Assembly: GCA_002238825.1 (NCBI GenBank)
Contig: MPNC01000002.1
Span: 239,180-303,179, forward strand
Length of the DNA stretch: 64,000 nt
Source of the DNA: SAR202 cluster bacterium bin87
GTDB taxonomy: Bacteria; Chloroflexota; Dehalococcoidia; Lucifugimonadales; UBA3495
Direction of reading: 5' to 3'
Shown here: piece after piece, positions 1 to 64,000 of the stretch
Layout of the letters: the number at the start of each line of letters is the position of its first letter
How positions within the stretch are numbered: the first letter of the stretch is position 1
Position numbers and translations under genes: made by a program
The notes under the pieces: generated by a model
The model's database searches: none
What the model saw: the letters and a program-made list of their open reading frames with translations, nothing else
Told to the model about the DNA's origin: nothing

Positions 1-551
1 ACGTGGCCGAACAGCAACCGGACCTGGTCGTAACCGTGGGGCGCATCCGCCACGACATTGGCACCGCCCGGGCGCTGGCGAGGCTCCCGAACCGGAGCAA
101 CATCGGGCTCGCCGCCGTGATCGCGACTCCCATCGCCGGGTTTGAAGAACTGCTGGGCGAAGCAGCCGACGGGTTCGTGGGCCCCAGCCAATGGGAACCG
201 GCCTTCAGCATACCTACGCCCGACGTGGGCCCCGGCGCTGCCGACGCGCTGCGGATGCTGAACGACGGGGCCTCGGCCGCAGACGTACCGGTCGACTACG
301 CGATGGCGCAAGCCATGGCGGCGGGACTGGTCGCCGAGCGTTGCGTCGCTCTGGCGGGAGACCTGGACGACGACGCGCTCTTGAACGTGGCGGTGAACGC
401 GGACTTCACCACGTTCTATGGTCGCTTCAAGATCGACGAGGCGGGCCGGCAAATCGGCAGGTCGGTAGCGCTGGTACAGCGTCAGCACGGCCGCAAAGTG
501 GTGGTATGGCCGCAGGAGTTGGCCGAAGGGGAACTGCAGTACCCGTTCTGA
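1..551 (+). CDS. ABC transporter substrate-binding protein, C-terminal part (partial)
   Basis: The reading frame is open to the left edge, so this is the end of a longer gene. About 182 residues are visible. The sequence has alternating alpha/beta segments and a C-terminal 'TTFYGRFKIDEAGRQIG' followed by 'QRQHGRKVVVWP', which is how periplasmic leucine/branched-chain-type binding proteins (Peripla_BP_6) usually end: a statement on the modelled compound and a 'W-P' near the terminus. The likely role is capture of a small solute outside the membrane for an ABC importer. The permease and ATPase genes are not in the window. The gene ends just before a strong hairpin. The family call is by eye, so moderate. 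Confidence 0.6.
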   Translation, partial: VAEQQPDLVVTVGRIRHDIGTARALARLPNRSNIGLAAVIATPIAGFEELLGEAADGFVGPSQWEPAFSIPTPDVGPGAADALRMLNDGASAADVPVDYAMAQAMAAGLVAERCVALAGDLDDDALLNVAVNADFTTFYGRFKIDEAGRQIGRSVALVQRQHGRKVVVWPQELAEGELQYPF

Positions 552-557
552 ATTGAC

Positions 558-591
558 GAAGCCTCCGGGTCCATTGGATCCCGGAGGCTTC
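558..591. terminator. Bidirectional hairpin terminator
   Basis: A perfect 12-bp stem (GAAGCCTCCGGG and its complement) with a 10-nt loop lies between two convergent genes, 6 bases after the stop at 551. The T-tract is short, so the hairpin may serve both strands. Confidence 0.75.
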
Positions 592-613
592 TTGCATCAG
601 CGGGGTTTGCCCT

Positions 614-1003
614 TTAGTCGGGGCGCTGGATGATCTCCAGGCTGACCTTGTCGGGCGCCTCCACGAACATCACCTGAGAGCCTGACGGCATGGTCCACGG
701 TTCGCAGATGATATTGGCTCCATTGGACTTGAACCTCTCGAAGGCTTCCTGGATGTTGTCGGTCTGGAAGCCGAAATGGTCGAGGCCAAAGCGCGGGTGG
801 GTCGACCCGGCCACGGCGTTTTCGCCTTCCGCCTCGCCGGACACCGTGAGCAGGGGCTGCCCGTCCAACTCCAGGGTGTGAGAGATCGTGTTGGACAGCG
901 GCCTGGTGGAGACGATCTCTGCGCCGAAGTTGTCAACGTAGAACTTGGCGGCGTTGTCCGGATCTTCGCTCCGCAGGTGCAGGTGGTTACAAACAAAAGC
1001 CAT
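614..1003 (-). CDS. VOC/glyoxalase family protein
   Basis: A 129-residue protein of the vicinal-oxygen-chelate fold. The start 'MAFVCNHLHLRSEDP' supplies a first metal-ligand histidine, 'LDHFGF' in the second half the next, and 'VSLEII' near the end the glutamate. These are the usual positions in glyoxalase I and extradiol-dioxygenase relatives. The substrate cannot be told from sequence. The start is fixed by an AGGAGG site about 7 bases upstream. It shares strand with the oxaloacetate-decarboxylase-like gene upstream (52-bp gap), so the two may form a small catabolic operon. A close paralogue lies at 25288-25647. Confidence 0.85.
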   Translation of the reverse strand: MAFVCNHLHLRSEDPDNAAKFYVDNFGAEIVSTRPLSNTISHTLELDGQPLLTVSGEAEGENAVAGSTHPRFGLDHFGFQTDNIQEAFERFKSNGANIICEPWTMPSGSQVMFVEAPDKVSLEIIQRPD

Positions 1004-1054
1004 GATTGCTTTCCTCCTTGAATGTTGGTGACCGATAGATTGCCAGCCGACTGA

Positions 1055-1909
1055 TTAATTCAGGTAATCAGCAATTTGCTGGTCGTAGTCGTCCTTCCGC
1101 GTGACCTGGGCGATCAGTTCGGTGGAGGCACACTGGTCACGCAGGTCTCCGGGGGCGACGCCGTCACGCAGGGCCTTCATAACGTCGTACACGGCCTTGA
1201 TGGAAGCCTGGAATGAAAGGTGGCCCTGCAAGGCAACGCGCACACCGTTCTGGCCGAGCCATGCCTTGTCGGACAACTCGCCGCCGGCTCCGCCAAGGAG
1301 CAGCGGAATGTTCAGCTCGGCATTGACCGCTTCCACTTGCGCTTTGGTGCTGGCTCCGGCCAGGAAGAGGGCGTCAACGCCGGCAGCCTCGTAGGCCTTC
1401 GCGCGGCGGATGCACTCGTCGAGCCCCTCGCTGATGCTGCTGGTGCGACCGGCAACCACCAGGTTCGGATCGGTTCGGCCGGAAAGCGCGGCTTTCATCT
1501 TGCCGACGCCTTCCTCAAGCGATATGTAGCGAGGGCCGTCGCCGAATTGCATCGGGAGCACGGTATCTTCTATGGTCAACGCCGCGACGCCCGAGGCTTC
1601 CAGTTCCTCAACCGTGCGCTTTACGCTCAGGGCGTTGCCGTAGCCGTGGTCAGCGTCGACCATCAGCGGCAGTGTGCCGGCGCGGCAGATGCGGTAGATC
1701 TGCTGGGCGAACTCGCTGAGTGTCAGCACCACGTAGTCGGGTGCGCCGAGCACCGTCCCGCTGGCGATGGAGCCGGCGAACATGCCGACCTCGAAACCCA
1801 GGTCCTCGGCAACACGGGCCGAAATCGGGTCAAACACGGAGCCGGGATGCACACACACATCCCCGCCCAGAACGGCGCGATACCGCTCCCGTCGCTTGGT
1901 GTAATCCAT
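1055..1909 (-). CDS. Isocitrate lyase/PEP mutase family; oxaloacetate decarboxylase-like
   Basis: A 284-residue TIM-barrel protein. 'VFDPISARVAEDLGFEVGMFAGS', read in shorter pieces (FDPISAR, GFEVGMF), the metal-site block 'DADHGYGNAL' (about residues 83-92) and 'LTIEDTVLP' are characteristic of the PA4872-type oxaloacetate decarboxylases (EC 4.1.1.112) in the PEP mutase superfamily. Members decarboxylate oxaloacetate or cleave related 2-oxo acids with Mg2+. Length matches the family. The start has an AAAGGAG site upstream. Other superfamily members act on methylisocitrate or phosphonates, so the exact substrate is inference, but the sequence lacks the KKCGH catalytic block of true isocitrate lyases. 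Confidence 0.8.
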   Translation of the reverse strand: MDYTKRRERYRAVLGGDVCVHPGSVFDPISARVAEDLGFEVGMFAGSIASGTVLGAPDYVVLTLSEFAQQIYRICRAGTLPLMVDADHGYGNALSVKRTVEELEASGVAALTIEDTVLPMQFGDGPRYISLEEGVGKMKAALSGRTDPNLVVAGRTSSISEGLDECIRRAKAYEAAGVDALFLAGASTKAQVEAVNAELNIPLLLGGAGGELSDKAWLGQNGVRVALQGHLSFQASIKAVYDVMKALRDGVAPGDLRDQCASTELIAQVTRKDDYDQQIADYLN

Positions 1910-2069
1910 ACGCTTTTGGCTCCTTTGATTGCGCGAATGAGGGTGACCGGTGACGGTGTGCTAACATCCGCCCCGTGTATTCTAACCAATTCGTGCGGGG
2001 GCGCAACCTGCGGGCGACGCTCCGCACAGCCGCCACCATCGGCCGGCGCGGCGCGGCCTCAGCGCTACG

Positions 2070-2939
2070 ATGACCACGATAATCGGCGTTGACTTCAGCG
2101 GTCATCGGGACGACCGCAACACGTGGCTGGCGTCGGGGAGCCTCGCCGACGATGGGACGTTGCTTCTGGACAGCGTCCAACCGGTGCGGCGCGACGACCT
2201 CTATCACACGCTGGTACATGTGCCGACGCCCGCGGTGGCGGCGTTGGACTTCCCGTTTGGCGTGCCGCGAGCGTTCGCCGAATTCCTCTCCCACCAGCAA
2301 TCTCCTCGGGATATGGCCGACGTCTGGCAAGTGGTATCCGGCCTGACCGCGGCCGAGTTCGTCGACGGGCGAGATGCATTCGTGGATCAGCAACCTGGCC
2401 TGCCGCTCTCCGAGCGCGAACCCAAGCGCGCCGGGGATCTGACCCATCATCGGGAAAGCTATTCGCCCCTGCATACCGTCAACCCCAATATGCTGCCGAT
2501 GACCTTCGAGGGGATCAAGATGCTGCAGCGGTGGCAGGACGAGCAGCCGAGCCGCTGGCACGTGCCGCCGCTGGAACCCACGGGCGCACCTTCAGAAAGG
2601 GTAACGCTCCTGGAGCTCATGCCGGGTGCCCTCCTGAAATCGATTGGGTTGCCGTACAAGGGATACAAGAAGGGGCGATCCGCTCTGGAAAGGCGTGACC
2701 AAATCCTGGGCGCCTTGGCCGAGGCGTCGCGGGTTGCCTTGCCCAATCTGGACCGGGTACGGATGGCGTGCCGGGCCAATGACGACTGCCTGGACGCGGT
2801 GGTCGCGTCCGTCGGCGCGGCAGCTTGGGCCAGGGATCCGTCCCGATTTCACCATCCCAACAGAGATGAGCTGCCGGACGCCGCTTTGGAAGGTTGGATT
2901 TACGTGCCGAGACGCGACGGTTTTAACGGTTCAGCCTGA
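2070..2939 (+). CDS. DUF429 family predicted nuclease
   Basis: A 289-residue protein beginning 'MTTIIGVDFSGHRDDRNTW', with the first conserved Asp of the DUF429 fold, 'ALDFPFGVP' (about residue 57) as the second acidic block and 'CRANDDCLDAVVAS' near the end as the third. DUF429 proteins are predicted RNase H-like nucleases (COG2410/COG4923 group) of unknown target. It is divergent from the decarboxylase gene and converges on the aquaporin gene, overlapping its 3' end by 9 bases. No clear ribosome binding site is seen; the start is chosen because the first beta strand begins immediately. Confidence 0.7.
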   Translation: MTTIIGVDFSGHRDDRNTWLASGSLADDGTLLLDSVQPVRRDDLYHTLVHVPTPAVAALDFPFGVPRAFAEFLSHQQSPRDMADVWQVVSGLTAAEFVDGRDAFVDQQPGLPLSEREPKRAGDLTHHRESYSPLHTVNPNMLPMTFEGIKMLQRWQDEQPSRWHVPPLEPTGAPSERVTLLELMPGALLKSIGLPYKGYKKGRSALERRDQILGALAEASRVALPNLDRVRMACRANDDCLDAVVASVGAAAWARDPSRFHHPNRDELPDAALEGWIYVPRRDGFNGSA

Positions 2940-3596
2940 CTGGCGGCCGCGCAGCACGACAACCAGCCCAATTGCGATGCCCGCGCCGATCAGCTGCATC
3001 ACGATGAAAATCGGGGCCGATGCCGGGTAGATGCCGGCGAAGGTGTCCGAAAACATGCGAGCGACCGTGACCGCGGGGTTGGCGAAGCTGGTTGACGAAG
3101 TGAAAAAATACGCCGCACCGATGTAAGCGCCCACCGCCACCGGGATGACCACCGCTCGGTGCCTCGGGATGAGGAAGATCACGAAGAGCAATCCCAGCGT
3201 GGCGATGACCTCTGCCAGCCACAGATCCGGTCCGCTGCGCACCTTCGTCGACCAGGTGACCGGCGGCAACGCGAACATCAGGTTGGCCAGAACGGCGCCA
3301 ACTATACCGCCGGCAACCTGCGCCCCGATGTAAGCGATACCCTCGCGAACCGACCGACCATGCAAAACTACGTCAGCCAAGGTCACTGCCGGGTTGAAGT
3401 GTGCGCCGGAAACCGGCCCGAATGCCCAGATCAGGGCCATCAACCCGAATGCGGTGGCGACGGCGTTTTCGAAAAGCTGCAACCCCACATCGCCGGGACT
3501 GAGTCGCTGGGCGGCGATGCCACTGCCGATCACCGTCATCAGCAGGAAAGCGGTGCCCACCGCCTCTGCGAGGAGCCGTCGGCCTAGCGCGGGCAA
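2931..3596 (-). CDS. Aquaporin / MIP family channel
   Basis: A 221-residue membrane protein with six hydrophobic segments and the two half-helix NPA motifs: 'GAHFNPAVTLAD' in the first repeat and 'TSFANPAVTVARMF' in the second, the latter with the conserved Arg that lines the pore. It should form a tetrameric channel for water or small neutral solutes in the cytoplasmic membrane. The start codon is TTG, supported by AGGAGA 6 bases upstream. The leader contains a terminator-like hairpin and a third copy of its arm (see the regulatory entry). Its 3' end overlaps the DUF429 gene by 9 bases in convergent orientation. Confidence 0.9.
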   Translation of the reverse strand: MPALGRRLLAEAVGTAFLLMTVIGSGIAAQRLSPGDVGLQLFENAVATAFGLMALIWAFGPVSGAHFNPAVTLADVVLHGRSVREGIAYIGAQVAGGIVGAVLANLMFALPPVTWSTKVRSGPDLWLAEVIATLGLLFVIFLIPRHRAVVIPVAVGAYIGAAYFFTSSTSFANPAVTVARMFSDTFAGIYPASAPIFIVMQLIGAGIAIGLVVVLRGRQSG

Positions 3597-3610
3597 GGAA
3601 TATCTCCTAT

Positions 3611-3658
3611 AAAGGGCGGGCCGTCAGACATACAAAAAGGGCGGAAAATCCGCCCTTT
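3611..3658 (-). promoter_or_regulatory. Possible attenuator in the aquaporin leader
   Basis: Read on the minus strand: arm A AAAGGGCGGA (3658-3649), loop TTT, arm B TCCGCCCTTT (3645-3636) followed by a five-T tract, then arm C CCCGCCCTTT (3620-3611) three bases before the AGGAG ribosome site. A can pair with B (a perfect intrinsic terminator) or with C (9 bp), so the two folds exclude each other. Regulatory function is inferred; a simple terminator is the alternative. Confidence 0.45.
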
Positions 3659-3744
3659 CCATCGGCTCGCGCTTCCGCCATGTCCCCATGGTAGATCATG
3701 AGAAAGATTTTACCCATGGGTCGTGGGACGGTCAACCGCCCGCG

Positions 3745-3774
3745 TTGACGCTCCGGGCCGGCGCTTACTATAAT
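3745..3774 (+). promoter_or_regulatory. Sigma70-type promoter
   Basis: TTGACG (3745-3750), 18-bp spacer, perfect TATAAT (3769-3774). It lies 39 bases before the ATG at 3814 and so supports that start over the upstream in-frame ATG at 3688. Confidence 0.75.
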
Positions 3775-3813
3775 CCGGGACATCAACCGAAGACTGAAGA
3801 GGTACCAGAAGCA

Positions 3814-4116
3814 ATGAACCTAAAAACTGGACAACGTTACGTGGGGCCGGGCGGCGCTGAGATGATAGTCAGCAAGGCCAGCGGGGAAGGCGATCTCACC
3901 GACGGCGAGATTCCCCTGCAAATCAAGGGCGCCAGCGTCGATTTCGGCGGCGCGAACACGGCCGACGACGCGCCGGAAGTCACCATGGGCAAGCGCCTGA
4001 CGTCATCGGACGGCAGCGTGTCCGTCCTGATCACCAAGGCGGGCAAATGCGACCTGCGACTGAACGGCGAGTCGATGGAGTTGCAGGAAGCGAAACAATT
4101 GCCCTCGTCTGACTAA
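3814..4116 (+). CDS. Small protein of unknown function
   Basis: A 100-residue soluble protein beginning 'MNLKTGQRYVGPGGAEMIV'. I do not recognise the family. It is rich in Gly, Asp and Lys and looks like a short all-beta domain: 'LQIKGASVDFGG' and 'VSVLITKAGKCDLRLNG' are strand-like, and there is a single cysteine. No signal peptide or membrane segment. The start is set by the strong promoter ending at 3774; the reading frame extends upstream to an ATG at 3688 but that would precede the promoter. A good hairpin follows, so it is a single-gene transcription unit with what looks like high expression. Confidence 0.7.
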   Translation: MNLKTGQRYVGPGGAEMIVSKASGEGDLTDGEIPLQIKGASVDFGGANTADDAPEVTMGKRLTSSDGSVSVLITKAGKCDLRLNGESMELQEAKQLPSSD

Positions 4117-4141
4117 CGTGCAACTTCACGGCGAAATGAAC

Positions 4142-4168
4142 AGGGGGCGGGTTCTGGACCCGCCCCCT
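4142..4168. terminator. Hairpin terminator
   Basis: An 11-bp perfect GC-rich stem (AGGGGGCGGGT and complement) with a 5-nt loop, 25 bases after the stop at 4116 and between convergent genes. The T-tract is weak (TTGCATTGTT). Confidence 0.75.
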
Positions 4169-4213
4169 TGCATTGTTCTCGCTCAGCAGCTGCACGAAAA
4201 TCGCACTCCCAGC

Positions 4214-5284
4214 CTACAGGAAGTGCGGAATCACGTACTTCCCAAAGAGCCGAATGCTGTTCATGATCTTGCTGTGGGGCAGGTTGCCCATCTGCATGAA
4301 GCAGAGGATCTGGTCGACGCCGGCCTCGCGGTACTTCTCGATCGTCTTGATCACCGTTTCGGGTGAGCCCATGGCGAACGCCCCCGATGCGATGTGATCG
4401 TCGGCGGTCTTGTCGACGCGCTCCTCCTGGACGGCATTGACGGCGAAGCGGTAGCTGTCGGGCACCGCGCGTCCAGCCCACGGCGCATACAGTTCTTCGG
4501 CCTTGCCGACGAACCACTCGCCCTCGCGAGCGGCGGATTCATACGCCTCTTCATCGGTGTCGGCCACGTGGACCATGCACAGCGCGGCGATGTTGTCGTT
4601 GACCATGCGGCCGATGGGATTGGCGTTCTTCACCGCGTCGCGGTAGATCTCGACCCTTTCAACCAGCTGTTCGTGTCCGCCCAGGTTGAAGCACAGCACT
4701 CCGACGCCCAGTTCACCGGCTTCGCCGAAGGACGTCGGTTGGCTGCACGCCATCCACATGGGCGGGTGCGGGTCCTGCACCGGCTTGGGGATCACCGAAC
4801 GGGGCGGGATGTTGTAGAACTCGCCCGAATGGGAGAACGGGTCCTCGGTCCACATGCGCGGGATCATCTCGATGGCCTCACGCCACTGGGCCTTGGTGGT
4901 CTCCGGGTCGACCTCGAAGCCGTCCATTTCGATGAGGGTGGTGGACCGACCGGTTCCCAGGTCCATTCGGCCGTCGCTGACGATGTCCAGCACCGCGGCC
5001 CGCTCGGCGACCCGAACCGGGTGATTGTATGCGCCTGGCAGCAGGGCCACGGCGTGTCCGATGCGGATGCGCTTGGTGCGCTGGGAGATCGCGCCGTACA
5101 GCACCTCAGGGGCGGAACAGTGGGAGAACTCCCGCAGGAAATGGTGCTCCACCGTCCAGAAGTAGTCGAAGCCAACGTCGTCCGCCAGTTCGACCTGGGC
5201 CATGACCTGCTTGTAACGCTCGGCTTCGATGCCGGGGTAATGGGGCTCGGGGACCTGGATTTCGTACATCAATCCGAATTTCAT
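4214..5284 (-). CDS. LLM class flavin/F420-dependent oxidoreductase
   Basis: A 356-residue luciferase-like monooxygenase (TIM barrel). Typical blocks are the N-terminal 'MKFGLMYEIQ', 'YFWTVEHHF' (about residue 42; the WxxEHH motif), 'IRIGHAVALLPGAYNHPVRVAE' in parts (IGHAV, HPVRVAE), 'SDGRMDLGTGRS' and the late 'GSPETVIKTIEKY'. Enzymes of this class use FMNH2 or F420 to oxidise or reduce diverse organic compounds. The reductase for F420 at 25777-26424 makes F420 a plausible cofactor, by inference. The start has AGAGGAG 9 bases upstream. It is a lone gene with its 3' end at a shared terminator. Confidence 0.88.
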   Translation of the reverse strand: MKFGLMYEIQVPEPHYPGIEAERYKQVMAQVELADDVGFDYFWTVEHHFLREFSHCSAPEVLYGAISQRTKRIRIGHAVALLPGAYNHPVRVAERAAVLDIVSDGRMDLGTGRSTTLIEMDGFEVDPETTKAQWREAIEMIPRMWTEDPFSHSGEFYNIPPRSVIPKPVQDPHPPMWMACSQPTSFGEAGELGVGVLCFNLGGHEQLVERVEIYRDAVKNANPIGRMVNDNIAALCMVHVADTDEEAYESAAREGEWFVGKAEELYAPWAGRAVPDSYRFAVNAVQEERVDKTADDHIASGAFAMGSPETVIKTIEKYREAGVDQILCFMQMGNLPHSKIMNSIRLFGKYVIPHFL

Positions 5285-5416
5285 AGCGTGTGCTCCTCTG
5301 GCCGCGAGTTCAGTGAGACGAGGCTCGGATCCGGTGGATATTTGGCGCGAATGTTACCACAGGGCGCGAATTGCCCGGCCCGCAGGCAGACACGAGCGTC
5401 CGCGAAGCGACTCTCC

Positions 5417-5452
5417 TTGAAATGTCCTTGCTAATATATACAATATAGATAT
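5417..5452 (+). promoter_or_regulatory. mazEF promoter with overlapping inverted repeat
   Basis: TTGAAA (5417-5422), 16-bp spacer, TACAAT (5439-5444). An AT-only imperfect palindrome of 19 bp (5434-5452; 6 mismatched positions of 19) covers the -10. MazE-type antitoxins usually repress their own promoter at such palindromes, so this is a likely operator. Confidence 0.65.
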
Positions 5453-5470
5453 CGAAATGGAGGATCCTGG

Positions 5471-5710
5471 ATGGCAGCAAAAACACGCATCGCAACATGG
5501 GGCTCCAGCCTGGCGGTACGCATCCCCAAGCCGATTGCCGAGCAATGGGGCGTGCAGGAAGGTTCGGCGATCGAGATCGTGGCAGACGGCGACACGCTGA
5601 TGCTCAAGAAACAGGTTTTCGACCTGACTTCGTTGCTGGATCGGGTGACACCGGACAATCTCCATGAGGAGACTGACACCGGATCGCCCCAGGGGAAGGA
5701 GGCGTGGTAG
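5471..5710 (+). CDS. mazE: MazE-type antitoxin (AbrB/MazE swapped-hairpin fold)
   Basis: A 79-residue protein whose N-terminal half 'RIATWGSSLAVRIPKPIAEQ' is a textbook AbrB/MazE DNA-binding motif (W-G-x-S-x-A-x-R-I-P). The rest, ending '...NLHEETDTGSPQGKEAW', is the flexible acidic tail that in MazE wraps around the toxin. Its gene precedes and overlaps the toxin gene by 7 bases, which couples their translation. A GGAGGA site precedes the start. It should bind the palindrome over its own promoter. Confidence 0.9.
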   Translation: MAAKTRIATWGSSLAVRIPKPIAEQWGVQEGSAIEIVADGDTLMLKKQVFDLTSLLDRVTPDNLHEETDTGSPQGKEAW

Positions 5711-6045
5711 CCGACGAATACGTCCCAGGTCGTGGTGACATCGTCTGGATGAGCTTTACGCCGCAGGCCGGACACGAACAAGCGGGACACAGGCCGGCGC
5801 TCGTGGTGAGCCCGCGTGAATACAATGCGGTCACCAGCCTTGCCTTGTGTTGCCCCATCACCTCCCATGTTAAGGGTTATCCGTTCGAAGTCGATCTGCC
5901 GCCCTCCGGCGCGATCACGGGAGTGGTACTGGCAGACCAGATCAAGAGCCTTGACTGGCGAGCCCGTCATGCTCGGTTCGAGTGCCGTTGCAGCAGTGCT
6001 GTGATCAGAGAGGTGATCGGAAAGGTTGGCACACTGTTGGGCTGA
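5704..6045 (+). CDS. mazF: MazF-family mRNA interferase toxin
   Basis: A 113-residue PemK/MazF-fold protein: 'YVPGRGDIVWMSFTPQAGHEQAGHRPALVVSP' is recognised in pieces (RGDIVW, GHEQAGHRPALVVS), followed by 'CCPITSH' and 'GVVLADQIKSLDW', all conserved MazF blocks including the catalytic Arg of GHRPALV and the Thr/Ser of PIT-S. MazF enzymes cleave single-stranded RNA at short sequences. The start is GTG inside the antitoxin's last codons, with GGAAGGAGG upstream. The pair is compact and complete, so probably functional. Confidence 0.92.
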   Translation: MVADEYVPGRGDIVWMSFTPQAGHEQAGHRPALVVSPREYNAVTSLALCCPITSHVKGYPFEVDLPPSGAITGVVLADQIKSLDWRARHARFECRCSSAVIREVIGKVGTLLG

Positions 6046-6099
6046 CTACGAATGAGTGCCTGGACGGTAGAACCAATTCGGCCGCAACGCGCAATAATA

Positions 6100-6132
6100 A
6101 GCCCGCCGGCAGTACCGACGGGCTGGTTTTTG
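6100..6132. terminator. Hairpin terminator between mazF and the dehydrogenase gene
   Basis: Stem AGCCCGCCGG (6100-6109) against CCGACGGGCT (6115-6124) with one mismatch and a 5-nt loop, followed by GGTTTTT. It separates two convergent genes; the A/T-rich left flank could serve the other strand. Confidence 0.75.
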
Positions 6133-6151
6133 CAACAGTCGCAGAGCCGGG

Positions 6152-7258
6152 CTACGGCACCAGCATCGCCCGTGTGATCTCGGTCTGGCGCTGACTCCAC
6201 TCCGCGGCGGCGAAGGCTTCGTTGACATCGGCCAGCGGGAACGTGTGCGATACCAACTTGTTGAACGGCAGCCGGTCCTGGTTGCGCACCAGGAAGTCCA
6301 GCAACTCCGGCAGCAGCGACGGACGGTACATCAGGCTGCCCACGATGTTCTTGCCCTGCAACAGCTTCGACGGGTCGATGGACACTTCCTGCCCCCGCAC
6401 GATGTCGCCGATCTCGACGAAGGTGCCGCCGTTGGACAGCATGTCGATGCCTTCCTTCAACAGGTCGGCGCGGCCCACCAGCTCCATCACCACGTCAGCG
6501 CCGCGGCCGCGGGTCAGCTCGCGCACCCGGCGGACGCGGGTCTCGGGGGTGTTGAACTCCTCGATGTTGATGGTCTCGTCTGCGCCGAACTCCTCGGCCA
6601 GAGCCAGGCGGTTCTCCAGCCGGTCCAACACGATGACCCGGTCGGCGCCGCGCTCCTTGGCCATGGCGGTGGCGTGGATTCCCAGGCCACCGGCGCCCAT
6701 GATAACTACGGACTGCCCGTGGCTCATGCCGGCGCGCTCCAGGCCGGTGGTCACCGTGCCCATGGCGCAGTTGACCGGCCCGAGCAGATTGTCGGGGAGT
6801 TCGTCCGGGACTCGGAAGAATGGATGACGCGGCGGCAGGTAGAGAAAGTCGCCGTAGGTGCCGGTGAAGTAAGGCCAGTTGCCGGCGGCGGGATACTGGC
6901 GGTTGGCGCACCAGTTCGTGTTTCCGCGCAGGCACATGTGGCAGTGGTAGCAGGGGAACACGGCGGCGTACACCACGCGGTCGCCTTCGTTCACATCGGC
7001 GCCCCAGTAGTCGGTAGCCACCCCGTCACCCAGGTATTCGATGACGCCGGTGCCCTCATGTCCCATGACGCGCCCAGTTTCGGGCAGAGGATTATGCTCC
7101 TGGGTCTGGTCGCCGCGCCAGGTGTGCAGGTCGGAGCCGCAGATGCCTGCCTGGGTCATGCGGAGGAGGACTGCCCCGGGCTGTGGCTCCGGAACGTCAT
7201 ACTCCTCGATCTCAAAAGGCTTGCCGTATTCCTTGACGACAACGATGCGTCCTTTCAT
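6152..7258 (-). CDS. Zinc-dependent alcohol dehydrogenase (MDR family)
   Basis: A 368-residue medium-chain dehydrogenase. Catalytic zinc ligands are in 'AGICGSDLH' and 'MGHEGTG'; the structural zinc site is 'CYHCHMCLRGNTNWC' (C-x2-C-x2-C-x7-C); the NAD(P)-binding loop is 'GAGGLGIHA'. The enzyme should oxidise an alcohol or polyol with NAD(P)+; the substrate is not evident. The ATG at 7258 is chosen because GGAGGG lies 6 bases upstream and the family's first strand starts there; the frame runs open further upstream to 7456 but would overlap the divergent rpiB gene. Confidence 0.9.
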   Translation of the reverse strand: MKGRIVVVKEYGKPFEIEEYDVPEPQPGAVLLRMTQAGICGSDLHTWRGDQTQEHNPLPETGRVMGHEGTGVIEYLGDGVATDYWGADVNEGDRVVYAAVFPCYHCHMCLRGNTNWCANRQYPAAGNWPYFTGTYGDFLYLPPRHPFFRVPDELPDNLLGPVNCAMGTVTTGLERAGMSHGQSVVIMGAGGLGIHATAMAKERGADRVIVLDRLENRLALAEEFGADETINIEEFNTPETRVRRVRELTRGRGADVVMELVGRADLLKEGIDMLSNGGTFVEIGDIVRGQEVSIDPSKLLQGKNIVGSLMYRPSLLPELLDFLVRNQDRLPFNKLVSHTFPLADVNEAFAAAEWSQRQTEITRAMLVP

Positions 7259-7412
7259 GGTGGTCCCTCCGATTGAGCGTGATAATGGCGTCAAATCGCC
7301 GGTATCGTAGCATACGCGTTCGGGTTGGGTAAGAGCGCCAAACCGGAGCAACCACTGTGATAAACTGCGCTCAGGGACAGAAAATGACACGCCGATAATC
7401 GCGGGAACAGCC

Positions 7413-7862
7413 ATGAAGATTGCTATCGGTTCCGACCACGCCGGGTTCGAGTACAAGGGGAAATTGCTGTCCCTGCTGGCGTACCTTGGCCACGAGGCGA
7501 TCGACTACGGAGCGTATTCCGACGAACCCAGCGACTATCCGAAATGGGTCCGGCCGGTAGCGGAAGCGGTGGCGCGGGGCGAAGTCGACCGGGGCATCGT
7601 CCTGGGCGGTTCCGGCAACGGCGAGGCCATAGTCGCCAACCGCGTGCCGGGAGTCCGTTGCACGCTGTGCTGGAACGCGGAGTCTGCCAGGTACGGCCGC
7701 CAGCACAACGACTCCAACGTGTTGTCCATGGGAGAACGCATGGTGTCCTGGGAAACCGCTCGGGAGATCGTGGACGTTTGGCTGACCACCGAGTTCGAAG
7801 GTGGCCGTCACCTGCGCCGCATCAACCAGATCGACGAAGAGCCGCAGCGCCTGACTTCATGA
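7413..7862 (+). CDS. rpiB: Ribose-5-phosphate isomerase B
   Basis: A 149-residue RpiB/LacAB protein. 'MKIAIGSDHAGFEYK' has the Asp-His pair (residues 8-9), and 'GGSGNGEAIVANRVPGVRC' has Ser67 and Glu71. This is the actinobacterial form, in which Ser replaces the E. coli catalytic Cys and a Glu acts as base, as known from the M. tuberculosis enzyme. It interconverts ribose-5-phosphate and ribulose-5-phosphate in the pentose phosphate pathway. The gene is divergent from the alcohol dehydrogenase with a 154-bp gap. Confidence 0.93.
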   Translation: MKIAIGSDHAGFEYKGKLLSLLAYLGHEAIDYGAYSDEPSDYPKWVRPVAEAVARGEVDRGIVLGGSGNGEAIVANRVPGVRCTLCWNAESARYGRQHNDSNVLSMGERMVSWETAREIVDVWLTTEFEGGRHLRRINQIDEEPQRLTS

Positions 7863-7916
7863 TGCCGGACGGTGGCGTACCATTAATGACACGCGAGTAC
7901 GCGGCGAACTGGGACC

Positions 7917-8477
7917 ATGGCTACTGACCACCTCAACAACGAAACGAACCAACGGCTGGAACGTCTCGAATCCGGGCAGGAAGACCTGCGGGCCGGGCAG
8001 AAGGAACTGAGGCAGACGGTAGCTCGAATCGAGCGCAGCGTCGAAGCCATTCGCAACGACATAGGCCCGTTGAAAGCCGCTCATGCCCGCAATAGCGCGC
8101 TGCGGGTGAGTTACCGCGTCTGCGAGGATCTGGGCTTGGATGAAATCAGAGTTCTGGATCGCAATGCCCTGCGCGCCATGGTCCGACGATCCGATACGTT
8201 AGACCTTCCCCGCAATCACCGCTACAGTTTTATCAAGGCGGATGCCGTCATCGAGGCCACCAACGACGCCGGCGAGACCCATTACGTCGCAATGGAGGCT
8301 TCATTCACCGCCGACGAGCGTGATACCAACCGGGCGGTGCGCAACGCCGGATACCTGACCCAGTTCACCGGGCAACCTGCTCACGCCGTCGTTGCCGCGC
8401 TTCGTATCGACAACCGCACCGCTGATGTCTTCACGTCCGGACAGGTGCATTGGCGCCGCCTGGACGAGGAAGACTAG
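7917..8477 (+). CDS. Coiled-coil protein with PD-(D/E)XK-like domain
   Basis: A 186-residue protein. Residues about 1-55 form a heptad-like coiled coil ('RLERLESGQEDLRAGQKEL' and on). Residues about 60-186 have 'YSFIKADAVIEAT' then 'HYVAMEASFTADERD', with spacing that resembles the D...E-x-S core of PD-(D/E)XK nucleases such as the DUF3782 group. Such coiled-coil nuclease-like proteins are common and uncharacterised in Chloroflexota and cyanobacteria. It starts 54 bases after rpiB on the same strand. Function unknown; the nuclease assignment is inference. Confidence 0.6.
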   Translation: MATDHLNNETNQRLERLESGQEDLRAGQKELRQTVARIERSVEAIRNDIGPLKAAHARNSALRVSYRVCEDLGLDEIRVLDRNALRAMVRRSDTLDLPRNHRYSFIKADAVIEATNDAGETHYVAMEASFTADERDTNRAVRNAGYLTQFTGQPAHAVVAALRIDNRTADVFTSGQVHWRRLDEED

Positions 8478-8501
8478 CAGATTGACTGACTGGAAAATGC
8501 C

Positions 8502-9116
8502 TTACGGCGCCAGCGCATCGGTCACGCCGATCATGCTGTCACGGCTCACCAACGCGGCCAGTTCCTCCTCGCTCATGCCCTCGGTTCCAGCAGGCCGGCG
8601 CGGCAGTACCAGGTAGCGCAGGTCAGCGGTACTGTCGAGGACGCGCACCTCGGCATCCGCGGGCGGCGCGGCGCCAAACTCCGCCATCACCCCGCGCGGG
8701 TCGCGCACGGCGCGGGCCCGGTAGGCCAGGCTCTTGTACCAGTCCGGCGGACGGCCGAGCAACATCCGGGGGTAGCAGGAACACAGGGTGCAGACCACCA
8801 TGTTGTGAACATCGTCCGTGTTCTCCACCACCGTCAGATGCGGGGTCTCGGCCGGGATCTCGATGCCCATCTCCGCCAGGGCGGAGCGTGAATCTGCCAG
8901 CAGGCGCGCCTTGAACCCAGCGTCAACCCAGGCGCGAGCGACGACTCGCGCGCCGTCGGCCGGCGTGCGACCGTCCATCAGGTTTACCTGGCGCCGCACT
9001 TCATCGTCCGTGAGCAAGCCTTTCTCGGCGAGCAGAGCTTCAATTGCCACCGAGCGCAGCGCGACCTCGCTCATAGGCTCGTCGTGGATGTGATCGACAA
9101 CATGGGTTGCGGTCAT
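8502..9116 (-). CDS. Nitrile hydratase alpha subunit, cobalt type (or thiocyanate hydrolase gamma)
   Basis: A 204-residue protein with the metal claw 'VCTLCSCY' (Cys109, Cys112, Ser113, Cys114). The Thr in CTLCSC marks the Co(III) type; iron enzymes have CSLCSC. 'PPDWYKSLAYRARAVRDPRGVM' follows the family alignment (PPDWYKS, YRARAVR). In nitrile hydratases the second and third cysteines are oxidised to bind cobalt, and the enzyme hydrates nitriles to amides. Because the beta subunit here is split into two genes, as in thiocyanate hydrolase, a thiocyanate or cyanate-like substrate is also possible. It is the last gene of a six-gene run; GGAGAGG precedes the start. Confidence 0.9.
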   Translation of the reverse strand: MTATHVVDHIHDEPMSEVALRSVAIEALLAEKGLLTDDEVRRQVNLMDGRTPADGARVVARAWVDAGFKARLLADSRSALAEMGIEIPAETPHLTVVENTDDVHNMVVCTLCSCYPRMLLGRPPDWYKSLAYRARAVRDPRGVMAEFGAAPPADAEVRVLDSTADLRYLVLPRRPAGTEGMSEEELAALVSRDSMIGVTDALAP

Positions 9117-9201
9117 GTTTCCCTCTCCAAATTGGTACGCGAGCGGTTATGGGTGCCTATCGATCATACCTGGCGAGCAATTGCGTTTGGAGGCTAAACC
9201 T

Positions 9202-10305
9202 CTAATTGTGACAGCCCCTTGCCTCGATCTCCCAAACCGCCTCCACCTTTCCGTCGCGTATGCCGATAAAACGATCCCACCGGCTTACCATGGCGTCCTG
9301 CTGGCCGGGTAGCAGCACAACCTGGTCACCAACCTCCAGTTCGGCTCCCTCCGCCGCTTGGAACACGGTGCGGTCGGTGTCCATATCGACCGCTTCGACC
9401 CCGGGGCGACCCTCCACTCGAGGCAATCCCTTCATGCCTCCCACGGCGCGAGCGCCGGCATCGCCTATCGCCGTTCCCGGACGCGGGACGCTGATAATCG
9501 AAGACAGCACTTTGCCGGCCAGATGGAAATCCTCCATGTACTCGTATGAGGTTTCCATGACCAGGTAAGATCCACCCTGGATTTCGGTAACCTCGGGCAT
9601 GTCTCCGGCGATGTCGTAGCTCCAGGTTTCGCCCGTCGATACGATTTCAACCGGCAGTCCGTCGGAGATCATGGCTTCCCTGAGGTCCAGAACCGGCTGG
9701 ATGAGGCGGTGAGCTTCGGTAGCCCGATCCTCCAGATCCCCAGAGGGTTCCGCCATCATCTGGTGGCTCATCACGCCCTTCAGCGAAAGTCCGGGCAGCG
9801 AATCAATCAATCGGGCCAGAGACAAGCCGCCGTCAACTTCCTGCACCCCGCAACGGACCAGCCCGGTTTCCTGCTCGATGACCACGCCCAGGTTTACGCC
9901 CTGGGCGGTGGCAGCATGGGAAAGGTCGCGGGCGTTCGTTTCGTTTTCGCAGGCCACCAGGATCTCGGCCTGGTCCGCCAGGGCGCAGAGCCGGTCGATC
10001 TTGGGTGGCGCAACCACCTCGCTGGTGACGAAAACGCTGGCCACTCCACCCTGCACCATAACCTCGGCCTCGGCAACCTTGGCGGCGCACACGCCGCCGA
10101 TGGTGCCGCCGCGCTGGATCTGCCGCAGCGCCAGGGCCGGGCTCTTGTGGTTCTTGCTGTGTCCCCGCAACTTGCTGTGCCGGTCTCCGTAGAAATCCGC
10201 GATCACATCCATGTTGTGGTCCAGCGCATCCATGTCCAGGATCAGGCATGGAGTATCCAGTTGCCCAACCGGAGTGCCGGGTTGGGGTTCATACGCTTGC
10301 GGCAT
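9202..10305 (-). CDS. D-threonine aldolase/D-serine dehydratase (DSD1)-like PLP protein, lysine kept
   Basis: A 367-residue fold-type III (alanine racemase-like) PLP protein. 'LDTPCLILDMDALDHN' opens the barrel and 'LRGHSKNHK' carries Lys51 where RPHAKTHK holds the PLP lysine in the family. 'HQMMAEPSGDLEDR' and 'STGETWSYDIAG' are later cofactor-phosphate regions. In the C-terminal beta domain the metal pair His-x-Cys/Asp of the family is replaced by Gln335-x-Asp337 ('LLPGQQDAMVS'). Family enzymes cleave or dehydrate beta-hydroxy D-amino acids with PLP and a divalent metal. Here the altered metal site makes the reaction uncertain. It lies between the alpha subunit gene (85-bp gap) and a degenerate paralogue (79-bp gap). 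Confidence 0.82.
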   Translation of the reverse strand: MPQAYEPQPGTPVGQLDTPCLILDMDALDHNMDVIADFYGDRHSKLRGHSKNHKSPALALRQIQRGGTIGGVCAAKVAEAEVMVQGGVASVFVTSEVVAPPKIDRLCALADQAEILVACENETNARDLSHAATAQGVNLGVVIEQETGLVRCGVQEVDGGLSLARLIDSLPGLSLKGVMSHQMMAEPSGDLEDRATEAHRLIQPVLDLREAMISDGLPVEIVSTGETWSYDIAGDMPEVTEIQGGSYLVMETSYEYMEDFHLAGKVLSSIISVPRPGTAIGDAGARAVGGMKGLPRVEGRPGVEAVDMDTDRTVFQAAEGAELEVGDQVVLLPGQQDAMVSRWDRFIGIRDGKVEAVWEIEARGCHN

Positions 10306-10384
10306 GGACGTACCTCCGAGGTTCCTTCATGTCAAATCGGTTTTCGCTGTGAACACTGACCGGTAAAATCGCGGCAATGCAGAA

Positions 10385-11560
10385 CTATCCCAATTGCCCC
10401 CGGCCGGAAACCCGCCAATACCCCACCAGCTTGCCATCTCGTACGGCGCGGATATAGTCATACTGATTGACGCACAGTGCCAGGTTGTACGGAACCAGGT
10501 GCACCTTGTCATTGGGCATCAACTGGTCGGTGGCCGGCCCCTCCAAATCCAGGATGCCGTGCTCCGCGCTGAACCTGGAGGCGACGGCCCCCTCGAACGC
10601 CTCCAGAACGGGTACGCCGAAATCAGGCCCGGTGGTCTTGTGACCGGCGTCCACCACTGCCCGGCCCGCCACGGGATGGCTGATGACCGTGGCCAGAACA
10701 CTGGCCGCCGGCTGTAATTCCGGGCGAATGCGCCGGGTTTCCATGTCCATCAAGGGGTACACTCCCGCCTGTACCTCGGTGATGCCCGCCAATTGGCAGA
10801 CGATGTCATAGTTGTAGGTGCTGCCCGCACTCACCTTTGAGACTTCAATGCCGGCCTGCTCCAGCGCGCCGCGCGTGTCCAGAATCGGCTGCAACCGGCG
10901 GCGCGTTTCGGCCTCCAGTTCCGCCCGATCCGTTATGGGCAACGGGCCTTCGTAGGTCATTATCCCTTCGAAGGTCAACCCGGGCGCACCGGCAACCGTT
11001 TGCGCTAGGACAACCGCATCCTGCACGGACGCCACACCGCCAAACCCGTACCCGGCGTCCATGTCCACCAACACGCCCAGAGTGGCGCCAGCGGCCTGCG
11101 CGGCCTCGGATAGATCCTGGACGTTGCGGGGGTTGTCGACGGCCACGCTCAACGTGATCCGGCCGGCCAGGTCGACCAGTCGGCTGATCTTGGCGGAGGT
11201 GATCACCCGCCCCGCTATCAGTATGTCGTCAATGGCGCCGGAAGGCGACGCCGCCCCATTATCGGCGGCGGTGTCTTCGCCGGCGGCGGCAAATGCCTCG
11301 GCTTCCGCCAGTGAGCTGACCGCCACGCCGCCGGTGCTGCCCGCTGCGGACAGCTGGAACTGCACGATTTCAGGGCAGCCATGACACGAAACATGTGGGC
11401 GAACCGAGACGCGTCCGGCGCTGGATCCACCGTCGGAACCGCCAATAGCGTTGTGCAGGACCGCGATGTTCTGCTCCATTATCCCCAGGTCAACCACCAG
11501 GGCCGGCGTATCCAGTTCCTCTGCGGGGGAGCCAATGGCCTGAAATATCGGTCGCTCCAC
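10385..11560 (-). CDS. DSD1/D-threonine aldolase-like paralogue lacking the PLP lysine
   Basis: A 391-residue protein with the same fold: 'LDTPALVVDLGIMEQN', 'LTFEGIMTYEG', 'SAGSTYNYDIV', 'VDAGHKTTG' and a C-terminal 'NQYDYIRAVRDGKLVGYW' that matches the neighbour. But the PLP-lysine block reads 'VRPHVSCHGCP': Ser58 stands where Lys is expected, and the second Lys is Gly61. The C-terminal metal ligands are Asn359 and Ala361. The frame is intact across about 1.2 kb, so it is kept, not decaying. It may be a non-PLP partner of the neighbouring protein or a new activity. GTG start with AGAGGT upstream. A low-complexity insert lies near residues 93-110. Confidence 0.78.
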   Translation of the reverse strand: MERPIFQAIGSPAEELDTPALVVDLGIMEQNIAVLHNAIGGSDGGSSAGRVSVRPHVSCHGCPEIVQFQLSAAGSTGGVAVSSLAEAEAFAAAGEDTAADNGAASPSGAIDDILIAGRVITSAKISRLVDLAGRITLSVAVDNPRNVQDLSEAAQAAGATLGVLVDMDAGYGFGGVASVQDAVVLAQTVAGAPGLTFEGIMTYEGPLPITDRAELEAETRRRLQPILDTRGALEQAGIEVSKVSAGSTYNYDIVCQLAGITEVQAGVYPLMDMETRRIRPELQPAASVLATVISHPVAGRAVVDAGHKTTGPDFGVPVLEAFEGAVASRFSAEHGILDLEGPATDQLMPNDKVHLVPYNLALCVNQYDYIRAVRDGKLVGYWRVSGRGQLG

Positions 11561-11724
11561 TGTTTATGTACCTCTCAATTGCGGCGGTTGGGGCAAGATA
11601 GCACAAATGGCGGCCCGGGCTGATCGATATATCGCCGGCGCGGCAGCAAACATCAAGCGGTGTTGCTCGACGCGGGCCTGTCGACGAAGAAACTGTGCAA
11701 ATGCCCTGTCCGATCCTGCGCCAA

Positions 11725-12024
11725 TCAGGCGGGTTCGAGCCAGTGCTGGTAAACGTCGACGAGCAGGGTATCTGCCGGATCGCCGGCGTAGTCCGGCCAC
11801 AGATCCGTTTGCTGCAACCGTATGCGATACAGCGGCTGACGGGGCAGGCCATCGCCTCCGTGGGCCAACGTCTCCGGATTGGGAAAGACCCCGCACAGCG
11901 CGTCAACCGTGCCGGTATGTCCCTGGATATAGGCCGGCGTGCGGAAGTGGTGCGCCGGCGATCCGACGCGGATACGGACGGACGCCCCATCAGGATAGCG
12001 AACAGTTTCGGCCGGTGTCGTCAT
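11725..12024 (-). CDS. Nitrile hydratase beta subunit, C-terminal half (SH3-like) as separate protein
   Basis: A 99-residue protein. 'FRTPAYIQGHTGTVDALCGVFPNPE' (read as RTPAYIQGHTGTV and GVFPNPE), 'PLYRIRLQQTDLW' and 'LLVDVYQHWLEP' align with the C-terminal SH3-like domain of nitrile hydratase beta (NHase_ASH3: R-x-P-x-Y-x-x-G-x-x-G, Y-x-V-x-F, D-x-x-x-x-Y-L-E). It should dock onto the alpha subunit around the cobalt site. The start ATG shares its A with the stop of the N-terminal-half gene (TGATG), so the two halves are translationally coupled. In thiocyanate hydrolase the equivalent halves are also separate subunits. Confidence 0.85.
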   Translation of the reverse strand: MTTPAETVRYPDGASVRIRVGSPAHHFRTPAYIQGHTGTVDALCGVFPNPETLAHGGDGLPRQPLYRIRLQQTDLWPDYAGDPADTLLVDVYQHWLEPA

Positions 12025-12326
12025 CAGAGCCCCTGTGCCCGCAACTCGGCGGTTTTGGCGTCGATCTCCTCGCCGGTGAGGATGCCCTTCTCGATCAGCA
12101 GTAACTCCAGGGCGGCGGTCCACTTTTCGTAGTACGACAGTGCTTCGTAGCGTTCCGGAGGAAGGCTTTCGATGGCGCGGCGCATCTCGTCGGTCGTGCG
12201 GATGCCCTGCTGGCCGAGAACCTGGTGTACGGCGTCGACACGCCGTTCCCAATCGCTGTACTCGTGCTCGGAGCGGTCAATGGGCGTGTCGTCGGGCCAT
12301 CCGCCACGATCGTGTGCTGCAGGCAT
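12024..12326 (-). CDS. Nitrile hydratase beta subunit, N-terminal half as separate protein
   Basis: A 100-residue helical protein. 'DWERRVDAVHQVLGQQGI', 'RRAIESLPPERYEALSYYEKWTAALE' (read as RRAIESLPP, SYYEKW) and 'LLIEKGILTGEEI' follow the N-terminal helical domain of nitrile hydratase beta. Nitrile hydratase activator (P14K) proteins are homologous to this half, so it could also act as the cobalt chaperone; no other activator gene is present. The start has AGGAG upstream and is 4 bases after the deacetylase stop; its stop overlaps the C-terminal-half start by one base. Confidence 0.82.
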   Translation of the reverse strand: MPAAHDRGGWPDDTPIDRSEHEYSDWERRVDAVHQVLGQQGIRTTDEMRRAIESLPPERYEALSYYEKWTAALELLLIEKGILTGEEIDAKTAELRAQGL

Positions 12327-12330
12327 GGTC

Positions 12331-13149
12331 CTACGCTCCTTTTTCCCACATCGTCGCCACGTCCACTGAACGCATGAAGCGAACGCCGGGGAAGGTCTTG
12401 ATGTACTCAATCAGGCGCTCCAGCATGAGCAGGCGCCCCGGCCGCCCGATGTACTGCGGGTGCATGGTGAGGTTGAAGCAGCGACCATAGCGGTACATGC
12501 CACGGAATTCGGCCGCCCAGCTTTCAAACACCTCGTCGGGGTTCCGCATGGGTCCGAGACGGTTTGCAGAGGGGGCGTAGGCGAAGTGCGGAGCATCGTC
12601 CAGTAGCCAATGGATGGGCAACTCAACCAGGTTGCGCGGCGGGTCGCCGCCCTGCACCAGGTACGGCGCGTCGTCGCCCATCAGGCTGCTGTCGTACTGA
12701 AAATTGTGCTTCGCGAGCAGATCCAGCGACACCGGGCTCAGTTCCCAGCTGGGCGAACGATAGCCGACCGGCGCATCACCGGTGAGCTCTCCCAGGATGC
12801 TGATGCCCTTGACCAGCACTTCCTCTTCCTTCTCGGGCGTCATGGTAGCCGGCGGCTCGTGGATATAGCCGTGGTGGGCCACCTCGTGCCCGCGCCCGGC
12901 GATTTCGCGCACCAGGTCGGGGTGGGTTTCGGCCACGTAACCGGGGATGTAGAAGCTGCCCGGGATGCCCTGGGCGTCCAGTATGTCCAGTATGCGCGGC
13001 GTGGCCACGCTGGGGCCATATTCTGCCATGGACAGCAGGCTGGGGTAGTTGATGAAATCGGGGTTCCGATTCAGCCAGGAGGTGATGCCGTCCACGTCAA
13101 ATGTGATGAGGGCAACGCAGCGAATGTCGTCGGGCCAAATTCCGGCCAT
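12331..13149 (-). CDS. Polysaccharide deacetylase family protein (cyclic imidase/PgdA-like)
   Basis: A 272-residue NodB-fold hydrolase. 'LITFDVDGITSW' holds the first Asp pair, 'GHEVAHHGYIHEPP' the two metal His, 'GYRSPSWELS' motif 3 and 'LTMHPQYIGRPGR' the late His. The TFDVDG and RSPSWE forms are those of the HP0310 (PgdA)/cyclic imide hydrolase branch, whose members hydrolyse cyclic imides, allantoin-like rings or N-acetyl groups. The start is set by AGGAGG. As first gene of the nitrile-hydratase run, ring-amide or imide hydrolysis fits the context better than peptidoglycan work; this is inference. No signal peptide, so it is cytoplasmic. Confidence 0.85.
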   Translation of the reverse strand: MAGIWPDDIRCVALITFDVDGITSWLNRNPDFINYPSLLSMAEYGPSVATPRILDILDAQGIPGSFYIPGYVAETHPDLVREIAGRGHEVAHHGYIHEPPATMTPEKEEEVLVKGISILGELTGDAPVGYRSPSWELSPVSLDLLAKHNFQYDSSLMGDDAPYLVQGGDPPRNLVELPIHWLLDDAPHFAYAPSANRLGPMRNPDEVFESWAAEFRGMYRYGRCFNLTMHPQYIGRPGRLLMLERLIEYIKTFPGVRFMRSVDVATMWEKGA

Positions 13150-13220
13150 TGTGCTCCTCCTGTGTAACTTGTGGGCGGTGGCAGTTCGTTCCGACCGGTC
13201 CGTACGGCGTGACAACCGGG

Positions 13221-14501
13221 CTACCCGGCCGGGATCGTATCGAAGCCGGTGTAGGGGCGCAGGACCTCGGGAATGACCACCGACCCGTCGGGCCGCTGGT
13301 TGTTCTCCAGGATGGCGATTATCACCCGCGGCAGGGCCAGGCCCGACCCGTTCAGGGTGTGGACGAAGCGCGGCCGCTCACCCACCCCGGGCCGGTAGCG
13401 CACGTTGGCGCGTCGGGCCTGGAAGTCGGTGCAGTTGGAACAGGACGACACTTCGAGCCATTCCTGCGAACCGGCGGCCCAGACCTCGATATCGTAGGAC
13501 TTGGCCGAGGGGAAGGAGATGTCTCCGGCGCACAGTTGCAGGATTCGGTATGGCAGGTTGAGGCGCTGGCACACCGCCTCAGCGTTTGCCAATAGCGCCT
13601 CAAGTTCGTCGAAGGAGGTGTCCGGCTCGACAAACTTGTACATCTCCACCTTGTTGAACTGGTGGACGCGCTTGATGCCCCGCGTGTCCCGGCCGGCGGC
13701 CGCCTTTTCCCGGCGGAAGCATGGGGTATGCGCGACGTAATAGAGGGGAAGATCATCGGCGGTCAGGATTTCATCCCGGTGCAGGTTGGTGACGGGCACT
13801 TCCGCGGTGGGAATCAACCAGAGGTCATCCTCCTCGTCGTGGTAGAGATTGTCGGCGAACAACGGCAGATTGCCGGAGCCCTCCATGATCTCGCGGCGCA
13901 CCAGGATGGGAAGCGCAACCTCCGTGTAGCCGTGCTCGCCGCTGTGCAGGTCCAGCATCCACGAGATGATCGCCCGCTCCAACCTCGCGCCGTAGCCATT
14001 CAGTGTGTAGAACCGGCTCCCGGATAACTTGACCCCGCGCTGGAAGTCGATGATGCCCAAACTCTCCGCCAGGTCCCAGTGCGGCTGAGCTTCAAATTCC
14101 AGGGAGGCCGGCTCGCCCCAGTGCCGCAGTACGATGTTGCGTGTCTCGTCCAGGCCTTCGGGCGTGCTGCCGTCCGGCAGATTGGGCAGGGCGAGCATGG
14201 CGTCGTTGATCCGGGCGTCCAGATCACGGACGAGATCTTCTAACTCGCTGATGCGCCGGCCCACGTCGCGCATCTCCGCCACGATGCTCTCGTCGGGCTG
14301 GCCACCCTGCGAACGCGCCTGGCCAATCTCGCGAGATACCGCATTGCGGCGGGCACGAAGTTCGTCGCCGTCGGTGATCGCGGCACGCCTCCCGGCATCC
14401 ATGTCCAGGATTTCGTCCAGGCAGTCCTCGTCCTCGGCGCGGCGAATCAGGGCAGCGCGAACCGCGTCGGTATCGCTGCGAATTTGTTCGAGAGAAAGCA
14501 T
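13221..14501 (-). CDS. serS: Seryl-tRNA synthetase
   Basis: A 426-residue class II synthetase of normal length. Residues about 1-105 form the tRNA-binding coiled-coil arm. Motif 2 is 'FRREKAAAGRDTRGIKRVHQ' and motif 3 'LNGSGLALPRVIIAILEN'; 'TAEVPVTNLH' binds serine. It charges tRNA-Ser for translation. The gene starts 10 bases after the Uma2 gene and is followed after 71 bases by the deacetylase gene, so the nitrile-hydratase locus could receive read-through. Confidence 0.97.
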   Translation of the reverse strand: MLSLEQIRSDTDAVRAALIRRAEDEDCLDEILDMDAGRRAAITDGDELRARRNAVSREIGQARSQGGQPDESIVAEMRDVGRRISELEDLVRDLDARINDAMLALPNLPDGSTPEGLDETRNIVLRHWGEPASLEFEAQPHWDLAESLGIIDFQRGVKLSGSRFYTLNGYGARLERAIISWMLDLHSGEHGYTEVALPILVRREIMEGSGNLPLFADNLYHDEEDDLWLIPTAEVPVTNLHRDEILTADDLPLYYVAHTPCFRREKAAAGRDTRGIKRVHQFNKVEMYKFVEPDTSFDELEALLANAEAVCQRLNLPYRILQLCAGDISFPSAKSYDIEVWAAGSQEWLEVSSCSNCTDFQARRANVRYRPGVGERPRFVHTLNGSGLALPRVIIAILENNQRPDGSVVIPEVLRPYTGFDTIPAG

Positions 14502-14511
14502 GCCGATCCAA

Positions 14512-15204
14512 TTACACCAAGTCGAAAATCAGTTCCCGAACGGCAAATGTGAAACCGGGCAACACGCCTTCGCCGTCGAGCGCTTGCGGGTCATCCAGAA
14601 TCTCGGGTTCAGCCACCCCGGCGCGGTAGATGCGCACGGTGCGTTCGAGGGGGTCGATGAGCCAGCCGAGCTTTACGCCGTTGTCCATGTACTCCTGCAT
14701 TTTGCGGAGCAGGGGAGGCAGGGAACGCTGCGAAGATGACCTGATTTCCACCACGAAATCTGGACAATACGGCCGCCCACGGGGTTCGCCTGCCTGTCTG
14801 GACCGGACATTTTCCCTCGCCGTCCAAGCCGCATCGGGCACTCGCAATGCGCCGTTGGGCAATCGATACGCTGCTGTGGGACCGGTCGGCGCGCCGAGAA
14901 AACCCTGCTGTTCGTCCCACAGGTACACTTTGCTTGACGTTCGGTTTTCGTGTACGTCCGATGGTTCGTCCGTGGGCGGCATTATTTCAAGCACTCCGTC
15001 GGCGGTGAGTTCCATCTGCCAGGGATGGTCGTCGTTGGCGAAACAGACCTCCCAGAACCAGTCAATACAGGCATCAGGGCCGGCAGATACTACGCCTTCG
15101 GGCAAGCGCAGTTTGACGGGAAACAACCCAACATCCGGCGCATCACCAAGCGGTGATCGTCCCGTTGAGGCGTCCGGTTCATTTCCCAATAAAGTGATAG
15201 TCAT
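14512..15204 (-). CDS. Uma2 family endonuclease (DUF820)
   Basis: A 230-residue protein of the Uma2/DUF820 family with a PD-(D/E)XK core: 'MELTADGVLEIMPPT', 'RVPDAAWT' (catalytic Asp), 'YCPDFVVEIRSSSQ' (E-x-R/K core) and 'KMQEYMDNGVKLGWLIDP' near the end. Such genes occur in many copies in cyanobacteria and Chloroflexota; their role is unknown. It sits between lysS (29-bp gap) and serS (10-bp gap), an unusual place suggesting insertion into a translation operon. Confidence 0.88.
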   Translation of the reverse strand: MTITLLGNEPDASTGRSPLGDAPDVGLFPVKLRLPEGVVSAGPDACIDWFWEVCFANDDHPWQMELTADGVLEIMPPTDEPSDVHENRTSSKVYLWDEQQGFLGAPTGPTAAYRLPNGALRVPDAAWTARENVRSRQAGEPRGRPYCPDFVVEIRSSSQRSLPPLLRKMQEYMDNGVKLGWLIDPLERTVRIYRAGVAEPEILDDPQALDGEGVLPGFTFAVRELIFDLV

Positions 15205-15233
15205 GGCAATCGCCTGCTACTGGCACCCGCGGT

Positions 15234-16778
15234 TCAAGCATTGCCCCCATCGCCAGAGAGGGAACGCATCTGCGGAAATAGTAGCACATCGCGTATGGTG
15301 GACTGGCCGGTCAGCAGCATGACCAGGCGGTCGATGCCGATGCCCAACCCGCCGGTGGGCGGCATGCCGTATTCGAGGGCGGTCAGGAAGTCGTCGTCAG
15401 TCCGGTCGGCTTCCTCGTCGTTGTAGGCGTCACGCTGGTGCTCCTGCGCGGCGAACCGGGCTCGCTGAACTTCAGGGTCGTTCAGCTCAGTGTAGGAGTT
15501 GGCAATCTCCATGCCCGCGGCGAAGGCCTCGAATCGCTCGACGTATCCCGGCTTGTCGGGGTGCCCCTTGGCCAGGGGCGACATGTCCTCGGGGTAATCG
15601 ATCAGGAAGGATGGCTGAACCAAACTCGGCTCGACGTACACCGACAGCATCTTGTCGATGAGGCGCCCGCGAGCCTCTCTCGGCGCGGGTTCCAAACCCA
15701 GTTCGCGGCATTTTCCGGTGAGCGATTCGGCGTCGGGGTAGTCTTCAATGTCAACGCCGCTTCGCCGTTGCAATTCCTCACGCAGCGACAGTCGAGGCCA
15801 CGGTGGCGTGAAGTCGATCACTTCGTCTCCCATCGCGATCTGCATCGAACCATGCACATCCTGGGCCAGCGATGAAACCAGCGATTCCACCATCTCCATC
15901 ACCGCGTTGTAATCGGCGTAGGCTTCGTAGGATTCCAGCAGGGTGAACTCGGGGTTGTGGTCCTGATCTATGCCCTCGTTGCGGAAAACCCGGCCGATCT
16001 CATACACCTTGTCCAGACCACCGACGATCAGGCGCTTGAGGTACAACTCCGTGGCGATGCGCAGGTACAGCTGCTCGTCCAGGGCGTTATGGTGGGTGAT
16101 GAAAGGTCGGGCGTGGGCGCCGGCAGGGATTGGCACCAGTATCGGCGTATCCACCTCGACGAAGCCGCGGCCATCCAGGAAACGGCGGATGCCGCTGATG
16201 ATGCGGCTGCGCTGCACGAAGGTGTCGGCGACCTCGGGGTTTGCGATGAGGTCGAGGTAGCGTTGGCGGTAACGGGTTTCGACATCCCTCAACCCGTGCC
16301 ATTTTTCGGGCAGGGGCCGCATGCCCTTGGCGAGAATGGTCAGGCCATGGGCCTCAATGGTCGGCTGGCCGGTGCGGGTGCGCATCATGTCGCCGTCGAC
16401 ACCGAGAAAATCCCCGAGGTCAAGGTCCTGCAGCACGGCGTATTCCTCACCCAGAACATTCTGCCGCAACATGGCCTGCATCGTACCCGAAGCATCGCGC
16501 AGATCGAGAAAAGCCGCGCGACCCATCACGCGCATGGACACGATGCGCCCGGCCACGCTGATACCCGCGGCGCGGTGAGGCGCCTGTTCTTCCTCGGCGG
16601 CCTGGAATAGCTTGATCGCCTCGTCAGCGGTGCAGCTGCGCTGGAACCGCGGCGGATAAGGATCTACGCCACGCTGCCGGATGCGCTGCAGTTTCGCGCG
16701 CCGGCTGTCCAGGTTGGCCTGGAGGCTACCGGGATTTTCGGATTGAGCGTCCTCGATGGTTTCAGGTGTTTCTGGCAT
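15234..16778 (-). CDS. lysS: Lysyl-tRNA synthetase, class II
   Basis: A 514-residue class IIb synthetase. An N-terminal OB fold (about 60-170, 'VAGRIVSMRVMGRAAFLDL') binds the anticodon. The catalytic domain has 'ARPFITHHNALD', motif 2 'YEIGRVFRNEGIDQDHNPEF' and motif 3 'GLGIGIDRLVMLLTG'. It charges tRNA-Lys. No clear ribosome binding site precedes the ATG at 16778. It begins a minus-strand run lysS-uma2-serS. Confidence 0.97.
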   Translation of the reverse strand: MPETPETIEDAQSENPGSLQANLDSRRAKLQRIRQRGVDPYPPRFQRSCTADEAIKLFQAAEEEQAPHRAAGISVAGRIVSMRVMGRAAFLDLRDASGTMQAMLRQNVLGEEYAVLQDLDLGDFLGVDGDMMRTRTGQPTIEAHGLTILAKGMRPLPEKWHGLRDVETRYRQRYLDLIANPEVADTFVQRSRIISGIRRFLDGRGFVEVDTPILVPIPAGAHARPFITHHNALDEQLYLRIATELYLKRLIVGGLDKVYEIGRVFRNEGIDQDHNPEFTLLESYEAYADYNAVMEMVESLVSSLAQDVHGSMQIAMGDEVIDFTPPWPRLSLREELQRRSGVDIEDYPDAESLTGKCRELGLEPAPREARGRLIDKMLSVYVEPSLVQPSFLIDYPEDMSPLAKGHPDKPGYVERFEAFAAGMEIANSYTELNDPEVQRARFAAQEHQRDAYNDEEADRTDDDFLTALEYGMPPTGGLGIGIDRLVMLLTGQSTIRDVLLFPQMRSLSGDGGNA

Positions 16779-17176
16779 CAGCAGTTGAGTGTGGGGAATG
16801 GCGCCGAGGCACGTCCGATGGCAACGATGTCGACGGGCCCGCTGCCTGTGAAGGCAAGATCATGTCGCGATACGCGTTCGCCGCAGTTCGACTGGTCTCT
16901 CCCATCTTGCCGGATTGCCTGGGCTCGGATGGATCGCAACCCGCGGTTGGCGCCACGAAGGCTCGACATTAAACCGGGGAGAGGCTGCATCAGCCTGCTC
17001 CCTGGGTTCGAATTGTAATTCTGCGCTCTCAGGTTGTAAAGCGAAACCGGGACAACTTTGCAATCATGCGCACAGACAACCCTGAAGCATTGCGTTTAAA
17101 ATCCAACACGATTGACGCCCGCCATAGTCGGCCACCATCGATATACAGTCAGGCAACAATTGAGAGAGGTGAATTG
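16779..17176. other. 398-bp gap without a supported gene
   Basis: This divergent gap between lysS and the Yip1 gene has only short overlapping frames in several directions, none with a ribosome site or family resemblance. A TTGACG lies at 17112-17117, but no -10 follows at proper spacing. It presumably holds both promoters. Confidence 0.4.
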
Positions 17177-17719
17177 ATGATCCAGAGGATGATCGGAGCG
17201 GCGCTGTTCAACGCCGAAACATACGAGGAGATCGAAGCCGATCCGGGAGCAATAGGGCAGGCTGTACTGGTAGTGCTGCTGGTGACACTGTGCGGCGCTG
17301 TCGGCGGGGTCATAGGCGGTCTTTTGGGCGACGCCTCGGCGCTCAGAATTTTGTTTGGTGTCATCGCCGGCCTGGTGTTCGGCATCGTGCGCTGGGCGAT
17401 CTGGGTGTCCGTGCTCAGCCTGGTGGGCGGCATGATGCTGCGCACCGGAAGCACCCACACCAGTTGGGCCGAGATCGGCCGCGTGGTGGGCTTCGCGTAC
17501 ACACCGGGTATTCTGTCGATCTTCAGCTTCGTGCCATTCATCGGCTGGCTGTTCCCGCTGGTCGCCTGGTTCTGGACCCTTGCTGCGGTGACCGTGGCGG
17601 TGCGCCAGGCGCTGGACTTCGAGTCGACGGGTCGGGCAATCGCTGTGGTACTGGTTGCCGCGGTGATCGGGTTCATTCCGTGGATCATAATCGTGATCGT
17701 CCAGGCGACACTGCTATAA
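17177..17719 (+). CDS. Yip1 domain membrane protein
   Basis: A 180-residue protein with five hydrophobic segments and a short soluble N-terminus 'MIQRMIGAALFNAETYEEIE', the usual start of bacterial Yip1-domain proteins. 'FAYTPGILSIF' and 'VAWFWTLAAVTVAVRQALDF' match the conserved Y-x-P and the W...A-x-R-x-A-L-D-F segments. The role of bacterial Yip1 proteins is unknown. The start is chosen for GAGAGGTG 6 bases upstream, rather than the in-frame ATG at 17066. Confidence 0.85.
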   Translation: MIQRMIGAALFNAETYEEIEADPGAIGQAVLVVLLVTLCGAVGGVIGGLLGDASALRILFGVIAGLVFGIVRWAIWVSVLSLVGGMMLRTGSTHTSWAEIGRVVGFAYTPGILSIFSFVPFIGWLFPLVAWFWTLAAVTVAVRQALDFESTGRAIAVVLVAAVIGFIPWIIIVIVQATLL

Positions 17720-17759
17720 ACCAGTCACCAGCAGCCCTCCTCGCCAGTGGGCATTTGTC

Positions 17760-17784
17760 GGGCCGGCCATCAGATGGCCGGCCC
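17760..17784 (+). terminator. Hairpin after the Yip1 gene
   Basis: An 11-bp perfect stem GGGCCGGCCAT and complement with a 3-nt loop, 40 bases after the stop. There is no clear T-tract, so termination strength is uncertain. Confidence 0.5.
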
Positions 17785-18085
17785 GATGTTGTAACCATCT
17801 ATCACGCGAATCCTCCGCCGAGCCGCAGGCGTCGCGGTTTTCGATCAGGCCGCCCGCCGGGAAATCCTCTCCCCCACTGGATTGTCGGTGATCAGTCGCG
17901 GCGGCCATCCGGGGCAGGGGCACACGGTTCGGCACGCGTTTGTTTCGGAGTCCACTACTGGGGCGACTATTTTGGTGGCGGCTTTTTGGGCATAGGAGAC
18001 CGCCATCGGGTACGTCTTATAGTTCGCGTCCATTTGCTGTAATCTTGCCTACAAAGGCAACCTCAAACAGGCGGTGAGATGCGCC
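17785..18085. other. About 300 bp without a supported gene
   Basis: The best candidate is a 62-codon minus-strand frame at 17845-18033 with four cysteines but no ribosome site and no recognised family. I see no repeat or RNA structure here; it probably contains the promoter of the MTHFS-like gene. Confidence 0.35.
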
Positions 18086-18820
18086 ATGCGTGACAAGTGG
18101 GCAATTCGCGAATCGGTCTGGACTGCGCTGGAAACGGCTCGCGTGGTCAGGGGAAGGTCGGTACACGACAAGATCCCAAACTTCATCGGAAGCGAAGCGG
18201 CCGCCGACCTGGCGTCGGAGCTCCCGGAATGGGAAGCCGCCCGAGCCATCAAGAGCAACCCAGACCAGGCGCAGCGTCCCCTGAGAAAACTCGCCCTGGA
18301 GCAGGGCAAGCTCTTGTATATGGCGGTGCCCAGGCTCAAGGACGAGCGGGTGTTTATCGAGCTGGACCCGGCCCGCGCCGAGGTCGTGCCGGCCAAAGCA
18401 GCGACGATCTCCGGAGCGTTCAAAGTCGGCCGCCCCGTGTATGTGCACGAGATGCAGCCCATTGACCTGGTGGTGTCCGGATCGGTGGCGGTCAACGGTC
18501 AGGGCGTACGGATCGGCAAGGGCGGCGGGTTTGCCGACCTGGAGTACGGACTCGCCGCAGCGGCCGGCGTGGTCAGGCCGGGCACGCCGGTAGTCAGCAC
18601 GGTTCACCCCATGCAACTGCTGGACGAGGACCTGCCCTGGACGCAACACGACGTGCCATTGGACATCGTGGTAACCACCGACGCGATTGTCCGATGTAGC
18701 AGTGGCCGGGAAGAATTGCCGCGCCCCAAGGGCATTTACTGGGAAGATCTGGACGAGCGCAAGATACGGTCAATCCCGTTGCTGGTTAAACTGCGAGAGG
18801 AGAGCCCAACCAACGGTTGA
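18086..18820 (+). CDS. 5-formyltetrahydrofolate cyclo-ligase family protein
   Basis: A 244-residue protein of the MTHFS/MTHFSD family. 'KDERVFIELDPA', 'VHEMQPIDLVVSGSVAVN', 'GVRIGKGGGFADLEYGLA' (the G-x-G-K-G-G-G-x-x-D phosphate-binding loop) and a late 'VPLDIVVT' fit the fold. The usual N-terminal lysine and the short length of folate enzymes are replaced by a longer N-terminus, as in the MTHFSD-like branch, whose substrate is not known. It may act on folate or another carboxylate with ATP. Lone gene, convergent with the FAH gene. GGTGAG precedes the start weakly. Confidence 0.75.
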   Translation: MRDKWAIRESVWTALETARVVRGRSVHDKIPNFIGSEAAADLASELPEWEAARAIKSNPDQAQRPLRKLALEQGKLLYMAVPRLKDERVFIELDPARAEVVPAKAATISGAFKVGRPVYVHEMQPIDLVVSGSVAVNGQGVRIGKGGGFADLEYGLAAAAGVVRPGTPVVSTVHPMQLLDEDLPWTQHDVPLDIVVTTDAIVRCSSGREELPRPKGIYWEDLDERKIRSIPLLVKLREESPTNG

Positions 18821-18853
18821 CGCAGACCTCAACAGCGCAACCCGCAAAGCAGA

Positions 18854-18877
18854 AGGGGCGACCGATTGGCCGCCCCT
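18854..18877. terminator. Hairpin terminator between convergent genes
   Basis: AGGGGCG (18854-18860) pairs with CGCCCCT (18871-18877), extended by CC/GG across an A-C mismatch, with a GATT loop. It sits between the stops at 18820 and 18912. Confidence 0.65.
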
Positions 18878-18911
18878 CAATTGCAGTTGGTCTTCCCTCA
18901 GGGATTCGAGA

Positions 18912-19685
18912 TCAGGACTCCAGCTTGACCGGATTGCGCAGCACGCCGATGCCGCTGATGTCGATCTCGCAGACGGCGCCGTCGGCCATGTCGGACGTGG
19001 TGCCCGGCGTGCCGGTGAAGATGCAGTCGCCGGCTTCCAGGGTCACGTACTTCGTGATGAACTCGATCATCGTGGGCACGTCGAAGATCAGGTGCGCCGT
19101 CGTTTCGTTCTGCTCCTCGTTGCCGTTGACGCGGGTCCGCAGGTGCTGGGCGTGAGGGTCGGCGTCAGTCTCTATCCAGGGCCCCATGGGCGAGAAGGTA
19201 TCGGCGGACTTGGCGCGCCACCAGTCGGAGTTGTTCTCCCGCCGGTCCTTCTGCTGCCAGTCGCGCGCACTGACGTCGTTGCCGCAGGTGTAACCCAGCA
19301 CGTGGTTCAGCGCGTCGGCCTTGGAAACGTTGCGGCACTTGTCCTTGATGACCACGACCATCTCGCCCTCGGCGTCAAAGCGCTGAACTTCCTTGGGCCG
19401 GACGATGGCGTCCTCGGGGCCGATGACGCTGGTGGGGGTCTTGTGGAAGATCATCGGGTATTCAGGCGCCGGCCGGTCGCCGATGTGGCTGGTGTAGTTC
19501 AGGCCCATGGCGAGGATTTTCCCCGGCATCACCGGCGACAGCAGTTTGACATCTGACAGTACGTGGATGTGGTCGGTCAGCTTGATCTCAGAGTCGAAGA
19601 TGCTGCCGTCGATGGCGGTAATGTTGTCGCCGTCAATGACGCCGAAATGCTCGGCTCCGTGGGCGAGGTAGCGTGCAATTCTCAT
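18912..19685 (-). CDS. Fumarylacetoacetate hydrolase family protein
   Basis: A 257-residue FAH-fold enzyme. 'ILAMGLNYTSHI' starts the catalytic domain, 'FDAEGEMVVVI' carries the acidic metal ligands, 'GYTCGNDVSARDWQ' and 'GDCIFTGTPGTTSD' are hallmark blocks. Members hydrolyse or decarboxylate acyl-pyruvate-type compounds in aromatic catabolism, or are oxaloacetate decarboxylases or tautomerases. A GGAGG site precedes the start. The gene lies 72 bases downstream of a dehydrogenase gene on the same strand, probably one operon. Confidence 0.92.
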   Translation of the reverse strand: MRIARYLAHGAEHFGVIDGDNITAIDGSIFDSEIKLTDHIHVLSDVKLLSPVMPGKILAMGLNYTSHIGDRPAPEYPMIFHKTPTSVIGPEDAIVRPKEVQRFDAEGEMVVVIKDKCRNVSKADALNHVLGYTCGNDVSARDWQQKDRRENNSDWWRAKSADTFSPMGPWIETDADPHAQHLRTRVNGNEEQNETTAHLIFDVPTMIEFITKYVTLEAGDCIFTGTPGTTSDMADGAVCEIDISGIGVLRNPVKLES

Positions 19686-19757
19686 AGCAGGGATGCCTCC
19701 GTTGGGATGTGATGACCTTTTTTGGCGTGCGATATTGTACCAAAAGCGTCCGACCGC

Positions 19758-20792
19758 TCAGTGTTCGATGACCAGCTTTCCGAAGAAGTCCCGGTCGTGC
19801 ATCACCTGATGCGCCTCGCCGACCTCCTCCAGCGGGAAGGTGCGGCCGACGATGCCGCGCAGCGCCCCCTGGTTCACCATCTTCATGGCGTCGGCCATGG
19901 TGCGCCTTGAGCGGCCCCCGCTGCCCATGAGATGCAGGGGGCGACCATGCAGGATGGACAGGTCCATGGGCGTCTGGCTGCCGGAGGTCACTCCGGTGAT
20001 GACCAGCCGGCCCTCGTGTTTGAGGCTCAGCATGTTCTCGTGCCACACGTCCGCGCCCACGCAGTCGTACACCACATCCACCCCCTGCCCGTCGGTCAAC
20101 TCCCTGACGCGCTCGCTGACGCTGTCCACCTCGCGGTAGTTGATGACCTCATCGGCGCCCCACTTCTTGGCCTCTTCCAGCTTCCAGTCGCTGCCGGCCG
20201 TCGTGATCACGCGGCAGCCCATCATCTTGGCGATCTGGATGCCCATGCTGCCCACGCCGGAGCCGCCGGCCTGCACCAAGACGTCGTCCCAGGGCTGCAG
20301 CTTGGCCTGGGTGATGAGGCAGTGCCACGACGTATGCAGGGCTATCGGCAACGCCGCCGCCTCGGCGAAGGACATCTCGTCCGGGATGGTGTAGGCGTTG
20401 ACGGCCGGCGCGACGACGTACTCGGCGTGTCCGCCATCCAGATCGACGCCGATGCGCTGCTGGCGAGCGCACCACTGGTCGTGACCGGCAGCGCAGTGCT
20501 CGCACAGGTTATGTCCGCCGCACTTCACCCGGTTGTCGATCAGGATACGGTCGCCGACCGTGAGGTGGGTGCCGGAGTCGGGGCTGATCTGCACCACCTC
20601 GCCGGCCAGGTCGCAGCCGAGGATGTGCGGAAATCGGCGGCAGCTGCCAGCGCGAAGGTTCAGGTCCAGGTGGTTCAGCGCGCTGCCGCCGACGCGGATC
20701 AGTATCTCGCCGGGACTGATTTCAGGGTCCGGTCGGTCTCCGTGCATCAGCACGTCGGTGCCGCCGGTTTCGTTGATGTAAACGGCCTTCAT
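19758..20792 (-). CDS. Zinc-binding dehydrogenase (MDR, quinone reductase-like)
   Basis: A 344-residue MDR protein. 'MKAVYINETGGTDVL' is the typical start. A structural zinc site is 'CGGHNLCEHCAAGHDQWC'. The nucleotide loop is 'AGGSGVGSMGIQIAK' and the late 'GVTSGSQTPMDL' and 'FFGKLVIEH' are family-typical. The catalytic zinc His-Glu pair is replaced ('LGCDLAGEV'), so it is likely a reductase of quinones or enones rather than an alcohol dehydrogenase. GGAGGG precedes the ATG at 20792. It is upstream of the FAH gene on the same strand. Confidence 0.88.
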   Translation of the reverse strand: MKAVYINETGGTDVLMHGDRPDPEISPGEILIRVGGSALNHLDLNLRAGSCRRFPHILGCDLAGEVVQISPDSGTHLTVGDRILIDNRVKCGGHNLCEHCAAGHDQWCARQQRIGVDLDGGHAEYVVAPAVNAYTIPDEMSFAEAAALPIALHTSWHCLITQAKLQPWDDVLVQAGGSGVGSMGIQIAKMMGCRVITTAGSDWKLEEAKKWGADEVINYREVDSVSERVRELTDGQGVDVVYDCVGADVWHENMLSLKHEGRLVITGVTSGSQTPMDLSILHGRPLHLMGSGGRSRRTMADAMKMVNQGALRGIVGRTFPLEEVGEAHQVMHDRDFFGKLVIEH

Positions 20793-20908
20793 AATGGGTT
20801 CCCTCCGAATGGCAATGCTAACGACGGCAGTGTAAAGGCGCGGCGTATTGCGAGCAAATTGGTGATAGAGTTGCGGGCGCGCAACCGGTCTGATGCACAA
20901 TAGTGAAC

Positions 20909-21313
20909 ATGGAATTTGTGACAAACCCCACGGATCACCAGTTGGCCGAGGTCGAGCACGGTCTGAATGAGTACAACGCCGGCGTGGTCTCCGCTCGCTC
21001 CGTTACCCCGGTGCAAGCCGTCTTCGTCGAATCGGGTCGCGCCGTGGCTGGGGTTGTCGCCGCAGCGTACTGGGGAAAGCTCCATGTGAGGTTGCTGTGG
21101 GTGCATTCCGATCATCAACACGAGGGGCTGGGCACCCGCCTGATGCGCTGGGCCGAAGACCGTGGCAGAGATCTACACTGCGTTTCGATCATGGTCGATA
21201 CGATGTCGTTCCAGGCTCCCGAATTTTACGCCAAACTGGGTTACGGACAGTTCGGAGTGTCCGGAGGATATGAGGGTGGAGCCAGCCGGCACTACTTTGA
21301 GAAGACGCTGTAG
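20909..21313 (+). CDS. GNAT family acetyltransferase
   Basis: A 134-residue GNAT protein. 'LHVRLLWVHSDHQHEGLGTRLMRWAE' contains the V-x-x-x-x-x-x-G-x-G-T/x-L acetyl-CoA loop (pieces LLWVHS, HEGLGTRLM), and 'FQAPEFYAKLGY' is motif B. Substrate unknown. Divergent from the dehydrogenase gene. The ATG at 20909 is preferred over a GTG two codons upstream; no strong ribosome site is visible. Confidence 0.85.
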   Translation: MEFVTNPTDHQLAEVEHGLNEYNAGVVSARSVTPVQAVFVESGRAVAGVVAAAYWGKLHVRLLWVHSDHQHEGLGTRLMRWAEDRGRDLHCVSIMVDTMSFQAPEFYAKLGYGQFGVSGGYEGGASRHYFEKTL

Positions 21314-21470
21314 AGGCCACAGCGTGACCGAGCATGATTTAGCGCCATCACAAACGCGGGCGTCCGCGCCACCGCAACGACACCCGCGCGCAGTATCCCG
21401 ATGGCAATTCCTGCTACAATCCCACTCATCTTGTCTGTCCATGCCAGCATAACCCCACGGAGGCACCCCC

Positions 21471-22523
21471 ATGCCCGTCTTCACTCCTGAATACCTGGAA
21501 AAGGCCGCCTATCACATCTACGTGGCCAAGGGCACACCGCCCGAAGAGGCCGAGATCGTCGCCAGGCACCAGGTTATGGCCAACCTGGTCGGCCATGACT
21601 CCCATGGCGTCATCCACATTCCCGAGTACTGCGAGCGCGTTGATCGCGGGCACATCGTGCCCGGCGCGCCTTTCGAGGTGCTCAGCGAGACGCCCACCAC
21701 TGCGGTGGTCGACGGCCACTGGGGCTTCGGGTTTGTCGTGACCGAAAAGGCCACTCGGATGGCTATCGACAAGGCCAAGGAAAACGGCGTCGCCGCATTC
21801 ACCATCCGCCGCCAGAGCCACATTGGGCGCCTGGGCGATTATCCCACCATCTGCGCCCAGGAGGGCATGATCGCCCTGCTCACCGCCGACTCCGGCGCCG
21901 GCCCCAAGGCCGTGGCTCCCTTCGGCGGCCGCGCCCGACGCCTGGGCACCAACCCCATCTGCATCGGCGTTCCCAGCAACCTGCCGGGCCAGGTGCTGCT
22001 GGACATGGCGACCTCCGCCGTCGCCGCCGGCAAAATCAGCCTGGCCCGCAACCGCGGCGAGCAGGTGCCCACCGGCTGGATCGTGGACAAGGACGGCAAC
22101 CCCACCAACGACCCCAACGACTACTCCGCCGGGGGCGCCATCCTGCCCGTGGGCGCTGACCAGGGACACAAGGGCTTCGGCCTGTCCTTCATGGTTGAGA
22201 TGTTCTCCGGCCTGCTGACCGGCCTCGGTTTCGGCATCGACCCGCAGGCCCGCCACAACGACGGCTGCTTCCTGGCCGTGTTCGACGTCGCGAAGTTCCG
22301 CCCCCTGGAGGACTTCAAGCAGGAGATGACCGAGTTCGCCGAATTCGTGAAGACCTCCCCGCCTGCCCCCGGTTTCAGCGAGGTCTACTACCCCGGCGAA
22401 ATCGAGTACCGGACCGAGCTGCAACGTCGTGAAAACGGCATCTTCATTGAGGACGAGACTTGGCGCCAGATCTCCGAACTGATGGCAGAGGTGGGCGTCA
22501 CCGAGGCGGTCGGGCAACCCTAG
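21471..22523 (+). CDS. Ldh2 family malate/lactate-type dehydrogenase
   Basis: A 350-residue protein of the Ldh2/YlbC fold. 'NLVGHDSHGVIHIP' has the conserved His-Asp-x-x-His, 'RRQSHIGRLGDY' and 'LGTNPICIGVP' are hallmark blocks, as is 'GADQGHKGFGLSFMVEMFSG' (DQGHKGFGL). Members reduce 2-oxo acids or cyclic imino acids with NAD(P)H: malate, lactate, ureidoglycolate, 2,3-diketogulonate, piperideine-2-carboxylate. A GGAGG site precedes the ATG. It is followed on the same strand by two TauE exporters. Confidence 0.9.
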   Translation: MPVFTPEYLEKAAYHIYVAKGTPPEEAEIVARHQVMANLVGHDSHGVIHIPEYCERVDRGHIVPGAPFEVLSETPTTAVVDGHWGFGFVVTEKATRMAIDKAKENGVAAFTIRRQSHIGRLGDYPTICAQEGMIALLTADSGAGPKAVAPFGGRARRLGTNPICIGVPSNLPGQVLLDMATSAVAAGKISLARNRGEQVPTGWIVDKDGNPTNDPNDYSAGGAILPVGADQGHKGFGLSFMVEMFSGLLTGLGFGIDPQARHNDGCFLAVFDVAKFRPLEDFKQEMTEFAEFVKTSPPAPGFSEVYYPGEIEYRTELQRRENGIFIEDETWRQISELMAEVGVTEAVGQP

Positions 22524-22568
22524 CCAATCGCCCTGCGCGTGGGCGGAGGCCGGGCGGGATTAGCGCCG

Positions 22569-23411
22569 ATGCTCCTCTCCGACTTTGGCGTGCCATCGGA
22601 CCTGGGAGTGTGGCTGGCGGCACTGCTGCTGGTGATGTCTCTCCTAGTTGGCGTTCTGGGTGGCCTAATCGGCTCGTCCCTGGGCACAATGAGGCTTCCC
22701 GCCATGCTGATGCTGGGAGTGCCTTTGCCCGTGGCGGCCAGCGCCAACATTTTCGTCAGCAGCGCGGTGGGCATTGTCGGGAGCTACCGGCACCTCCGGG
22801 ACGGCCGGGTCAAGCTGCCCCTGGTTTTGATAATTGGCGTCCCAGCCTTCGCCGCCGGTTTCCTGGGCGGCTATTTCAGCAACCAGGCTCCCGCCAACCT
22901 GCTGATCGGCCTGGCCGGCGTTCTAATCCTTTGGCAGGGATTCGAACTGATCTTGCTGGCATACCGTCGCCGTCGCGGCTCACGCTCAGGAGAACCGCCA
23001 GAGGATGCACTGGAGGGTTCGGAGGGACAGTTCACGGTGGCGCGAACCATCGGAGGAGCCGGAGCCAGTTTCGGGATCGGTCTGCTGGCCGGCGCCATCG
23101 GACTGGTGGTGAGTACCATTCGCCTGCCGCTGATCATCCGGGTCCTGCGGGTCGACCCACGGATCGCTGCCGGCAGCAATCTGTTCATTGGGATGACCAT
23201 GGGCGCGCTGGGATGGATCGGGCACCTGCTGCATACCCGAACCGACGTGTCACTGCTGGTAATATTGCTCGCGCCGGCCGTCGTGGGCAGCTACCTGGGC
23301 GCCAAATTCACCGGTCGGATCAGCGTCAACCTCCTGCTGCTGCTTATGGGCATATTGCTCACCGGGTCCGGCTGCATGATGCTGTGGCGAGCCGCAACCT
23401 CGCTGCTGTAG
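22569..23411 (+). CDS. TauE/SafE family sulfite/organic-anion exporter (copy 1)
   Basis: A 280-residue membrane protein with about eight hydrophobic segments in two repeats. Each repeat has the family's Gly-rich 'GVLGGLIGSSLGTMRLPAML' segment: the first near residue 27 and the second near 180 ('GLLAGAIGLVVSTIRLPLI'). TauE/SafE proteins export sulfite, sulfoacetate or similar anions. A cytosolic linker near residues 130-160 is charged. ATG at 22569 is chosen; a GTG in frame lies 30 bases upstream. A paralogue follows after 36 bases. Confidence 0.88.
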   Translation: MLLSDFGVPSDLGVWLAALLLVMSLLVGVLGGLIGSSLGTMRLPAMLMLGVPLPVAASANIFVSSAVGIVGSYRHLRDGRVKLPLVLIIGVPAFAAGFLGGYFSNQAPANLLIGLAGVLILWQGFELILLAYRRRRGSRSGEPPEDALEGSEGQFTVARTIGGAGASFGIGLLAGAIGLVVSTIRLPLIIRVLRVDPRIAAGSNLFIGMTMGALGWIGHLLHTRTDVSLLVILLAPAVVGSYLGAKFTGRISVNLLLLLMGILLTGSGCMMLWRAATSLL

Positions 23412-23447
23412 GACACTGTTGACGTCTCGCGACCCTCACCCCACCTC

Positions 23448-24293
23448 ATGATCCTCGCCGACATAGGCCTGCCATCGGACGTGCTGATCTGGCACGCCGT
23501 CCTGCTGGCGGTGATCTCATTTCTGGTCGGCATTCTCGGCGGGTTCGTGGGCTTGGCTCTGGGCACCATGCGCCTGCCGGCCATGCTGTTGCTGGGGATG
23601 CCGGCTCCTGCCGCCGGCGGCACGAACATCCTGGTCGGCAGCCTGGCGTCGCTCGCCGGAACCATACGCCATCTGCGCGCCGGGCGGGTGAACCTGCGCA
23701 TCGTGCTCACCATGGGCGTGCCGGCCTTCATCGGCGCGTTCATCGGCGGGTGGTTCAGCGACGTGACTCCCGAGCATCTGCTCATCGCCCTGGCCGGCGG
23801 GCTGGTCTTCTGGCAGGGCGTGGAGTTCCTCATCATCGCTCGGGACCGGATCCGATCGGGTCAATCCGGCGGCGCCCTGTTCGGCCAGGGACTCGAGGGC
23901 TCGCCGGGCCTGTTCACGCCCACCCGCATGGCTGCGGAGGGCGGCATCGGTTTCGCGGTGGGCATGCTTGGCGGCGCGGTCGGGTTGATCCTGGGCAGCA
24001 TCCGCCTGCCCGCCCTGGTCCGTATCCTACGGGTTGACCCGCGCATCGCCGCCGGCACCAACCTGTTCATCGGGTTCGTGATGGGCGCGGCCGGCTGGGT
24101 GGGACACCTCATCCACGGCCAGGTCGACTGGGTGGTCCTGGCGCTCATGGGGCCAATGGCGATGATCGGCAGCTACCTGGGCGCCAACCTGACCGGCAAG
24201 GTCAACCTCAACCTGCTGATCCTGGCCATGGGCCTGACGCTGTTGGTGGTGGGCGTCCTGCTGGTCTGGCAGGGAGTCGCCGGGTTGTTTTAG
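23448..24293 (+). CDS. TauE/SafE family exporter (copy 2)
   Basis: A 281-residue paralogue of the preceding gene with the same layout: 'DIGLPSDVLIWHAVLL', 'GGFVGLALGTMRLPAMLL', 'LRVDPRIAAGTNLFIGFVMG' near residue 195 (copy 1 has LRVDPRIAAGSNLFIGMTMG) and a charged linker near 130-160. The strong resemblance of the two copies along their whole length indicates tandem duplication. They may form a heteromeric or substrate-diverged pair. No strong ribosome site; translation may follow from copy 1. Confidence 0.88.
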   Translation: MILADIGLPSDVLIWHAVLLAVISFLVGILGGFVGLALGTMRLPAMLLLGMPAPAAGGTNILVGSLASLAGTIRHLRAGRVNLRIVLTMGVPAFIGAFIGGWFSDVTPEHLLIALAGGLVFWQGVEFLIIARDRIRSGQSGGALFGQGLEGSPGLFTPTRMAAEGGIGFAVGMLGGAVGLILGSIRLPALVRILRVDPRIAAGTNLFIGFVMGAAGWVGHLIHGQVDWVVLALMGPMAMIGSYLGANLTGKVNLNLLILAMGLTLLVVGVLLVWQGVAGLF

Positions 24294-24342
24294 CCAGGCC
24301 CAGGCTCCGGCCGTTCGCCTTCACCTGGGTGCACGGGGCCGA

Positions 24343-25194
24343 TCAGAGGCCGGCAAAAAAGTCGGCCGGGACCACCTCGCCGTCAGCAACCGGCGGCTCG
24401 GCGCGAATGAAGTGCTCCACTCCGATGACGGAGGCGGTCACTTCCCGGGGGATGCGCTCGTAGGGCCAGTCCGGCTGCAGCTGCGTGAAATGCCGCTTGA
24501 TGCAGGCCATCTTGGCGTCCAGGCCATCCGATGCGTCCACGGTCAGGTTGATGGTAGCGGGGTCCGCGCCGTCGTTGGTGCGGTCGGGCGCCGGCATGGG
24601 GAAGTCTACGCCGGCGGCCTGCAACGACTCGGCCATGTGGACACGGAAGCCGCGGGGACGCACGCTGTAAAACAGGCGATCAGTCTGATGGGGCTGGATG
24701 CCGATGGCCATGTGGTGCGGGAATGACGACGGGTCGGCGGCCAGCCGGAAGGCGGTGGTGGCGTGCATGCAGATGGCGATGTGGTCGGGGTGGCCATACA
24801 ACCCGTCCATGCCGAAGGTGAGGATCACCTGCGGCCGGAAACGGCGGATTTCGAACACCAGGCGGGCCACGACCTCATGCTCGTCAGCCTGTACGAAGGC
24901 TTTCGGATGATGGTTGTCGTCCCAGCCGGCCATGCCCGAGTCGCGATACTGGAGCACGTCGTGGGACTCGATGCCCAGCTCCTTGATTGCCTCGGCCAGC
25001 TCTCCACGCCGGACCTCGCCGATGGTCTGGCGGGTCGCCGAGCCGGGTTGTCGGATCTCGCCGAGCTCGCCCGAGGTGGCAGTGATCAGACGGGCGGTCA
25101 CCCCGCGTGCGGTGTGCATCGCGATAGTCCCGCCGACGGGGAAAGCCTCGTCGTCGGGGTGCGCAAACAGGATAAGAAGACGATGATCTGGCAT
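24343..25194 (-). CDS. PIG-L family deacetylase (LmbE-like)
   Basis: A 283-residue zinc hydrolase. 'FAHPDDEAFPVGGTIA' (AHPDDE at about 11-16) and 'GLYGHPDHIAI' are the two zinc-binding motifs, as in MshB/LmbE enzymes that remove N-acetyl groups from sugars or mycothiol precursors. Length is normal. It is convergent with TauE copy 2 and starts about 40 bases from a palindromic repeat. Confidence 0.92.
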   Translation of the reverse strand: MPDHRLLILFAHPDDEAFPVGGTIAMHTARGVTARLITATSGELGEIRQPGSATRQTIGEVRRGELAEAIKELGIESHDVLQYRDSGMAGWDDNHHPKAFVQADEHEVVARLVFEIRRFRPQVILTFGMDGLYGHPDHIAICMHATTAFRLAADPSSFPHHMAIGIQPHQTDRLFYSVRPRGFRVHMAESLQAAGVDFPMPAPDRTNDGADPATINLTVDASDGLDAKMACIKRHFTQLQPDWPYERIPREVTASVIGVEHFIRAEPPVADGEVVPADFFAGL

Positions 25195-25234
25195 GGGAAC
25201 GTTTCTGCCGAATGTGTGGTGCGAAGGGCGACAT

Positions 25235-25262
25235 GTAGGGGCGAATGATTATTCGCCCCTAC
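25235..25262. repeat. 28-bp palindromic repeat, copy 1
   Basis: Half site GTAGGGGCGAAT, centre GATT-type, then the complement; 28 bp in total with the central pair imperfect. It lies between the PIG-L start and the VOC stop. Two more copies follow at 27019 and 30513. Confidence 0.9.
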
Positions 25263-25287
25263 TGACACGGTTCGGAATCGAAGCGAT

Positions 25288-25647
25288 CTATTCGACGACC
25301 TCGAGCACTTCCAGGATGATGCCCTGGGGGCCCTCGAAGAACATGACCCTACGTCCGCCGCCCACGGTGGTCTCTTCCAGCACGGTAGCGCCGCCATTCT
25401 TCAGGTCGGCGATGGTGCCATCGATGTCGGTGGTGTCGATGGCAATGTGCTCGAACCCGTAGTTCTGCGGGTGGGTCTGCGTGACGATGTGGTCGGTTAC
25501 GTTCAGAGGCAGGCCGTGGAGGTCCAGCCGGAACCCGCCGTTGGGAGTCTCGGCGGTGACCGTGGCGCCCAGATTCTGGACGTACCAGTCGGCTGTGGAC
25601 TTGGGATCGGGAGTCTTGAGGTGAACGTGGTTGAGTGAGAATGCCAT
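25288..25647 (-). CDS. VOC/glyoxalase family protein (second copy)
   Basis: A 119-residue VOC protein: 'MAFSLNHVHLKTPDP' gives the first His, 'FEHIAIDTTDIDG' the second, 'GIILEVLE' the Glu. It resembles the 614-1003 protein in its opening (MAF...NHxHL) and is probably a paralogue. The ATG at 25647 has a clear AGGAGG upstream; the frame extends further upstream without a ribosome site. Substrate unknown. Confidence 0.88.
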   Translation of the reverse strand: MAFSLNHVHLKTPDPKSTADWYVQNLGATVTAETPNGGFRLDLHGLPLNVTDHIVTQTHPQNYGFEHIAIDTTDIDGTIADLKNGGATVLEETTVGGGRRVMFFEGPQGIILEVLEVVE

Positions 25648-25776
25648 AGCGCTAAATCCTCCTACGAATGGTTCCAGGACCGAGTGCATGGGTGTGTTTG
25701 GCGGATTGTAACACAGGGTGCCGGTGCGGCCGGCGATGATATACTTGCGCCGCATTTGAGCACGGAGGCGATATAG

Positions 25777-26424
25777 ATGCTGGCGTTTTTGGGAGGCACC
25801 GGACCGGAAGGCAAGGGATTGGCGCTGCGCCTGGCAATGGCGGGAGAATCGGTGGTCATCGGATCGCGGGACGCGGGGCGCGCCCAGGAAGCGGCGGACG
25901 AGTTGCTGGCCCTGGCTCCCGGCGCGGCCATATCCGGCGCGGTGAACCAGGAGGCGGCGGCCGAATCTGAGGTCATATTCCTGACGATGCCCTACAACGG
26001 CATGTCACCGACCATCGCCGGCGTCGGCGACGCCCTTGACGGCAAGGTCGTGGTGACCGTGATCGCACCCATGCGGTTCGAACGTGGCGTGGGCGCCATT
26101 GCCGAAGAGGTCGAGGCCGGCTCGGCTGCGGAGGAGGCCCAGGCCGCCGCCGCGGGTTCCAAGGTGGTCGCGGCCTTCCAGAACGTGTCCGCCGAGGAAC
26201 TGCTGAAGCCCGGCGCCACGCTGGATGAGGACGTGGTCATCTGCGGCGACGACGCGGACGCCAAGCAGGCGGTCGTCGACCTGACACGAAAGATACCCAA
26301 CCTGCGCCCGGTGGATGCCGGCGCTCTTTACAACGCAAAGTACGTGGAGCAAATCACTCCTTTGCTGGTGAACATCAACCGGCGTTACCGTACCCATTCG
26401 GGGGTTCGGATCACCGGCGTGTGA
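25777..26424 (+). CDS. npdG: NADPH:F420 oxidoreductase-type reductase
   Basis: A 215-residue Rossmann protein. 'MLAFLGGTGPEGKGLALRLA' is the typical NADP loop of F420-dependent NADP reductases (GGTGPEGKGLA), 'VIGSRDAGRA' binds the NADP phosphate, and 'VVAAFQNVSAEELL' and 'IPNLRPVDAGAL' are later family blocks. It moves hydride between NADPH and coenzyme F420, supplying F420H2 to partners such as LLM oxidoreductases; one is at 4214-5284. A GGAGGCGA site precedes the start. Confidence 0.88.
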   Translation: MLAFLGGTGPEGKGLALRLAMAGESVVIGSRDAGRAQEAADELLALAPGAAISGAVNQEAAAESEVIFLTMPYNGMSPTIAGVGDALDGKVVVTVIAPMRFERGVGAIAEEVEAGSAAEEAQAAAAGSKVVAAFQNVSAEELLKPGATLDEDVVICGDDADAKQAVVDLTRKIPNLRPVDAGALYNAKYVEQITPLLVNINRRYRTHSGVRITGV

Positions 26425-26468
26425 TCGGGTAGAACTGGCTCCTCACAACTCGGACTGGAGGAATTAAC

Positions 26469-26993
26469 ATGCCGCGAGCTACGTTAGATTTACAGAATGC
26501 CGGCGACCTGGCGGCCGTCGGCGGCCAGTGGAAGGTCGCCCACGGATTCGTGCCTGACCAACCCAACGAGGGCATCGTCAGCGAGGTGGAAGGGTCACCT
26601 TGTCGTCTGCTGGATTACGACGACTCCGGCTGGGAGGCCTGCGAAGACCTGGGCGCCTGGCGGCGACGCGGCGTGTCGTTCATCTGGTACCGCATCAAGG
26701 CGACGCTGCCCGAGACCGTGGGCGGCCGGCCACTGGAAGGCGCGCGCTGCCTCTTTGAGTCCTGCATCGATGACTACGGCGAGATCTGGATCAACGGCGA
26801 GTGCGACCGAGAGCGCGCCACCGTGCAGGGGTTCAACGTTCCGCAGCGGGTGGTGGTGTCCACTGAGCCCAAGCCGGGGGACGAGGTCACGGTGGCAATC
26901 CTGGCGATGAACGGCCCGTTGGCCGCGCCGGGCGGAGCGGTGTTCGTCCGTTACGCCAACCTGGCCTTCGAGTGGCGGGAAGCGGGTTACTGA
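26469..26993 (+). CDS. Cytosolic beta-sandwich (galactose-binding-like) protein
   Basis: A 174-residue protein with no signal peptide. 'VSFIWYRIKATLPE', 'LFESCIDDYGEIWINGE' and 'EVTVAILAMNGPL' match the order of strands in the jelly-roll sugar-binding domain of glycoside hydrolase family 2 (W-Y-R..., D-x-x-x-x-x-x-N-G). No catalytic domain is attached. A lone domain of this kind may bind carbohydrate; function unknown. GGAGG precedes the start, 45 bases after npdG, so the two may be cotranscribed. Confidence 0.6.
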   Translation: MPRATLDLQNAGDLAAVGGQWKVAHGFVPDQPNEGIVSEVEGSPCRLLDYDDSGWEACEDLGAWRRRGVSFIWYRIKATLPETVGGRPLEGARCLFESCIDDYGEIWINGECDRERATVQGFNVPQRVVVSTEPKPGDEVTVAILAMNGPLAAPGGAVFVRYANLAFEWREAGY

Positions 26994-27018
26994 CCTTCGC
27001 CGCACACCTTCACAAAAC

Positions 27019-27046
27019 GTAGGGGCGAATGATCATTCGCCCCTAC
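27019..27046. repeat. 28-bp palindromic repeat, copy 2 (perfect)
   Basis: A perfect 28-bp palindrome with half site GTAGGGGCGAATGA, between the convergent stops at 26993 and 27070. It could fold as a 12-bp hairpin and end transcription from both sides. Confidence 0.92.
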
Positions 27047-27069
27047 ACTATTGAGTCAACGCCGGCGGG

Positions 27070-27375
27070 TCAGGACAGCCAGTCTTCCTCGTCTTCTTCT
27101 CCGCCCTCATCGCCGTCGTTGGTAACCACTTGGCCGGGGTTGTGCACGTAACCTTGCGTTTCCAGCTCGGCGCGGATGGTGGACGCGAAGTCGGCCGGGG
27201 CCTGGCTGGCTGGCAGGGTGATTTCCACCTTGCCTCCATCCACGATGACCTCGCCCGGATCCTCACGAGCCAGATCGACGCTGACGGACTCCCGGTGGAT
27301 GCCGAAATCATCGGTCACGGAGAAGACCACCGCCATGTCCTCCATGGTAATGATGGTAACGCTGTCTTCGGACAT
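27070..27375 (-). CDS. Small acidic protein of unknown function
   Basis: A 101-residue protein. 'MSEDSVTIITMEDMAVVFSV' starts a beta-rich stretch; the C-terminus is a run of Asp and Glu ending 'EEDEEDWLS'. I do not recognise a family. It starts 8 bases after the stop of the thioredoxin-like gene, so the two form an operon. The ATG at 27375 has AGGAGT upstream; a start 9 codons earlier would overlap the upstream gene. Confidence 0.65.
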   Translation of the reverse strand: MSEDSVTIITMEDMAVVFSVTDDFGIHRESVSVDLAREDPGEVIVDGGKVEITLPASQAPADFASTIRAELETQGYVHNPGQVVTNDGDEGGEEDEEDWLS

Positions 27376-27383
27376 ATTCGGAA

Positions 27384-28013
27384 TTACTCCTGTGGCGGCC
27401 ACTGGGTGCCGCCCTCTGCCGGTCGTTCCGAGGCCGGCAAGGCCATGCCAGACGCCACCACCTGCTGGAACTCACCGAGTATCACCGAGCCCCACTCCGC
27501 CGCCTGGCTGACCCGGTGGGCAGTGCGACGGCCTCGGGTCTGCTGGCGGCGTTCGCCTTCATCGGACACGGCGGCCGCCGCCTGGGCGACCATCTCGTCC
27601 ATGGCATCGATCGTCGGCACCAGCGACCGGGCCGTCTCGATGAACCGCGCGATCTCGCCCATCTCGCTGTCGAGAACCACGAACACGGGCACGGTTCCGG
27701 CCCGGTGCTCGGGCAGGAAACTGTTGGTCAGCTCCAGCTCGTCGTCCCGGTTGAACACGCTGAGCCGAATGTTATCGCTGGCGTCGGCGAGGCGCAGGAT
27801 GGCTGGCGTCGTGGACATGGCGTCGCCGCACCAGTCCGAGGTGAAGACGGCCAGGTTCACCGGTTGTTCCAGCCCGTTGAAATAGGCCAGCACGTTCTCG
27901 GGGATGGCAACGCCGTCATGAATCTGGCAGAACGGGTCCTTGTTCACCTTGATAATGTCGATGTATTGTTCGGTGGTCATTCCCTGGCTGAACTTCTCTG
28001 CGGATAGTGTCAT
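27384..28013 (-). CDS. Thioredoxin-fold protein with a single active-site cysteine
   Basis: A 209-residue protein. 'LAVFTSDWCGDAMSTTPAIL' is the active-site region of the Thioredoxin_9 group (WCGDC), but the second Cys is Ala, leaving W-C-G-D-A. 'AGTVPVFVVLDSEMGEIARF' supplies the cis-proline block (TVPVF). The C-terminal 60 residues are an added helical and basic tail. A monothiol site suits glutathione/bacillithiol-type exchange or a non-redox role. ATG at 28013 with AGGGGG upstream; upstream gene of the acidic small protein. Confidence 0.78.
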   Translation of the reverse strand: MTLSAEKFSQGMTTEQYIDIIKVNKDPFCQIHDGVAIPENVLAYFNGLEQPVNLAVFTSDWCGDAMSTTPAILRLADASDNIRLSVFNRDDELELTNSFLPEHRAGTVPVFVVLDSEMGEIARFIETARSLVPTIDAMDEMVAQAAAAVSDEGERRQQTRGRRTAHRVSQAAEWGSVILGEFQQVVASGMALPASERPAEGGTQWPPQE

Positions 28014-28044
28014 CTCGCACCCCCTGATGTCCCGAAGGCGTTTT

Positions 28045-28072
28045 TGCCGTGGTCTGTGCCCGGTGCTAAAAT
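28045..28072 (+). promoter_or_regulatory. Candidate promoter for the DUF6941-like gene
   Basis: TTGCCG (28045-28050), 16-bp spacer, TAAAAT (28067-28072), in the divergent gap. It favours a start codon downstream of about 28080. Confidence 0.45.
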
Positions 28073-28115
28073 CGTGGCCATATATTACCAGCCCCGCGTG
28101 GGCCCGAATGGAGCC

Positions 28116-28541
28116 GTGTTGACTACCGAACGAGGCGGAGTGTACCTGAAATATGCCCTGTTCTGCCGCGAAACCGAGGAGGGGGACGCGGACGACCTGA
28201 GTTTCAAAAGCGTTATTGACCTGGTGGACATCCCCATGCCGGAAGAGCCTCCCAGCGGGGACGGGCCGAGAGTGCTGGCCGAGGTCGACGCGCAACTGGC
28301 ATTCTGCATCGCCGGGGCGACCGCCGGATCACACACGCTGGAAGTCACCATCCGGGCGCCGGGCGCGAGCCTGTCCAGCCCGCCGCCCCAGGAAGTCACC
28401 TGGGACGAGGGCATTTTCTTCCAGCGCTGGATCAAGCCATTCCGGATACCGGTGACCCGCCTCGGCCGCCACGTCGCTGCGATCGCATTCGACGGCATGC
28501 CCCTCGGGGAGGCCAGCTTCCTGGTGCGGCTCAAGCCGTGA
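28116..28541 (+). CDS. DUF6941-like protein
   Basis: About 141 residues if the GTG at 28116 is the start; the frame is open back to 28044. 'VYLKYALFCRETEE', 'QLAFCIAGATAGSHTLEVTI', and 'GRHVAAIAFDGMPLGEASFLV' follow the pattern of DUF6941 proteins (opening 'YALLC', 'H-x-x-x-x-x-x-x-x-P-G' mid-region, closing 'G-x-x-x-x-x-x-x-V'). Function unknown. Start uncertain; chosen from the promoter position and because the domain begins right there. Confidence 0.6.
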   Translation: MLTTERGGVYLKYALFCRETEEGDADDLSFKSVIDLVDIPMPEEPPSGDGPRVLAEVDAQLAFCIAGATAGSHTLEVTIRAPGASLSSPPPQEVTWDEGIFFQRWIKPFRIPVTRLGRHVAAIAFDGMPLGEASFLVRLKP

Positions 28542-28609
28542 TGCAGGAGTCCGTACTGCTATACTCCGGCCCGGTCAATCGCACTACAGTCTCTTCTGAC
28601 GCAGCATAA

Positions 28610-30448
28610 ATGAAATCTCTCCTGTGCGTCATGGGCGTTCTGCTGCTGGCCACGTTTGCCTCTGGAGGCGGCATCAACCTGGCATCTGCCCAGAGCGAAG
28701 TCGCCCCTACCTCTAACATTCGGGTAGCCGACGGCCAGAATCCCGGGGAGGTCGTAATCTCGTGGGATTACGTAGAGCAGGCGACGTATTACCGCATCGG
28801 CTACGTCAATATGGAAAGGGACTACCCCTTGGCTAAGGCCAGCAGGACCGGCAACTGGATGGAAGCCTTTGTCTATGTTGACTTGGAAACGCGGAATTTT
28901 GTGCAATCCAGGGGACGGGTGCAGTACACCATCCGCGGCCTGCAGCAAGGCGTCCGCCATGCCTTCTCCGTACTGACCAACGACTCACGTTACAATGAAC
29001 CCGCTTGGCCGAGTAATCCGCGCTGGCGGTTCCTTACCGTCGCGGACTGGGGAGGAACCTGTCCCACCGCCACGCCATTCCCAACGCCCGAACCCCCACT
29101 GACCCCCCAACCACCGCAACCCACTCCGACCCATCTTTCTCCGGCCGCCAACGGTGATTACGACATCGACAACGACGGGCTGATTGAGGTTTCCAACCTA
29201 GCGCAACTGAACGTCATCCGCGCCGACCTTGACGGAGATGGTTCGTCACAGTCCGGAATCTATGCGGACGCTTTCCCTGGGGCTCAGGCCGGCATGGGCT
29301 GTCCCAAGTTAGGCTGTGTCGGCTATGAATTGGTAGCCGACCTAGACTTTGATACCAATGGTAACGGCGTGCCTGACGCAGGCGATGCCTATTGGAATTA
29401 CGGCGCGGGGTGGATCGCCATTGGCAACTTTGACCGAAGGGAGTTCAGAGGTGAATTCAGTGCCATTTTTGACGGGGCGGGCTATACTATTTCCAATTGG
29501 CATGGTGGATTCGGACTGTTTGGTTATTTGGACGAAAGCGCCGTTATTCGGAACGTAGGATTGGTTTCCGTCAGCCTCACCGGCGCATATCACAACGGCA
29601 CTCTGGCCGCGAAAAGTTTTGGCGTCATCAGCAACAGCCACGTCGTCCGCACCGCGACCAGCAGCCCTAATGGTGGCCTTGTTGATGCCAACCGTGGCGT
29701 CATCAATAACAGTTATGTTATTGGCGCCCCGATCGCCAACCCGGGCATGGTTGGGGCCCTGGCTTCGGATAACACCGGCACGATCAGCAACAGTTATGCC
29801 ACGGTAAACGTAAGTGGCAGAGGTCCTTTCATCGGTGGCCTGGTCGGGTCCAACGGCGGTACGATCATTGCCAGTTACACAACCGGAAGTGTGAGCGGTC
29901 GGGACATCTACGGTGGCGGGACCTACGTCGGGGGCCTGTCCGGACACAACGAAAACGGCGGAACGATTATCGCCAGCTACGCGACCGGCAGAGTGACGGG
30001 CGCCAGTGAGAGCGGCGGCCTGATTGGACGCAACGAGGGTACTATCGTTGCCAGCTATGCAACCGGCGGCGTGGCTGGCACAGGCGACGGAATCGGCGGC
30101 CTAGTCGGGCGCAGTTATGGTAATGGTCTGATTCTTGCCAGTTATGCCACCGGCAGAGTGTCCGGATCCGGCCTTACTACCTATGTTGGCGGCCTGATCG
30201 GCGATAATAGCGGGACCATCGCCAATAGTTACTGGGATACGCAAACGTCTGGTCAAGCCGGCAGCTATGGCGGCCTTGGGCAAACCACCCGCGAGCTCCA
30301 GTCCCCCATCGGCTACACAGGCATTTACTCTGATTGGGATCTGGATATTGACGGCGATGGCGTCGTCGATAACCCCTGGGACTTTGGCGCGTCTAACCAG
30401 TACCCGGTACTGCGGTATGCGGGCCACAGCGTGGCGGCGCAACGATAG
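28610..30448 (+). CDS. Secreted GLUG-repeat surface protein
   Basis: A 612-residue exported protein. Residues 1-28 are a signal peptide ('LLLATFASGGG...ASAQ'). Residues about 35-145 look like a fibronectin III domain ('VVISWDYVEQATYYRIGY'). A Pro/Thr-rich linker follows (about 150-180), then Ca-binding-like Asp/Asn loops ('DYDIDNDGLIEVS', 'DTNGNGVPDAGD'). Residues about 330-560 carry at least six GLUG-type repeats of the form GGLVG-x-N-x-GTI-x-x-SYATG. Such proteins are surface adhesins or cell-wall proteins with a beta-helix. No anchor or sortase motif is seen at the C-terminus. Base use is a little more A/T-rich in the repeats than in neighbours. Confidence 0.88.
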   Translation: MKSLLCVMGVLLLATFASGGGINLASAQSEVAPTSNIRVADGQNPGEVVISWDYVEQATYYRIGYVNMERDYPLAKASRTGNWMEAFVYVDLETRNFVQSRGRVQYTIRGLQQGVRHAFSVLTNDSRYNEPAWPSNPRWRFLTVADWGGTCPTATPFPTPEPPLTPQPPQPTPTHLSPAANGDYDIDNDGLIEVSNLAQLNVIRADLDGDGSSQSGIYADAFPGAQAGMGCPKLGCVGYELVADLDFDTNGNGVPDAGDAYWNYGAGWIAIGNFDRREFRGEFSAIFDGAGYTISNWHGGFGLFGYLDESAVIRNVGLVSVSLTGAYHNGTLAAKSFGVISNSHVVRTATSSPNGGLVDANRGVINNSYVIGAPIANPGMVGALASDNTGTISNSYATVNVSGRGPFIGGLVGSNGGTIIASYTTGSVSGRDIYGGGTYVGGLSGHNENGGTIIASYATGRVTGASESGGLIGRNEGTIVASYATGGVAGTGDGIGGLVGRSYGNGLILASYATGRVSGSGLTTYVGGLIGDNSGTIANSYWDTQTSGQAGSYGGLGQTTRELQSPIGYTGIYSDWDLDIDGDGVVDNPWDFGASNQYPVLRYAGHSVAAQR

Positions 30449-30512
30449 CCCACCCCGCGGCGATGCAACTGTCATCGCAGCGTAAGCCGAAAGGTACTTT
30501 TCCAATAGTGCA

Positions 30513-30540
30513 GTAGGGGCGAATAATCATTCGCCCCTAC
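30513..30540. repeat. 28-bp palindromic repeat, copy 3
   Basis: Half site GTAGGGGCGAAT with centre AATC, then ATTCGCCCCTAC. It lies between the convergent stops at 30448 and 30567. Confidence 0.9.
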
Positions 30541-30566
30541 GCAGTTTCCGTGGTTGGTCTGGAGGA

Positions 30567-32912
30567 TTACGAGCCGTTCTGCTCCCACAGGGCTTCGAGC
30601 ACCGCGCCCGGGTTCATGGGCAGGCTCTCCAGCCTGGCGCCCGTGGCCCTGGCGATCGCATTGCCGATGGCCGCCATGGGCGGAACCAGCGACACTTCGC
30701 CGACGCCGCGAACTCCCAGCGGATGACCCGGATTGGCCACCTCGACGATTACCGTGTCGATCATGGGCAGGTCCAGCGCGGTGGGCATGCGGTAGTCCAG
30801 GAAGGATGAGTTCATCATCTGACCGTCGTCGTCGAAGAAGTACTCCTCGTTCAGCGCCCAGCCGATGCCCTGGACGGCTCCGCCCTGGATTTGGCCCTCG
30901 ACGTAGCTGGGATGAATCGCCTTGCCGCAGTCCTGGATGGCAGTGAAGCGCAGCACTTCTACCTTGCCGGTGTCGGGGTCGACCTCAACGTCGGCCACGT
31001 TGATGGCGAAAGCGTTGCCCACGCCGGCGGGGTTGGCCGCGCCGTGTCCGACGATGGGACCGCCGGTGCCGTTGAGCCGCCGGGCCAACTGGTCGAAGGT
31101 CATGCGCAGGGCGTCATCGGACTTGTGAGCCAGTGTGCCGTCCTCCTGGTACTCCACGTCCTCGACCGGCACGTCCCAGATGCGAGCGGCCCGCTCGATC
31201 ATCTGGCGGCGCACTTCCTCGCCGGCCTGGTAGACGGCGGTGCCCATCTTGAAGGTTACGCCACTGCCGCCGGCGCCACTGCTGTACCCGATGCTGTCGG
31301 TGTCCACGATGGACGGCTTGATGCGCTCGGCCGGCAGGCCCAGAACTTCGGCCACATGCATGGCCATCACGGCGCGAGACCCGCCGATGTCCGGCGAACC
31401 CTCGATCAGGCTGACCGTGCCGTCGGGCATGACGCTGGCCACGGCGGTGGCCGGGCCGGTTCCGTTGAACCACGCGCCGGCGGCGATGCCTCGGCCGGTG
31501 ACTCGACCGGGCGCCGAGGGCTCGGGTACGGGCGACGCCAGGTGCGCGTGCTCCTGGGTTGCCTGCAGGATTTCCACCATGCCGATGCGGCGGAAGGCCG
31601 GTCCGCCGATCTGCCGGCTACCCTCCCTGGAGGCGTTGTTAAGGCGAAACTCCACCGGGTCCACTCCCAGCTTTTCGCACAGCTCGTCGATGGCCTGCTC
31701 GGCGGCGAAGGACGCGGCCGGCGAACCGGGGGCCCGGTACGCGGCCGCCTTGGGCACGTTGGTCACCACGTCGTAGCCTTCGACAAATCCGTTGGCGATG
31801 TCGTAGGGAGCGAACATCGTGCGGCAGCCGCTGGGCACCGGGGAACCGGGAAACGCTCCGGCTTCGTAGATCAGGGTCGCCTGGGCAGCGGTGAACCGGC
31901 CGTCGCGGGTGCCGCCCACCTTCACCTTGATGTGGCTCCCCGACGTGGGCCCGGTACCGGTGAAAACTTCGGTGCGGGTCATTGCGATCTTGACCGGGCG
32001 GCCGGTCTTGCGCGCGAGGGCGGCAACCACGGGTTCGAGATAGCAGCCGCCCTGCCCCTTGCCGCCGAAGCCGCCACCGATCTCCATGGGAACCACGTTG
32101 AGCTGCCCCACGGAGATGCCCAGGATTCGGCTCGTGTGGTCGCGCAGGGCGAAATGACCCTGACTGCTGGCCCACACGGTCACCGTGCCGTCGGCATTCC
32201 AGCGGGCGGTGGCGGAATGAGGCTCGATATAGCCCTGGTGTACCTGACGAGTGTGGTACTCGCGCTCCACGATGACGTCGGCTTCGGCGAAACCGGCCTC
32301 CAGGTCCCCGGAGGTGAACTGGAAGTGGTTGGACACGTTGGACCCGCCAGCCCCTTCCTCAGCCCAGCCGCCCGAGCGCTGCGCCGGGTTGGACAGTGTC
32401 ATCAGACGCTCGTGGACCGCGGGGGCGCCCTCCGCCATGGCCTCTTGGGCCGTGAGGACGGGGGGCAGGACTTCCCAGTCCACTTCGATCAGCGCCATGG
32501 CCTCCTCCGCCAGGTGGGGAGAGTCGGCCACAATTGCTGCTACGGCGTGGCCGCGATACAAGGCTTTCTCACGGGCCATCACGTTGCGGCTGTAGAAGCC
32601 GTAATTCACCGCAGCCCCCTCCTCCTGGTCCTTGATCTCGGCGGACACATCGGGGAAGTCGGCGGAGGTCACCACGGCGTGAACGCCCGGAAGAGCCAAA
32701 GCCTTGCTGGCATCGATGCCGCGGATGCGGGCGTGGGCGTGGGGACTGCGCAGGATCTTGCCGTGCAGCATGCCGGGCAGGTGGATGTCGGCGGCGTAAC
32801 GGGCGCGGCCCATGACTTTATCCGGACCGTCATGTCGGACCGGGCGCGTGCCGACCACGCGATAGGTTTCCTCGGGATCGGCGAGGACGATGTTGGGTTT
32901 GTAGTCAAGCAT
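30567..32912 (-). CDS. Xanthine dehydrogenase/CoxL family molybdopterin-binding subunit
   Basis: A 781-residue molybdenum hydroxylase large subunit. 'GRARYAADIHLPGMLHGKIL' opens the Ald_Xan_dh_C fold; 'GGGFGGKGQGG' is the Moco loop; 'AAYRAPGSPAASFAAEQ' is the active-site loop, of the AYRAPG type rather than AYxCSFR of CO dehydrogenase; 'GVGEVSLVPPMAAIGNAI' holds the late catalytic Glu (GVGE). It should hydroxylate a heterocycle, aldehyde or aryl-CoA. The FAD and 2Fe-2S subunits normally encoded alongside are absent from the window. ATG at 32912 has GGGAGG upstream. Confidence 0.93.
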   Translation of the reverse strand: MLDYKPNIVLADPEETYRVVGTRPVRHDGPDKVMGRARYAADIHLPGMLHGKILRSPHAHARIRGIDASKALALPGVHAVVTSADFPDVSAEIKDQEEGAAVNYGFYSRNVMAREKALYRGHAVAAIVADSPHLAEEAMALIEVDWEVLPPVLTAQEAMAEGAPAVHERLMTLSNPAQRSGGWAEEGAGGSNVSNHFQFTSGDLEAGFAEADVIVEREYHTRQVHQGYIEPHSATARWNADGTVTVWASSQGHFALRDHTSRILGISVGQLNVVPMEIGGGFGGKGQGGCYLEPVVAALARKTGRPVKIAMTRTEVFTGTGPTSGSHIKVKVGGTRDGRFTAAQATLIYEAGAFPGSPVPSGCRTMFAPYDIANGFVEGYDVVTNVPKAAAYRAPGSPAASFAAEQAIDELCEKLGVDPVEFRLNNASREGSRQIGGPAFRRIGMVEILQATQEHAHLASPVPEPSAPGRVTGRGIAAGAWFNGTGPATAVASVMPDGTVSLIEGSPDIGGSRAVMAMHVAEVLGLPAERIKPSIVDTDSIGYSSGAGGSGVTFKMGTAVYQAGEEVRRQMIERAARIWDVPVEDVEYQEDGTLAHKSDDALRMTFDQLARRLNGTGGPIVGHGAANPAGVGNAFAINVADVEVDPDTGKVEVLRFTAIQDCGKAIHPSYVEGQIQGGAVQGIGWALNEEYFFDDDGQMMNSSFLDYRMPTALDLPMIDTVIVEVANPGHPLGVRGVGEVSLVPPMAAIGNAIARATGARLESLPMNPGAVLEALWEQNGS

Positions 32913-33004
32913 AGAGCGGCGACCTCCCGGCGATGTTGTTTGTGTAGGCAATGGCAGTAATTTACCACAAAGGGGGCCACTGAAATCCCGGGAGTGGCCG
33001 CACC

Positions 33005-33036
33005 AAAAAAGGGACCGATCCGCGTGGGATCGGTCC
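33005..33036 (-). terminator. Intrinsic terminator
   Basis: On the minus strand a perfect 10-bp stem GGACCGATCC/GGATCGGTCC with a 5-nt loop is followed by six Ts. It ends the transcript of the gene at 33078-33665, 42 bases after its stop. Confidence 0.88.
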
Positions 33037-33077
33037 TTGGATCGGCCCGTTGGGGGACCGCTGCACATCCTCGGAGA

Positions 33078-33665
33078 TTAGCTATCGCTATCACCATCGC
33101 CATGATGCCCGTGGCGACCACCGGAATGTTTGTGCGAAACGGTGGGCAGGGAATCAGGGCGGTCGTCGTGCCAATCGGACAAATCATCCGACTCATCCTG
33201 GGTGAGTTTTTCGGCTTCCACCAACTTGGCGAGCCGGGTGTCGACTTTGTCGGTGTCCGAGGTGCCGGCCAGTCGGATCGCTATCGCTCCGGAGTTGCTG
33301 GGTCGCTCGTCGAACCAGGTGTTGGCCGCGTCCGCCTGGTCTTGCGTCAGGGTCTCGTCCGTCACCAACGCCGTCATGCGTTCCTCGAATTTGGTGTTGG
33401 CCTGTTCGTCGAGGGATGTCGCGAAAGCGCTGTCGAGTTCGGCGCGCGTTTTCCCGAGGAGTTCAGCCACCCGGTTGAGTACTGTGTCGTTGTTCCCGAA
33501 GTGTCCGCCGCCGCGCTGATCCGAGTGGCCTCCGCGCTTGAGGATATCGGTGGGATCGCTGCCCGAGGCGAACACGCTGCCGAACGTAAGCCCGACCGCC
33601 AGCAAGGCGACCGACGCGGCAACCACGAACCATCGCTTCCTTATCCCTGTGATCCTGTTGATCAT
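33078..33665 (-). CDS. Secreted helical protein with His-rich tail
   Basis: A 195-residue protein with an N-terminal basic stretch and hydrophobic segment (residues about 12-33, ending 'GSVFAS'), so exported or anchored. The mature part has two related helical units with 'LTQDQADAANTWFDERPSN' and 'LTQDESDDLSDWHDDRPDS', in the style of YckD/DUF2680-type repeats. The last 19 residues are rich in His, Gly and Asp and may bind metal. It is 92 bases after the histidine kinase gene, on the same strand, and followed by a strong terminator, so probably the last gene of the regulatory operon, a layout like CpxP with CpxRA. Confidence 0.75.
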   Translation of the reverse strand: MINRITGIRKRWFVVAASVALLAVGLTFGSVFASGSDPTDILKRGGHSDQRGGGHFGNNDTVLNRVAELLGKTRAELDSAFATSLDEQANTKFEERMTALVTDETLTQDQADAANTWFDERPSNSGAIAIRLAGTSDTDKVDTRLAKLVEAEKLTQDESDDLSDWHDDRPDSLPTVSHKHSGGRHGHHGDGDSDS

Positions 33666-33757
33666 TTTGACCTCCGTTGCCGCCGATGTGGTGTCGTTTG
33701 CGCCCGTGGGCTGGCGGCCATGTGTCAGCAGATTAGTTGAACAACATTTAGAAATTG

Positions 33758-35206
33758 TTAACGTTCGGTAATTGGCAGATCGAACCCGAACCGGCTGCCC
33801 GATCCCTCCTCGCTCTCCGCCCAGATGGTCCCGCCGTGCGCTTCCACCAGCTGCCGGGCGATGGTCAGGCCCAGGCCCGACCCCCCGGTGGTTCTTTCCC
33901 GGGAGGGATCCGCCCGATACAAACGGTCGAACACATGGGGCAGCGCGTCTGGCGGTATCCCAACCCCGGTGTCCGTTACTTCCACCCTGACCAAGTCTCC
34001 CATACGGCTGGCCGCCACCGTCACGCTGCCTCCGGGCGGGGTGTGTCGAACGGCATTCTCCACCAGGTTGGTCAGCACCTGCTCCATCCGGACCCGGTCG
34101 ACGTGCAGTATCGGCAATGTCTCCGCGATTTCCGTCTCCAACTGGACCGATTCGGCTTCGGCCCGCGGTCTGAAGGAGGTTGCAACTCTTTCGGCGATTT
34201 CCCCGAGGTCGGTGGCCTCGATCGCCAGCCGCAACTCCCGGGACTCCGTGTCGGCCAGCAGCCTCAGGTCGTCCACCAGGCGGTTCAGATGCAGAGCCTG
34301 TTGGTGCACCGTATCCAGCGTCGCCGCGTCGGGTTCCAACAGACCGTCCTGCAAAGCTTCGATATGTCCCTGGATGTTGGACAACGGCGTGCGCAGTTCG
34401 TGAGCCACATCGGACACCATGGCGCGCCGCTGCCGCTCTGATTCTTCCAGTGCGTCGGCCATCGAGTTGAAAGTTCTGCCCAGTTCCGCTATCTCGTCGT
34501 TGCCTTTCACGTCGGCGCGGCTGGCTAGGTTCCCGCTCCCCAGTCCCCGGGCTGCAGCGGCCAGATTGCTGATCGACGCCAGCATCCGCCGCGACATCAA
34601 GACCACCAGCAGGATCCCCGCGGCGCCGGCCAGCAAACCCGCGATCGTCAGCGTCCTGGTGACGGCTTCGGCAAATCGGGCCAACGGTGGCTCGACGCCG
34701 GGGAGCGGGCCGGCCTCAGGACCCAGGCGCAGCGGGTGGACGAAGCCTCCGCGGCCTCGTTCCGCCACCGCCACCGAACCGATTTGCGATCCGCCGGCGA
34801 CTACGGGAACGAAATACTCAGGAGGTACGGGGTGGTCACGATGGTCCAGGTGGTCGAAGAGTGACCTGCCGGGTCCATCTCGGTTCCCACGACGGTCGTT
34901 GCGGCGGGTGCTGTCGGCGACCACCCGGCCTTCGGCGTCCAGCACGATGATGTCTCGTTCGGCCTGAAAACTGGTCCGGCGAACGAAGTTCTGCGCGCCT
35001 TCCCAGCTACCGTTGGTTTCATAGAATTCCGCCAGTGCGACCACGATCCGGTTGGCACGCACCAGGTCCTGCTCGGACTGGACACGGGACACCTCCCGCT
35101 CCGCCACCTTTCCGGTAAACAGGGCAACCGACCCCAGCGCCAGCGCGAGGATGACGGCGAACACCAGCGCCAGGCGCCACCGCAGGCCGAAACGCCATCT
35201 AGGCAT
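33758..35206 (-). CDS. Sensor histidine kinase
   Basis: A 482-residue membrane kinase. Transmembrane helix about 11-31, external sensor domain about 32-185, second helix about 190-212, HAMP domain ('[20 protein letters not shown]'), H-box '[14 protein letters not shown]', N-box '[12 protein letters not shown]', G1 'DTGVGIPPD', G2 '[10 protein letters not shown]'. The sensor domain contains a cluster '[10 protein letters not shown]' (His119, 122, 125) that could bind a metal. It overlaps the response regulator gene by 8 bases and is followed by the secreted His-tailed protein. Ligand unknown; metal sensing is inference. Confidence 0.95.
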
Positions 35207-35885
35207 CGCCGAACCGGTAGCCTACGCCGTGGACAGTCTGGACGTAGCGCGGTTTCCGCACGTCGGGCTCGATCTTGCGACGCAGATTCGCGATGTGCAC
35301 GTCCACCGTCCGGTCGTACCCGTCAAAGTCGTAGCCGAACACGCCTTCGATGATCTGGTCGCGGGAGAAGGGCCGGCCCGGTTGGGTCGCCAGCATGGCA
35401 AGCAGCCGGAACTCCGTCGGGGTCAGCGACGGCCTCTCATCGCCTCGAATTACCGTCTGCTTCCGGAAGTCGATGGCGATGCCATCATATTCGACGAAAG
35501 AAGGATCCAACGCAGACTGTCGCGAGGTGCGTCGCAGGACCGCACGCACCCGGGCGGCCAGTTCCCGGGGGCTGAACGGCTTTACGATGTAATCATCGGC
35601 GCCCAGATCCAGTCCGGCCAGGCGGTCGTCCTCGTCGACGCGCGCCGTGGCCATGATGATGGGCACGTCGGATTCCTGGCGCAGGGCACGGCAGACGCTC
35701 ATGCCGTCCAGCTTGGGCAGCATGAGGTCCAGGACGATCAGGTCAGGGTTGTCGGCGCGGGCCGCGTTCAGCCCGGACACGCCGTCTCCCGCGGTGGTCA
35801 CGCTGTGGCCGTCGCGTTCGAGGTACAACCTGACAATCCGCGCGATGCCCGGATCGTCTTCGATCACCAGTATGTCGTTAGCCAT
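35199..35885 (-). CDS. OmpR family response regulator
   Basis: A 228-residue regulator. Receiver domain about 1-120 with acidic pair 'VIEDD', phosphoacceptor Asp in '[13 protein letters not shown]', Thr/Ala switch 'IMATAR' and Lys in 'DYIVKPF'. The winged-helix DNA-binding domain (about 130-228) has '[13 protein letters not shown]' and '[17 protein letters not shown]' and ends '[11 protein letters not shown]'. First gene of the operon RR-HK-secreted protein; the stop overlaps the kinase start by 8 bases. Confidence 0.96.
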
Positions 35886-36201
35886 GTTGAACGCGGGTAC
35901 GTCGTCGGGGATTGGATTGGATCAGGATTGGACTTGCGCAGTTGGGCAGCAAAACAACCGTCATTCCTGCTTCCGCAGGAATCCATAGACTTTACGGTAA
36001 ACGAACCGGGGACACCGTTAACGATTTCGGCCACTGAATGCGCGCTAAAGCGGGCATGACGGGTTTGTAATTTTAAGTGCGTAACTCCTGACAGGATAAA
36101 GACGGCGACCCGTTTCAGGCAAACGTCGACGTCATGGGCCGTTGCCGGCGGACGGGAAACTCACCACGCGCCACGTTCCCACATCCTGAAATGTTCAACC
36201 G
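35886..36201. other. 316-bp intergenic region containing a REP-like element
   Basis: This gap lies upstream of the response regulator gene and downstream of the NuoF-like gene. Apart from the element at 35957-36064 it has no gene-like frame. It must contain the promoter for the two-component operon. Confidence 0.5.
35957..36064. repeat. REP-pair/MITE-like element with inverted ends
   Basis: The left end reads ACCGTCATTCCTGC with its own hairpin CCTGCTTCCGCAGG; the right end, read inverted, is ACCCGTCATGCCCGC with hairpin GCCCGC-TTTA-GCGCGC. The two ends match over about 20 bases with a few differences. The pattern CGTCATTCC-GC...GC-GGAAT is a widespread bacterial intergenic palindrome. No transposase is nearby. 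Confidence 0.65.
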
Positions 36202-37818
36202 CTACCGGCTGGGCGTTATGCCCAGAGCATCCCCGTAAAAATGCAGCAGGCTGGTCACCGGGTTGCCGGCCATCTGCCCCAGGCCACACAGAGACGCCGC
36301 TCCAACGATTTCGGCCAGATCCTGAAGGTCCTGCACGTCCGACCCTTTGCCGTCACCGGCAGCAATGCGTCCCAATGCCTCGGCGATCCGGGGAGTGCCC
36401 TCGCGGCAGGGGGTGCACTTCCCGCAGGATTCTGCGGCGTTGTACCGGCTCAACCGCGCGGCCACTTCCGCCGGAGAAGCCCGATCGTCGAAGACGGTAA
36501 TACCCCCGGCGCCCATCACCACCCCGCTGGGGTGCAGCATACCGGGACGCAGGGGAACATCCAACTCGCTGGCCGGCAGCAGCCCACTGGACGGACCGCC
36601 CACCGCGGCAAACCCTATCTCTCGCCCTTCGGACACGCCTCCGCCTACAAGGTCGATCACCTGCCGGACCGTGGTGCCCATGGGCACTTCAGCGAGACCC
36701 GGACGCTGCACCGCTCCACTCAACGACACTAGCCGCGTCCCTCTCGCTTCGATGAGACCGACTGACGCGAACCGGCGCACACCGCCGAGCAAAATTGCGG
36801 GCAGGTTGGCCACGGTTTCCGCGTTGTTGATGACGGTGGGTTCGCCATACAGACCGGCATCGGTCGGGAACGGCGGACGCAGGCGCGGTTCCCGCCGGCG
36901 ACCCTCCACCGTGTTGAGCAGCGTGGTTTCCTCACCGCAAACGTAACCGCCCGCGCCGCGACGCACGGTGACCGCGCAATCAAAGCCGCTGCCCAGCACG
37001 TCGTCACCGACCAGCCCGGCGGTTCGCGCAACTTCGAGCGCCGCCGTCATGCGATCCGCGGAGAGATCCGCCTCGGCGTTGATGTAGATAACCACGTTGC
37101 CGGCGCCGGCAGCATAGGCCGCGATCAGTGCCCCTTCAATGATGCGGTGCGGATTACCCTCCATCAGATGCCGGTCTTTGAAGACGCCGGGCTCGCCCTC
37201 TTCCGCGTTGACCACCAGGTGTCGCCGGGCCGACTCGACCCGCCGCGCCGCCTGCCACTTGCGGGCCGCCGGGAAGTAGGCCCCGCCGCGGCCCAGGAGA
37301 CCTGCATCCAGCGCCAGCGCGATAACCGAGTCCGGGCTCATGGAAAGGGCGTCTGCCAGACCCAGGTAACCCTGCCCCGCCAGGTATTCGTCAAGGGAAA
37401 CCGGGTCAACACTGCCGATGCCCTCCATCAGGGCGACGTGCTGAGCCGAGAAAAATGCTTCCAGCTCGATCTGGGGACGCGCATGCTCGGGCGCGCCGCC
37501 GTTTGCAGCAGCAACAATCTGTGAGAAATCCCCGTCACTTGCTACGCGGTCGAAGAACCGTGCCGTGCCGTCCGTCAGCTCCACAACCACCTGCGTCGCC
37601 GCGAAACATGCTCCGTCGCAGCCGGCCGCCACTACGGACACGTCGCCGCGGTCCTGGAACAAGTTCGCCAAGCGTCGGTGGACGTCGCCCGCGCCAACCG
37701 CCTGGCTGCAGTGACCCCACTGCACGACCACCCGGGTGACGTTGGACTGCGCCGCGCTCAGTTCAACCGCAGCGTCACGCAAAATTTGCCAGGCTGGCCG
37801 GCAATCGGACGAAGTCAT
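36202..37818 (-). CDS. NuoF-like NADH-binding diaphorase subunit
   Basis: A 538-residue flavoprotein. Residues about 1-105 are a thioredoxin-like domain with remaining cysteines ('GHCSQAV', 'AGCDGACF'). Then 'GLLGRGGAYFPAARKW' is the FMN loop, 'LVVNAEEGEPGVFKDRHLME' is the family signature, 'GGYVCGEETTLLN' follows, and the C-terminal 4Fe-4S site is 'ESCGKCTPCREGT' with 'SLCGLGQMAG'. It should pass electrons between NAD(P)H and an iron-sulfur partner, as in FdsB, HoxF or NuoF. The start overlaps the NuoE-like stop by 4 bases (ATGA). No catalytic large subunit of a formate dehydrogenase, hydrogenase or complex I is nearby. Confidence 0.92.
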   Translation of the reverse strand: MTSSDCRPAWQILRDAAVELSAAQSNVTRVVVQWGHCSQAVGAGDVHRRLANLFQDRGDVSVVAAGCDGACFAATQVVVELTDGTARFFDRVASDGDFSQIVAAANGGAPEHARPQIELEAFFSAQHVALMEGIGSVDPVSLDEYLAGQGYLGLADALSMSPDSVIALALDAGLLGRGGAYFPAARKWQAARRVESARRHLVVNAEEGEPGVFKDRHLMEGNPHRIIEGALIAAYAAGAGNVVIYINAEADLSADRMTAALEVARTAGLVGDDVLGSGFDCAVTVRRGAGGYVCGEETTLLNTVEGRRREPRLRPPFPTDAGLYGEPTVINNAETVANLPAILLGGVRRFASVGLIEARGTRLVSLSGAVQRPGLAEVPMGTTVRQVIDLVGGGVSEGREIGFAAVGGPSSGLLPASELDVPLRPGMLHPSGVVMGAGGITVFDDRASPAEVAARLSRYNAAESCGKCTPCREGTPRIAEALGRIAAGDGKGSDVQDLQDLAEIVGAASLCGLGQMAGNPVTSLLHFYGDALGITPSR

Positions 37819-38324
37819 GCGTGGGCGTTCTCGATGCTGGAGGCCAGTCGCGCCGCGTCCATCCTTCCGTGCCATTTCCCGCTGATTCGAACCGCTGGAG
37901 CTAAACCGCACATGAAAGCGCAAGCGGTGGTGGTCACGTCGAACTCGTCACCGTGACCCGGCCGTCGCCGAGCCGCATTCAGGAGATCATCGCCGCCGGC
38001 TTGCCAGCAGGCCAGACCGGTGCATACGACGATGTTGCGGAGCCGGGGCGGGTCGAGATGCAATTCGGAGTAGGAGGTGGCCGCTCCATAAATCTCGGAG
38101 GCCGGCACGCGCAGGTGCCAACCGACAACCTGCAACGCCCACTCCGGCAGGTAACCGTGTTCGTGCTGCAAGAGGTGCAGCACGGGTAGAAGCTTGTCCC
38201 GGTTGCGGTCGGGAAATTGGTCTCTCAGCAGGCGGCGCAGGCTTGATTGGCGCTCCCGCCGTTCGGCGTCCGCCGTCCCGTCGCTGGCGGGGTCGACCTC
38301 ATCGCCGCGCCGGCGGCGTCCCAT
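37815..38324 (-). CDS. NuoE-like 2Fe-2S subunit
   Basis: A 169-residue protein of the NuoE/thioredoxin-like ferredoxin type. Helical N-terminus 'LLPVLHLLQHEHGYLPEWAL' then the cluster ligands 'VVCTGLACWQAGG' (C-x4-C) and 'ACAFMCGLAPAV' (C-x3-C). ATG at 38324 is preceded by AGGAGGAGA; an ATG six codons earlier lies before that site. First gene of the two-gene diaphorase operon. Confidence 0.92.
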   Translation of the reverse strand: MGRRRRGDEVDPASDGTADAERRERQSSLRRLLRDQFPDRNRDKLLPVLHLLQHEHGYLPEWALQVVGWHLRVPASEIYGAATSYSELHLDPPRLRNIVVCTGLACWQAGGDDLLNAARRRPGHGDEFDVTTTACAFMCGLAPAVRISGKWHGRMDAARLASSIENAHA

Positions 38325-38592
38325 TTCTCCTCCTGCCACCATTGCGGGATTATATCAGCCTACTGGTTGAAACACATGTGATCAACATGTAGGGTTGCAG
38401 TGTATCGGTTTGATAAAAATACTCGACCATAGGTCTACAAAGCAATGCGCTAGCGATTGACAAAATTCCGGACATTCCACGGGAGCCGCAGCGCAGTCCG
38501 TGACAGCCCGCACCCTATCGTTTCTCCGGTTTGACCCTCGTCCGGCGCGTTGCTAACATCCGCGTACCCTCTCCAAATTCCGGAGGACCGCA

Positions 38593-40536
38593 ATGCCAGT
38601 CGTATCTGTTGACATCAAAAAACGCCAGCCCTTCGCCGGTGGCATCACGTTCGGCGCAACCGGCGATTACGAGCGCATCGACGGCGTGCTCGGGTTCGCG
38701 GTAGACCCTCATAATGCGGCTAATTCCGCCATCGTTGACCTGGAATACGCTCCGGTGGACGGGGACGGATGCGTCCGGTTCGAGTCTGACTTCACCCTGG
38801 TAGCGCCACGCGACCCTTCAAAGGGCAACGGTCGCGTGATCGTCGAAATTGTCAACCGCGGCCGCCGCCGCACCATCGCGTTCTTCAATCGCGGGCCGAC
38901 GCCGGCCATAGACTCCGATGCCATTCCGGAGGGCGACGGGTTCCTGCTCCGTCACGGCTACTCCGTGCTGTCCATCGGATGGCAGTGGGACGTTTACCGC
39001 AGCAATGCGCTGATGGGCCTCGACGTTCCCGGGATCAGCATCAACGGCCAGCCGGTGACCGGGCAGGCCTGCGTGGAGATGCGGCCGACCCTGAAGGAGG
39101 CCACCCGCTTACTGGCCAACCGCGAACACAAACCTTACCCGGTGGCCGATCTTGACGACCCCAGCGCGATGCTGCTGGTGCGGGATTGGGAGGACGGTCC
39201 CGACACCATGATCCCTCGGTCTCAATGGCATTTCCCCGACCCCGATCACCTTACCCTGGAGTCCCGGTTCGAGCCGGGGAAGATCTACTACGCCATCTAC
39301 ACCGCCGCGAACCCGGTGGTGGTCGGGTGCGGGATGTTGGCCATCAGGGAGGCAGCCACCTGGTTGCGGAACCCGTCGGGTAGTGCCGCCCTCCACAATG
39401 GATTCGAGCGCGTTTACGGCCACGGCGTCTCGCAATGCGGTCGGCTGCTCCGCCACATGCTGTACCTGGGCTTGAACCGGGACCAGGATGGAAACCCGGT
39501 GTTCGACGGTTTGTTGCCCCACGTGGCCGGAGGACGGATGGGGGAATTCAACCATCGTTTCGCCCAGCCTTCGTGCCAGTCCAACCCGGGCTTCGGCCAT
39601 CAGTTCCCATTCGCGGACGACACGCAGACCGACCCGCTAACCGAGCAAACCGACGGTCTGCTACGGCGACTGCGTGAACTCGACGCCGTTCCCAGGGTCA
39701 TCTATACCGACTCCGCGGCGGAATACTGGCGCGGCGACGCGGCGCTTACTCACATTGACAGCGCGGGCGTCCTGGACCTGGACAGCGCGCCGGAAACGCG
39801 CCGGTACCTGTTCGCCGGTACGCAGCATTTGCCGGGCGCTCCCGAGCTGATGATCGGACAGGGACCCGACGGTTCCACCGGCGGGCATCCTTACAACGCG
39901 CTGGACTACATCCCGTTGCTACGGGCGGCCCTTGTCAACCTTGACCGATGGGTGACTGAAGGAGCGGAGCCGCCCCCAAGCACGCACCCGCGCCTGCAGG
40001 ACGGCACCGCGAATACCCCGGCGGAATACCTGGCGGGTTCGCCGGCGGTGCCCGACCGCAATCTTCCGGACATCAACCACCTGTGGCGCATTCGGGAAAT
40101 CGATGTAGGGCCGGATGCCAAACGCGGCATAGCCGCCTATCCAGTCAGAGAGGGTCGGGCATACCCGCAGTTGGTCCCGGCCTCGGACGCCGACGGCAAC
40201 GATCTGGCCGGCATCCGGTTGCCGGACCTCACGGTGCCGGTGGGTACGCACACCGGCTGGAACCTGCGGCATCCTGACACCGGCGCCCCCGAACAGTTGA
40301 TGTCCATGCAGGGTTCCACGCATTGGTTCCCGGCCACCGAGGAACAACGCAACGCCGCATCCGACCCGCGTCTATCCCTGGAAAAGCGATACGCCAGCCG
40401 GGAGGACTACGCCTCCAGGGTGCGGGAAGCAGCGACTAAACTGGCCGAGGACCGGTACCTCCTCGCCGAAGACATCGAGCTCGTGGTGAAATCATGCCTT
40501 GAACGGTACGATTGCGCCATGGGCGACGCCACGTAG
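38593..40536 (+). CDS. Alpha/beta hydrolase domain (Abhydrolase_10-type) protein
   Basis: A 647-residue protein with no signal peptide. 'QPFAGGITFGATGDYERIDG' at the start (read as FAGGITFGATGDYE) and the nucleophile region 'VYGHGVSQCGRLLRHML' (G-x-S-x-C-G) are typical of the alpha/beta hydrolase domain family often annotated only by domain. 'GMLAIREAATWLR' precedes it. A catalytic His may be 'GSTHWFPATEE' near the end. Substrate unknown, possibly an ester. GGAGGA precedes the ATG. Single-gene unit; the 268-bp upstream gap has a TTGACA at 38457 but no matching -10. Confidence 0.82.
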   Translation: MPVVSVDIKKRQPFAGGITFGATGDYERIDGVLGFAVDPHNAANSAIVDLEYAPVDGDGCVRFESDFTLVAPRDPSKGNGRVIVEIVNRGRRRTIAFFNRGPTPAIDSDAIPEGDGFLLRHGYSVLSIGWQWDVYRSNALMGLDVPGISINGQPVTGQACVEMRPTLKEATRLLANREHKPYPVADLDDPSAMLLVRDWEDGPDTMIPRSQWHFPDPDHLTLESRFEPGKIYYAIYTAANPVVVGCGMLAIREAATWLRNPSGSAALHNGFERVYGHGVSQCGRLLRHMLYLGLNRDQDGNPVFDGLLPHVAGGRMGEFNHRFAQPSCQSNPGFGHQFPFADDTQTDPLTEQTDGLLRRLRELDAVPRVIYTDSAAEYWRGDAALTHIDSAGVLDLDSAPETRRYLFAGTQHLPGAPELMIGQGPDGSTGGHPYNALDYIPLLRAALVNLDRWVTEGAEPPPSTHPRLQDGTANTPAEYLAGSPAVPDRNLPDINHLWRIREIDVGPDAKRGIAAYPVREGRAYPQLVPASDADGNDLAGIRLPDLTVPVGTHTGWNLRHPDTGAPEQLMSMQGSTHWFPATEEQRNAASDPRLSLEKRYASREDYASRVREAATKLAEDRYLLAEDIELVVKSCLERYDCAMGDAT

Positions 40537-40829
40537 CAGCGAGAATATCTCTGGCGAGGATTGAACAGGGCCCATTCCTGCCTGGATCGCCCTGGAACGC
40601 CACCAAAACCGCGAAACGCATGCGCATCGTATTCCCAGGGACGGCGAAATTGGCAAAGCGACTCCCCGCCGTTGTCTGGGTGGGAGCATCTATCGAGATT
40701 ATGCTTGCGCTATAGCGTTGCGCTCATAGAAAATCAAGGTGTCCGGCCCATCAGTACCTGCGATTGGAATCGAGAAATATGTCGCGAGATGACTGACCGG
40801 ACTCTCCCAACCTATGGCGAGGTAGAGAT

Positions 40830-41639
40830 ATGACGGTTCAACGCAATAACGGCGTGATCACGGTAGTAGTGCACGGCGCCACGGGCAGAATGGGGGCGGA
40901 AACAGTCCGCGCGGTTTCAGCGGCGGACGACGTCGCTCTGGTGGGCGCTACCTGCAACACTCCGCGAGGCGACGTGCTGGCGACGCCGGCTGGCGAGGTC
41001 CCACTATCGACCGACCTGGCCTCGTTGTTGGATGCTACGGAGCCCCAGGTGATGGTCGAGTTCACCCACGCCGAGGCCTGCATGGCTGCGGCGCCATTGG
41101 CCGCCAGCCGCGGGATCCACATGGTGCTCGGTGCCAGCGGCCTCAACGCCGACCAACTGCAGACTCTGGACACCATGAGCCGCGAACATGGCATCGGTGT
41201 AATCGTCGCTCCGAACTTCGCCCTCGGGGCCGTCGTGCTGAAGAAACTGGCAGAGCAGGCGGCCGCGTTCTTCGATTATGTCGATGTGGTGGAAGCCCAT
41301 CACGAGATGAAAATCGACGCGCCCTCCGGATTTTCCCTGGCCATCGCCCGCGGTGTTCGGGACTCCCGGGGCAGCGACTTCGAACGCAACGAGACCACCG
41401 TGCATCACCTGCCGGAAACTCGAGGCGGTGACGTCGGCGGGGTGGGCATCCACAGCCTCCGGCTTCCCGGTCGCAGCGCTCACCACGAAGTGATATTCGG
41501 CGCGGCCGGACAGACCCTCAGCATCCGACACGACACGCTGGGAAGAGACTGCTACATGCCGGGAGTGCTCCGCTGCGTGCGGGAGGTCGTTCGTCGACCC
41601 GGCCTGACGGTGGGCCTGGAAGCTGTGCTGGGCCTCTAA
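40830..41639 (+). CDS. dapB: 4-hydroxy-tetrahydrodipicolinate reductase
   Basis: A 269-residue DapB. 'VVVHGATGRMGAETVRAV' is the NAD(P) loop, 'EAHHEMKIDAPSGFSLAIA' the signature with catalytic His-His and Lys (E-x-H-H-x3-K-x-D-x-P-S-G), 'VGIHSLRLPG' follows. It reduces the product of DapA in lysine and diaminopimelate synthesis. It begins the cluster dapB-asd-dapA; GAGGT lies upstream. Confidence 0.97.
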   Translation: MTVQRNNGVITVVVHGATGRMGAETVRAVSAADDVALVGATCNTPRGDVLATPAGEVPLSTDLASLLDATEPQVMVEFTHAEACMAAAPLAASRGIHMVLGASGLNADQLQTLDTMSREHGIGVIVAPNFALGAVVLKKLAEQAAAFFDYVDVVEAHHEMKIDAPSGFSLAIARGVRDSRGSDFERNETTVHHLPETRGGDVGGVGIHSLRLPGRSAHHEVIFGAAGQTLSIRHDTLGRDCYMPGVLRCVREVVRRPGLTVGLEAVLGL

Positions 41640-41772
41640 CCTGCAGGGCGCCTCCTCCGGTTAGTGTGGACGGAAAATGAGGTTGGTTGTAACCTGATTA
41701 ATGCGGACGTTGGAGTCATATGCTCTGACGGATCTTTCCGCAATCCATATCTTCAATCACGGCGGGAACAAC

Positions 41773-42807
41773 ATGGATCTTCAGGGCATGAAACTGGCGA
41801 TCGTCGGAGCCACGGGCGCGGTGGGGCAGGAAACCCTGCGTCTGATCGAGAGGCGTTATCCACAACACGACAACCTGAAGCTCCTGGCTTCCAAGCGCTC
41901 GGCGGGTCGCAAGCTGGAGGTCAACGGTAAAACGTTCACCGTAGAAGAAACAACAGATGTCAGTTTTGCGGACGTTGATATCGCATTCATCTCCGCGCGA
42001 ACCGAAGACTCGCGCCGCTTCGGCCCGGCGGCCGCACAGGCAGGAGCCCTGGTAATCGACGACTCCAGCGCGTTCCGCATGGACCCGGCGGTGCCGCTGG
42101 TGGTGCCGGAGGTGAACGGCGCAGACCTGGACTGGCACGACGGCATCGTGTCGATTCCCAATTGCTCCACCACTCCGCTGGTGATGGTGGTGCACCCACT
42201 CCGGCAAGCCAGCCCCATCCGGCGCATCGTAGCGGACACCTACCAGTCCGTTTCTGGCGCGGGCGGCGCGGCCATGAACGAGTTGCGGGACCAGACACGC
42301 ACCGTCATGCACGGCGGTCCTGCCGAACCGGATGCGCAGCCCCAGCAGATCGCCTTCAACGTGATTCCCCAAATTGACAGCTTCAACGAATCGGGATACA
42401 CGCGAGAAGAGCAGAAAATGATCGACGAGAGCCGCAAAATCCTTCACGCGCCGGATATCGCGGTTTCTGCTACCTGCGTTCGCGTTCCCGTGTTTGTGTC
42501 GCATTGCGTGGCCACACACCTGGAGTTTGATGAACCTGTGTCTCCTGGTGAAGCTCGGGAGATGCTGAGCGTCATGCCCGGCGTAACGGTCCTCGATGAT
42601 CCGGGCGCGTCCCTTTACCCGATGCCCGTTGACGCCGCGGGATCGGACGACGTTTTCGTGGGACGCATCCGGCAAGACGCCTCTCACCCGAAGGGTCTCG
42701 CCCTGTGGGTGGTGACCGACAACCTTGTCAAAGGGGCAGCGCTCAACGCTCTGCAGATCGCGGAAGAAGCTGTCGCCCGCGGCGCGGTTCACGGCAAGAA
42801 AAACTAA
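41773..42807 (+). CDS. asd: Aspartate-semialdehyde dehydrogenase
   Basis: A 344-residue enzyme. 'LAIVGATGAVGQETLRLIE' binds NADP, 'SIPNCSTTPLVMVVHPL' has the catalytic Cys (P-N-C-S-T), and 'VRVPVFVSHCVATHLEF' the late His (V-P-V-F-x-S-H). It makes aspartate semialdehyde for lysine, threonine and methionine. The ATG at 41773 is used; an in-frame ATG 24 codons upstream lacks family match. Second gene of the lysine cluster. Confidence 0.97.
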   Translation: MDLQGMKLAIVGATGAVGQETLRLIERRYPQHDNLKLLASKRSAGRKLEVNGKTFTVEETTDVSFADVDIAFISARTEDSRRFGPAAAQAGALVIDDSSAFRMDPAVPLVVPEVNGADLDWHDGIVSIPNCSTTPLVMVVHPLRQASPIRRIVADTYQSVSGAGGAAMNELRDQTRTVMHGGPAEPDAQPQQIAFNVIPQIDSFNESGYTREEQKMIDESRKILHAPDIAVSATCVRVPVFVSHCVATHLEFDEPVSPGEAREMLSVMPGVTVLDDPGASLYPMPVDAAGSDDVFVGRIRQDASHPKGLALWVVTDNLVKGAALNALQIAEEAVARGAVHGKKN

Positions 42808-42833
42808 CGCGCATCCACATGTACAGAGTGCGT

Positions 42834-42861
42834 TTGCCATAGCACACTAGATGTGTATAAT
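42834..42861 (+). promoter_or_regulatory. Promoter of dapA
   Basis: TTGCCA (42834-42839), 16-bp spacer, TATAAT (42856-42861), 87 bases before the dapA ATG. It implies that dapA can be expressed apart from dapB-asd. Confidence 0.7.
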
Positions 42862-42947
42862 GTGCGGAATATTCGGGATGCTTGCCATCATGTTCTATGG
42901 TAAGTACAGTACACTGCCTAAATATAGCAACGGAGGAGGGACCCGTG

Positions 42948-43850
42948 ATGCCGACTGAAACTGGCCGGCTGATTACCGCCATGGTAACGCCGTTTGACGC
43001 TGACGGGCAGGTGGACTACGAACAGGCAAAGCGCCTGGCCCTGGCCTTGATTGACTCGGGTTCGGACGGCCTGGTGGTTACTGGAACCACCGGCGAAGGC
43101 CCGGCGCTGTCCATGGAAGAAAAGGCCCGCCTCTACGGTGAAGTGAAAGACGCTATCGGGTCACGCGGCGCGGTGATAGCCGGCACCAGCGACAACAACA
43201 CCACTGCTTCCATCGAGCTCAGCCGAGAAGCGGAACAGGTCGGAGCCGATGCTCTGCTGCTCACCGTACCGGCGTACAACAAGCCTCCTCAGGAAGGGCT
43301 GTTCCAGCATTTCCGCGCTCTGGCGGAATGCACTGCTCTGCCGGGCATGCTGTACAACGTACCCAGCCGTACCAGTTTGAACATGACCAACGACACCACG
43401 GTTCGGCTGTCCCAAATCGAAAACATCATCGGGATCAAGGAAGCCAGCAGCGATCCAGTCCAGATCGCGAAGGTCATCCGCGACACTCCTGACGATTTCC
43501 GGGTGTGGTCCGGCAACGACGACGAGACGTTCCCTATCATGTCCATGGGAGGGTACGGCGTGGTCAGCGTCGCCGCTCACCTGGTGGGCGCCCAAATCAA
43601 GCAGATGATGGGGCTGCTTCTCGAAGGCGACGTGGAGGCGGCCGGAGCCGAGCACCTGCGCCTGCTGGACATGTTCAAGGGACTGTTTATTGTCTCCAAC
43701 CCGATTCCGGTCAAATACGGCTTGAACAAGTCGGGCTTCGATGTCGGTGAACCGCGACTGCCGCTGGTTCCGCCCGATGAACGCACAGCGGAACAGCTGG
43801 ACGAATTGCTGGACCGATACGAAATCGATATCAAAGCGCCGGCCGACTGA
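42948..43850 (+). CDS. dapA: 4-hydroxy-tetrahydrodipicolinate synthase
   Basis: A 300-residue TIM-barrel aldolase. 'VVTGTTGEGPALSMEEK' (T-T-G-E), 'GMLYNVPSRTSLNM' (catalytic Tyr) and 'IIGIKEASSDPVQI' (Schiff-base Lys) are all present. It condenses pyruvate and aspartate semialdehyde. GGAGGAGGG lies upstream, and a consensus promoter precedes it. Third of the lysine genes. Confidence 0.97.
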   Translation: MPTETGRLITAMVTPFDADGQVDYEQAKRLALALIDSGSDGLVVTGTTGEGPALSMEEKARLYGEVKDAIGSRGAVIAGTSDNNTTASIELSREAEQVGADALLLTVPAYNKPPQEGLFQHFRALAECTALPGMLYNVPSRTSLNMTNDTTVRLSQIENIIGIKEASSDPVQIAKVIRDTPDDFRVWSGNDDETFPIMSMGGYGVVSVAAHLVGAQIKQMMGLLLEGDVEAAGAEHLRLLDMFKGLFIVSNPIPVKYGLNKSGFDVGEPRLPLVPPDERTAEQLDELLDRYEIDIKAPAD

Positions 43851-43863
43851 ACAGGCCGGCGCT
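43835..43863 (+). terminator. Hairpin over the dapA stop codon
   Basis: AGCGCCGGCC and its perfect complement (10 bp) flank a 9-nt loop that contains the TGA. No T-tract follows, so it may be a 3'-end stabiliser or a weak terminator. Confidence 0.5.
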
Positions 43864-43989
43864 CTGGATTCGGGACGCTGACGAGACGGCACACCAGCCG
43901 TCCACTGCCCGTTTCCAATAAATTACTTCGGCCATCCGCCTCGAACCCAAGTATTTAGTTTTGGCCTTGTAATTGCAAGGAGTACTGAA

Positions 43990-44901
43990 ATGGCCCTGAA
44001 AACCGTTATTTTTGTGGACGGTCAGAACTTCCGTCACAACCTGAGGGATTTCCACTTTCGTTCTGACCCGCCACATCCCAACAACCCGGAATATCGCCTC
44101 GATGAGAAGCACTTCCGGTGGCAGGAGTTTTTCCAGGATGCTCTGGCGAAATTCGATTATGTCACCGGCTGGCAGCATCAATTGGCCAGGGTTTACTGGT
44201 ATTACGCGGAGAACATCACGCCATGGTCACCCAACTTGTGGCGTGCGCAGCGCATCGTCGACGACTACGGCCTGCGGATACCGGAACTCACCACCGACTT
44301 GGTCATCCAGAAGGCGCAGGACTGGTACGAGCACGAATTCCGACGTTTCCACCAACTTCGCAAGTCGGTGTTCGAAGAGATCCAGCAAAACACCAACTTC
44401 CTGGAATTTCGGTATATCGGCCAATACGTGGTCCAGCCGTTCCGGCCCTATCGCCTGGAATACGATTATGATGGCAACATAAACTTCCAGGGCACCCAGG
44501 TGGGTGAAAAAGGCGTTGACATTGGAATCGCCGTGGACATGATCTCCAAGATGGACAGCTTCGACGCCGCCATTCTGGTCTCCGGAGACAGCGATTTCTT
44601 CCCGGTGGTGAAGTTCCTGAAAGACAATCTCAAGTATGTGTATCACTTCTCCGTGGGCCGCGGCGTCGGCCATGACACACAGTACTTTTCGTCTTCACTG
44701 CGTGGCGTAGTTGACTGTTTCCAGGGTTTTGACGAGCTTGAGCTCCTTACCAATTACGTGAACGAGCACGCTGGTATACCGCCCGCGATCATGGATACGA
44801 TCAACATGCGTGCTGCCGAATTGGAACGCATCCTCGACGAAGAATCGATAGACTACGACGCGCCGCGAGAGAGTGACGCGGCGATCGTGCGACGCCGCTA
44901 G
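43990..44901 (+). CDS. NYN domain (PIN-like) predicted RNase
   Basis: A 303-residue protein. 'TVIFVDGQNFRHNLRDF' has the first catalytic Asp and the N, 'GEKGVDIGIAVDMIS' the second Asp, 'AAILVSGDSDFFPVVKFL' the third and fourth: the four acidic residues of NYN/LabA-type nucleases, which act on RNA. The insert of about 100 residues between the first and second blocks is longer than in minimal LabA proteins. Convergent with plsC. GGAG lies upstream. Confidence 0.9.
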   Translation: MALKTVIFVDGQNFRHNLRDFHFRSDPPHPNNPEYRLDEKHFRWQEFFQDALAKFDYVTGWQHQLARVYWYYAENITPWSPNLWRAQRIVDDYGLRIPELTTDLVIQKAQDWYEHEFRRFHQLRKSVFEEIQQNTNFLEFRYIGQYVVQPFRPYRLEYDYDGNINFQGTQVGEKGVDIGIAVDMISKMDSFDAAILVSGDSDFFPVVKFLKDNLKYVYHFSVGRGVGHDTQYFSSSLRGVVDCFQGFDELELLTNYVNEHAGIPPAIMDTINMRAAELERILDEESIDYDAPRESDAAIVRRR

Positions 44902-44923
44902 ACGCGGGTTTCCAAACGCACCG

Positions 44924-45595
44924 CTACTCGCCTTGCTGGGGATTGACCACGCGAGGCCGAAGATTATCGGCATAAACGCCGCGGTAGGATTCCGGCAAGA
45001 GGGCGGCGATCCGCTCCATCACCATGTCGGTGACCGAATTCAGCAGCGCGTCGGTGATCGGCCCCTCAATCCGAGGTGGCGTGAACGGGGTACCGATGTT
45101 GACCTGCCAGCTCGCCAGGGGCACGGGCATGTGCCAGGACGCGAATTTTTCCGAACCCGCTATACCCACGGGCAAAATCGGAGCCTGAGTCCGCAACGCC
45201 AGCCAGGCCAACCCAGTCTTGGCTCGTTGCAACCCACCCGTCGGGCTGATACTTCCCTCCGGGAACATGAGGATGGCCTTGTCCTCCTGTAACGCGCCCA
45301 AGGCATAGCGCAGGGCGCCACCTCCTCCTCGTTGCCGATCCAACGGCACGGCCCCCACCGCGTCGCAGTAAAATCGCCCGATCGGCTTTTCCCACAGCTC
45401 CTTCTTGGCGAGGAAGATTATCTGACGTGGCAACGCCACCACCAGCGTGCCCGCGTCGTTCAGGGAAAGATGGTTGCTGGCGACCAACAGCGGCCCGTAG
45501 GGAGGCATGGCTTCCTGACCGGTAACCGTCAACCGGCCGGTTACGCTCCAGATAATTTTTCCGAAACGCCTGCTGGGCTGATAAAGCCATGCCAT
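44924..45595 (-). CDS. plsC: 1-acyl-sn-glycerol-3-phosphate acyltransferase
   Basis: A 223-residue PlsC/LPLAT protein. 'ASNHLSLNDAGTL' is the H-x4-D catalytic motif, 'FPEGSISPTGGL' the glycerol-phosphate motif, 'PILPVGIAGSEKF' motif 4. It adds the second acyl chain in phospholipid synthesis at the membrane. Downstream of cmk by 14 bases on the same strand, a known pairing in Firmicutes and Chloroflexota. Confidence 0.93.
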   Translation of the reverse strand: MAWLYQPSRRFGKIIWSVTGRLTVTGQEAMPPYGPLLVASNHLSLNDAGTLVVALPRQIIFLAKKELWEKPIGRFYCDAVGAVPLDRQRGGGGALRYALGALQEDKAILMFPEGSISPTGGLQRAKTGLAWLALRTQAPILPVGIAGSEKFASWHMPVPLASWQVNIGTPFTPPRIEGPITDALLNSVTDMVMERIAALLPESYRGVYADNLRPRVVNPQQGE

Positions 45596-45609
45596 GGTGA
45601 TTAACCGCT

Positions 45610-46329
45610 CTATTCGGCGAGGTGGTCAGGGCGGGCGACTGACCGGATAGCCGCGACCACGACCGACACCGTCTCTTCGAAGTCCATTTCGTCTGTCCGG
45701 ATCGTTACCGCATCGGCGGCTGCAATCAGAGGGGAATCCGAGCGTTCCATATCCACGTGGTCCCGCCGCAGGGTGTCCGACAAAACCTGGTTGTATGGGA
45801 CCCCTGGATCCACCAGCGCAATCTGCGCGTGGCGCCGGCGCGCCCGTACTTCCGGCGCAGCATCGATATAGAGTTTCAGGTCCGCTTCCGGCAACACCAC
45901 CGACCCGATATCGCGACCAGCCATAACCATGCCCCCGGATGTGGCGATGGCTCGCTGCTGTTTGACCAGTTCCACCCGGACGGCGGGCACGGCCGAAACT
46001 GCCGACACGTTTTTGTCCACCTCGGCCGTCACCAGTTCATCGCCGAGCGGCAGGCCGTCCGCGATGATGCTCGTATTGTTGTCGGAATCCAGCGCCAGTT
46101 CCATGCGGCAACCCGCAGCCAGATCGGCGACCGCGTCGAGGTCGGTCGGAGCAACACCACTACGAAGCGCCAGCCACGTTACGGCACGATACATGATCCC
46201 CGTATCCAGAAATCGCAAACCAACGTGGCGAGCCGCGGCTTTTCCCACTGAGCTTTTTCCTGAGGCCACTGGCCCATCAATCGCCACCACCAGCGCGGCG
46301 CAAGCGGTTGACACACTGACGGCCTCCAT
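45610..46329 (-). CDS. cmk: Cytidylate kinase
   Basis: A 239-residue kinase. P-loop 'IDGPVASGKSSVGK', 'FLDTGIMYRAVTWLALR' and 'MAGRDIGSVVLPEADLKLYI' are the family blocks. It phosphorylates CMP and dCMP. The ATG at 46329 has no ribosome site, but TATAAT lies 7 bases upstream of it, so the transcript may be leaderless. Next gene downstream is plsC. Confidence 0.95.
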   Translation of the reverse strand: MEAVSVSTACAALVVAIDGPVASGKSSVGKAAARHVGLRFLDTGIMYRAVTWLALRSGVAPTDLDAVADLAAGCRMELALDSDNNTSIIADGLPLGDELVTAEVDKNVSAVSAVPAVRVELVKQQRAIATSGGMVMAGRDIGSVVLPEADLKLYIDAAPEVRARRRHAQIALVDPGVPYNQVLSDTLRRDHVDMERSDSPLIAAADAVTIRTDEMDFEETVSVVVAAIRSVARPDHLAE

Positions 46330-46336
46330 GGGCCAA

Positions 46337-46365
46337 ATTATAGCATCGCGCCCGGGGCGAGATAA
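46337..46365 (-). promoter_or_regulatory. Promoter giving a leaderless cmk mRNA
   Basis: On the minus strand TATAAT (46342-46337) ends 7 bases before the ATG, so transcription would begin at or next to the A of ATG. The -35 is weak (TTATCT, 17-bp spacer). Confidence 0.5.
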
Positions 46366-46386
46366 CAGCAACGCGATATCGTCTGG

Positions 46387-48853
46387 TCATGGCGTGTTAG
46401 TGGAGTGTGTCTTCACCCACAGCCTTGCGCCGTCGGTGATGTATTCGACCGTGCCGTCTCGAGCGGTGAGGAACACCTTTTCGTTGCCCACCGCTTTGCC
46501 AAGCCGCGCCATTACGTCCTCGTGGGGGTGTCCGTAGCGGTTCTCGCTTCCGGCGGAAACAACGGCAGACTGTGGACCGACCGCGCGCAGGAACACCGAG
46601 GACGTGGATGACTGGCTTCCGTGGTGCGCCACTTTCAGCACGTCGGACCGCAGTTCCTCGCCCCGGTTTTCGACCAGGTATTCCTCGACATCCTGCTCGA
46701 CATCGCCGGTCAACAGGAAAGAAATCTCGCCATACGCGACACGCATTACGACGCTCAGATTGTTGGCGTTGCCATCAATGCGCGACGGTATCCTGCCCGC
46801 CGGAGGATGCAGGACTTCCATCACGACACCCGACCCCAACTCGATGCGGTGTCCGGCCTGGACCCGAACCCTCGGATGTTCGCGCTGGGCGAGAACCGAT
46901 TCCCACTGGCGAAAAAGCGCGGACCCGGAGGGACGCCGCTCCTTCCATCACTACGTCGGCGTCATAGCGGTCGAGAACACCGATCAAACCACCGGCGTGG
47001 TCACTGTCCAGATGCGTGACAACCACCGCGTCGAGACCACGATCGCCGGGGGCAAGACGCTGGCCCAGCGCGGTCAAAGTGGTCCGTGGCTCGGGACCAC
47101 CATCAACCAACACCTGCCTTCCCCGCGGCGTCACCACCAGGATCGCGTCACCCTGCCCTACATCGAGCACGTACACGTGGAGCCGGCCGTCCGCCCGCGT
47201 CGCCGACATTTGACCGAACACCAATATGATCCCCAAGACGACCACCGGCGTCACGCCCGCCATGAAGCCGGCAACCCCGCTGGGACGCCACCTTGGCCCG
47301 CGCCTCCATCCCGATACGATCCGGCGCACCCGGCGCGACGACATCAGCAACGCCAACACGGCCAGGCCCGCGTACCATGCCATCGCAACCACAGGCGTTA
47401 CCCAGCCGGCGGAGGCCATCACCGGAGGCATCGCCTCCGCCACCCGGATGATCCAGGCGACGGGAGCCCAGGCCAACATGCCCAACGCCGGCGCGAGCCA
47501 CGGGGCTACAACTCCTGTCACAGCGGTGGCGGCGGCAGTCACCAACGCCATGGGCATTGCCGGCATGGCCAGGATTGTCGCCGGAACGCTCATTATCGGG
47601 ATCTCCCCGAAATGCATGGCAATGAGCGGGACAGTGGCCAGCGTGGTTGTGGTGGAAATGACTATGGAGGCGGTCAACAACGTCAGGGCATATTGGAACC
47701 ATCTCGCCGCCGACGAGCTGGAGCCGCCTGAAATCGTTGCCAGGGCGCCGGTGACCAACGCGATCACGGGCAGGCCAACGAGAACCCCGGCCATGGCCGT
47801 GAAACTGAGCTGAAACGAAAGGCTGCCCAGCAACGCCGGGTCCGCGCATACCATGACGCCAGCCGCGAGCACCAACGCGGTGAGCCCCCGCATGCCCCGG
47901 CCCGTCAGCCCCTGCACCAGGGCCAGGCTGCCCATGATCGCCGCCCGTACTACCGGCGGGTCCAGGCCGGACACGATTGCATAAGCCCATACCGTCGCCA
48001 TCGCGCAAAAAACGACCAGCGGGTTCCCGCTGCCCAGCGTCGCGGAGCCGATTCCGAGCGTCAACGCCAGCACTATCCCGACGTGCAAACCCGAGATGGC
48101 CAGCAGATGGGACATCCCAGCCGTCCGGAACGAATCTTTGACCGATGGGGGTAGCTCTGAGCGGATCCCCAGGAGCAAGGCCTGCGCCAGACCGGACTCG
48201 GGAGCCGGAATGGCCCTTTGTAAGGCCGACGCCATCCCGCCACGAAAACGGTGCAGCGCGGCCGTCGCCCGGTGGCCGCCGCCGGTGGCAACCGTTTCCG
48301 TTTCCCGCGCCCACATCACCCCGGAAATACCCTGGGCTGCCAGCCATGCCGCGTAATCGAAATCTCCTATTGGCTCAGGGCGCTCCAACTTGCCGGAAAC
48401 GCGGAGTGTGTCGCCGTAGCGCAAAAACGGCGGGCCGCGCCGGGCTGCCAGGTCGGGTGGCGGCAAGGCGTACACCAGCAGGTTGCTGCCAACCGGAACG
48501 CTCCCGTGTTGATCGGCTGCCTCAGCCAACACTTCCGCGCGAAAACGCACCCGGCTACCCGAAATCGCCGGCGCGTCGGATACGATCACCGTGACTTCGG
48601 TTGGGCCCGTGGGGACAATTGGCGCCGATGCATCGGCGACCGACTCGCCACGCCATGCTCCCAATACCAGGGCGGCGCCCAACACCACCGGCGCCGCCGG
48701 CAGCCCCATCACTTTCAGCCCAACCGCGAGAGCCACCGCGGCCAGGCCCAGCATCAGCAGCGGCTTTGCCGAGCCCAGAGGCGCGTCGTACCAGAGGGCA
48801 AGGCCGGCGCCGGCGATCACCGCCACAACGGCTAGCTCAGGGAATATCCGCAT
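46387..48853 (-). pseudogene. comEC: ComEC DNA-uptake channel, frameshifted in the C-terminal domain
   Basis: About 820 codons in two frames. Frame one has the N-terminal OB-like domain, the Competence domain ('MSHLLAISGLHVGIVLAL', 'LSFQLSFTAMAGVLVGLP') and the start of the beta-lactamase domain ('VLDVGQGDAILV', 'VVVTHLDSDHAGGLIG'). It then loses register at about 46940 (after 'DADVVMEG') and runs into a stop at 46775. In the next frame the domain continues at once: 'ERRPSGSALFRQWESVLA', 'FLLTGDVEQDVEEYL', 'VLKVAHHGSQSSTS'. A one-base indel restores it. No slippery heptamer is present. So either comEC is broken or the base is a sequence error. The protein would form the DNA channel of transformation. 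Downstream of comEA by 89 bases. Confidence 0.88.
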
Positions 48854-48942
48854 CGCGAGCCGTCAATATCGATCACTCGGCGCCTCTCCCGCCTACCGGA
48901 ATGGGAAAGGCCCATAGCCCTGACATCGCGCTGCGTTCGCGT

Positions 48943-49635
48943 TCAGCGCGGGGCAACCGTGATCATTTCAGCGATGCCCCGGAATATGCCTTCGCCGATG
49001 CCGGGCACGTCGGTAATCGCCTCGGGGCTGGCGAACGGTCCTTCCTGCTCACGATGGGTAACGATCGAGTCCGCACGCACCCCGCCAATGCCCGGAAGTG
49101 TCTCAAGACACTGGGCATTCGCTGTGTTGATGTTGACCGGAACCGGGCAAGCTTCAGACGGGGCAGATTCGGGAGCCTTCGGCGCCGACGCATCTACCGA
49201 CGACCCGGTGGGTGCCGCCGGCTCGCCGGCTCCCGGGATGTCGTAATGGGTGGCGTCGGAAGCGTAAGCCGCCAGGTTGATCCGGTTCAGGTCGGCGTCT
49301 TCGGTGGGTCCACCGGCCAATCGCAATACTGCGTCCAGCCGTTCACCCTGGTCTACGGTGTATACGCCTGGCCTGATCACCTCGCCGGTGACATACACAG
49401 TGATCTGCTCCGGAGGAGCCGCCGGGGACGGCGCGGGCGCAGAGGTATTGGCTTTAGGAGATCCAGTAGTATCCGCCTCAGCGCTTGCTTCCGGCACGAT
49501 GATCTGGATTCCATCGGGCTCATCAACATCAGTGCCGCCGTTGAAAATCATCCACGCCGCGACGCATAACAGCGACAGAGCCACCGCACCGGACATCCCA
49601 ATCGCGATCAACCTCTTCGTCCCTGACGTTGCCAA
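48943..49635 (-). CDS. comEA: ComEA DNA receptor
   Basis: A 230-residue membrane-anchored protein. N-terminal helix about 8-32, a Pro/Ala/Thr linker, an SLBB domain ('ITVYVTGEVIRPGVYTV', about 75-130), a second linker, and a C-terminal helix-hairpin-helix pair ('VNINTANAQCLETLPGIGGV', 'DVPGIGEGIFRGI'). It binds double-stranded DNA outside the membrane for uptake through ComEC. First gene of the comEA-comEC operon. Confidence 0.95.
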   Translation of the reverse strand: MATSGTKRLIAIGMSGAVALSLLCVAAWMIFNGGTDVDEPDGIQIIVPEASAEADTTGSPKANTSAPAPSPAAPPEQITVYVTGEVIRPGVYTVDQGERLDAVLRLAGGPTEDADLNRINLAAYASDATHYDIPGAGEPAAPTGSSVDASAPKAPESAPSEACPVPVNINTANAQCLETLPGIGGVRADSIVTHREQEGPFASPEAITDVPGIGEGIFRGIAEMITVAPR

Positions 49636-49977
49636 GCAGCCGCTCCTCTCGACACTGCATGCAAAAGCCGACCGCGAAGCACGTCACCTCCCTACCTTCA
49701 CATCCCCGTGCGCCCCACTGCCGGCCACAGCCCGTTAAACTACGTTACGTCAAAAAAATACACGCACCTAGGTTACCAGATTTGGCTGTTTTTGTAATTT
49801 TCTTATTGTTTATCACATTGAGAACAGCTATCAACGGTTTACACACCACATCCAGTGATCCAAATGAGCTCTCGGTGACCAAGTTGTCAGAACGCGAGCT
49901 TTACCGCTCGGGCACCACGGATATTCAAGAAGAGCCCCTTCACCCATGCCGGCGTGATACATCGCCTTTGCCGGGTG
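49636..49977. other. 342-bp gap with an A/T-rich stretch
   Basis: Between two minus-strand genes. A stretch from about 49740 to 49830 is strikingly A/T-rich for this window and likely contains the comEA promoter. I see no reliable gene, hairpin or repeat. Confidence 0.4.
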
Positions 49978-50883
49978 TTATCCGTTCGCTGACCTGCCAG
50001 CCGCTATTCCGGCGCGCAGCGCTTCGGCCAACAGCGGCCCATACGTACCAGCAATCATAGAGGTCCCTTCGTCGGCAATCCGCCAGTCCCTGGACTGGAT
50101 CTCATCCACCGACTGACGTGCCAGGCGTCTGCCGTAATCCCGGACAAACGTGCCCAGCGCGTCGGTGCCGGTGTCCGGCGCCATTTGACGGAACAAACGG
50201 AACATGGGATCGGTGCGAGCCGCATTGTACGCGTCATGGAACGTCAGGTTTTCCGGATGGTCACGCAGCAGCAACGCCACGCCAAAGTCAATCAGGCGGA
50301 TCCCACCCCCCGGCAGCAGGATGGTATGAGATCTCCCGTCCGGGTCGGCAACCGTGGCATCGTTGTAGCAAACGCCGGCGGCATGCAATCGGGACAGAGC
50401 GGTTCCCAGTTCGAACCCAATGCCGTGCATCCGCTCGGCTGAAGCTTCCTCGGGTTTCAGGTCGGTCAGGAATGGCCCGGATACGAACTCCTCGGTCAGG
50501 AACCCGTCAATGCTCGACAATTGCTTCGGGCCCAATCCAAGGTCGCCGGCTATGGCGGCGATATCAGCCTCTCCGGGGCTCTGGCACGGCTTGATGACCA
50601 CGTCGGCGGCTTCGCCGCGGATCTCGCCGGAGATTATTGCCACGCGGCCCCGCGTGCGGCCGTCGTACCGGATGGAGACGTCCCCAGGTTGCTCGCCATA
50701 CACCAACTCGTACGACGCCGGAAACAGGCCGTACACCGAAAAACGGGCGATCCGCCGGTCCTCAACGAGCAGTCCCCACAACTCATCGCCACGATGGGCC
50801 AGGGGCCATAGGGGCCACAGTCGTTCCGGGCATCGACCGTCCCGGACCGCAGCGTCCCGCTCCGAGATATCGTCCTCGGTCAT
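49978..50883 (-). CDS. Protein-kinase-fold protein (RIO/Bud32/APH-like)
   Basis: A 301-residue protein with a late kinase fold. 'ADVVIKPCQSPGEADI' gives the Lys and the Glu helix, 'LSRLHAAGVCYNDATVAD' the catalytic loop (Asp in the H-x-D position, with the usual His-Gly-Asp altered to Tyr-Asn-Asp) and 'GGGIRLIDFGVALLL' the DFG. The last 90 residues are helical. Substrate unknown. No ribosome site precedes the ATG at 50883; coding potential continues upstream in the same frame as far as the stop of the DUF952 gene. Confidence 0.72.
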   Translation of the reverse strand: MTEDDISERDAAVRDGRCPERLWPLWPLAHRGDELWGLLVEDRRIARFSVYGLFPASYELVYGEQPGDVSIRYDGRTRGRVAIISGEIRGEAADVVIKPCQSPGEADIAAIAGDLGLGPKQLSSIDGFLTEEFVSGPFLTDLKPEEASAERMHGIGFELGTALSRLHAAGVCYNDATVADPDGRSHTILLPGGGIRLIDFGVALLLRDHPENLTFHDAYNAARTDPMFRLFRQMAPDTGTDALGTFVRDYGRRLARQSVDEIQSRDWRIADEGTSMIAGTYGPLLAEALRAGIAAGRSANG

Positions 50884-50955
50884 CCCGACCAGACCGGCGA
50901 TGACCCGGCGGATGGACGCGATCTGATCCTCAGTGTAACGAATTTCGGGCTCCGG

Positions 50956-51312
50956 TCACCCTTCCGGACCCAACACGAACCCGCTCGGGTCCGCCGCTTC
51001 AGGCGCCAATGAGCGAATGCGCACCACCGCGTCCGGGTTGATGGGGCCGTAGACGTGCGGGTACATTTCACCAGACCGGGCCGGCTCTCGCACCACGGGT
51101 GACCCCTCGGCCAGTCGCTCGGTGTCCACGTCCAACACCAGCAGATCGGTCCTGCCGGCAAACAGCCGCGACGCGACGCTCAACATCTGGGCTTCGTCAC
51201 CGCTGGCGTGTATGAAACCTTCCTCTGCCAGGGAAGGCGCCCGGTATTCGCCCGCAGCGATACCGGCCTCCCAGTCGGAACGGAAAGCCAGGTGATAGAT
51301 AATGGAAGCCAT
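50956..51312 (-). CDS. DUF952 domain protein
   Basis: A 118-residue protein of the DUF952 family: 'IIYHLAFRSDWEAGIAAGEY' opens it, 'LAEEGFIHASGDEAQ' and 'EMYPHVYGPINPDAVV' (the P-H-x-Y-G-P block) are family hallmarks. Fold and role are unknown; it is a widespread small cytosolic protein. It is in the same frame as the kinase-like gene, separated by its own TGA. Confidence 0.88.
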   Translation of the reverse strand: MASIIYHLAFRSDWEAGIAAGEYRAPSLAEEGFIHASGDEAQMLSVASRLFAGRTDLLVLDVDTERLAEGSPVVREPARSGEMYPHVYGPINPDAVVRIRSLAPEAADPSGFVLGPEG

Positions 51313-51327
51313 GCGCGTCAGCCCCGG

Positions 51328-52440
51328 TCACCGGCAGGCGGCCCGTACCGCCCGGGAGATGGCCGAGAGACGGGGGTTGTTGGTAGCGCTGGCGCGGAAC
51401 CCGTTGGTGATGTATGCCATCGCCAGTCGCAGGCCGGGATCCGCCCACCCCACGGAAGTGCCGGCGCCGCCGTGTCCAAAGGTGCCCAGACCGTCACCGG
51501 CGTTGGTACTGGCGCCCATCCGGCTGTCGTCCAAAACCAGCCCCAGCGAGCGGCGCATACGCATGCCCAATGAGAAGTCGTTGGCTTCAGACTGCAGGTG
51601 GGTGACCTCAGCCACCGTTTCGGGCTTGAGGATGCGGACGCCGTCCAGCTCGCCCCCGTTGCCCATCATGGCGTAAAACCGCGCGAGGTCGCGAGCAGTG
51701 AAGATGCCGCCGCCGGCGGGGTGTACCGCCTGGTGCACCTCCGGCCGGTTGTATGGGCGTATCATGCCCGGGCGGTCGCAGTCTTCCATGGCATGGATGC
51801 GGGAAACCCGGGGCTCGAGTTCCGGCGGCAATCCCACGTAGCCATCGTGCAAACCCAGCGGATCCAGGATCTCTTCCCGCAGAAAAACGCCGATATGTCG
51901 TCCGTCGATCCGGCGGACCAACTCGCCAATCACCCAACCGAAATTGCGCGGGTGGTAGGCCATGATCTGCCCGGCGGGATAGTCGGGGATGATGTCCTCC
52001 ATGCACTCGACCACGTAGTCCCAGTCCTGCCACCGGTCCCACGACAGCTCGGGCGGCGTTTCGGGGAACCCGCCCCGGTGGGTCAGGACGTGGCGAATGG
52101 TGACGCCGTCCTTGCCGTGCTTGGCAAATTCGGGCCAGTGCTTAACCACGGCATCGTCCCAATCCAGTTGTCCGCGCTCCCAGAGGACGTGCAGGCATGC
52201 CGCCGCCAGCGGCTTGGTCGAAGAGTAGAGGATGAACATCGTGTCCGCCGCAACCGGAGTGCCGCCGGCGTCGTCGGCCAACCCGCCCCACAGGTCCACC
52301 GCCAGGCGCCCGTGCCGGTAGACGGCCAAGCCGGCCCCCGGGTGCAAACCCTGGGCGATTTGATGACGGAACAGGTTTTCCAAGTCCTGCACCGCCGCCG
52401 GGTCCATTCCTACTTCTTCCAGAACTGTGGTGGTGGTCAT
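51328..52440 (-). CDS. Serine hydrolase, beta-lactamase class C/EstB family
   Basis: A 370-residue protein. 'FILYSSTKPLAAACLHVLW' has the S-x-x-K site, 'YHPRNFGWVIGELVRR' the Y-x-N, 'GTFGHGGAGTSVGWADP' the H-G-G that replaces the K-T-G motif in this branch. The length, and 'RHVLTHRGGFPE' and 'GLHDGYVGLP', agree with the esterase-type relatives. No signal peptide, so cytosolic esterase or peptidase rather than antibiotic resistance. AGAGGA precedes the ATG. Confidence 0.92.
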   Translation of the reverse strand: MTTTTVLEEVGMDPAAVQDLENLFRHQIAQGLHPGAGLAVYRHGRLAVDLWGGLADDAGGTPVAADTMFILYSSTKPLAAACLHVLWERGQLDWDDAVVKHWPEFAKHGKDGVTIRHVLTHRGGFPETPPELSWDRWQDWDYVVECMEDIIPDYPAGQIMAYHPRNFGWVIGELVRRIDGRHIGVFLREEILDPLGLHDGYVGLPPELEPRVSRIHAMEDCDRPGMIRPYNRPEVHQAVHPAGGGIFTARDLARFYAMMGNGGELDGVRILKPETVAEVTHLQSEANDFSLGMRMRRSLGLVLDDSRMGASTNAGDGLGTFGHGGAGTSVGWADPGLRLAMAYITNGFRASATNNPRLSAISRAVRAACR

Positions 52441-52496
52441 CAAAAATCCTCTGTAGTCGCGGTTGGAGCGGGGTGGTCCCGAGTAGAACCGAAGAA

Positions 52497-52934
52497 TCAG
52501 CCGGCGAAAACGGTGTTCAGGCTCGCTGAAAGGTCAAAAAAGTGCTGCAGGCTCTGGTTGTACCGGAAGAACATATCCGCCCGGAGCTGGTCACCCGTGG
52601 CGTTGGTGGAAATCTCATTCAGCATATCCAGGCTGACCAGCGTCTGACCGGATCCAGCGCCGCCGTTGGCTTTGATATCCTCCAGCATGGTCTTCCAGGC
52701 GTCCCAATCCATTTCAATGAAGAAGTCCACGTTGATCAGGTCGTACTCGTTCCCGGCCCGCACCGCGCTGCATTCGAAGGCTTCAAAGGTGACCACGAAC
52801 ACCTCATCGCCTATCTTGATGCCCATGGAGGCGTCGACGGTGCCGATCTGGCGATAGGCGGGGTCCTCGTTTACCAACCGTCGCAGTTCCTCAAACCAGG
52901 CGAGCGACGGGAATACTATCGGTTCAGCAGTCAT
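52497..52934 (-). CDS. SCP2-like sterol/lipid-binding domain protein
   Basis: A 145-residue protein. 'FEELRRLVNEDPAYRQIGTV' and 'ASMGIKIGDEVFVVTFEAFE' read as an SCP2-type opening, 'FFIEMDWDAWKTMLEDI' and a helical end 'MFFRYNQSLQHFF' fit the fold's amphipathic end helices. SCP2 domains bind hydrophobic molecules. The family call is from pattern only. Gap of 56 bp to the serine hydrolase gene on the same strand. Confidence 0.6.
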   Translation of the reverse strand: MTAEPIVFPSLAWFEELRRLVNEDPAYRQIGTVDASMGIKIGDEVFVVTFEAFECSAVRAGNEYDLINVDFFIEMDWDAWKTMLEDIKANGGAGSGQTLVSLDMLNEISTNATGDQLRADMFFRYNQSLQHFFDLSASLNTVFAG

Positions 52935-52995
52935 TCAGACGTTGCCTCCGGGAGAGGGGCACACCGGTCACGGAAATGCGAAACCGGCGATCAAT

Positions 52996-53304
52996 CTATT
53001 CGCGGAAGTACGGGTCTCCCGTCTTTTCTGCGGATGAAAACGGGGCCATTTTGCGCAGGTAGTGGTCCGGCTCAGTTGTCGACGGCGCTTTACCCAGTGC
53101 ATCGTCAACCATTTTATAGTACCGGGGGTCGAGGTCCCGGTAGGTATCGGCTTCAGTCCTACCGCGCGAGAAGGAAGACATGATGCGTTCCATCCCGTAG
53201 TCTCCACAGTGTTCACAGTTGACGTCGGTCGCCGCCGAGGCCACCTTGAAAAAGATACTGCTCACCTGGGCGCAGGACTGGCAGCGATACTCATAGATCG
53301 GCAT
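52996..53304 (-). CDS. FmdB family zinc-ribbon protein
   Basis: A 102-residue protein with 'MPIYEYRCQSC' (C8, C11) and 'VNCEHCGDYGMERI' (C30, C33), the FmdB/CxxC zinc ribbon. The tail is polar, with 'GDPYFRE' at the end. Such proteins are thought to be regulators or assembly factors, but this is not established. It lies upstream of the SCP2-like gene on the same strand. Confidence 0.88.
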   Translation of the reverse strand: MPIYEYRCQSCAQVSSIFFKVASAATDVNCEHCGDYGMERIMSSFSRGRTEADTYRDLDPRYYKMVDDALGKAPSTTEPDHYLRKMAPFSSAEKTGDPYFRE

Positions 53305-53422
53305 GTGTGGACCACCTCAAGGGCAGCGGGCAGAGTCGCCCGGCGGCGGGCAAACCCATGATCCCAACGAAATCCCGCAAGCGATGGTATAGGAACGTGC
53401 CGGCGGTGTCAAAACGGCGAAG

Positions 53423-53866
53423 TTAGGGGGCATTCCCGTCGAACCCGGCGCTGTGGCGCTTGATATCGATAACGGGCGAGCCGTCCTGCGCGTCGAGGCC
53501 CACTACCGTGATGATCGCTCCTCCGCCCTCGTCAACTTCGCTGATATCCTGGATCTGGGCAATGGTGGCGGCGATGAAGTTCGGGCGGTACTGGCTCCTG
53601 GTGCTGAAAACGCCCCGAATCGGGTTCGCCGGGTTATGACCGGGATGCAGGCGCAACTCATAGCCAGTCGCGGCCGCCCGGTGCAGCACGAACAGCGTCA
53701 AGATTTGATCACCCGTCTCGAGGCCCAGCAACCCATCAGCGAATTCCGGCAGCACCACGATCTCGGATAGGTGCTCACGCATCTCGCTGGAGGGTGCGTA
53801 GGTGGTGAACCGGCTGCGCACGAACCCTATCGGCGTGACCTCGAAAACGCTGGCGTCAGATCCCAT
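53423..53866 (-). CDS. TrmO/TsaA (YaeB) family protein, divergent
   Basis: A 147-residue protein of the TrmO (tRNA t6A37 methyltransferase) fold: 'VTPIGFVRSRF' opens it, 'IVVLPEFADGLLGLETGDQI' matches the core, and 'IRGVFSTRSQYRPNFIAATIA' is the signature region. In characterised TrmO the block is RGVFATRSPxRPNPIG; here 'PN-F-I-A' replaces PNPIG. It uses SAM if active. Role by family: methylation of threonylcarbamoyl-adenosine in tRNA. The gene ends 19 bases after the alpha/beta hydrolase gene (same strand). Confidence 0.8.
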   Translation of the reverse strand: MGSDASVFEVTPIGFVRSRFTTYAPSSEMREHLSEIVVLPEFADGLLGLETGDQILTLFVLHRAAATGYELRLHPGHNPANPIRGVFSTRSQYRPNFIAATIAQIQDISEVDEGGGAIITVVGLDAQDGSPVIDIKRHSAGFDGNAP

Positions 53867-53885
53867 GGAAAGCGGCGGAGATGCG

Positions 53886-54770
53886 TCAGTTGGCCGCAGC
53901 GGCCGCGGCGCCGACCTCGGCAGACAGCGATGCCAACCAGTTGACGACCGCCTCGCCGGCCGCCGGCATCATGTTGGTCAGGGAATGGTTCCCACCCTCC
54001 AGCACCAGGTACTCGGCCCGGGGGCTGTTCACGGCGGCGGTCACCATGTCCTGAGGGACGTCCAGCAGCCGGGTGTGCGTCTCCTGCGAACCCGATAGCA
54101 CGAAGAGCGGCGCCCTGATCTTCGGGGCGTGCATCACCACGTTGTAGCGTTCCGCCGGTCCATGCTTGTCGATGTATGCCATGGCTGAGAACATTTCCTT
54201 GATCGGAAAGTCCACGGAGAACAGGTCCAATGCCCGCCCATCTGCCTCCATGCGATCCGCGGTCTCCAGGTTGGCGCGAAATTCATCGGCGTCCGGGGAC
54301 TCCAGGTAGTAGGAGCAGGACAGCCGAACCGGCGATATGGGCACCACCGCGGCCACGCGCGGATCATTCTCCACCGCCCCGTAATATGTAACCTTAACTG
54401 CGCCCATGCTCTGGCCCAGAATGGCGATCCGCCGGTATCCCTGCGCCTCCAGGTAATCGAGACCAGCCCGGAGGTCCTGCCGCCCGTTGTCCAGGATCTC
54501 GTAGGCATTGCCCTCGGCCACGCCGGTTTGACGGTCCACCCAAACGGTGTCGTGTCCCCGGGTGTTCAGGGCCAACGTAGCGTACCCCGCGTTCCGCAGG
54601 TCGTTGGCCATGTTGGCCGTCGCCGGGGTGTAGAAGTTGCGGCCCGACCCATGAATTACCATGGCGGCGTCAATGGGCCCGGCAGGAACCGCGCCAGGCT
54701 CCGGGACGAAAAACGCTCCATCCAACTCCATGCCGTCCGCGGCAGTGATCCGGATCAGGTCAACCAGCAT
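53886..54770 (-). CDS. Alpha/beta hydrolase (DUF1749/esterase-like)
   Basis: A 294-residue hydrolase with nucleophile motif 'ILGQSMGAVKVTYY' (G-x-S-x-G), oxyanion region 'MVIHGSGRNFYTP', an Asp candidate in 'PLFVLSGSQETHTR' and a catalytic His in 'LVLEGGNHSLTNMM'. No signal peptide. Substrate unknown. It follows the hairpin at the end of the oxidase operon, so it likely has its own promoter between 54771 and 54881. Confidence 0.85.
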   Translation of the reverse strand: MLVDLIRITAADGMELDGAFFVPEPGAVPAGPIDAAMVIHGSGRNFYTPATANMANDLRNAGYATLALNTRGHDTVWVDRQTGVAEGNAYEILDNGRQDLRAGLDYLEAQGYRRIAILGQSMGAVKVTYYGAVENDPRVAAVVPISPVRLSCSYYLESPDADEFRANLETADRMEADGRALDLFSVDFPIKEMFSAMAYIDKHGPAERYNVVMHAPKIRAPLFVLSGSQETHTRLLDVPQDMVTAAVNSPRAEYLVLEGGNHSLTNMMPAAGEAVVNWLASLSAEVGAAAAAAN

Positions 54771-54881
54771 GTCAGTTTCCTCCTGGATGTGCCGGCCGGT
54801 TCAGGACGGCGTTGTCCAATACTGCGCACAGTTTACACGTAATCGGAGCACGGTTCATCCCAGCCACTCGACGGCAAAGAG

Positions 54882-54906
54882 AAGGGCAGCCGCTATGGCT
54901 GCCCTT
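54882..54906 (-). terminator. Hairpin terminator of the oxidase operon
   Basis: On the minus strand a perfect 10-bp stem AAGGGCAGCC/GGCTGCCCTT with a 5-nt loop is followed by CTCTTT, 24 bases after the stop at 54931. Confidence 0.75.
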
Positions 54907-54930
54907 ATCAAATCCACTTGCCGCCTGGCG

Positions 54931-55806
54931 TTACCTCAGCTGCAACAGGAACTCGACCAATGCCTCCACGTCCTCGTCGGACAGCACGATGCCAGCCATG
55001 GTGGCGCTCATCAAACCTTCCTGATAGTCCTGGGAAAGCCCGTCGGCAGACCCCGCAGTGTACGCATCGGGCTCCAATATGGACTCGCGTATGTACTCTT
55101 CCGCCGAGTAACCTGAAATGCGGTTCCCCGCGACCGATGCTATCCCGTCGAGCGGTGGTCCCAGCACGCCCTGGGCTACCCCCTGGATCGTGTGGCACGA
55201 CGCGCACGCTGCAGTGCCGACGAACAACGTCTGCCCCGGGGATGCGCCCGCCGCGGCGCCGCCTGCCGGTGCGGCTGGGGCCAGGTCAGCGGGATTCGCC
55301 GGTGGAGGCAATTCGTCGGGCAACGGGCGCTCTATCACCGCATGCGCATCTTCTACATGATGCTCGAAGGGTTCTATTCGAGGCTCTGAGAAAGCGCGCG
55401 GCGTTGGCCGGAACACGCCGAACAACAGCACCAGGGATAGAGCCACTATCAGTCCCAGGACAAGACCGGCGACAAATATCTGCCAAAGCAGCGGATTCTC
55501 GAACTTCAGGTGCATGAAGAATGCGACCACGCAGAAGAACTTGATCACCGACAGGATTACCAATGGGGCTATGACGACGCCGCTACCCTGCAATCCCTCA
55601 GGGACAATGATCAGGAATTCGACAAGCGTGATGATGCCCAGGAAAATCGCCAGCAGGCTGTACTGTTTCAGCCCACCATGCACGCCCTCCGGCACGCGTC
55701 CGAAGAAAAACTGCGATATGCCGGCATCTTCATGGGCCGCGTGTTCATCGTGAGCCGCGTGCTCCTGCTGGGCCAAGACAGCCTCCTGACCGGGGTTGGT
55801 GCTCAT
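54931..55806 (-). CDS. Cytochrome oxidase subunit IV fused to cytochrome c
   Basis: A 291-residue fusion. Residues about 1-40 are His/Ala-rich; three transmembrane segments follow (about 48-70, 80-98, 108-130) with 'FFCVVAFFMHLKFENPLLW', the prokaryotic subunit IV (COX4_pro) block. After a Pro/Ala linker (about 155-190) comes a cytochrome c domain with haem site 'ACASCHTIQGVAQG' and Met ligand near 'LMSATMAGIVLS'. Fusion to cytochrome c is unusual. It is the last gene of the operon, 22 bases after coxC. Confidence 0.88.
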   Translation of the reverse strand: MSTNPGQEAVLAQQEHAAHDEHAAHEDAGISQFFFGRVPEGVHGGLKQYSLLAIFLGIITLVEFLIIVPEGLQGSGVVIAPLVILSVIKFFCVVAFFMHLKFENPLLWQIFVAGLVLGLIVALSLVLLFGVFRPTPRAFSEPRIEPFEHHVEDAHAVIERPLPDELPPPANPADLAPAAPAGGAAAGASPGQTLFVGTAACASCHTIQGVAQGVLGPPLDGIASVAGNRISGYSAEEYIRESILEPDAYTAGSADGLSQDYQEGLMSATMAGIVLSDEDVEALVEFLLQLR

Positions 55807-55828
55807 CTGGTGGTTGCCTCCTCGAAAC

Positions 55829-56518
55829 CTAACTGATCAGTCCGGTGACCCAGTTCCATCCCTGCACCGCGGCGTGGCCCGCTTCCGGAGGCCCGTCAAA
55901 TCCGCCGATCAGGTAGAGCAGCGTGAAAATCACGATCCAGACGATGTCGACGAAGTGCCAGTACAGGCCGGCGATGTCCACGTCCAGATCCGAGGGCCGC
56001 CCGGCCGGGTTGCGCGCCGCCATGATGGCCAGGCACGCCAGCCAGAACAGACCCAGGGTAACGTGGGCGCCGTGGAACCCGGTCAGCGTGAAGAATGTGC
56101 TGCTGAACAGGTTCGTTTCGTAGCGCAGTCCTTCCACCCTGAAGAGGTTGAATTCGTAGACCTGGAACCCGATGAACGTGCCGCCCAGAATAATTGTCAG
56201 CACCAGCCACTGGATCAGGCGTTTCTGGTTCCCGCTGCGCGCCGCGGCAACGCCCATCACCATGGTGAACGAACTCATCAGGAGCACGAAGGTGCTGACA
56301 GTGGTGATCGGGACGTCGATGATGTCCCTGGGGTACGGGCCGACGATGCTCTGGCCCCGGTACACCATGTAGGTGGCGATCAGCGAGCCGAAGAAGAGGC
56401 AGTCCGAACCGAGAAACACCCACATGAGGAGTTTCCGGTGATTTATGCCGGTTGTGGTCTCTTCCTCGTGCGCCGGCGGATGCGCCGGCGGAGCGTGGGT
56501 GGTGTCTGCGTGAGCCAA
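55829..56518 (-). CDS. ctaE: Cytochrome c oxidase subunit III
   Basis: A 229-residue protein with five transmembrane segments after a polar, His-rich N-terminus. 'WVFLGSDCLFFGSLIATYMV', 'LTGFHGAHVTLGLFW' and 'GLYWHFVDIVWIVIF' are subunit III signatures; the short five-helix form is usual for caa3 enzymes. It binds subunit I of the oxidase in the membrane. Gap of 54 bp to coxA and 22 bp to the subunit IV gene. Confidence 0.96.
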   Translation of the reverse strand: MAHADTTHAPPAHPPAHEEETTTGINHRKLLMWVFLGSDCLFFGSLIATYMVYRGQSIVGPYPRDIIDVPITTVSTFVLLMSSFTMVMGVAAARSGNQKRLIQWLVLTIILGGTFIGFQVYEFNLFRVEGLRYETNLFSSTFFTLTGFHGAHVTLGLFWLACLAIMAARNPAGRPSDLDVDIAGLYWHFVDIVWIVIFTLLYLIGGFDGPPEAGHAAVQGWNWVTGLIS

Positions 56519-56572
56519 CGCGCTACTCCTGCCTGGTATTGATCTGAGTAAGCCGGATGCGTTTGGAGACGC

Positions 56573-58447
56573 CTAGTGGTGGCCGCCGGCCGCTTCGTGG
56601 TGTTCTTCCGCGGGGGGTTCCAGGGACCATCCGATGACGCCAAGGATCGTGATGATGCCGCCAACGAAGCTGATCGGGAACCGGATGTAGTCCCAACCCA
56701 CGTCGATCAGCAGACCGCCCGCAATCCACACCACACCAAAGGATGTGATCAGAGGCCAATAGGACGGGCTTGGCAAGTGGATGGTGGTGGGATCAACATG
56801 CGGTTCGGCCGGCACGGTCTCGCCGCGGGCCGCAGCCTCACGCTTGGTGATCCAGTAGGCGTCCTGGCCACGCACCACCGGCACCTCCGCGAAGTTGTAC
56901 ACCGGCGGCGGTGACGAGATGCTCCACTCCAGGGTAGGAGCGTCCCACGGATCGTGGCCGGCTTCTTCGCCCTTCTTGATGCTGCGGAAGAAGTTGTGGA
57001 TAAAGATCAGCAGCGAAATCACGATGACAAAGTAGCCGATGGTCGCCAGCAGGTTCATCCCTTCCCAGCCGAAGCCCTCGGCATAGGTGTAGATGCGGCG
57101 CGGCATCCCGTTCAGCCCGGCATAGTGCATGGGGAAGAAGGTCAGGTTCATGCCGATGAACATCAGCCAGAAGTGGATCTTGCCCAGCAGTTCGTTGTAC
57201 ATCTTGCCGGTAATCTTCGGGTACCAGTAGTAGATGCCTGCGAAGATGCCGAAAATAGCGCCACCGAACAGCACGTAGTGGATGTGGGCAACGATGTAGT
57301 AGGTGTCCTGCTGTTGGAAGTCCGACGGGGAAACGGCATGGGACACGCCCGACAGCCCACCCACGATGAACAGCGACACGAACCCAATCGCCATCAGCAT
57401 GGGCGTCCTCAGGTCGATGGAGCCCTTCCACATTGTGCCGATCCAGTTGAATATCTTCACGCCCGTGGGCACCGCGATCAGCATCGTGGTGATGGTGAAC
57501 ACCGAGTTGGCGATCGGCCCCAGTCCGACGGTAAACATGTGGTGGCTCCACACCGCCCAACTCATGATGGCGATGACAATGCCGGAGAACACGATCACAG
57601 GGTAGCCGAACAACGGCTTGCGGCTGAAGGTCGGAATGATTTCGGAGACTACGCCCATGGCCGGCAGGATGAGGATGTACACCTCGGGATGGCCGAACAG
57701 CCAGAACAGGTGCTGCCAGAGGATCGGGTCGCCGCCGGCGGCGGTATTGAAGAAGTTGGCGCCAAACTGCCGATCAGCGGTCAACTCGATCAGTGCCACG
57801 GTGATGATGGGGAAGGCAAGGACCAGCAGAATGCTGGTCACCAGCGTCATCCACACGAACACGGGCATGCGCATCAGGGACATCCCCGGCGCCCGCATGT
57901 TGATGATTGTCACCACGAAGTTGAAGCCGGCAGCCAACGACGCCACGCCGAGCACCTGCAGGCTCAATGCCCAGAAGTCCAGTCCCTTGCCGACGCTAAA
58001 GGGCGCAGCGGTCAGGTTGGCGTAGGAGAACCAGCCGGCGTCGGGGACCTGTCCGATCAGGAAGCCGGCGTGCATCAGCAGTGCCCCGAACAGGAAAGTC
58101 CAGTAGGAGAAGGCGTTCAGACGAGGGAAAGCCACGTCACGGGCGCCAATCATCAACGGTATCAGGAAATTGAAGAACGTCGCACCGAACGGCATGATCA
58201 CCATGAAGATCATGGTGGTGCCGTGCATGGTGAACATGGCGTTGAACCAGTCCGCCGATACCAGCGAATTGTCGGACGTGATCAACTGCAAACGCATGAT
58301 GCCGGCTTCGATCCCGCCCACTATGAAGAAGAAGAACGCGGAAATGCCGTACAGCGCGCCTATTCGTTTGTGGTCGACGGTGGTTAGCCAACTCCACAAG
58401 CCGGTATAGGTGCTGGGGCGAGGTATGACGCCGGTTATGGTTACCAT
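56573..58447 (-). CDS. ctaD: Cytochrome c oxidase subunit I
   Basis: A 624-residue protein with the haem-copper core. 'MHGTTMIFMVIMPF' holds the low-spin haem His, 'FWLFGHPEVYILILPAMG' the Cu(B) His and cross-linked Tyr with the conserved Glu, 'AVWSHHMFTVG' two Cu(B) His, 'IVAHIHYVLFGG' the haem a3 His pair. This is an A-type oxidase. A C-terminal extension with two more hydrophobic segments ('WPLITSFGVVWIAGGLLI') and a His-rich end is seen in caa3 enzymes. It reduces O2 and pumps protons. Confidence 0.98.
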   Translation of the reverse strand: MVTITGVIPRPSTYTGLWSWLTTVDHKRIGALYGISAFFFFIVGGIEAGIMRLQLITSDNSLVSADWFNAMFTMHGTTMIFMVIMPFGATFFNFLIPLMIGARDVAFPRLNAFSYWTFLFGALLMHAGFLIGQVPDAGWFSYANLTAAPFSVGKGLDFWALSLQVLGVASLAAGFNFVVTIINMRAPGMSLMRMPVFVWMTLVTSILLVLAFPIITVALIELTADRQFGANFFNTAAGGDPILWQHLFWLFGHPEVYILILPAMGVVSEIIPTFSRKPLFGYPVIVFSGIVIAIMSWAVWSHHMFTVGLGPIANSVFTITTMLIAVPTGVKIFNWIGTMWKGSIDLRTPMLMAIGFVSLFIVGGLSGVSHAVSPSDFQQQDTYYIVAHIHYVLFGGAIFGIFAGIYYWYPKITGKMYNELLGKIHFWLMFIGMNLTFFPMHYAGLNGMPRRIYTYAEGFGWEGMNLLATIGYFVIVISLLIFIHNFFRSIKKGEEAGHDPWDAPTLEWSISSPPPVYNFAEVPVVRGQDAYWITKREAAARGETVPAEPHVDPTTIHLPSPSYWPLITSFGVVWIAGGLLIDVGWDYIRFPISFVGGIITILGVIGWSLEPPAEEHHEAAGGHH

Positions 58448-58549
58448 GGCTCAGTTCCTCCGCTTCGGCTCGGTCAACAACTGCTTGGTCGATGCGTTAG
58501 CGGCGATGGATTGCGGTCTACAGGGATATGATAGCGCGGATTCGGCGGG

Positions 58550-59941
58550 CTACAACTCGGGGCGGCAGATGTCTGCGTCTATCTGCGATCCCTGAGCCAA
58601 GAGATACGCGGCCAGGTCTCCCAGCTGTGCTTCCGTAAGGTTGGCCCGATGGTCGGTGCGGGTCTGGTAAATTGCAGCCAATTCCGACATGCGATTTCCG
58701 GGCTTGATGCTGTCCGGGTTGCGAACCCAATCTCGTAGGTTCTCCAGGTTGAGCTCAACCAAACCCGCGCCCAACGTTTTGCGACAGCTCAGATCGGTCA
58801 GGTTCGGCGCGGCAAATGCCGTCGGAGGCTCGTTGCCGGTGCGGACATCTTCGAGCCGTTCCTCGGGGCGCTTGGCGAGCCACTGGGTGTACTCAATGAA
58901 TGTTTGCATCCGGGCGTGCTGCACACCCTCACCGGTATCCGGATTCACCGTATCAGACGCTCCGACGGTGTGACAGGTCACGCACTGCCCGTCGCCCAGG
59001 AACACCAACTGCCCCCGGGTCTCCTGTGCAGTCAGTTGCGCGGGCTCCGCGAAACCGGCAACCCAAGCTTTGTACTCCGCATCTTCCATGACGTGGACGC
59101 GGAACTTCATCTGGGCGTGGGCGGTGCCGCAGAACTCGGCGCATTGACCGTAGTACATTCCGGTTTCTTCGGCCAGGAACCACATCGAATTGGTCTTGGT
59201 CGGAACGACGTCCTGCTTGCCGGCGAGTTTGGGGATCCAGAAGCTGTGGATCACATCGTCGCTCTTGAGGTCCATGATTATGGGCGTGTTTACAGGAACG
59301 CGCATCTCGTTGGCCGTGGTGACCAGCTTGGTCGCCTCGTCTCCGGGAAGCGGGTCCTCATAGCGGAACTCCCACCACCATTGGTGGCCCACCGCCTCCA
59401 CGCGCACGGGCTCTTTTCCCTCGGCCCGCGCCAGCGCGATCGCCTCGCCCGGCTCGAGCTTGAACAGCACTATCACCGACCAGACGCCCAATCCGAGGAT
59501 GAGAATGGTCGGCACGATGGTCCAGGCGATCTCCAGCGGGGTGTGGCCGTGGGTCTGCGGAGGCAGCGGGTCGCCCGGCTTGCGCCGGAAACGGATGGCG
59601 GCGTAGAGCAGCGCCCCTTCGACCAGGACGAAAACGATCACCATGGTCCACAGCAGCACGTTGAAAAGCAGCAACTGCTCGCGGGCGACCGGCCCACCGA
59701 CACCGTCCAGGGTCCATGGCGTGGAGCTCAGAATGGACTGGTGCGCCTCGGCGTCACAGCCCAGGGCAGCAAGTATGAGGACGCCGCCCAGCAGGGCCAG
59801 CGTTACCAGAGAACGCCGTCCCAAACGGCGGGATGAAGTATCGGAAACAGGGCTCACTGGAATATCACTTACTGCTCTGGGCGCGGGTACGGCGCGGCGC
59901 TGGTTCGGTGACTCTTCCTCTGCAAAGGGCAACTGCCCCAT
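58550..59941 (-). CDS. ctaC: Cytochrome c oxidase subunit II with cytochrome c domain
   Basis: A 463-residue protein. A hydrophobic segment ending 'LILAALGC' looks like a lipoprotein site; two membrane helices follow. The Cu(A) domain has 'HQWWWEFRY', 'DVIHSFWIPKLAGK' and 'CAEFCGTAHAQMKF' (C-x3-C-x3-H-x2-M). The C-terminal domain is cytochrome c with 'QCVTCHTVG' and a Met ligand likely in 'KPGNRMSEL'. So it takes electrons directly into Cu(A), as in caa3 oxidases. ATG at 59941 is used; a GTG 12 codons upstream is possible. 102 bp before coxA. Confidence 0.95.
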   Translation of the reverse strand: MGQLPFAEEESPNQRRAVPAPRAVSDIPVSPVSDTSSRRLGRRSLVTLALLGGVLILAALGCDAEAHQSILSSTPWTLDGVGGPVAREQLLLFNVLLWTMVIVFVLVEGALLYAAIRFRRKPGDPLPPQTHGHTPLEIAWTIVPTILILGLGVWSVIVLFKLEPGEAIALARAEGKEPVRVEAVGHQWWWEFRYEDPLPGDEATKLVTTANEMRVPVNTPIIMDLKSDDVIHSFWIPKLAGKQDVVPTKTNSMWFLAEETGMYYGQCAEFCGTAHAQMKFRVHVMEDAEYKAWVAGFAEPAQLTAQETRGQLVFLGDGQCVTCHTVGASDTVNPDTGEGVQHARMQTFIEYTQWLAKRPEERLEDVRTGNEPPTAFAAPNLTDLSCRKTLGAGLVELNLENLRDWVRNPDSIKPGNRMSELAAIYQTRTDHRANLTEAQLGDLAAYLLAQGSQIDADICRPEL

Positions 59942-60077
59942 CGTGAACCCCCGGATACTGCGGCAGCGGCCAGCCACAGTATGTGCAAAATTTCACTAGC
60001 GGCGGTTACCATAGCATACGCGTTTATGGCTGTCAATTTGAACCGCTGGTCCCGGACGGAGCCGCGATGGAACCCCG

Positions 60078-61040
60078 CTACGCCACGCCCGTGACGCTGT
60101 CAACCATGACGGCGACAAATAGCAGGGCGAGGTAGGCCAGCGAATACAGGTAGGTCGCCTTCGCCCGGCCCCGGTCGTCACGGCGCCAGAGCCTCCAGGC
60201 GAGCCAGATGAACGGCGCGCCCAACGCTGCCGCCGACGCCGCGTAGATGAGGCCCACCTGCGGCAGCAACCCGAACATCAGGGTCAGTCCGGTCAGCGCG
60301 ATGGAGTAGAGGAAGATATGCAACGATGTCTGGCGGCGCGACGACACCACCGGCAGCATGGGTACACCCGCTCGCTCGTAGTCGGTCTGTATCAGGAGGG
60401 ACAACGCCCAGAAATGGGGCGGCGTCCAGAAAAAGACGATGGCGAACAGGTACACGGCCGGCAGGTCCAGCCCTCCGGTCACTGCCGCCCACCCCACCAT
60501 GGGCGGGATTGCTCCGGCCGCTCCGCCGATGACGATGTTGTTCGGTGTCGTGCGTTTCAGCCACAGCGTGTAGATGAACACGTAGAACAGGGTGGCGCAC
60601 AAGGTCAATACTGCCGCCAGCAAATTGACCTGCGTGGCCAGCAACGCAAAAGCCGCAACGTTCAGGGCGACCCCGAACGCCAGGGCATAACGGGGTGCGA
60701 CCCGCAGGCCCGCCACCGGCCGTCCCTGGGTTCGGCGCATATCCCGGTCGATGTCCCGGTCCAGGAAATGGTTGACCGCGTTGGCTCCACCGGACGCCAG
60801 CGCGCCGCCGGCCCAGACCAGGCCCAGCAGCATAAGGGAAGGCACTCCCTGCTCCGCCAGGAACATCCCGCCGGCTGCGGTTACCAGCAACAGCGAGATG
60901 ATCTTGGGCTTGGTCAGCGCGAGGAAATCACGCGCAATGGCCATGACCGACGTGTGCCCGGGCGTCGGGGCCGCCAACACCGAAGCGTCCGGCTCAGCCG
61001 CCTCTCCCTCCGGCCGGAAACCGGGTGCGCTACTGGCCAT
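60078..61040 (-). CDS. ctaB: Protohaem IX farnesyltransferase
   Basis: A 320-residue UbiA-fold enzyme with about eight to nine helices. 'NHFLDRDIDRDMRRTQGRP' (read as N-x3-D-x3-D) is the first Asp-rich motif; the second substrate loop is near 'PMLPVVSSRRQTS'. It makes haem O from haem B. The start overlaps the ctaA stop by 11 bases, so translation is coupled. 136 bp upstream of subunit II. Confidence 0.96.
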   Translation of the reverse strand: MASSAPGFRPEGEAAEPDASVLAAPTPGHTSVMAIARDFLALTKPKIISLLLVTAAGGMFLAEQGVPSLMLLGLVWAGGALASGGANAVNHFLDRDIDRDMRRTQGRPVAGLRVAPRYALAFGVALNVAAFALLATQVNLLAAVLTLCATLFYVFIYTLWLKRTTPNNIVIGGAAGAIPPMVGWAAVTGGLDLPAVYLFAIVFFWTPPHFWALSLLIQTDYERAGVPMLPVVSSRRQTSLHIFLYSIALTGLTLMFGLLPQVGLIYAASAAALGAPFIWLAWRLWRRDDRGRAKATYLYSLAYLALLFVAVMVDSVTGVA

Positions 61041-62019
61041 CTTGCACCGCGCGCTGAGGCGTCCCAGTTGCGCCGCGGGTGGTGCGGACGTCCAGGTACG
61101 CAACAATCGCCATGCCCGCCGCTGCCGTCCATACCGCCGTGGCGGCGGTCAGATGAAGGGCGCGCCAATGGGCCTGAAAGTCCAGCCAGATGGTCGCCGC
61201 TCCGACCACGATCTGCACGACAAATGTCGCAACGGTCACAATTGACAGCCACCTCAGGGTCGTTCCGCGCTGCGTCGGACCGTTCCAGCATCGCCAGGCC
61301 GCGTAGAGCAGCAGCGCGCCGAGAACCAGCACGACGTACCGATGGAACATATGCACCGCCGTGAGGTGGTTCATCGGGAAAGCCTGCCCCTGGCACAGTG
61401 GCCACGTCACGCACGCGCCAGTGGCCCCCATGGCCGTCACCAGCGCGCCGCTCACGATCACCGCGTAGACGCTCAACGCGCCAACGATTGCCCAACGGTG
61501 GTAGCTATCGCTGGAGGATTGGGTCGCATGGCGAAGGATGGGCGTGCGATACGACGCCACCATGATGAACACGCACGTCGCCAGCAGCGCCTCCGCCGTG
61601 GCCAGGTGAAGCGCGACGATGCCGCCCGGTAGGTGGGTCAACACGGTGACCCCACCCAACAAACCTTGTACGATCAGCAACGGAACCGAAATCGCCGCGG
61701 GAACCCAGACCCACCGGTCAGACCGGTATCGTGCCAGCGCAATCCCCGCCGTGACCAGGATCAGCGGCCCCACGATCACCGAAGCCACGAACCTGTGGGT
61801 GTATTCGATGATCGCGGTATATTCCAGCGGCGGCAGGACTTTTCCGTAACACAGCGGCCAGTCGGGACACCCCAGGCCGGAGCCGGTAACCCTCACCACT
61901 CCGCCGATGATGACCAACACAAACACCGAGACTACGGTTGCCGTGGCCAATCCCTGCAACCAGGTCGGGCCGCGCCGGCGATCAGTGTCCGATGTTGTGT
62001 TGATTCTTATGGAAGCCAT
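61030..62019 (-). CDS. ctaA: Haem A synthase
   Basis: A 329-residue membrane protein with eight helices. 'VTGSGLGCPDWPLCYG' carries the conserved Cys pair; 'IIEYTHRFVASVI' and 'HLTAVHMFHRYVV' supply haem His ligands. 'ACVTWPLCQGQAF' is the second-half Cys pair. It oxidises haem O to haem A. First gene of the operon, divergent from the lipoprotein gene. Confidence 0.96.
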   Translation of the reverse strand: MASIRINTTSDTDRRRGPTWLQGLATATVVSVFVLVIIGGVVRVTGSGLGCPDWPLCYGKVLPPLEYTAIIEYTHRFVASVIVGPLILVTAGIALARYRSDRWVWVPAAISVPLLIVQGLLGGVTVLTHLPGGIVALHLATAEALLATCVFIMVASYRTPILRHATQSSSDSYHRWAIVGALSVYAVIVSGALVTAMGATGACVTWPLCQGQAFPMNHLTAVHMFHRYVVLVLGALLLYAAWRCWNGPTQRGTTLRWLSIVTVATFVVQIVVGAATIWLDFQAHWRALHLTAATAVWTAAAGMAIVAYLDVRTTRGATGTPQRAVQDGQ

Positions 62020-62097
62020 TGGTAGGCGCGATGAACTCCGGAGGGCAGGACGACCGGTCCGGGTTTCAACCGCGATATTAATGATAAAGCACGACCG

Positions 62098-62562
62098 ATG
62101 GATTTGCTACAATCGCTACCGCCCGGCGCCTTCGTTCCAGTCCACACGTTGGGCCGCGCCGGGAACCGACCGCGGGGCAGATTCCTGGGCAACTCGAAAC
62201 ACGCCGTTCCACCGTTTGCCGTGGCGATAACGCTGGCTGCGTTGCTGGCCGGCATGGTTGCATGCGGACCGGATCAGTCGACCGCCGGTGGCGGCCATGG
62301 CGACGGCGACTCGCTGTTTCCCCGGCTGCCCCGGGTGACCGGACACATCGACCGCGTGGACGTTGACTCCGACAATCCGCGAAACTTCCGGGCGCTGTAC
62401 CTCACCGATGGTGATGGACGCGGGTGGATCTTTCATTCCGAGGGTTGGGTCGGCGTTTCCACTGGGCACCTGAAAGACCACCAGATTCACGGGACGCCAG
62501 TGACCGTCTGGTATGAAGAGCGGTCTGGCGCAATCCAGTTGGCCCGGTTCGTGGCCGACTGA
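62098..62562 (+). CDS. Putative lipoprotein of unknown function
   Basis: A 154-residue frame. A hydrophobic stretch near residues 38-56 ends 'LLAGMVACGPD', a plausible lipobox with the Cys as anchor, so the real start could be later than the ATG at 62098 (a GTG in 'VAITLAALL' is in frame). The mature part 'HIDRVDVDSDNP', 'ALYLTDGDGRGWIFHSEGW' and 'VTVWYEERSGAIQLARF' looks like a small beta-barrel, but I do not recognise the family. It is divergent from ctaA; a role in the oxidase locus is only a guess. Confidence 0.6.
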   Translation: MDLLQSLPPGAFVPVHTLGRAGNRPRGRFLGNSKHAVPPFAVAITLAALLAGMVACGPDQSTAGGGHGDGDSLFPRLPRVTGHIDRVDVDSDNPRNFRALYLTDGDGRGWIFHSEGWVGVSTGHLKDHQIHGTPVTVWYEERSGAIQLARFVAD

Positions 62563-62577
62563 CGCCAGAACCGGCGA

Positions 62578-63819
62578 TCAAGCAGCGCGGCGTCGCGTCT
62601 CCCGCACGAAGAGCACCACGCCGATCCCCGCGGCCGCGAACAATATGGCGTCCACCCACAGCGCCCAGGGGAAACCCCACAGGTCCGCGATGGCTCCGAA
62701 CACCATCGCCCCAGCCACGGTGCCGATCCCGGCGAAACTGCGGAAGATGCCCAACGTCACTCCCTCCATTCCAGGGGGAGCAATGTCCGCGTAGAACACC
62801 GTTCCCGCCGGGCTGCCCAGTCCTTCGCCCATGCCCATCAGGACGCCGGACAACAACAGTTGCCACAGGCTGTCCGCCCAGACGAACGCGGCGATGCCCG
62901 CACACATCAGCACAACCGAAGGAATTATGGGCGACTTTCTGCCAAAGCGGTCGGAGAGGTAACCCGACGTCACCGTCGTAAAGAACTGCGGCAGGTGGGT
63001 TACGCTCAACCACCATCCGAGTTGCTGCGGCCCAAATCCCTTAACCTTTCCAAACAGCGGCATCACGCTGAACCGGGCCCCCTGCCGGTTCGCGACAATC
63101 ATGATGGCAAACAACCCGACGAAGATGAACGCCGGACTCCGCACCAGGTTCCAGAACGATCCTCGGCCGGTGGCGCGTGGCTGGCCGCCCTGTGGCCGCG
63201 AATCGGCTCGAGCAGGTTGCTGAGCCTGGACCTCACGCCATCTCGATTCCGGAAGCGCAAACAATATCAGGGCGAATGACAGCGCCATCAACACCGCCTG
63301 AGCAACCAGCGGTATGCGAAGTCCAAACGCTGATCCCAGGTAGCCCCCCACCAGCGGCCCCAATATCTGGCCGGACAGGATGCTCAACTCCTGCGTGCTG
63401 AGGATGCGTCCCCGCGTCGCGGGATCCGACTCGTCTCTCAGGTACACCGTTATCACGGTGGAGAAGGCATTGGACCCCAGACCGGAGACAAACCGCCAAC
63501 CCGTGAGCCACCAGAAATGGAAGGACATCGACACCATCGTCGCGCCGAACAGGTTCACCGCGGCTCCCAGGGCGAGGATCGGTTTGCGCCCGTATCGTTG
63601 CGACAGGTAACCGGCCGGGACGCCGGTGAACAGCCGTCCCGCCCCGAACAAACCGATGGCGATGCCAACCTGCGTCGCGTTGACGTGATATTCCTGCTGC
63701 GTGAACAGGGGCAGCACCGGGCCTATCGTGCCCATGCCAAAGCTGTTCAGGGCACCGCAAACGCTCACAATGACGATGCTGCGGTACCGGCCGCGAAGCG
63801 CGGAAACGATGTCACGCAT
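62578..63819 (-). CDS. MFS transporter
   Basis: A 413-residue protein with 12 hydrophobic segments. 'GYLSQRYGRKPILALGA' is the loop 2-3 MFS motif (G-x3-D/Q-R-x-G-R-K), repeated in the second half as 'GYLSDRFGRKSPII'. 'TVFYADIAPPGMEGVTLGIF' is the second-half transmembrane 10-11 loop. The layout is that of a 12-helix drug/metabolite exporter. The ATG at 63819 is used; the frame is open further upstream without resemblance. Substrate unknown. Confidence 0.88.
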   Translation of the reverse strand: MRDIVSALRGRYRSIVIVSVCGALNSFGMGTIGPVLPLFTQQEYHVNATQVGIAIGLFGAGRLFTGVPAGYLSQRYGRKPILALGAAVNLFGATMVSMSFHFWWLTGWRFVSGLGSNAFSTVITVYLRDESDPATRGRILSTQELSILSGQILGPLVGGYLGSAFGLRIPLVAQAVLMALSFALILFALPESRWREVQAQQPARADSRPQGGQPRATGRGSFWNLVRSPAFIFVGLFAIMIVANRQGARFSVMPLFGKVKGFGPQQLGWWLSVTHLPQFFTTVTSGYLSDRFGRKSPIIPSVVLMCAGIAAFVWADSLWQLLLSGVLMGMGEGLGSPAGTVFYADIAPPGMEGVTLGIFRSFAGIGTVAGAMVFGAIADLWGFPWALWVDAILFAAAGIGVVLFVRETRRRAA

Positions 63820-64000
63820 CACCGCGTGGACCGGAAGCCGGCGACGCCAGCGAAATTGACATTCATCGCGCTCACGCCGGTGGCGCGCGCCGATGGCGTC
63901 ATCGGATGCACGGGACCAAGGTGTTGCCTGGGCTTCGCATAATTTCCTGGACACTGGCGCCGTTTGGATCCCCGGCAATCATAGGCTTGAGGTTTGTGGG

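Follow-up and report, generated by a model that had tools for sequence, protein, structure and literature searches.

Two genes that lie side by side on the minus strand of the window (the whole 64,000-nucleotide stretch of DNA that was analysed), here named A and B, encode paralogues that share 30% identity with each other and about 30–35% each with the D-threonine aldolase/BhcC/DSD1 family (Table 1). The reading frame of A is intact, and its product contains the Pfam domains Ala_racemase_N (PF01168, 53.3 bits) and D-ser_dehydrat (PF14031, 52 bits), each above its cut-off. The best solved relatives, 6QKB (BhcC), 4V15 (AxDTA) and 7DIB, align with A over its full length, and a single-chain AlphaFold2 model of A (pLDDT 91.7) matches 4v15 with a Z-score of 47.6 and an rmsd of 1.6 over 364 aligned residues; the corresponding model of B (pLDDT 92.9) gives a Z-score of 45.9 and an rmsd of 1.9 over 363. 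Neither protein falls within the BhcC equivalog NF045642, as A scores 191.7 and B 244.6 bits against an NCBIfam cut-off of 690 bits. Family-based annotation would name A an amino-acid aldolase or racemase.

Table 1. Genes and sequence features of the A–B locus (positions within the window)
Feature	Position	Strand	Description
Gene A	10385..11560	(-)	391 aa, GTG start; PLP-less paralogue with the DSD1/D-threonine aldolase fold; proposed non-catalytic loop donor
A block R54-P-H-V-S58-C-H-G61	11378..11401	(-)	PLP-lysine block of the family (RPHxKxHK) with both lysines replaced
A loop D304-A-G306-H-K308-T309	10634..10651	(-)	AxDTA 293–298, of which 295–298 reach the active site of the partner; D, G and K identical in all A
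A loop S331-A332-E333-H334	10559..10570	(-)	AxDTA 320–323, within the partner-reaching loop 319–323; invariant in 66/66 A
A N359-L-A361	10478..10486	(-)	In place of the metal ligands H347-x-D349 of AxDTA
Gene B	9202..10305	(-)	367 aa; lysine-bearing paralogue; proposed PLP-binding catalytic subunit
B K51-N-H-K54	10144..10155	(-)	Predicted PLP lysine K51; invariant in 69/69 B
B loop D282-A-G-A-R286-A287	9445..9462	(-)	Partner-facing loop; conserved lysine lost
B loop D309-T-D-R312	9370..9381	(-)	Partner-facing S[AD]EH loop lost
B Q335-Q336-D337	9295..9303	(-)	Altered metal site: Gln in place of His, Asp retained
Nitrile hydratase beta subunit	11725..12326	(-)	Split between two overlapping ORFs, 12326-12024 (N half) and 12024-11725 (C half)
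Nitrile hydratase alpha subunit	8502..9116	(-)	CTLCSC motif

These observations bear out the original prediction that A is a DSD1/D-threonine aldolase paralogue with an intact frame and a well-kept fold, and the losses that it described are likewise seen in the alignment. The block RPHAKAHK of AxDTA corresponds to RPHVSCHG in A, with S58 and G61 in the positions of the PLP lysine and the second lysine, and N359 and A361 align with the metal ligands H347 and D349. A has the barrel and the beta-domain of the DSD1/D-threonine aldolase family, but neither the PLP lysine nor the metal ligands. A lysine elsewhere at the PLP site would contradict this loss; no such substitute was found among the lysines common to most of the 66 A orthologues checked, namely K124, K308, K352 and K377 (36/66), of which K124 is common to nearly the whole family and K308 is located in the loop predicted to serve the partner.

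The lysine-bearing homologue that had been noticed next to A is B, with K51 and K54. B has the PLP lysine and the arginine of the family (K51 and R151, equivalent to Arg157 of AxDTA; 69/69 B), but lacks the His-x-Asp metal ligands, with the His present in only 5/69 B, and the partner-reaching loops. The loss of the metal histidine and of these loops had been overlooked in the original prediction, as had the nitrile hydratase operon in which the two genes are embedded. B is also without the AxDTA base H193, has a His at the position of AxDTA Tyr187 in 69/69 sequences and has an invariant Glu, E226. Within B the first metal ligand varies and the Asp does not: the metal site is H-[QE]-D in a few lineages (L068, L072, L101, L102 and L116) and Q-Q-D or Y-Q-D in the others.

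Complementary conservation of A and B

In AxDTA the active site is formed mainly by the barrel of one chain, in which PLP is carried by Lys59 and contacted by Gln81, Arg157, Tyr187, Thr233, Gln249, Ser252 and Tyr260, the base is proposed to be His193 and the metal ligands are His347 and Asp349; the site is completed by loops 295–298 and 319–323 from the beta-domain of the second protomer (PMC4401734). Tyr187 stacks on PLP, and His is found at that position in alanine racemase (PMC4401734). This assignment of residues to chains makes the idea that A is a partner of B testable: A should have drifted in its own site and kept its loops, and B should have done the reverse. The partner-facing role of the loops in A and B is carried over from AxDTA, the numbering of which is used below.

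Homologues were found in 125 of the 197 genomes of the order, which are mostly MAGs, and 84 neighbourhoods were retrieved. The sorted set comprises 66 A and 69 B, together with 13 canonical singles or references, and includes 66 genome-matched A/B pairs. Six loop positions, G295, K297, S320, A321, E322 and H323 (G306, K308, S331, A332, E333 and H334 in the A of the window), are each conserved in 66/66 A, whereas position 59 is variable (S, E, G, T, H, D, N and others) and is K in only 3/66. The other own-site positions of A (157, 187, 249, 252, 260, 347 and 349) vary likewise, the two metal-site positions being D/N/E/S and G/A/S. B displays the opposite pattern: K59 and R157 are found in 69/69 and D349 in 68/69 (the remaining sequence has X), while K297 is present in only 18/69 and positions 320–323 are variable.

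The contrast in conservation rank between A and B is 0.83, compared with 0.00 ± 0.13 for random column sets, of which 0/20,000 were as extreme (again 0/20,000 with the test limited to columns conserved in the canonical singles), and mean identity is 37% in the barrel and 46% in the beta-domain for A, as opposed to 55% and 49% for B, in which the barrel is the slower part; these column and identity tests rely on sequence weighting or column ranking and are uncorrected for shared ancestry. As a control, a tandem pair of canonical-type paralogues (L082) has kept the lysine and the loops in both copies.

In the genus of the window, the median dN/dS is 0.17 for A (range 0.11–0.22) and 0.08 for B, the evolutionary rate of A being about double that of B. 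A is subject to purifying selection and is not decaying, and its conserved part consists mainly of the residues predicted to face the partner. S58 and G61, the conservation of which had been suggested as a check, are fixed within the genus and variable in the order as a whole (S, E, G, T, H, D, N, Q), like the rest of the site of A, so that no new site is conserved; the cofactor-free activity that was one of the two readings originally offered for A is unsupported, and was rejected as a candidate. The accompanying rule that random change at these positions would indicate a decaying gene is misleading here because they do vary in a gene that purifying selection maintains, and A as a pseudogene is contradicted by both dN/dS and conservation. 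The other reading, in which A serves its neighbour as a partner, draws strong support from the complementary conservation and, as set out below, from the retention of the two genes in tandem, their joint absence and their retention when unlinked.

Linkage, genomic setting and origin of the pair

Across dozens of families, A and B are co-directional, with A first and usually some tens of bases between them, and a B was found for all 66 A. Two families (f35 and f18) and one genus (g5) seemed to have B only and were considered as A-less, but this was overturned by a very divergent A directly upstream of B. The divergent A proteins are mostly 22–27% identical to that of the window, two of them with short local matches of 32–36%; their barrel motifs are gone, and D-x-G-x-K...D and SAEH are kept. 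In two genomes (G010 and G033) the genes lie far apart on one contig and in a third (G045) on different contigs, and both persist. The A of one genome (G009, L064) is broken into two ORFs, with open frames in all the other inspected genomes. A long ORF that was considered as a fusion (L072) proved to be merely a frame extended upstream.

Two single-contig genomes from the genus of the window (G130 and G193, 97–99% complete) gave no match to A, B or the B alignment. Outside the order, G201 alone had another B of this kind, with A adjacent (L118); among 400 genomes of the phylum searched at E 1e-75, only a protein of canonical type (L137) was detected outside the order. Unpaired extra B-like genes occur in families f38 and f32 (L105, L106 and L138), and each of these genomes has the pair elsewhere.

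In the window, the A–B pair is situated between the genes for the C half of the nitrile hydratase beta subunit and for the alpha subunit, a placement seen in the genus of the window only. In G130 the nitrile hydratase operon is without the pair (L144, 5660-4388; deacetylase, beta-N, beta-C, alpha), with alpha directly after beta-C, and in other genera nitrile hydratase is located away from the pair. A functional tie between the pair and nitrile hydratase was rejected on these grounds. The placement is probably secondary and most likely reflects a move of the pair into the operon in the genus of the window; a pathway shared by the two is possible. The neighbours of the pair that are conserved throughout the order, as named by eye (TsaD-like, methyltransferase, thioredoxin-reductase-like and enolase-superfamily proteins), look like general genes and gave no hint of a substrate.

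The operon itself has some features of its own. The two halves of the beta subunit overlap by ATGA in a three-subunit arrangement, and related genera (L145 and L146) have both halves and alpha as well. In G193 (L143) alpha is present and neither beta half lies within about 5 kb on either side, which suggests that this nitrile hydratase locus is rearranged. Adjoining the beta gene of the window on the same strand is a gene (12331-13215 (-)) whose product belongs to the polysaccharide-deacetylase family and distantly resembles PuuE/allantoinase, with a score of 82 bits where the cut-off is 424.6; in L144 and L145, too, the deacetylase and beta genes lie close together.

A quick maximum-likelihood tree places A and B in two clades, each with 100% SH-aLRT support, and the canonical proteins outside them. 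Parsimony on this tree requires two changes of the lysine, which may be read as two losses within A, because three A (L058, L059 and L062) retain it. The same three have also retained R157, Y187, T233, Q249, S252 and Y260 of their own site, and B keeps K297 and E322-H323 in 3/3 of the genomes with a lysine-bearing A, as opposed to 2/63 of the others (Fisher p = 0.0002, uncorrected for ancestry, with the three lysine-bearing A representing two neighbouring lineages). That the second site is either kept or decayed as a unit is expected if the barrel of A faces the loops of B. It is likely that an obligate heterodimer, made up of a PLP subunit and a pseudo-subunit that completes the active site, arose a single time from a fold-type III PLP enzyme and has been stable across this Chloroflexota order, with intermediates that still have the second site intact and with the barrel site of the pseudo-subunit almost erased in some lineages. 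A third type of paralogue (L107, in G011) has the PLP lysine and the DxGxK/SEHG loops, with the metal site replaced (QGT), and branches alone in the tree, close to the base of the A and B clades.

A putative composite active site and its relation to known systems

Our results point to an obligate heterodimer of A and B, a fold-type III PLP enzyme with one composite active site; we assign this reading a probability of roughly 0.8. In such an enzyme, the (alpha/beta)8 barrel of B would bind PLP through K51, with R151, H181, T227, Q243, S246 and Y254 around the cofactor, while the beta-domain loops of A (G306-H-K308-T309 and S331-A-E-H334) would cross the dimer interface and complete the site of B. 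The reciprocal site, formed by the barrel of A and the loops of B, would be dead and free to drift, leaving one working site per heterodimer. A would be the non-catalytic, site-completing subunit, with its origin in the duplication of a homodimeric D-threonine aldolase-like ancestor. We infer that A and B physically associate and that B binds PLP, and likewise any activity of the pair; A alone is probably without activity, and B without A likewise inactive.

By analogy with the family, a D-amino acid would be the default guess for the substrate of the pair. Since B has neither the AxDTA base H193 nor, usually, the metal histidine, it is doubtful that the pair uses the canonical metal-assisted aldolase mechanism. 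When the His in place of Tyr187 and the invariant E226 are also taken into account, the label D-threonine aldolase is not safe for the pair.

The evidence on pairing would all fit equally well with A as a regulatory or stabilising subunit that activates B through folding or allostery, in the manner of the trypanosome prozymes, with its loops outside catalysis, and there is precedent for a dead paralogue that activates its partner through oligomerisation (PMC3663545, PMC5201418). Such a role is unlikely, since it gives no account of the six partner-site loop residues that are found in 66/66 A and drift in B. An A that functions independently of B, as a homodimeric cofactor-free enzyme or ligand-binding protein, would agree with its intact fold and confident model, with purifying selection and with the few genomes in which the genes are unlinked. 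This is quite improbable in view of the variation of its own-pocket residues among orthologues, their erosion in large part in the most divergent A, the absence of both genes together from G130 and G193 and the presence of B alongside 66/66 A. Finally, the loss of catalytic residues and a rate about twice that of B could be taken to mean that A is a decaying tandem duplicate retained by chance beside B; this is scarcely credible for a gene with a dN/dS of 0.11–0.22, well below 1, with open frames in all inspected genomes but one, with six loop residues invariant across dozens of genera and with retention when unlinked.

If the heterodimeric reading is true, the two copies of a formerly homodimeric enzyme share one active site and are mutually dependent across a bacterial order, and many stages in the decay of the unused site are still visible. 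The transition from homodimer to obligate heteromer, a long-standing question, would then be directly testable in one family. The order concerned, of mostly uncultivated Chloroflexota, appears to have a fixed pair of unlike copies. For annotators, a family-level function assigned to A, or to B by itself, would be misleading.

The fold and the domain order of A and B are those of AxDTA (4V15), BhcC (6QKB) and chicken D-serine dehydratase (3ANU). AxDTA forms a homodimer whose two sites are equivalent, whereas here one paralogue has the PLP site and the other the partner-facing loops. Antizyme inhibitor is described as a regulatory homologue of ornithine decarboxylase, a fold-type III PLP enzyme; it works through antizyme binding, in contrast to the site completion proposed for A, and is not known to complete an ornithine decarboxylase active site. 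In the trypanosomatid prozymes (AdoMetDC prozyme; DHSc/DHSp), a dead paralogue is required for the activity of its partner (PMC3663545, PMC5201418). These are not fold-type III PLP enzymes and their activation is described as an effect of oligomerisation, whereas the conservation in A and B points to the direct donation of residues. Of the related subjects looked for in the SAR202 pangenome paper, only enolase-superfamily racemases are treated there (PMC6946804), and within the open-access literature, which was the scope of our search, no heterodimeric or pseudo-subunit member was found in fold-type III or the DSD1 family.

The closest likeness is to LCB1 and LCB2. Serine palmitoyltransferase, which these two subunits form, belongs to fold type I. 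LCB2 has the PLP lysine, while LCB1 is without it and has other residues that are predicted to be catalytic; the single-site heterodimer is a working hypothesis (PMC3794620). The lysine is in one paralogue and other site residues come from the other, as the complementary conservation of A and B also indicates, so that the two systems would work alike and are not homologous: LCB1/LCB2 has an unrelated fold and is membrane-bound and eukaryotic, whereas A and B are fold-type III, apparently soluble and bacterial. The division of labour itself is known from LCB1/LCB2 and, more loosely, from the prozymes; its occurrence in fold-type III and the DSD1 family, as suggested here, would be new within the open-access literature.
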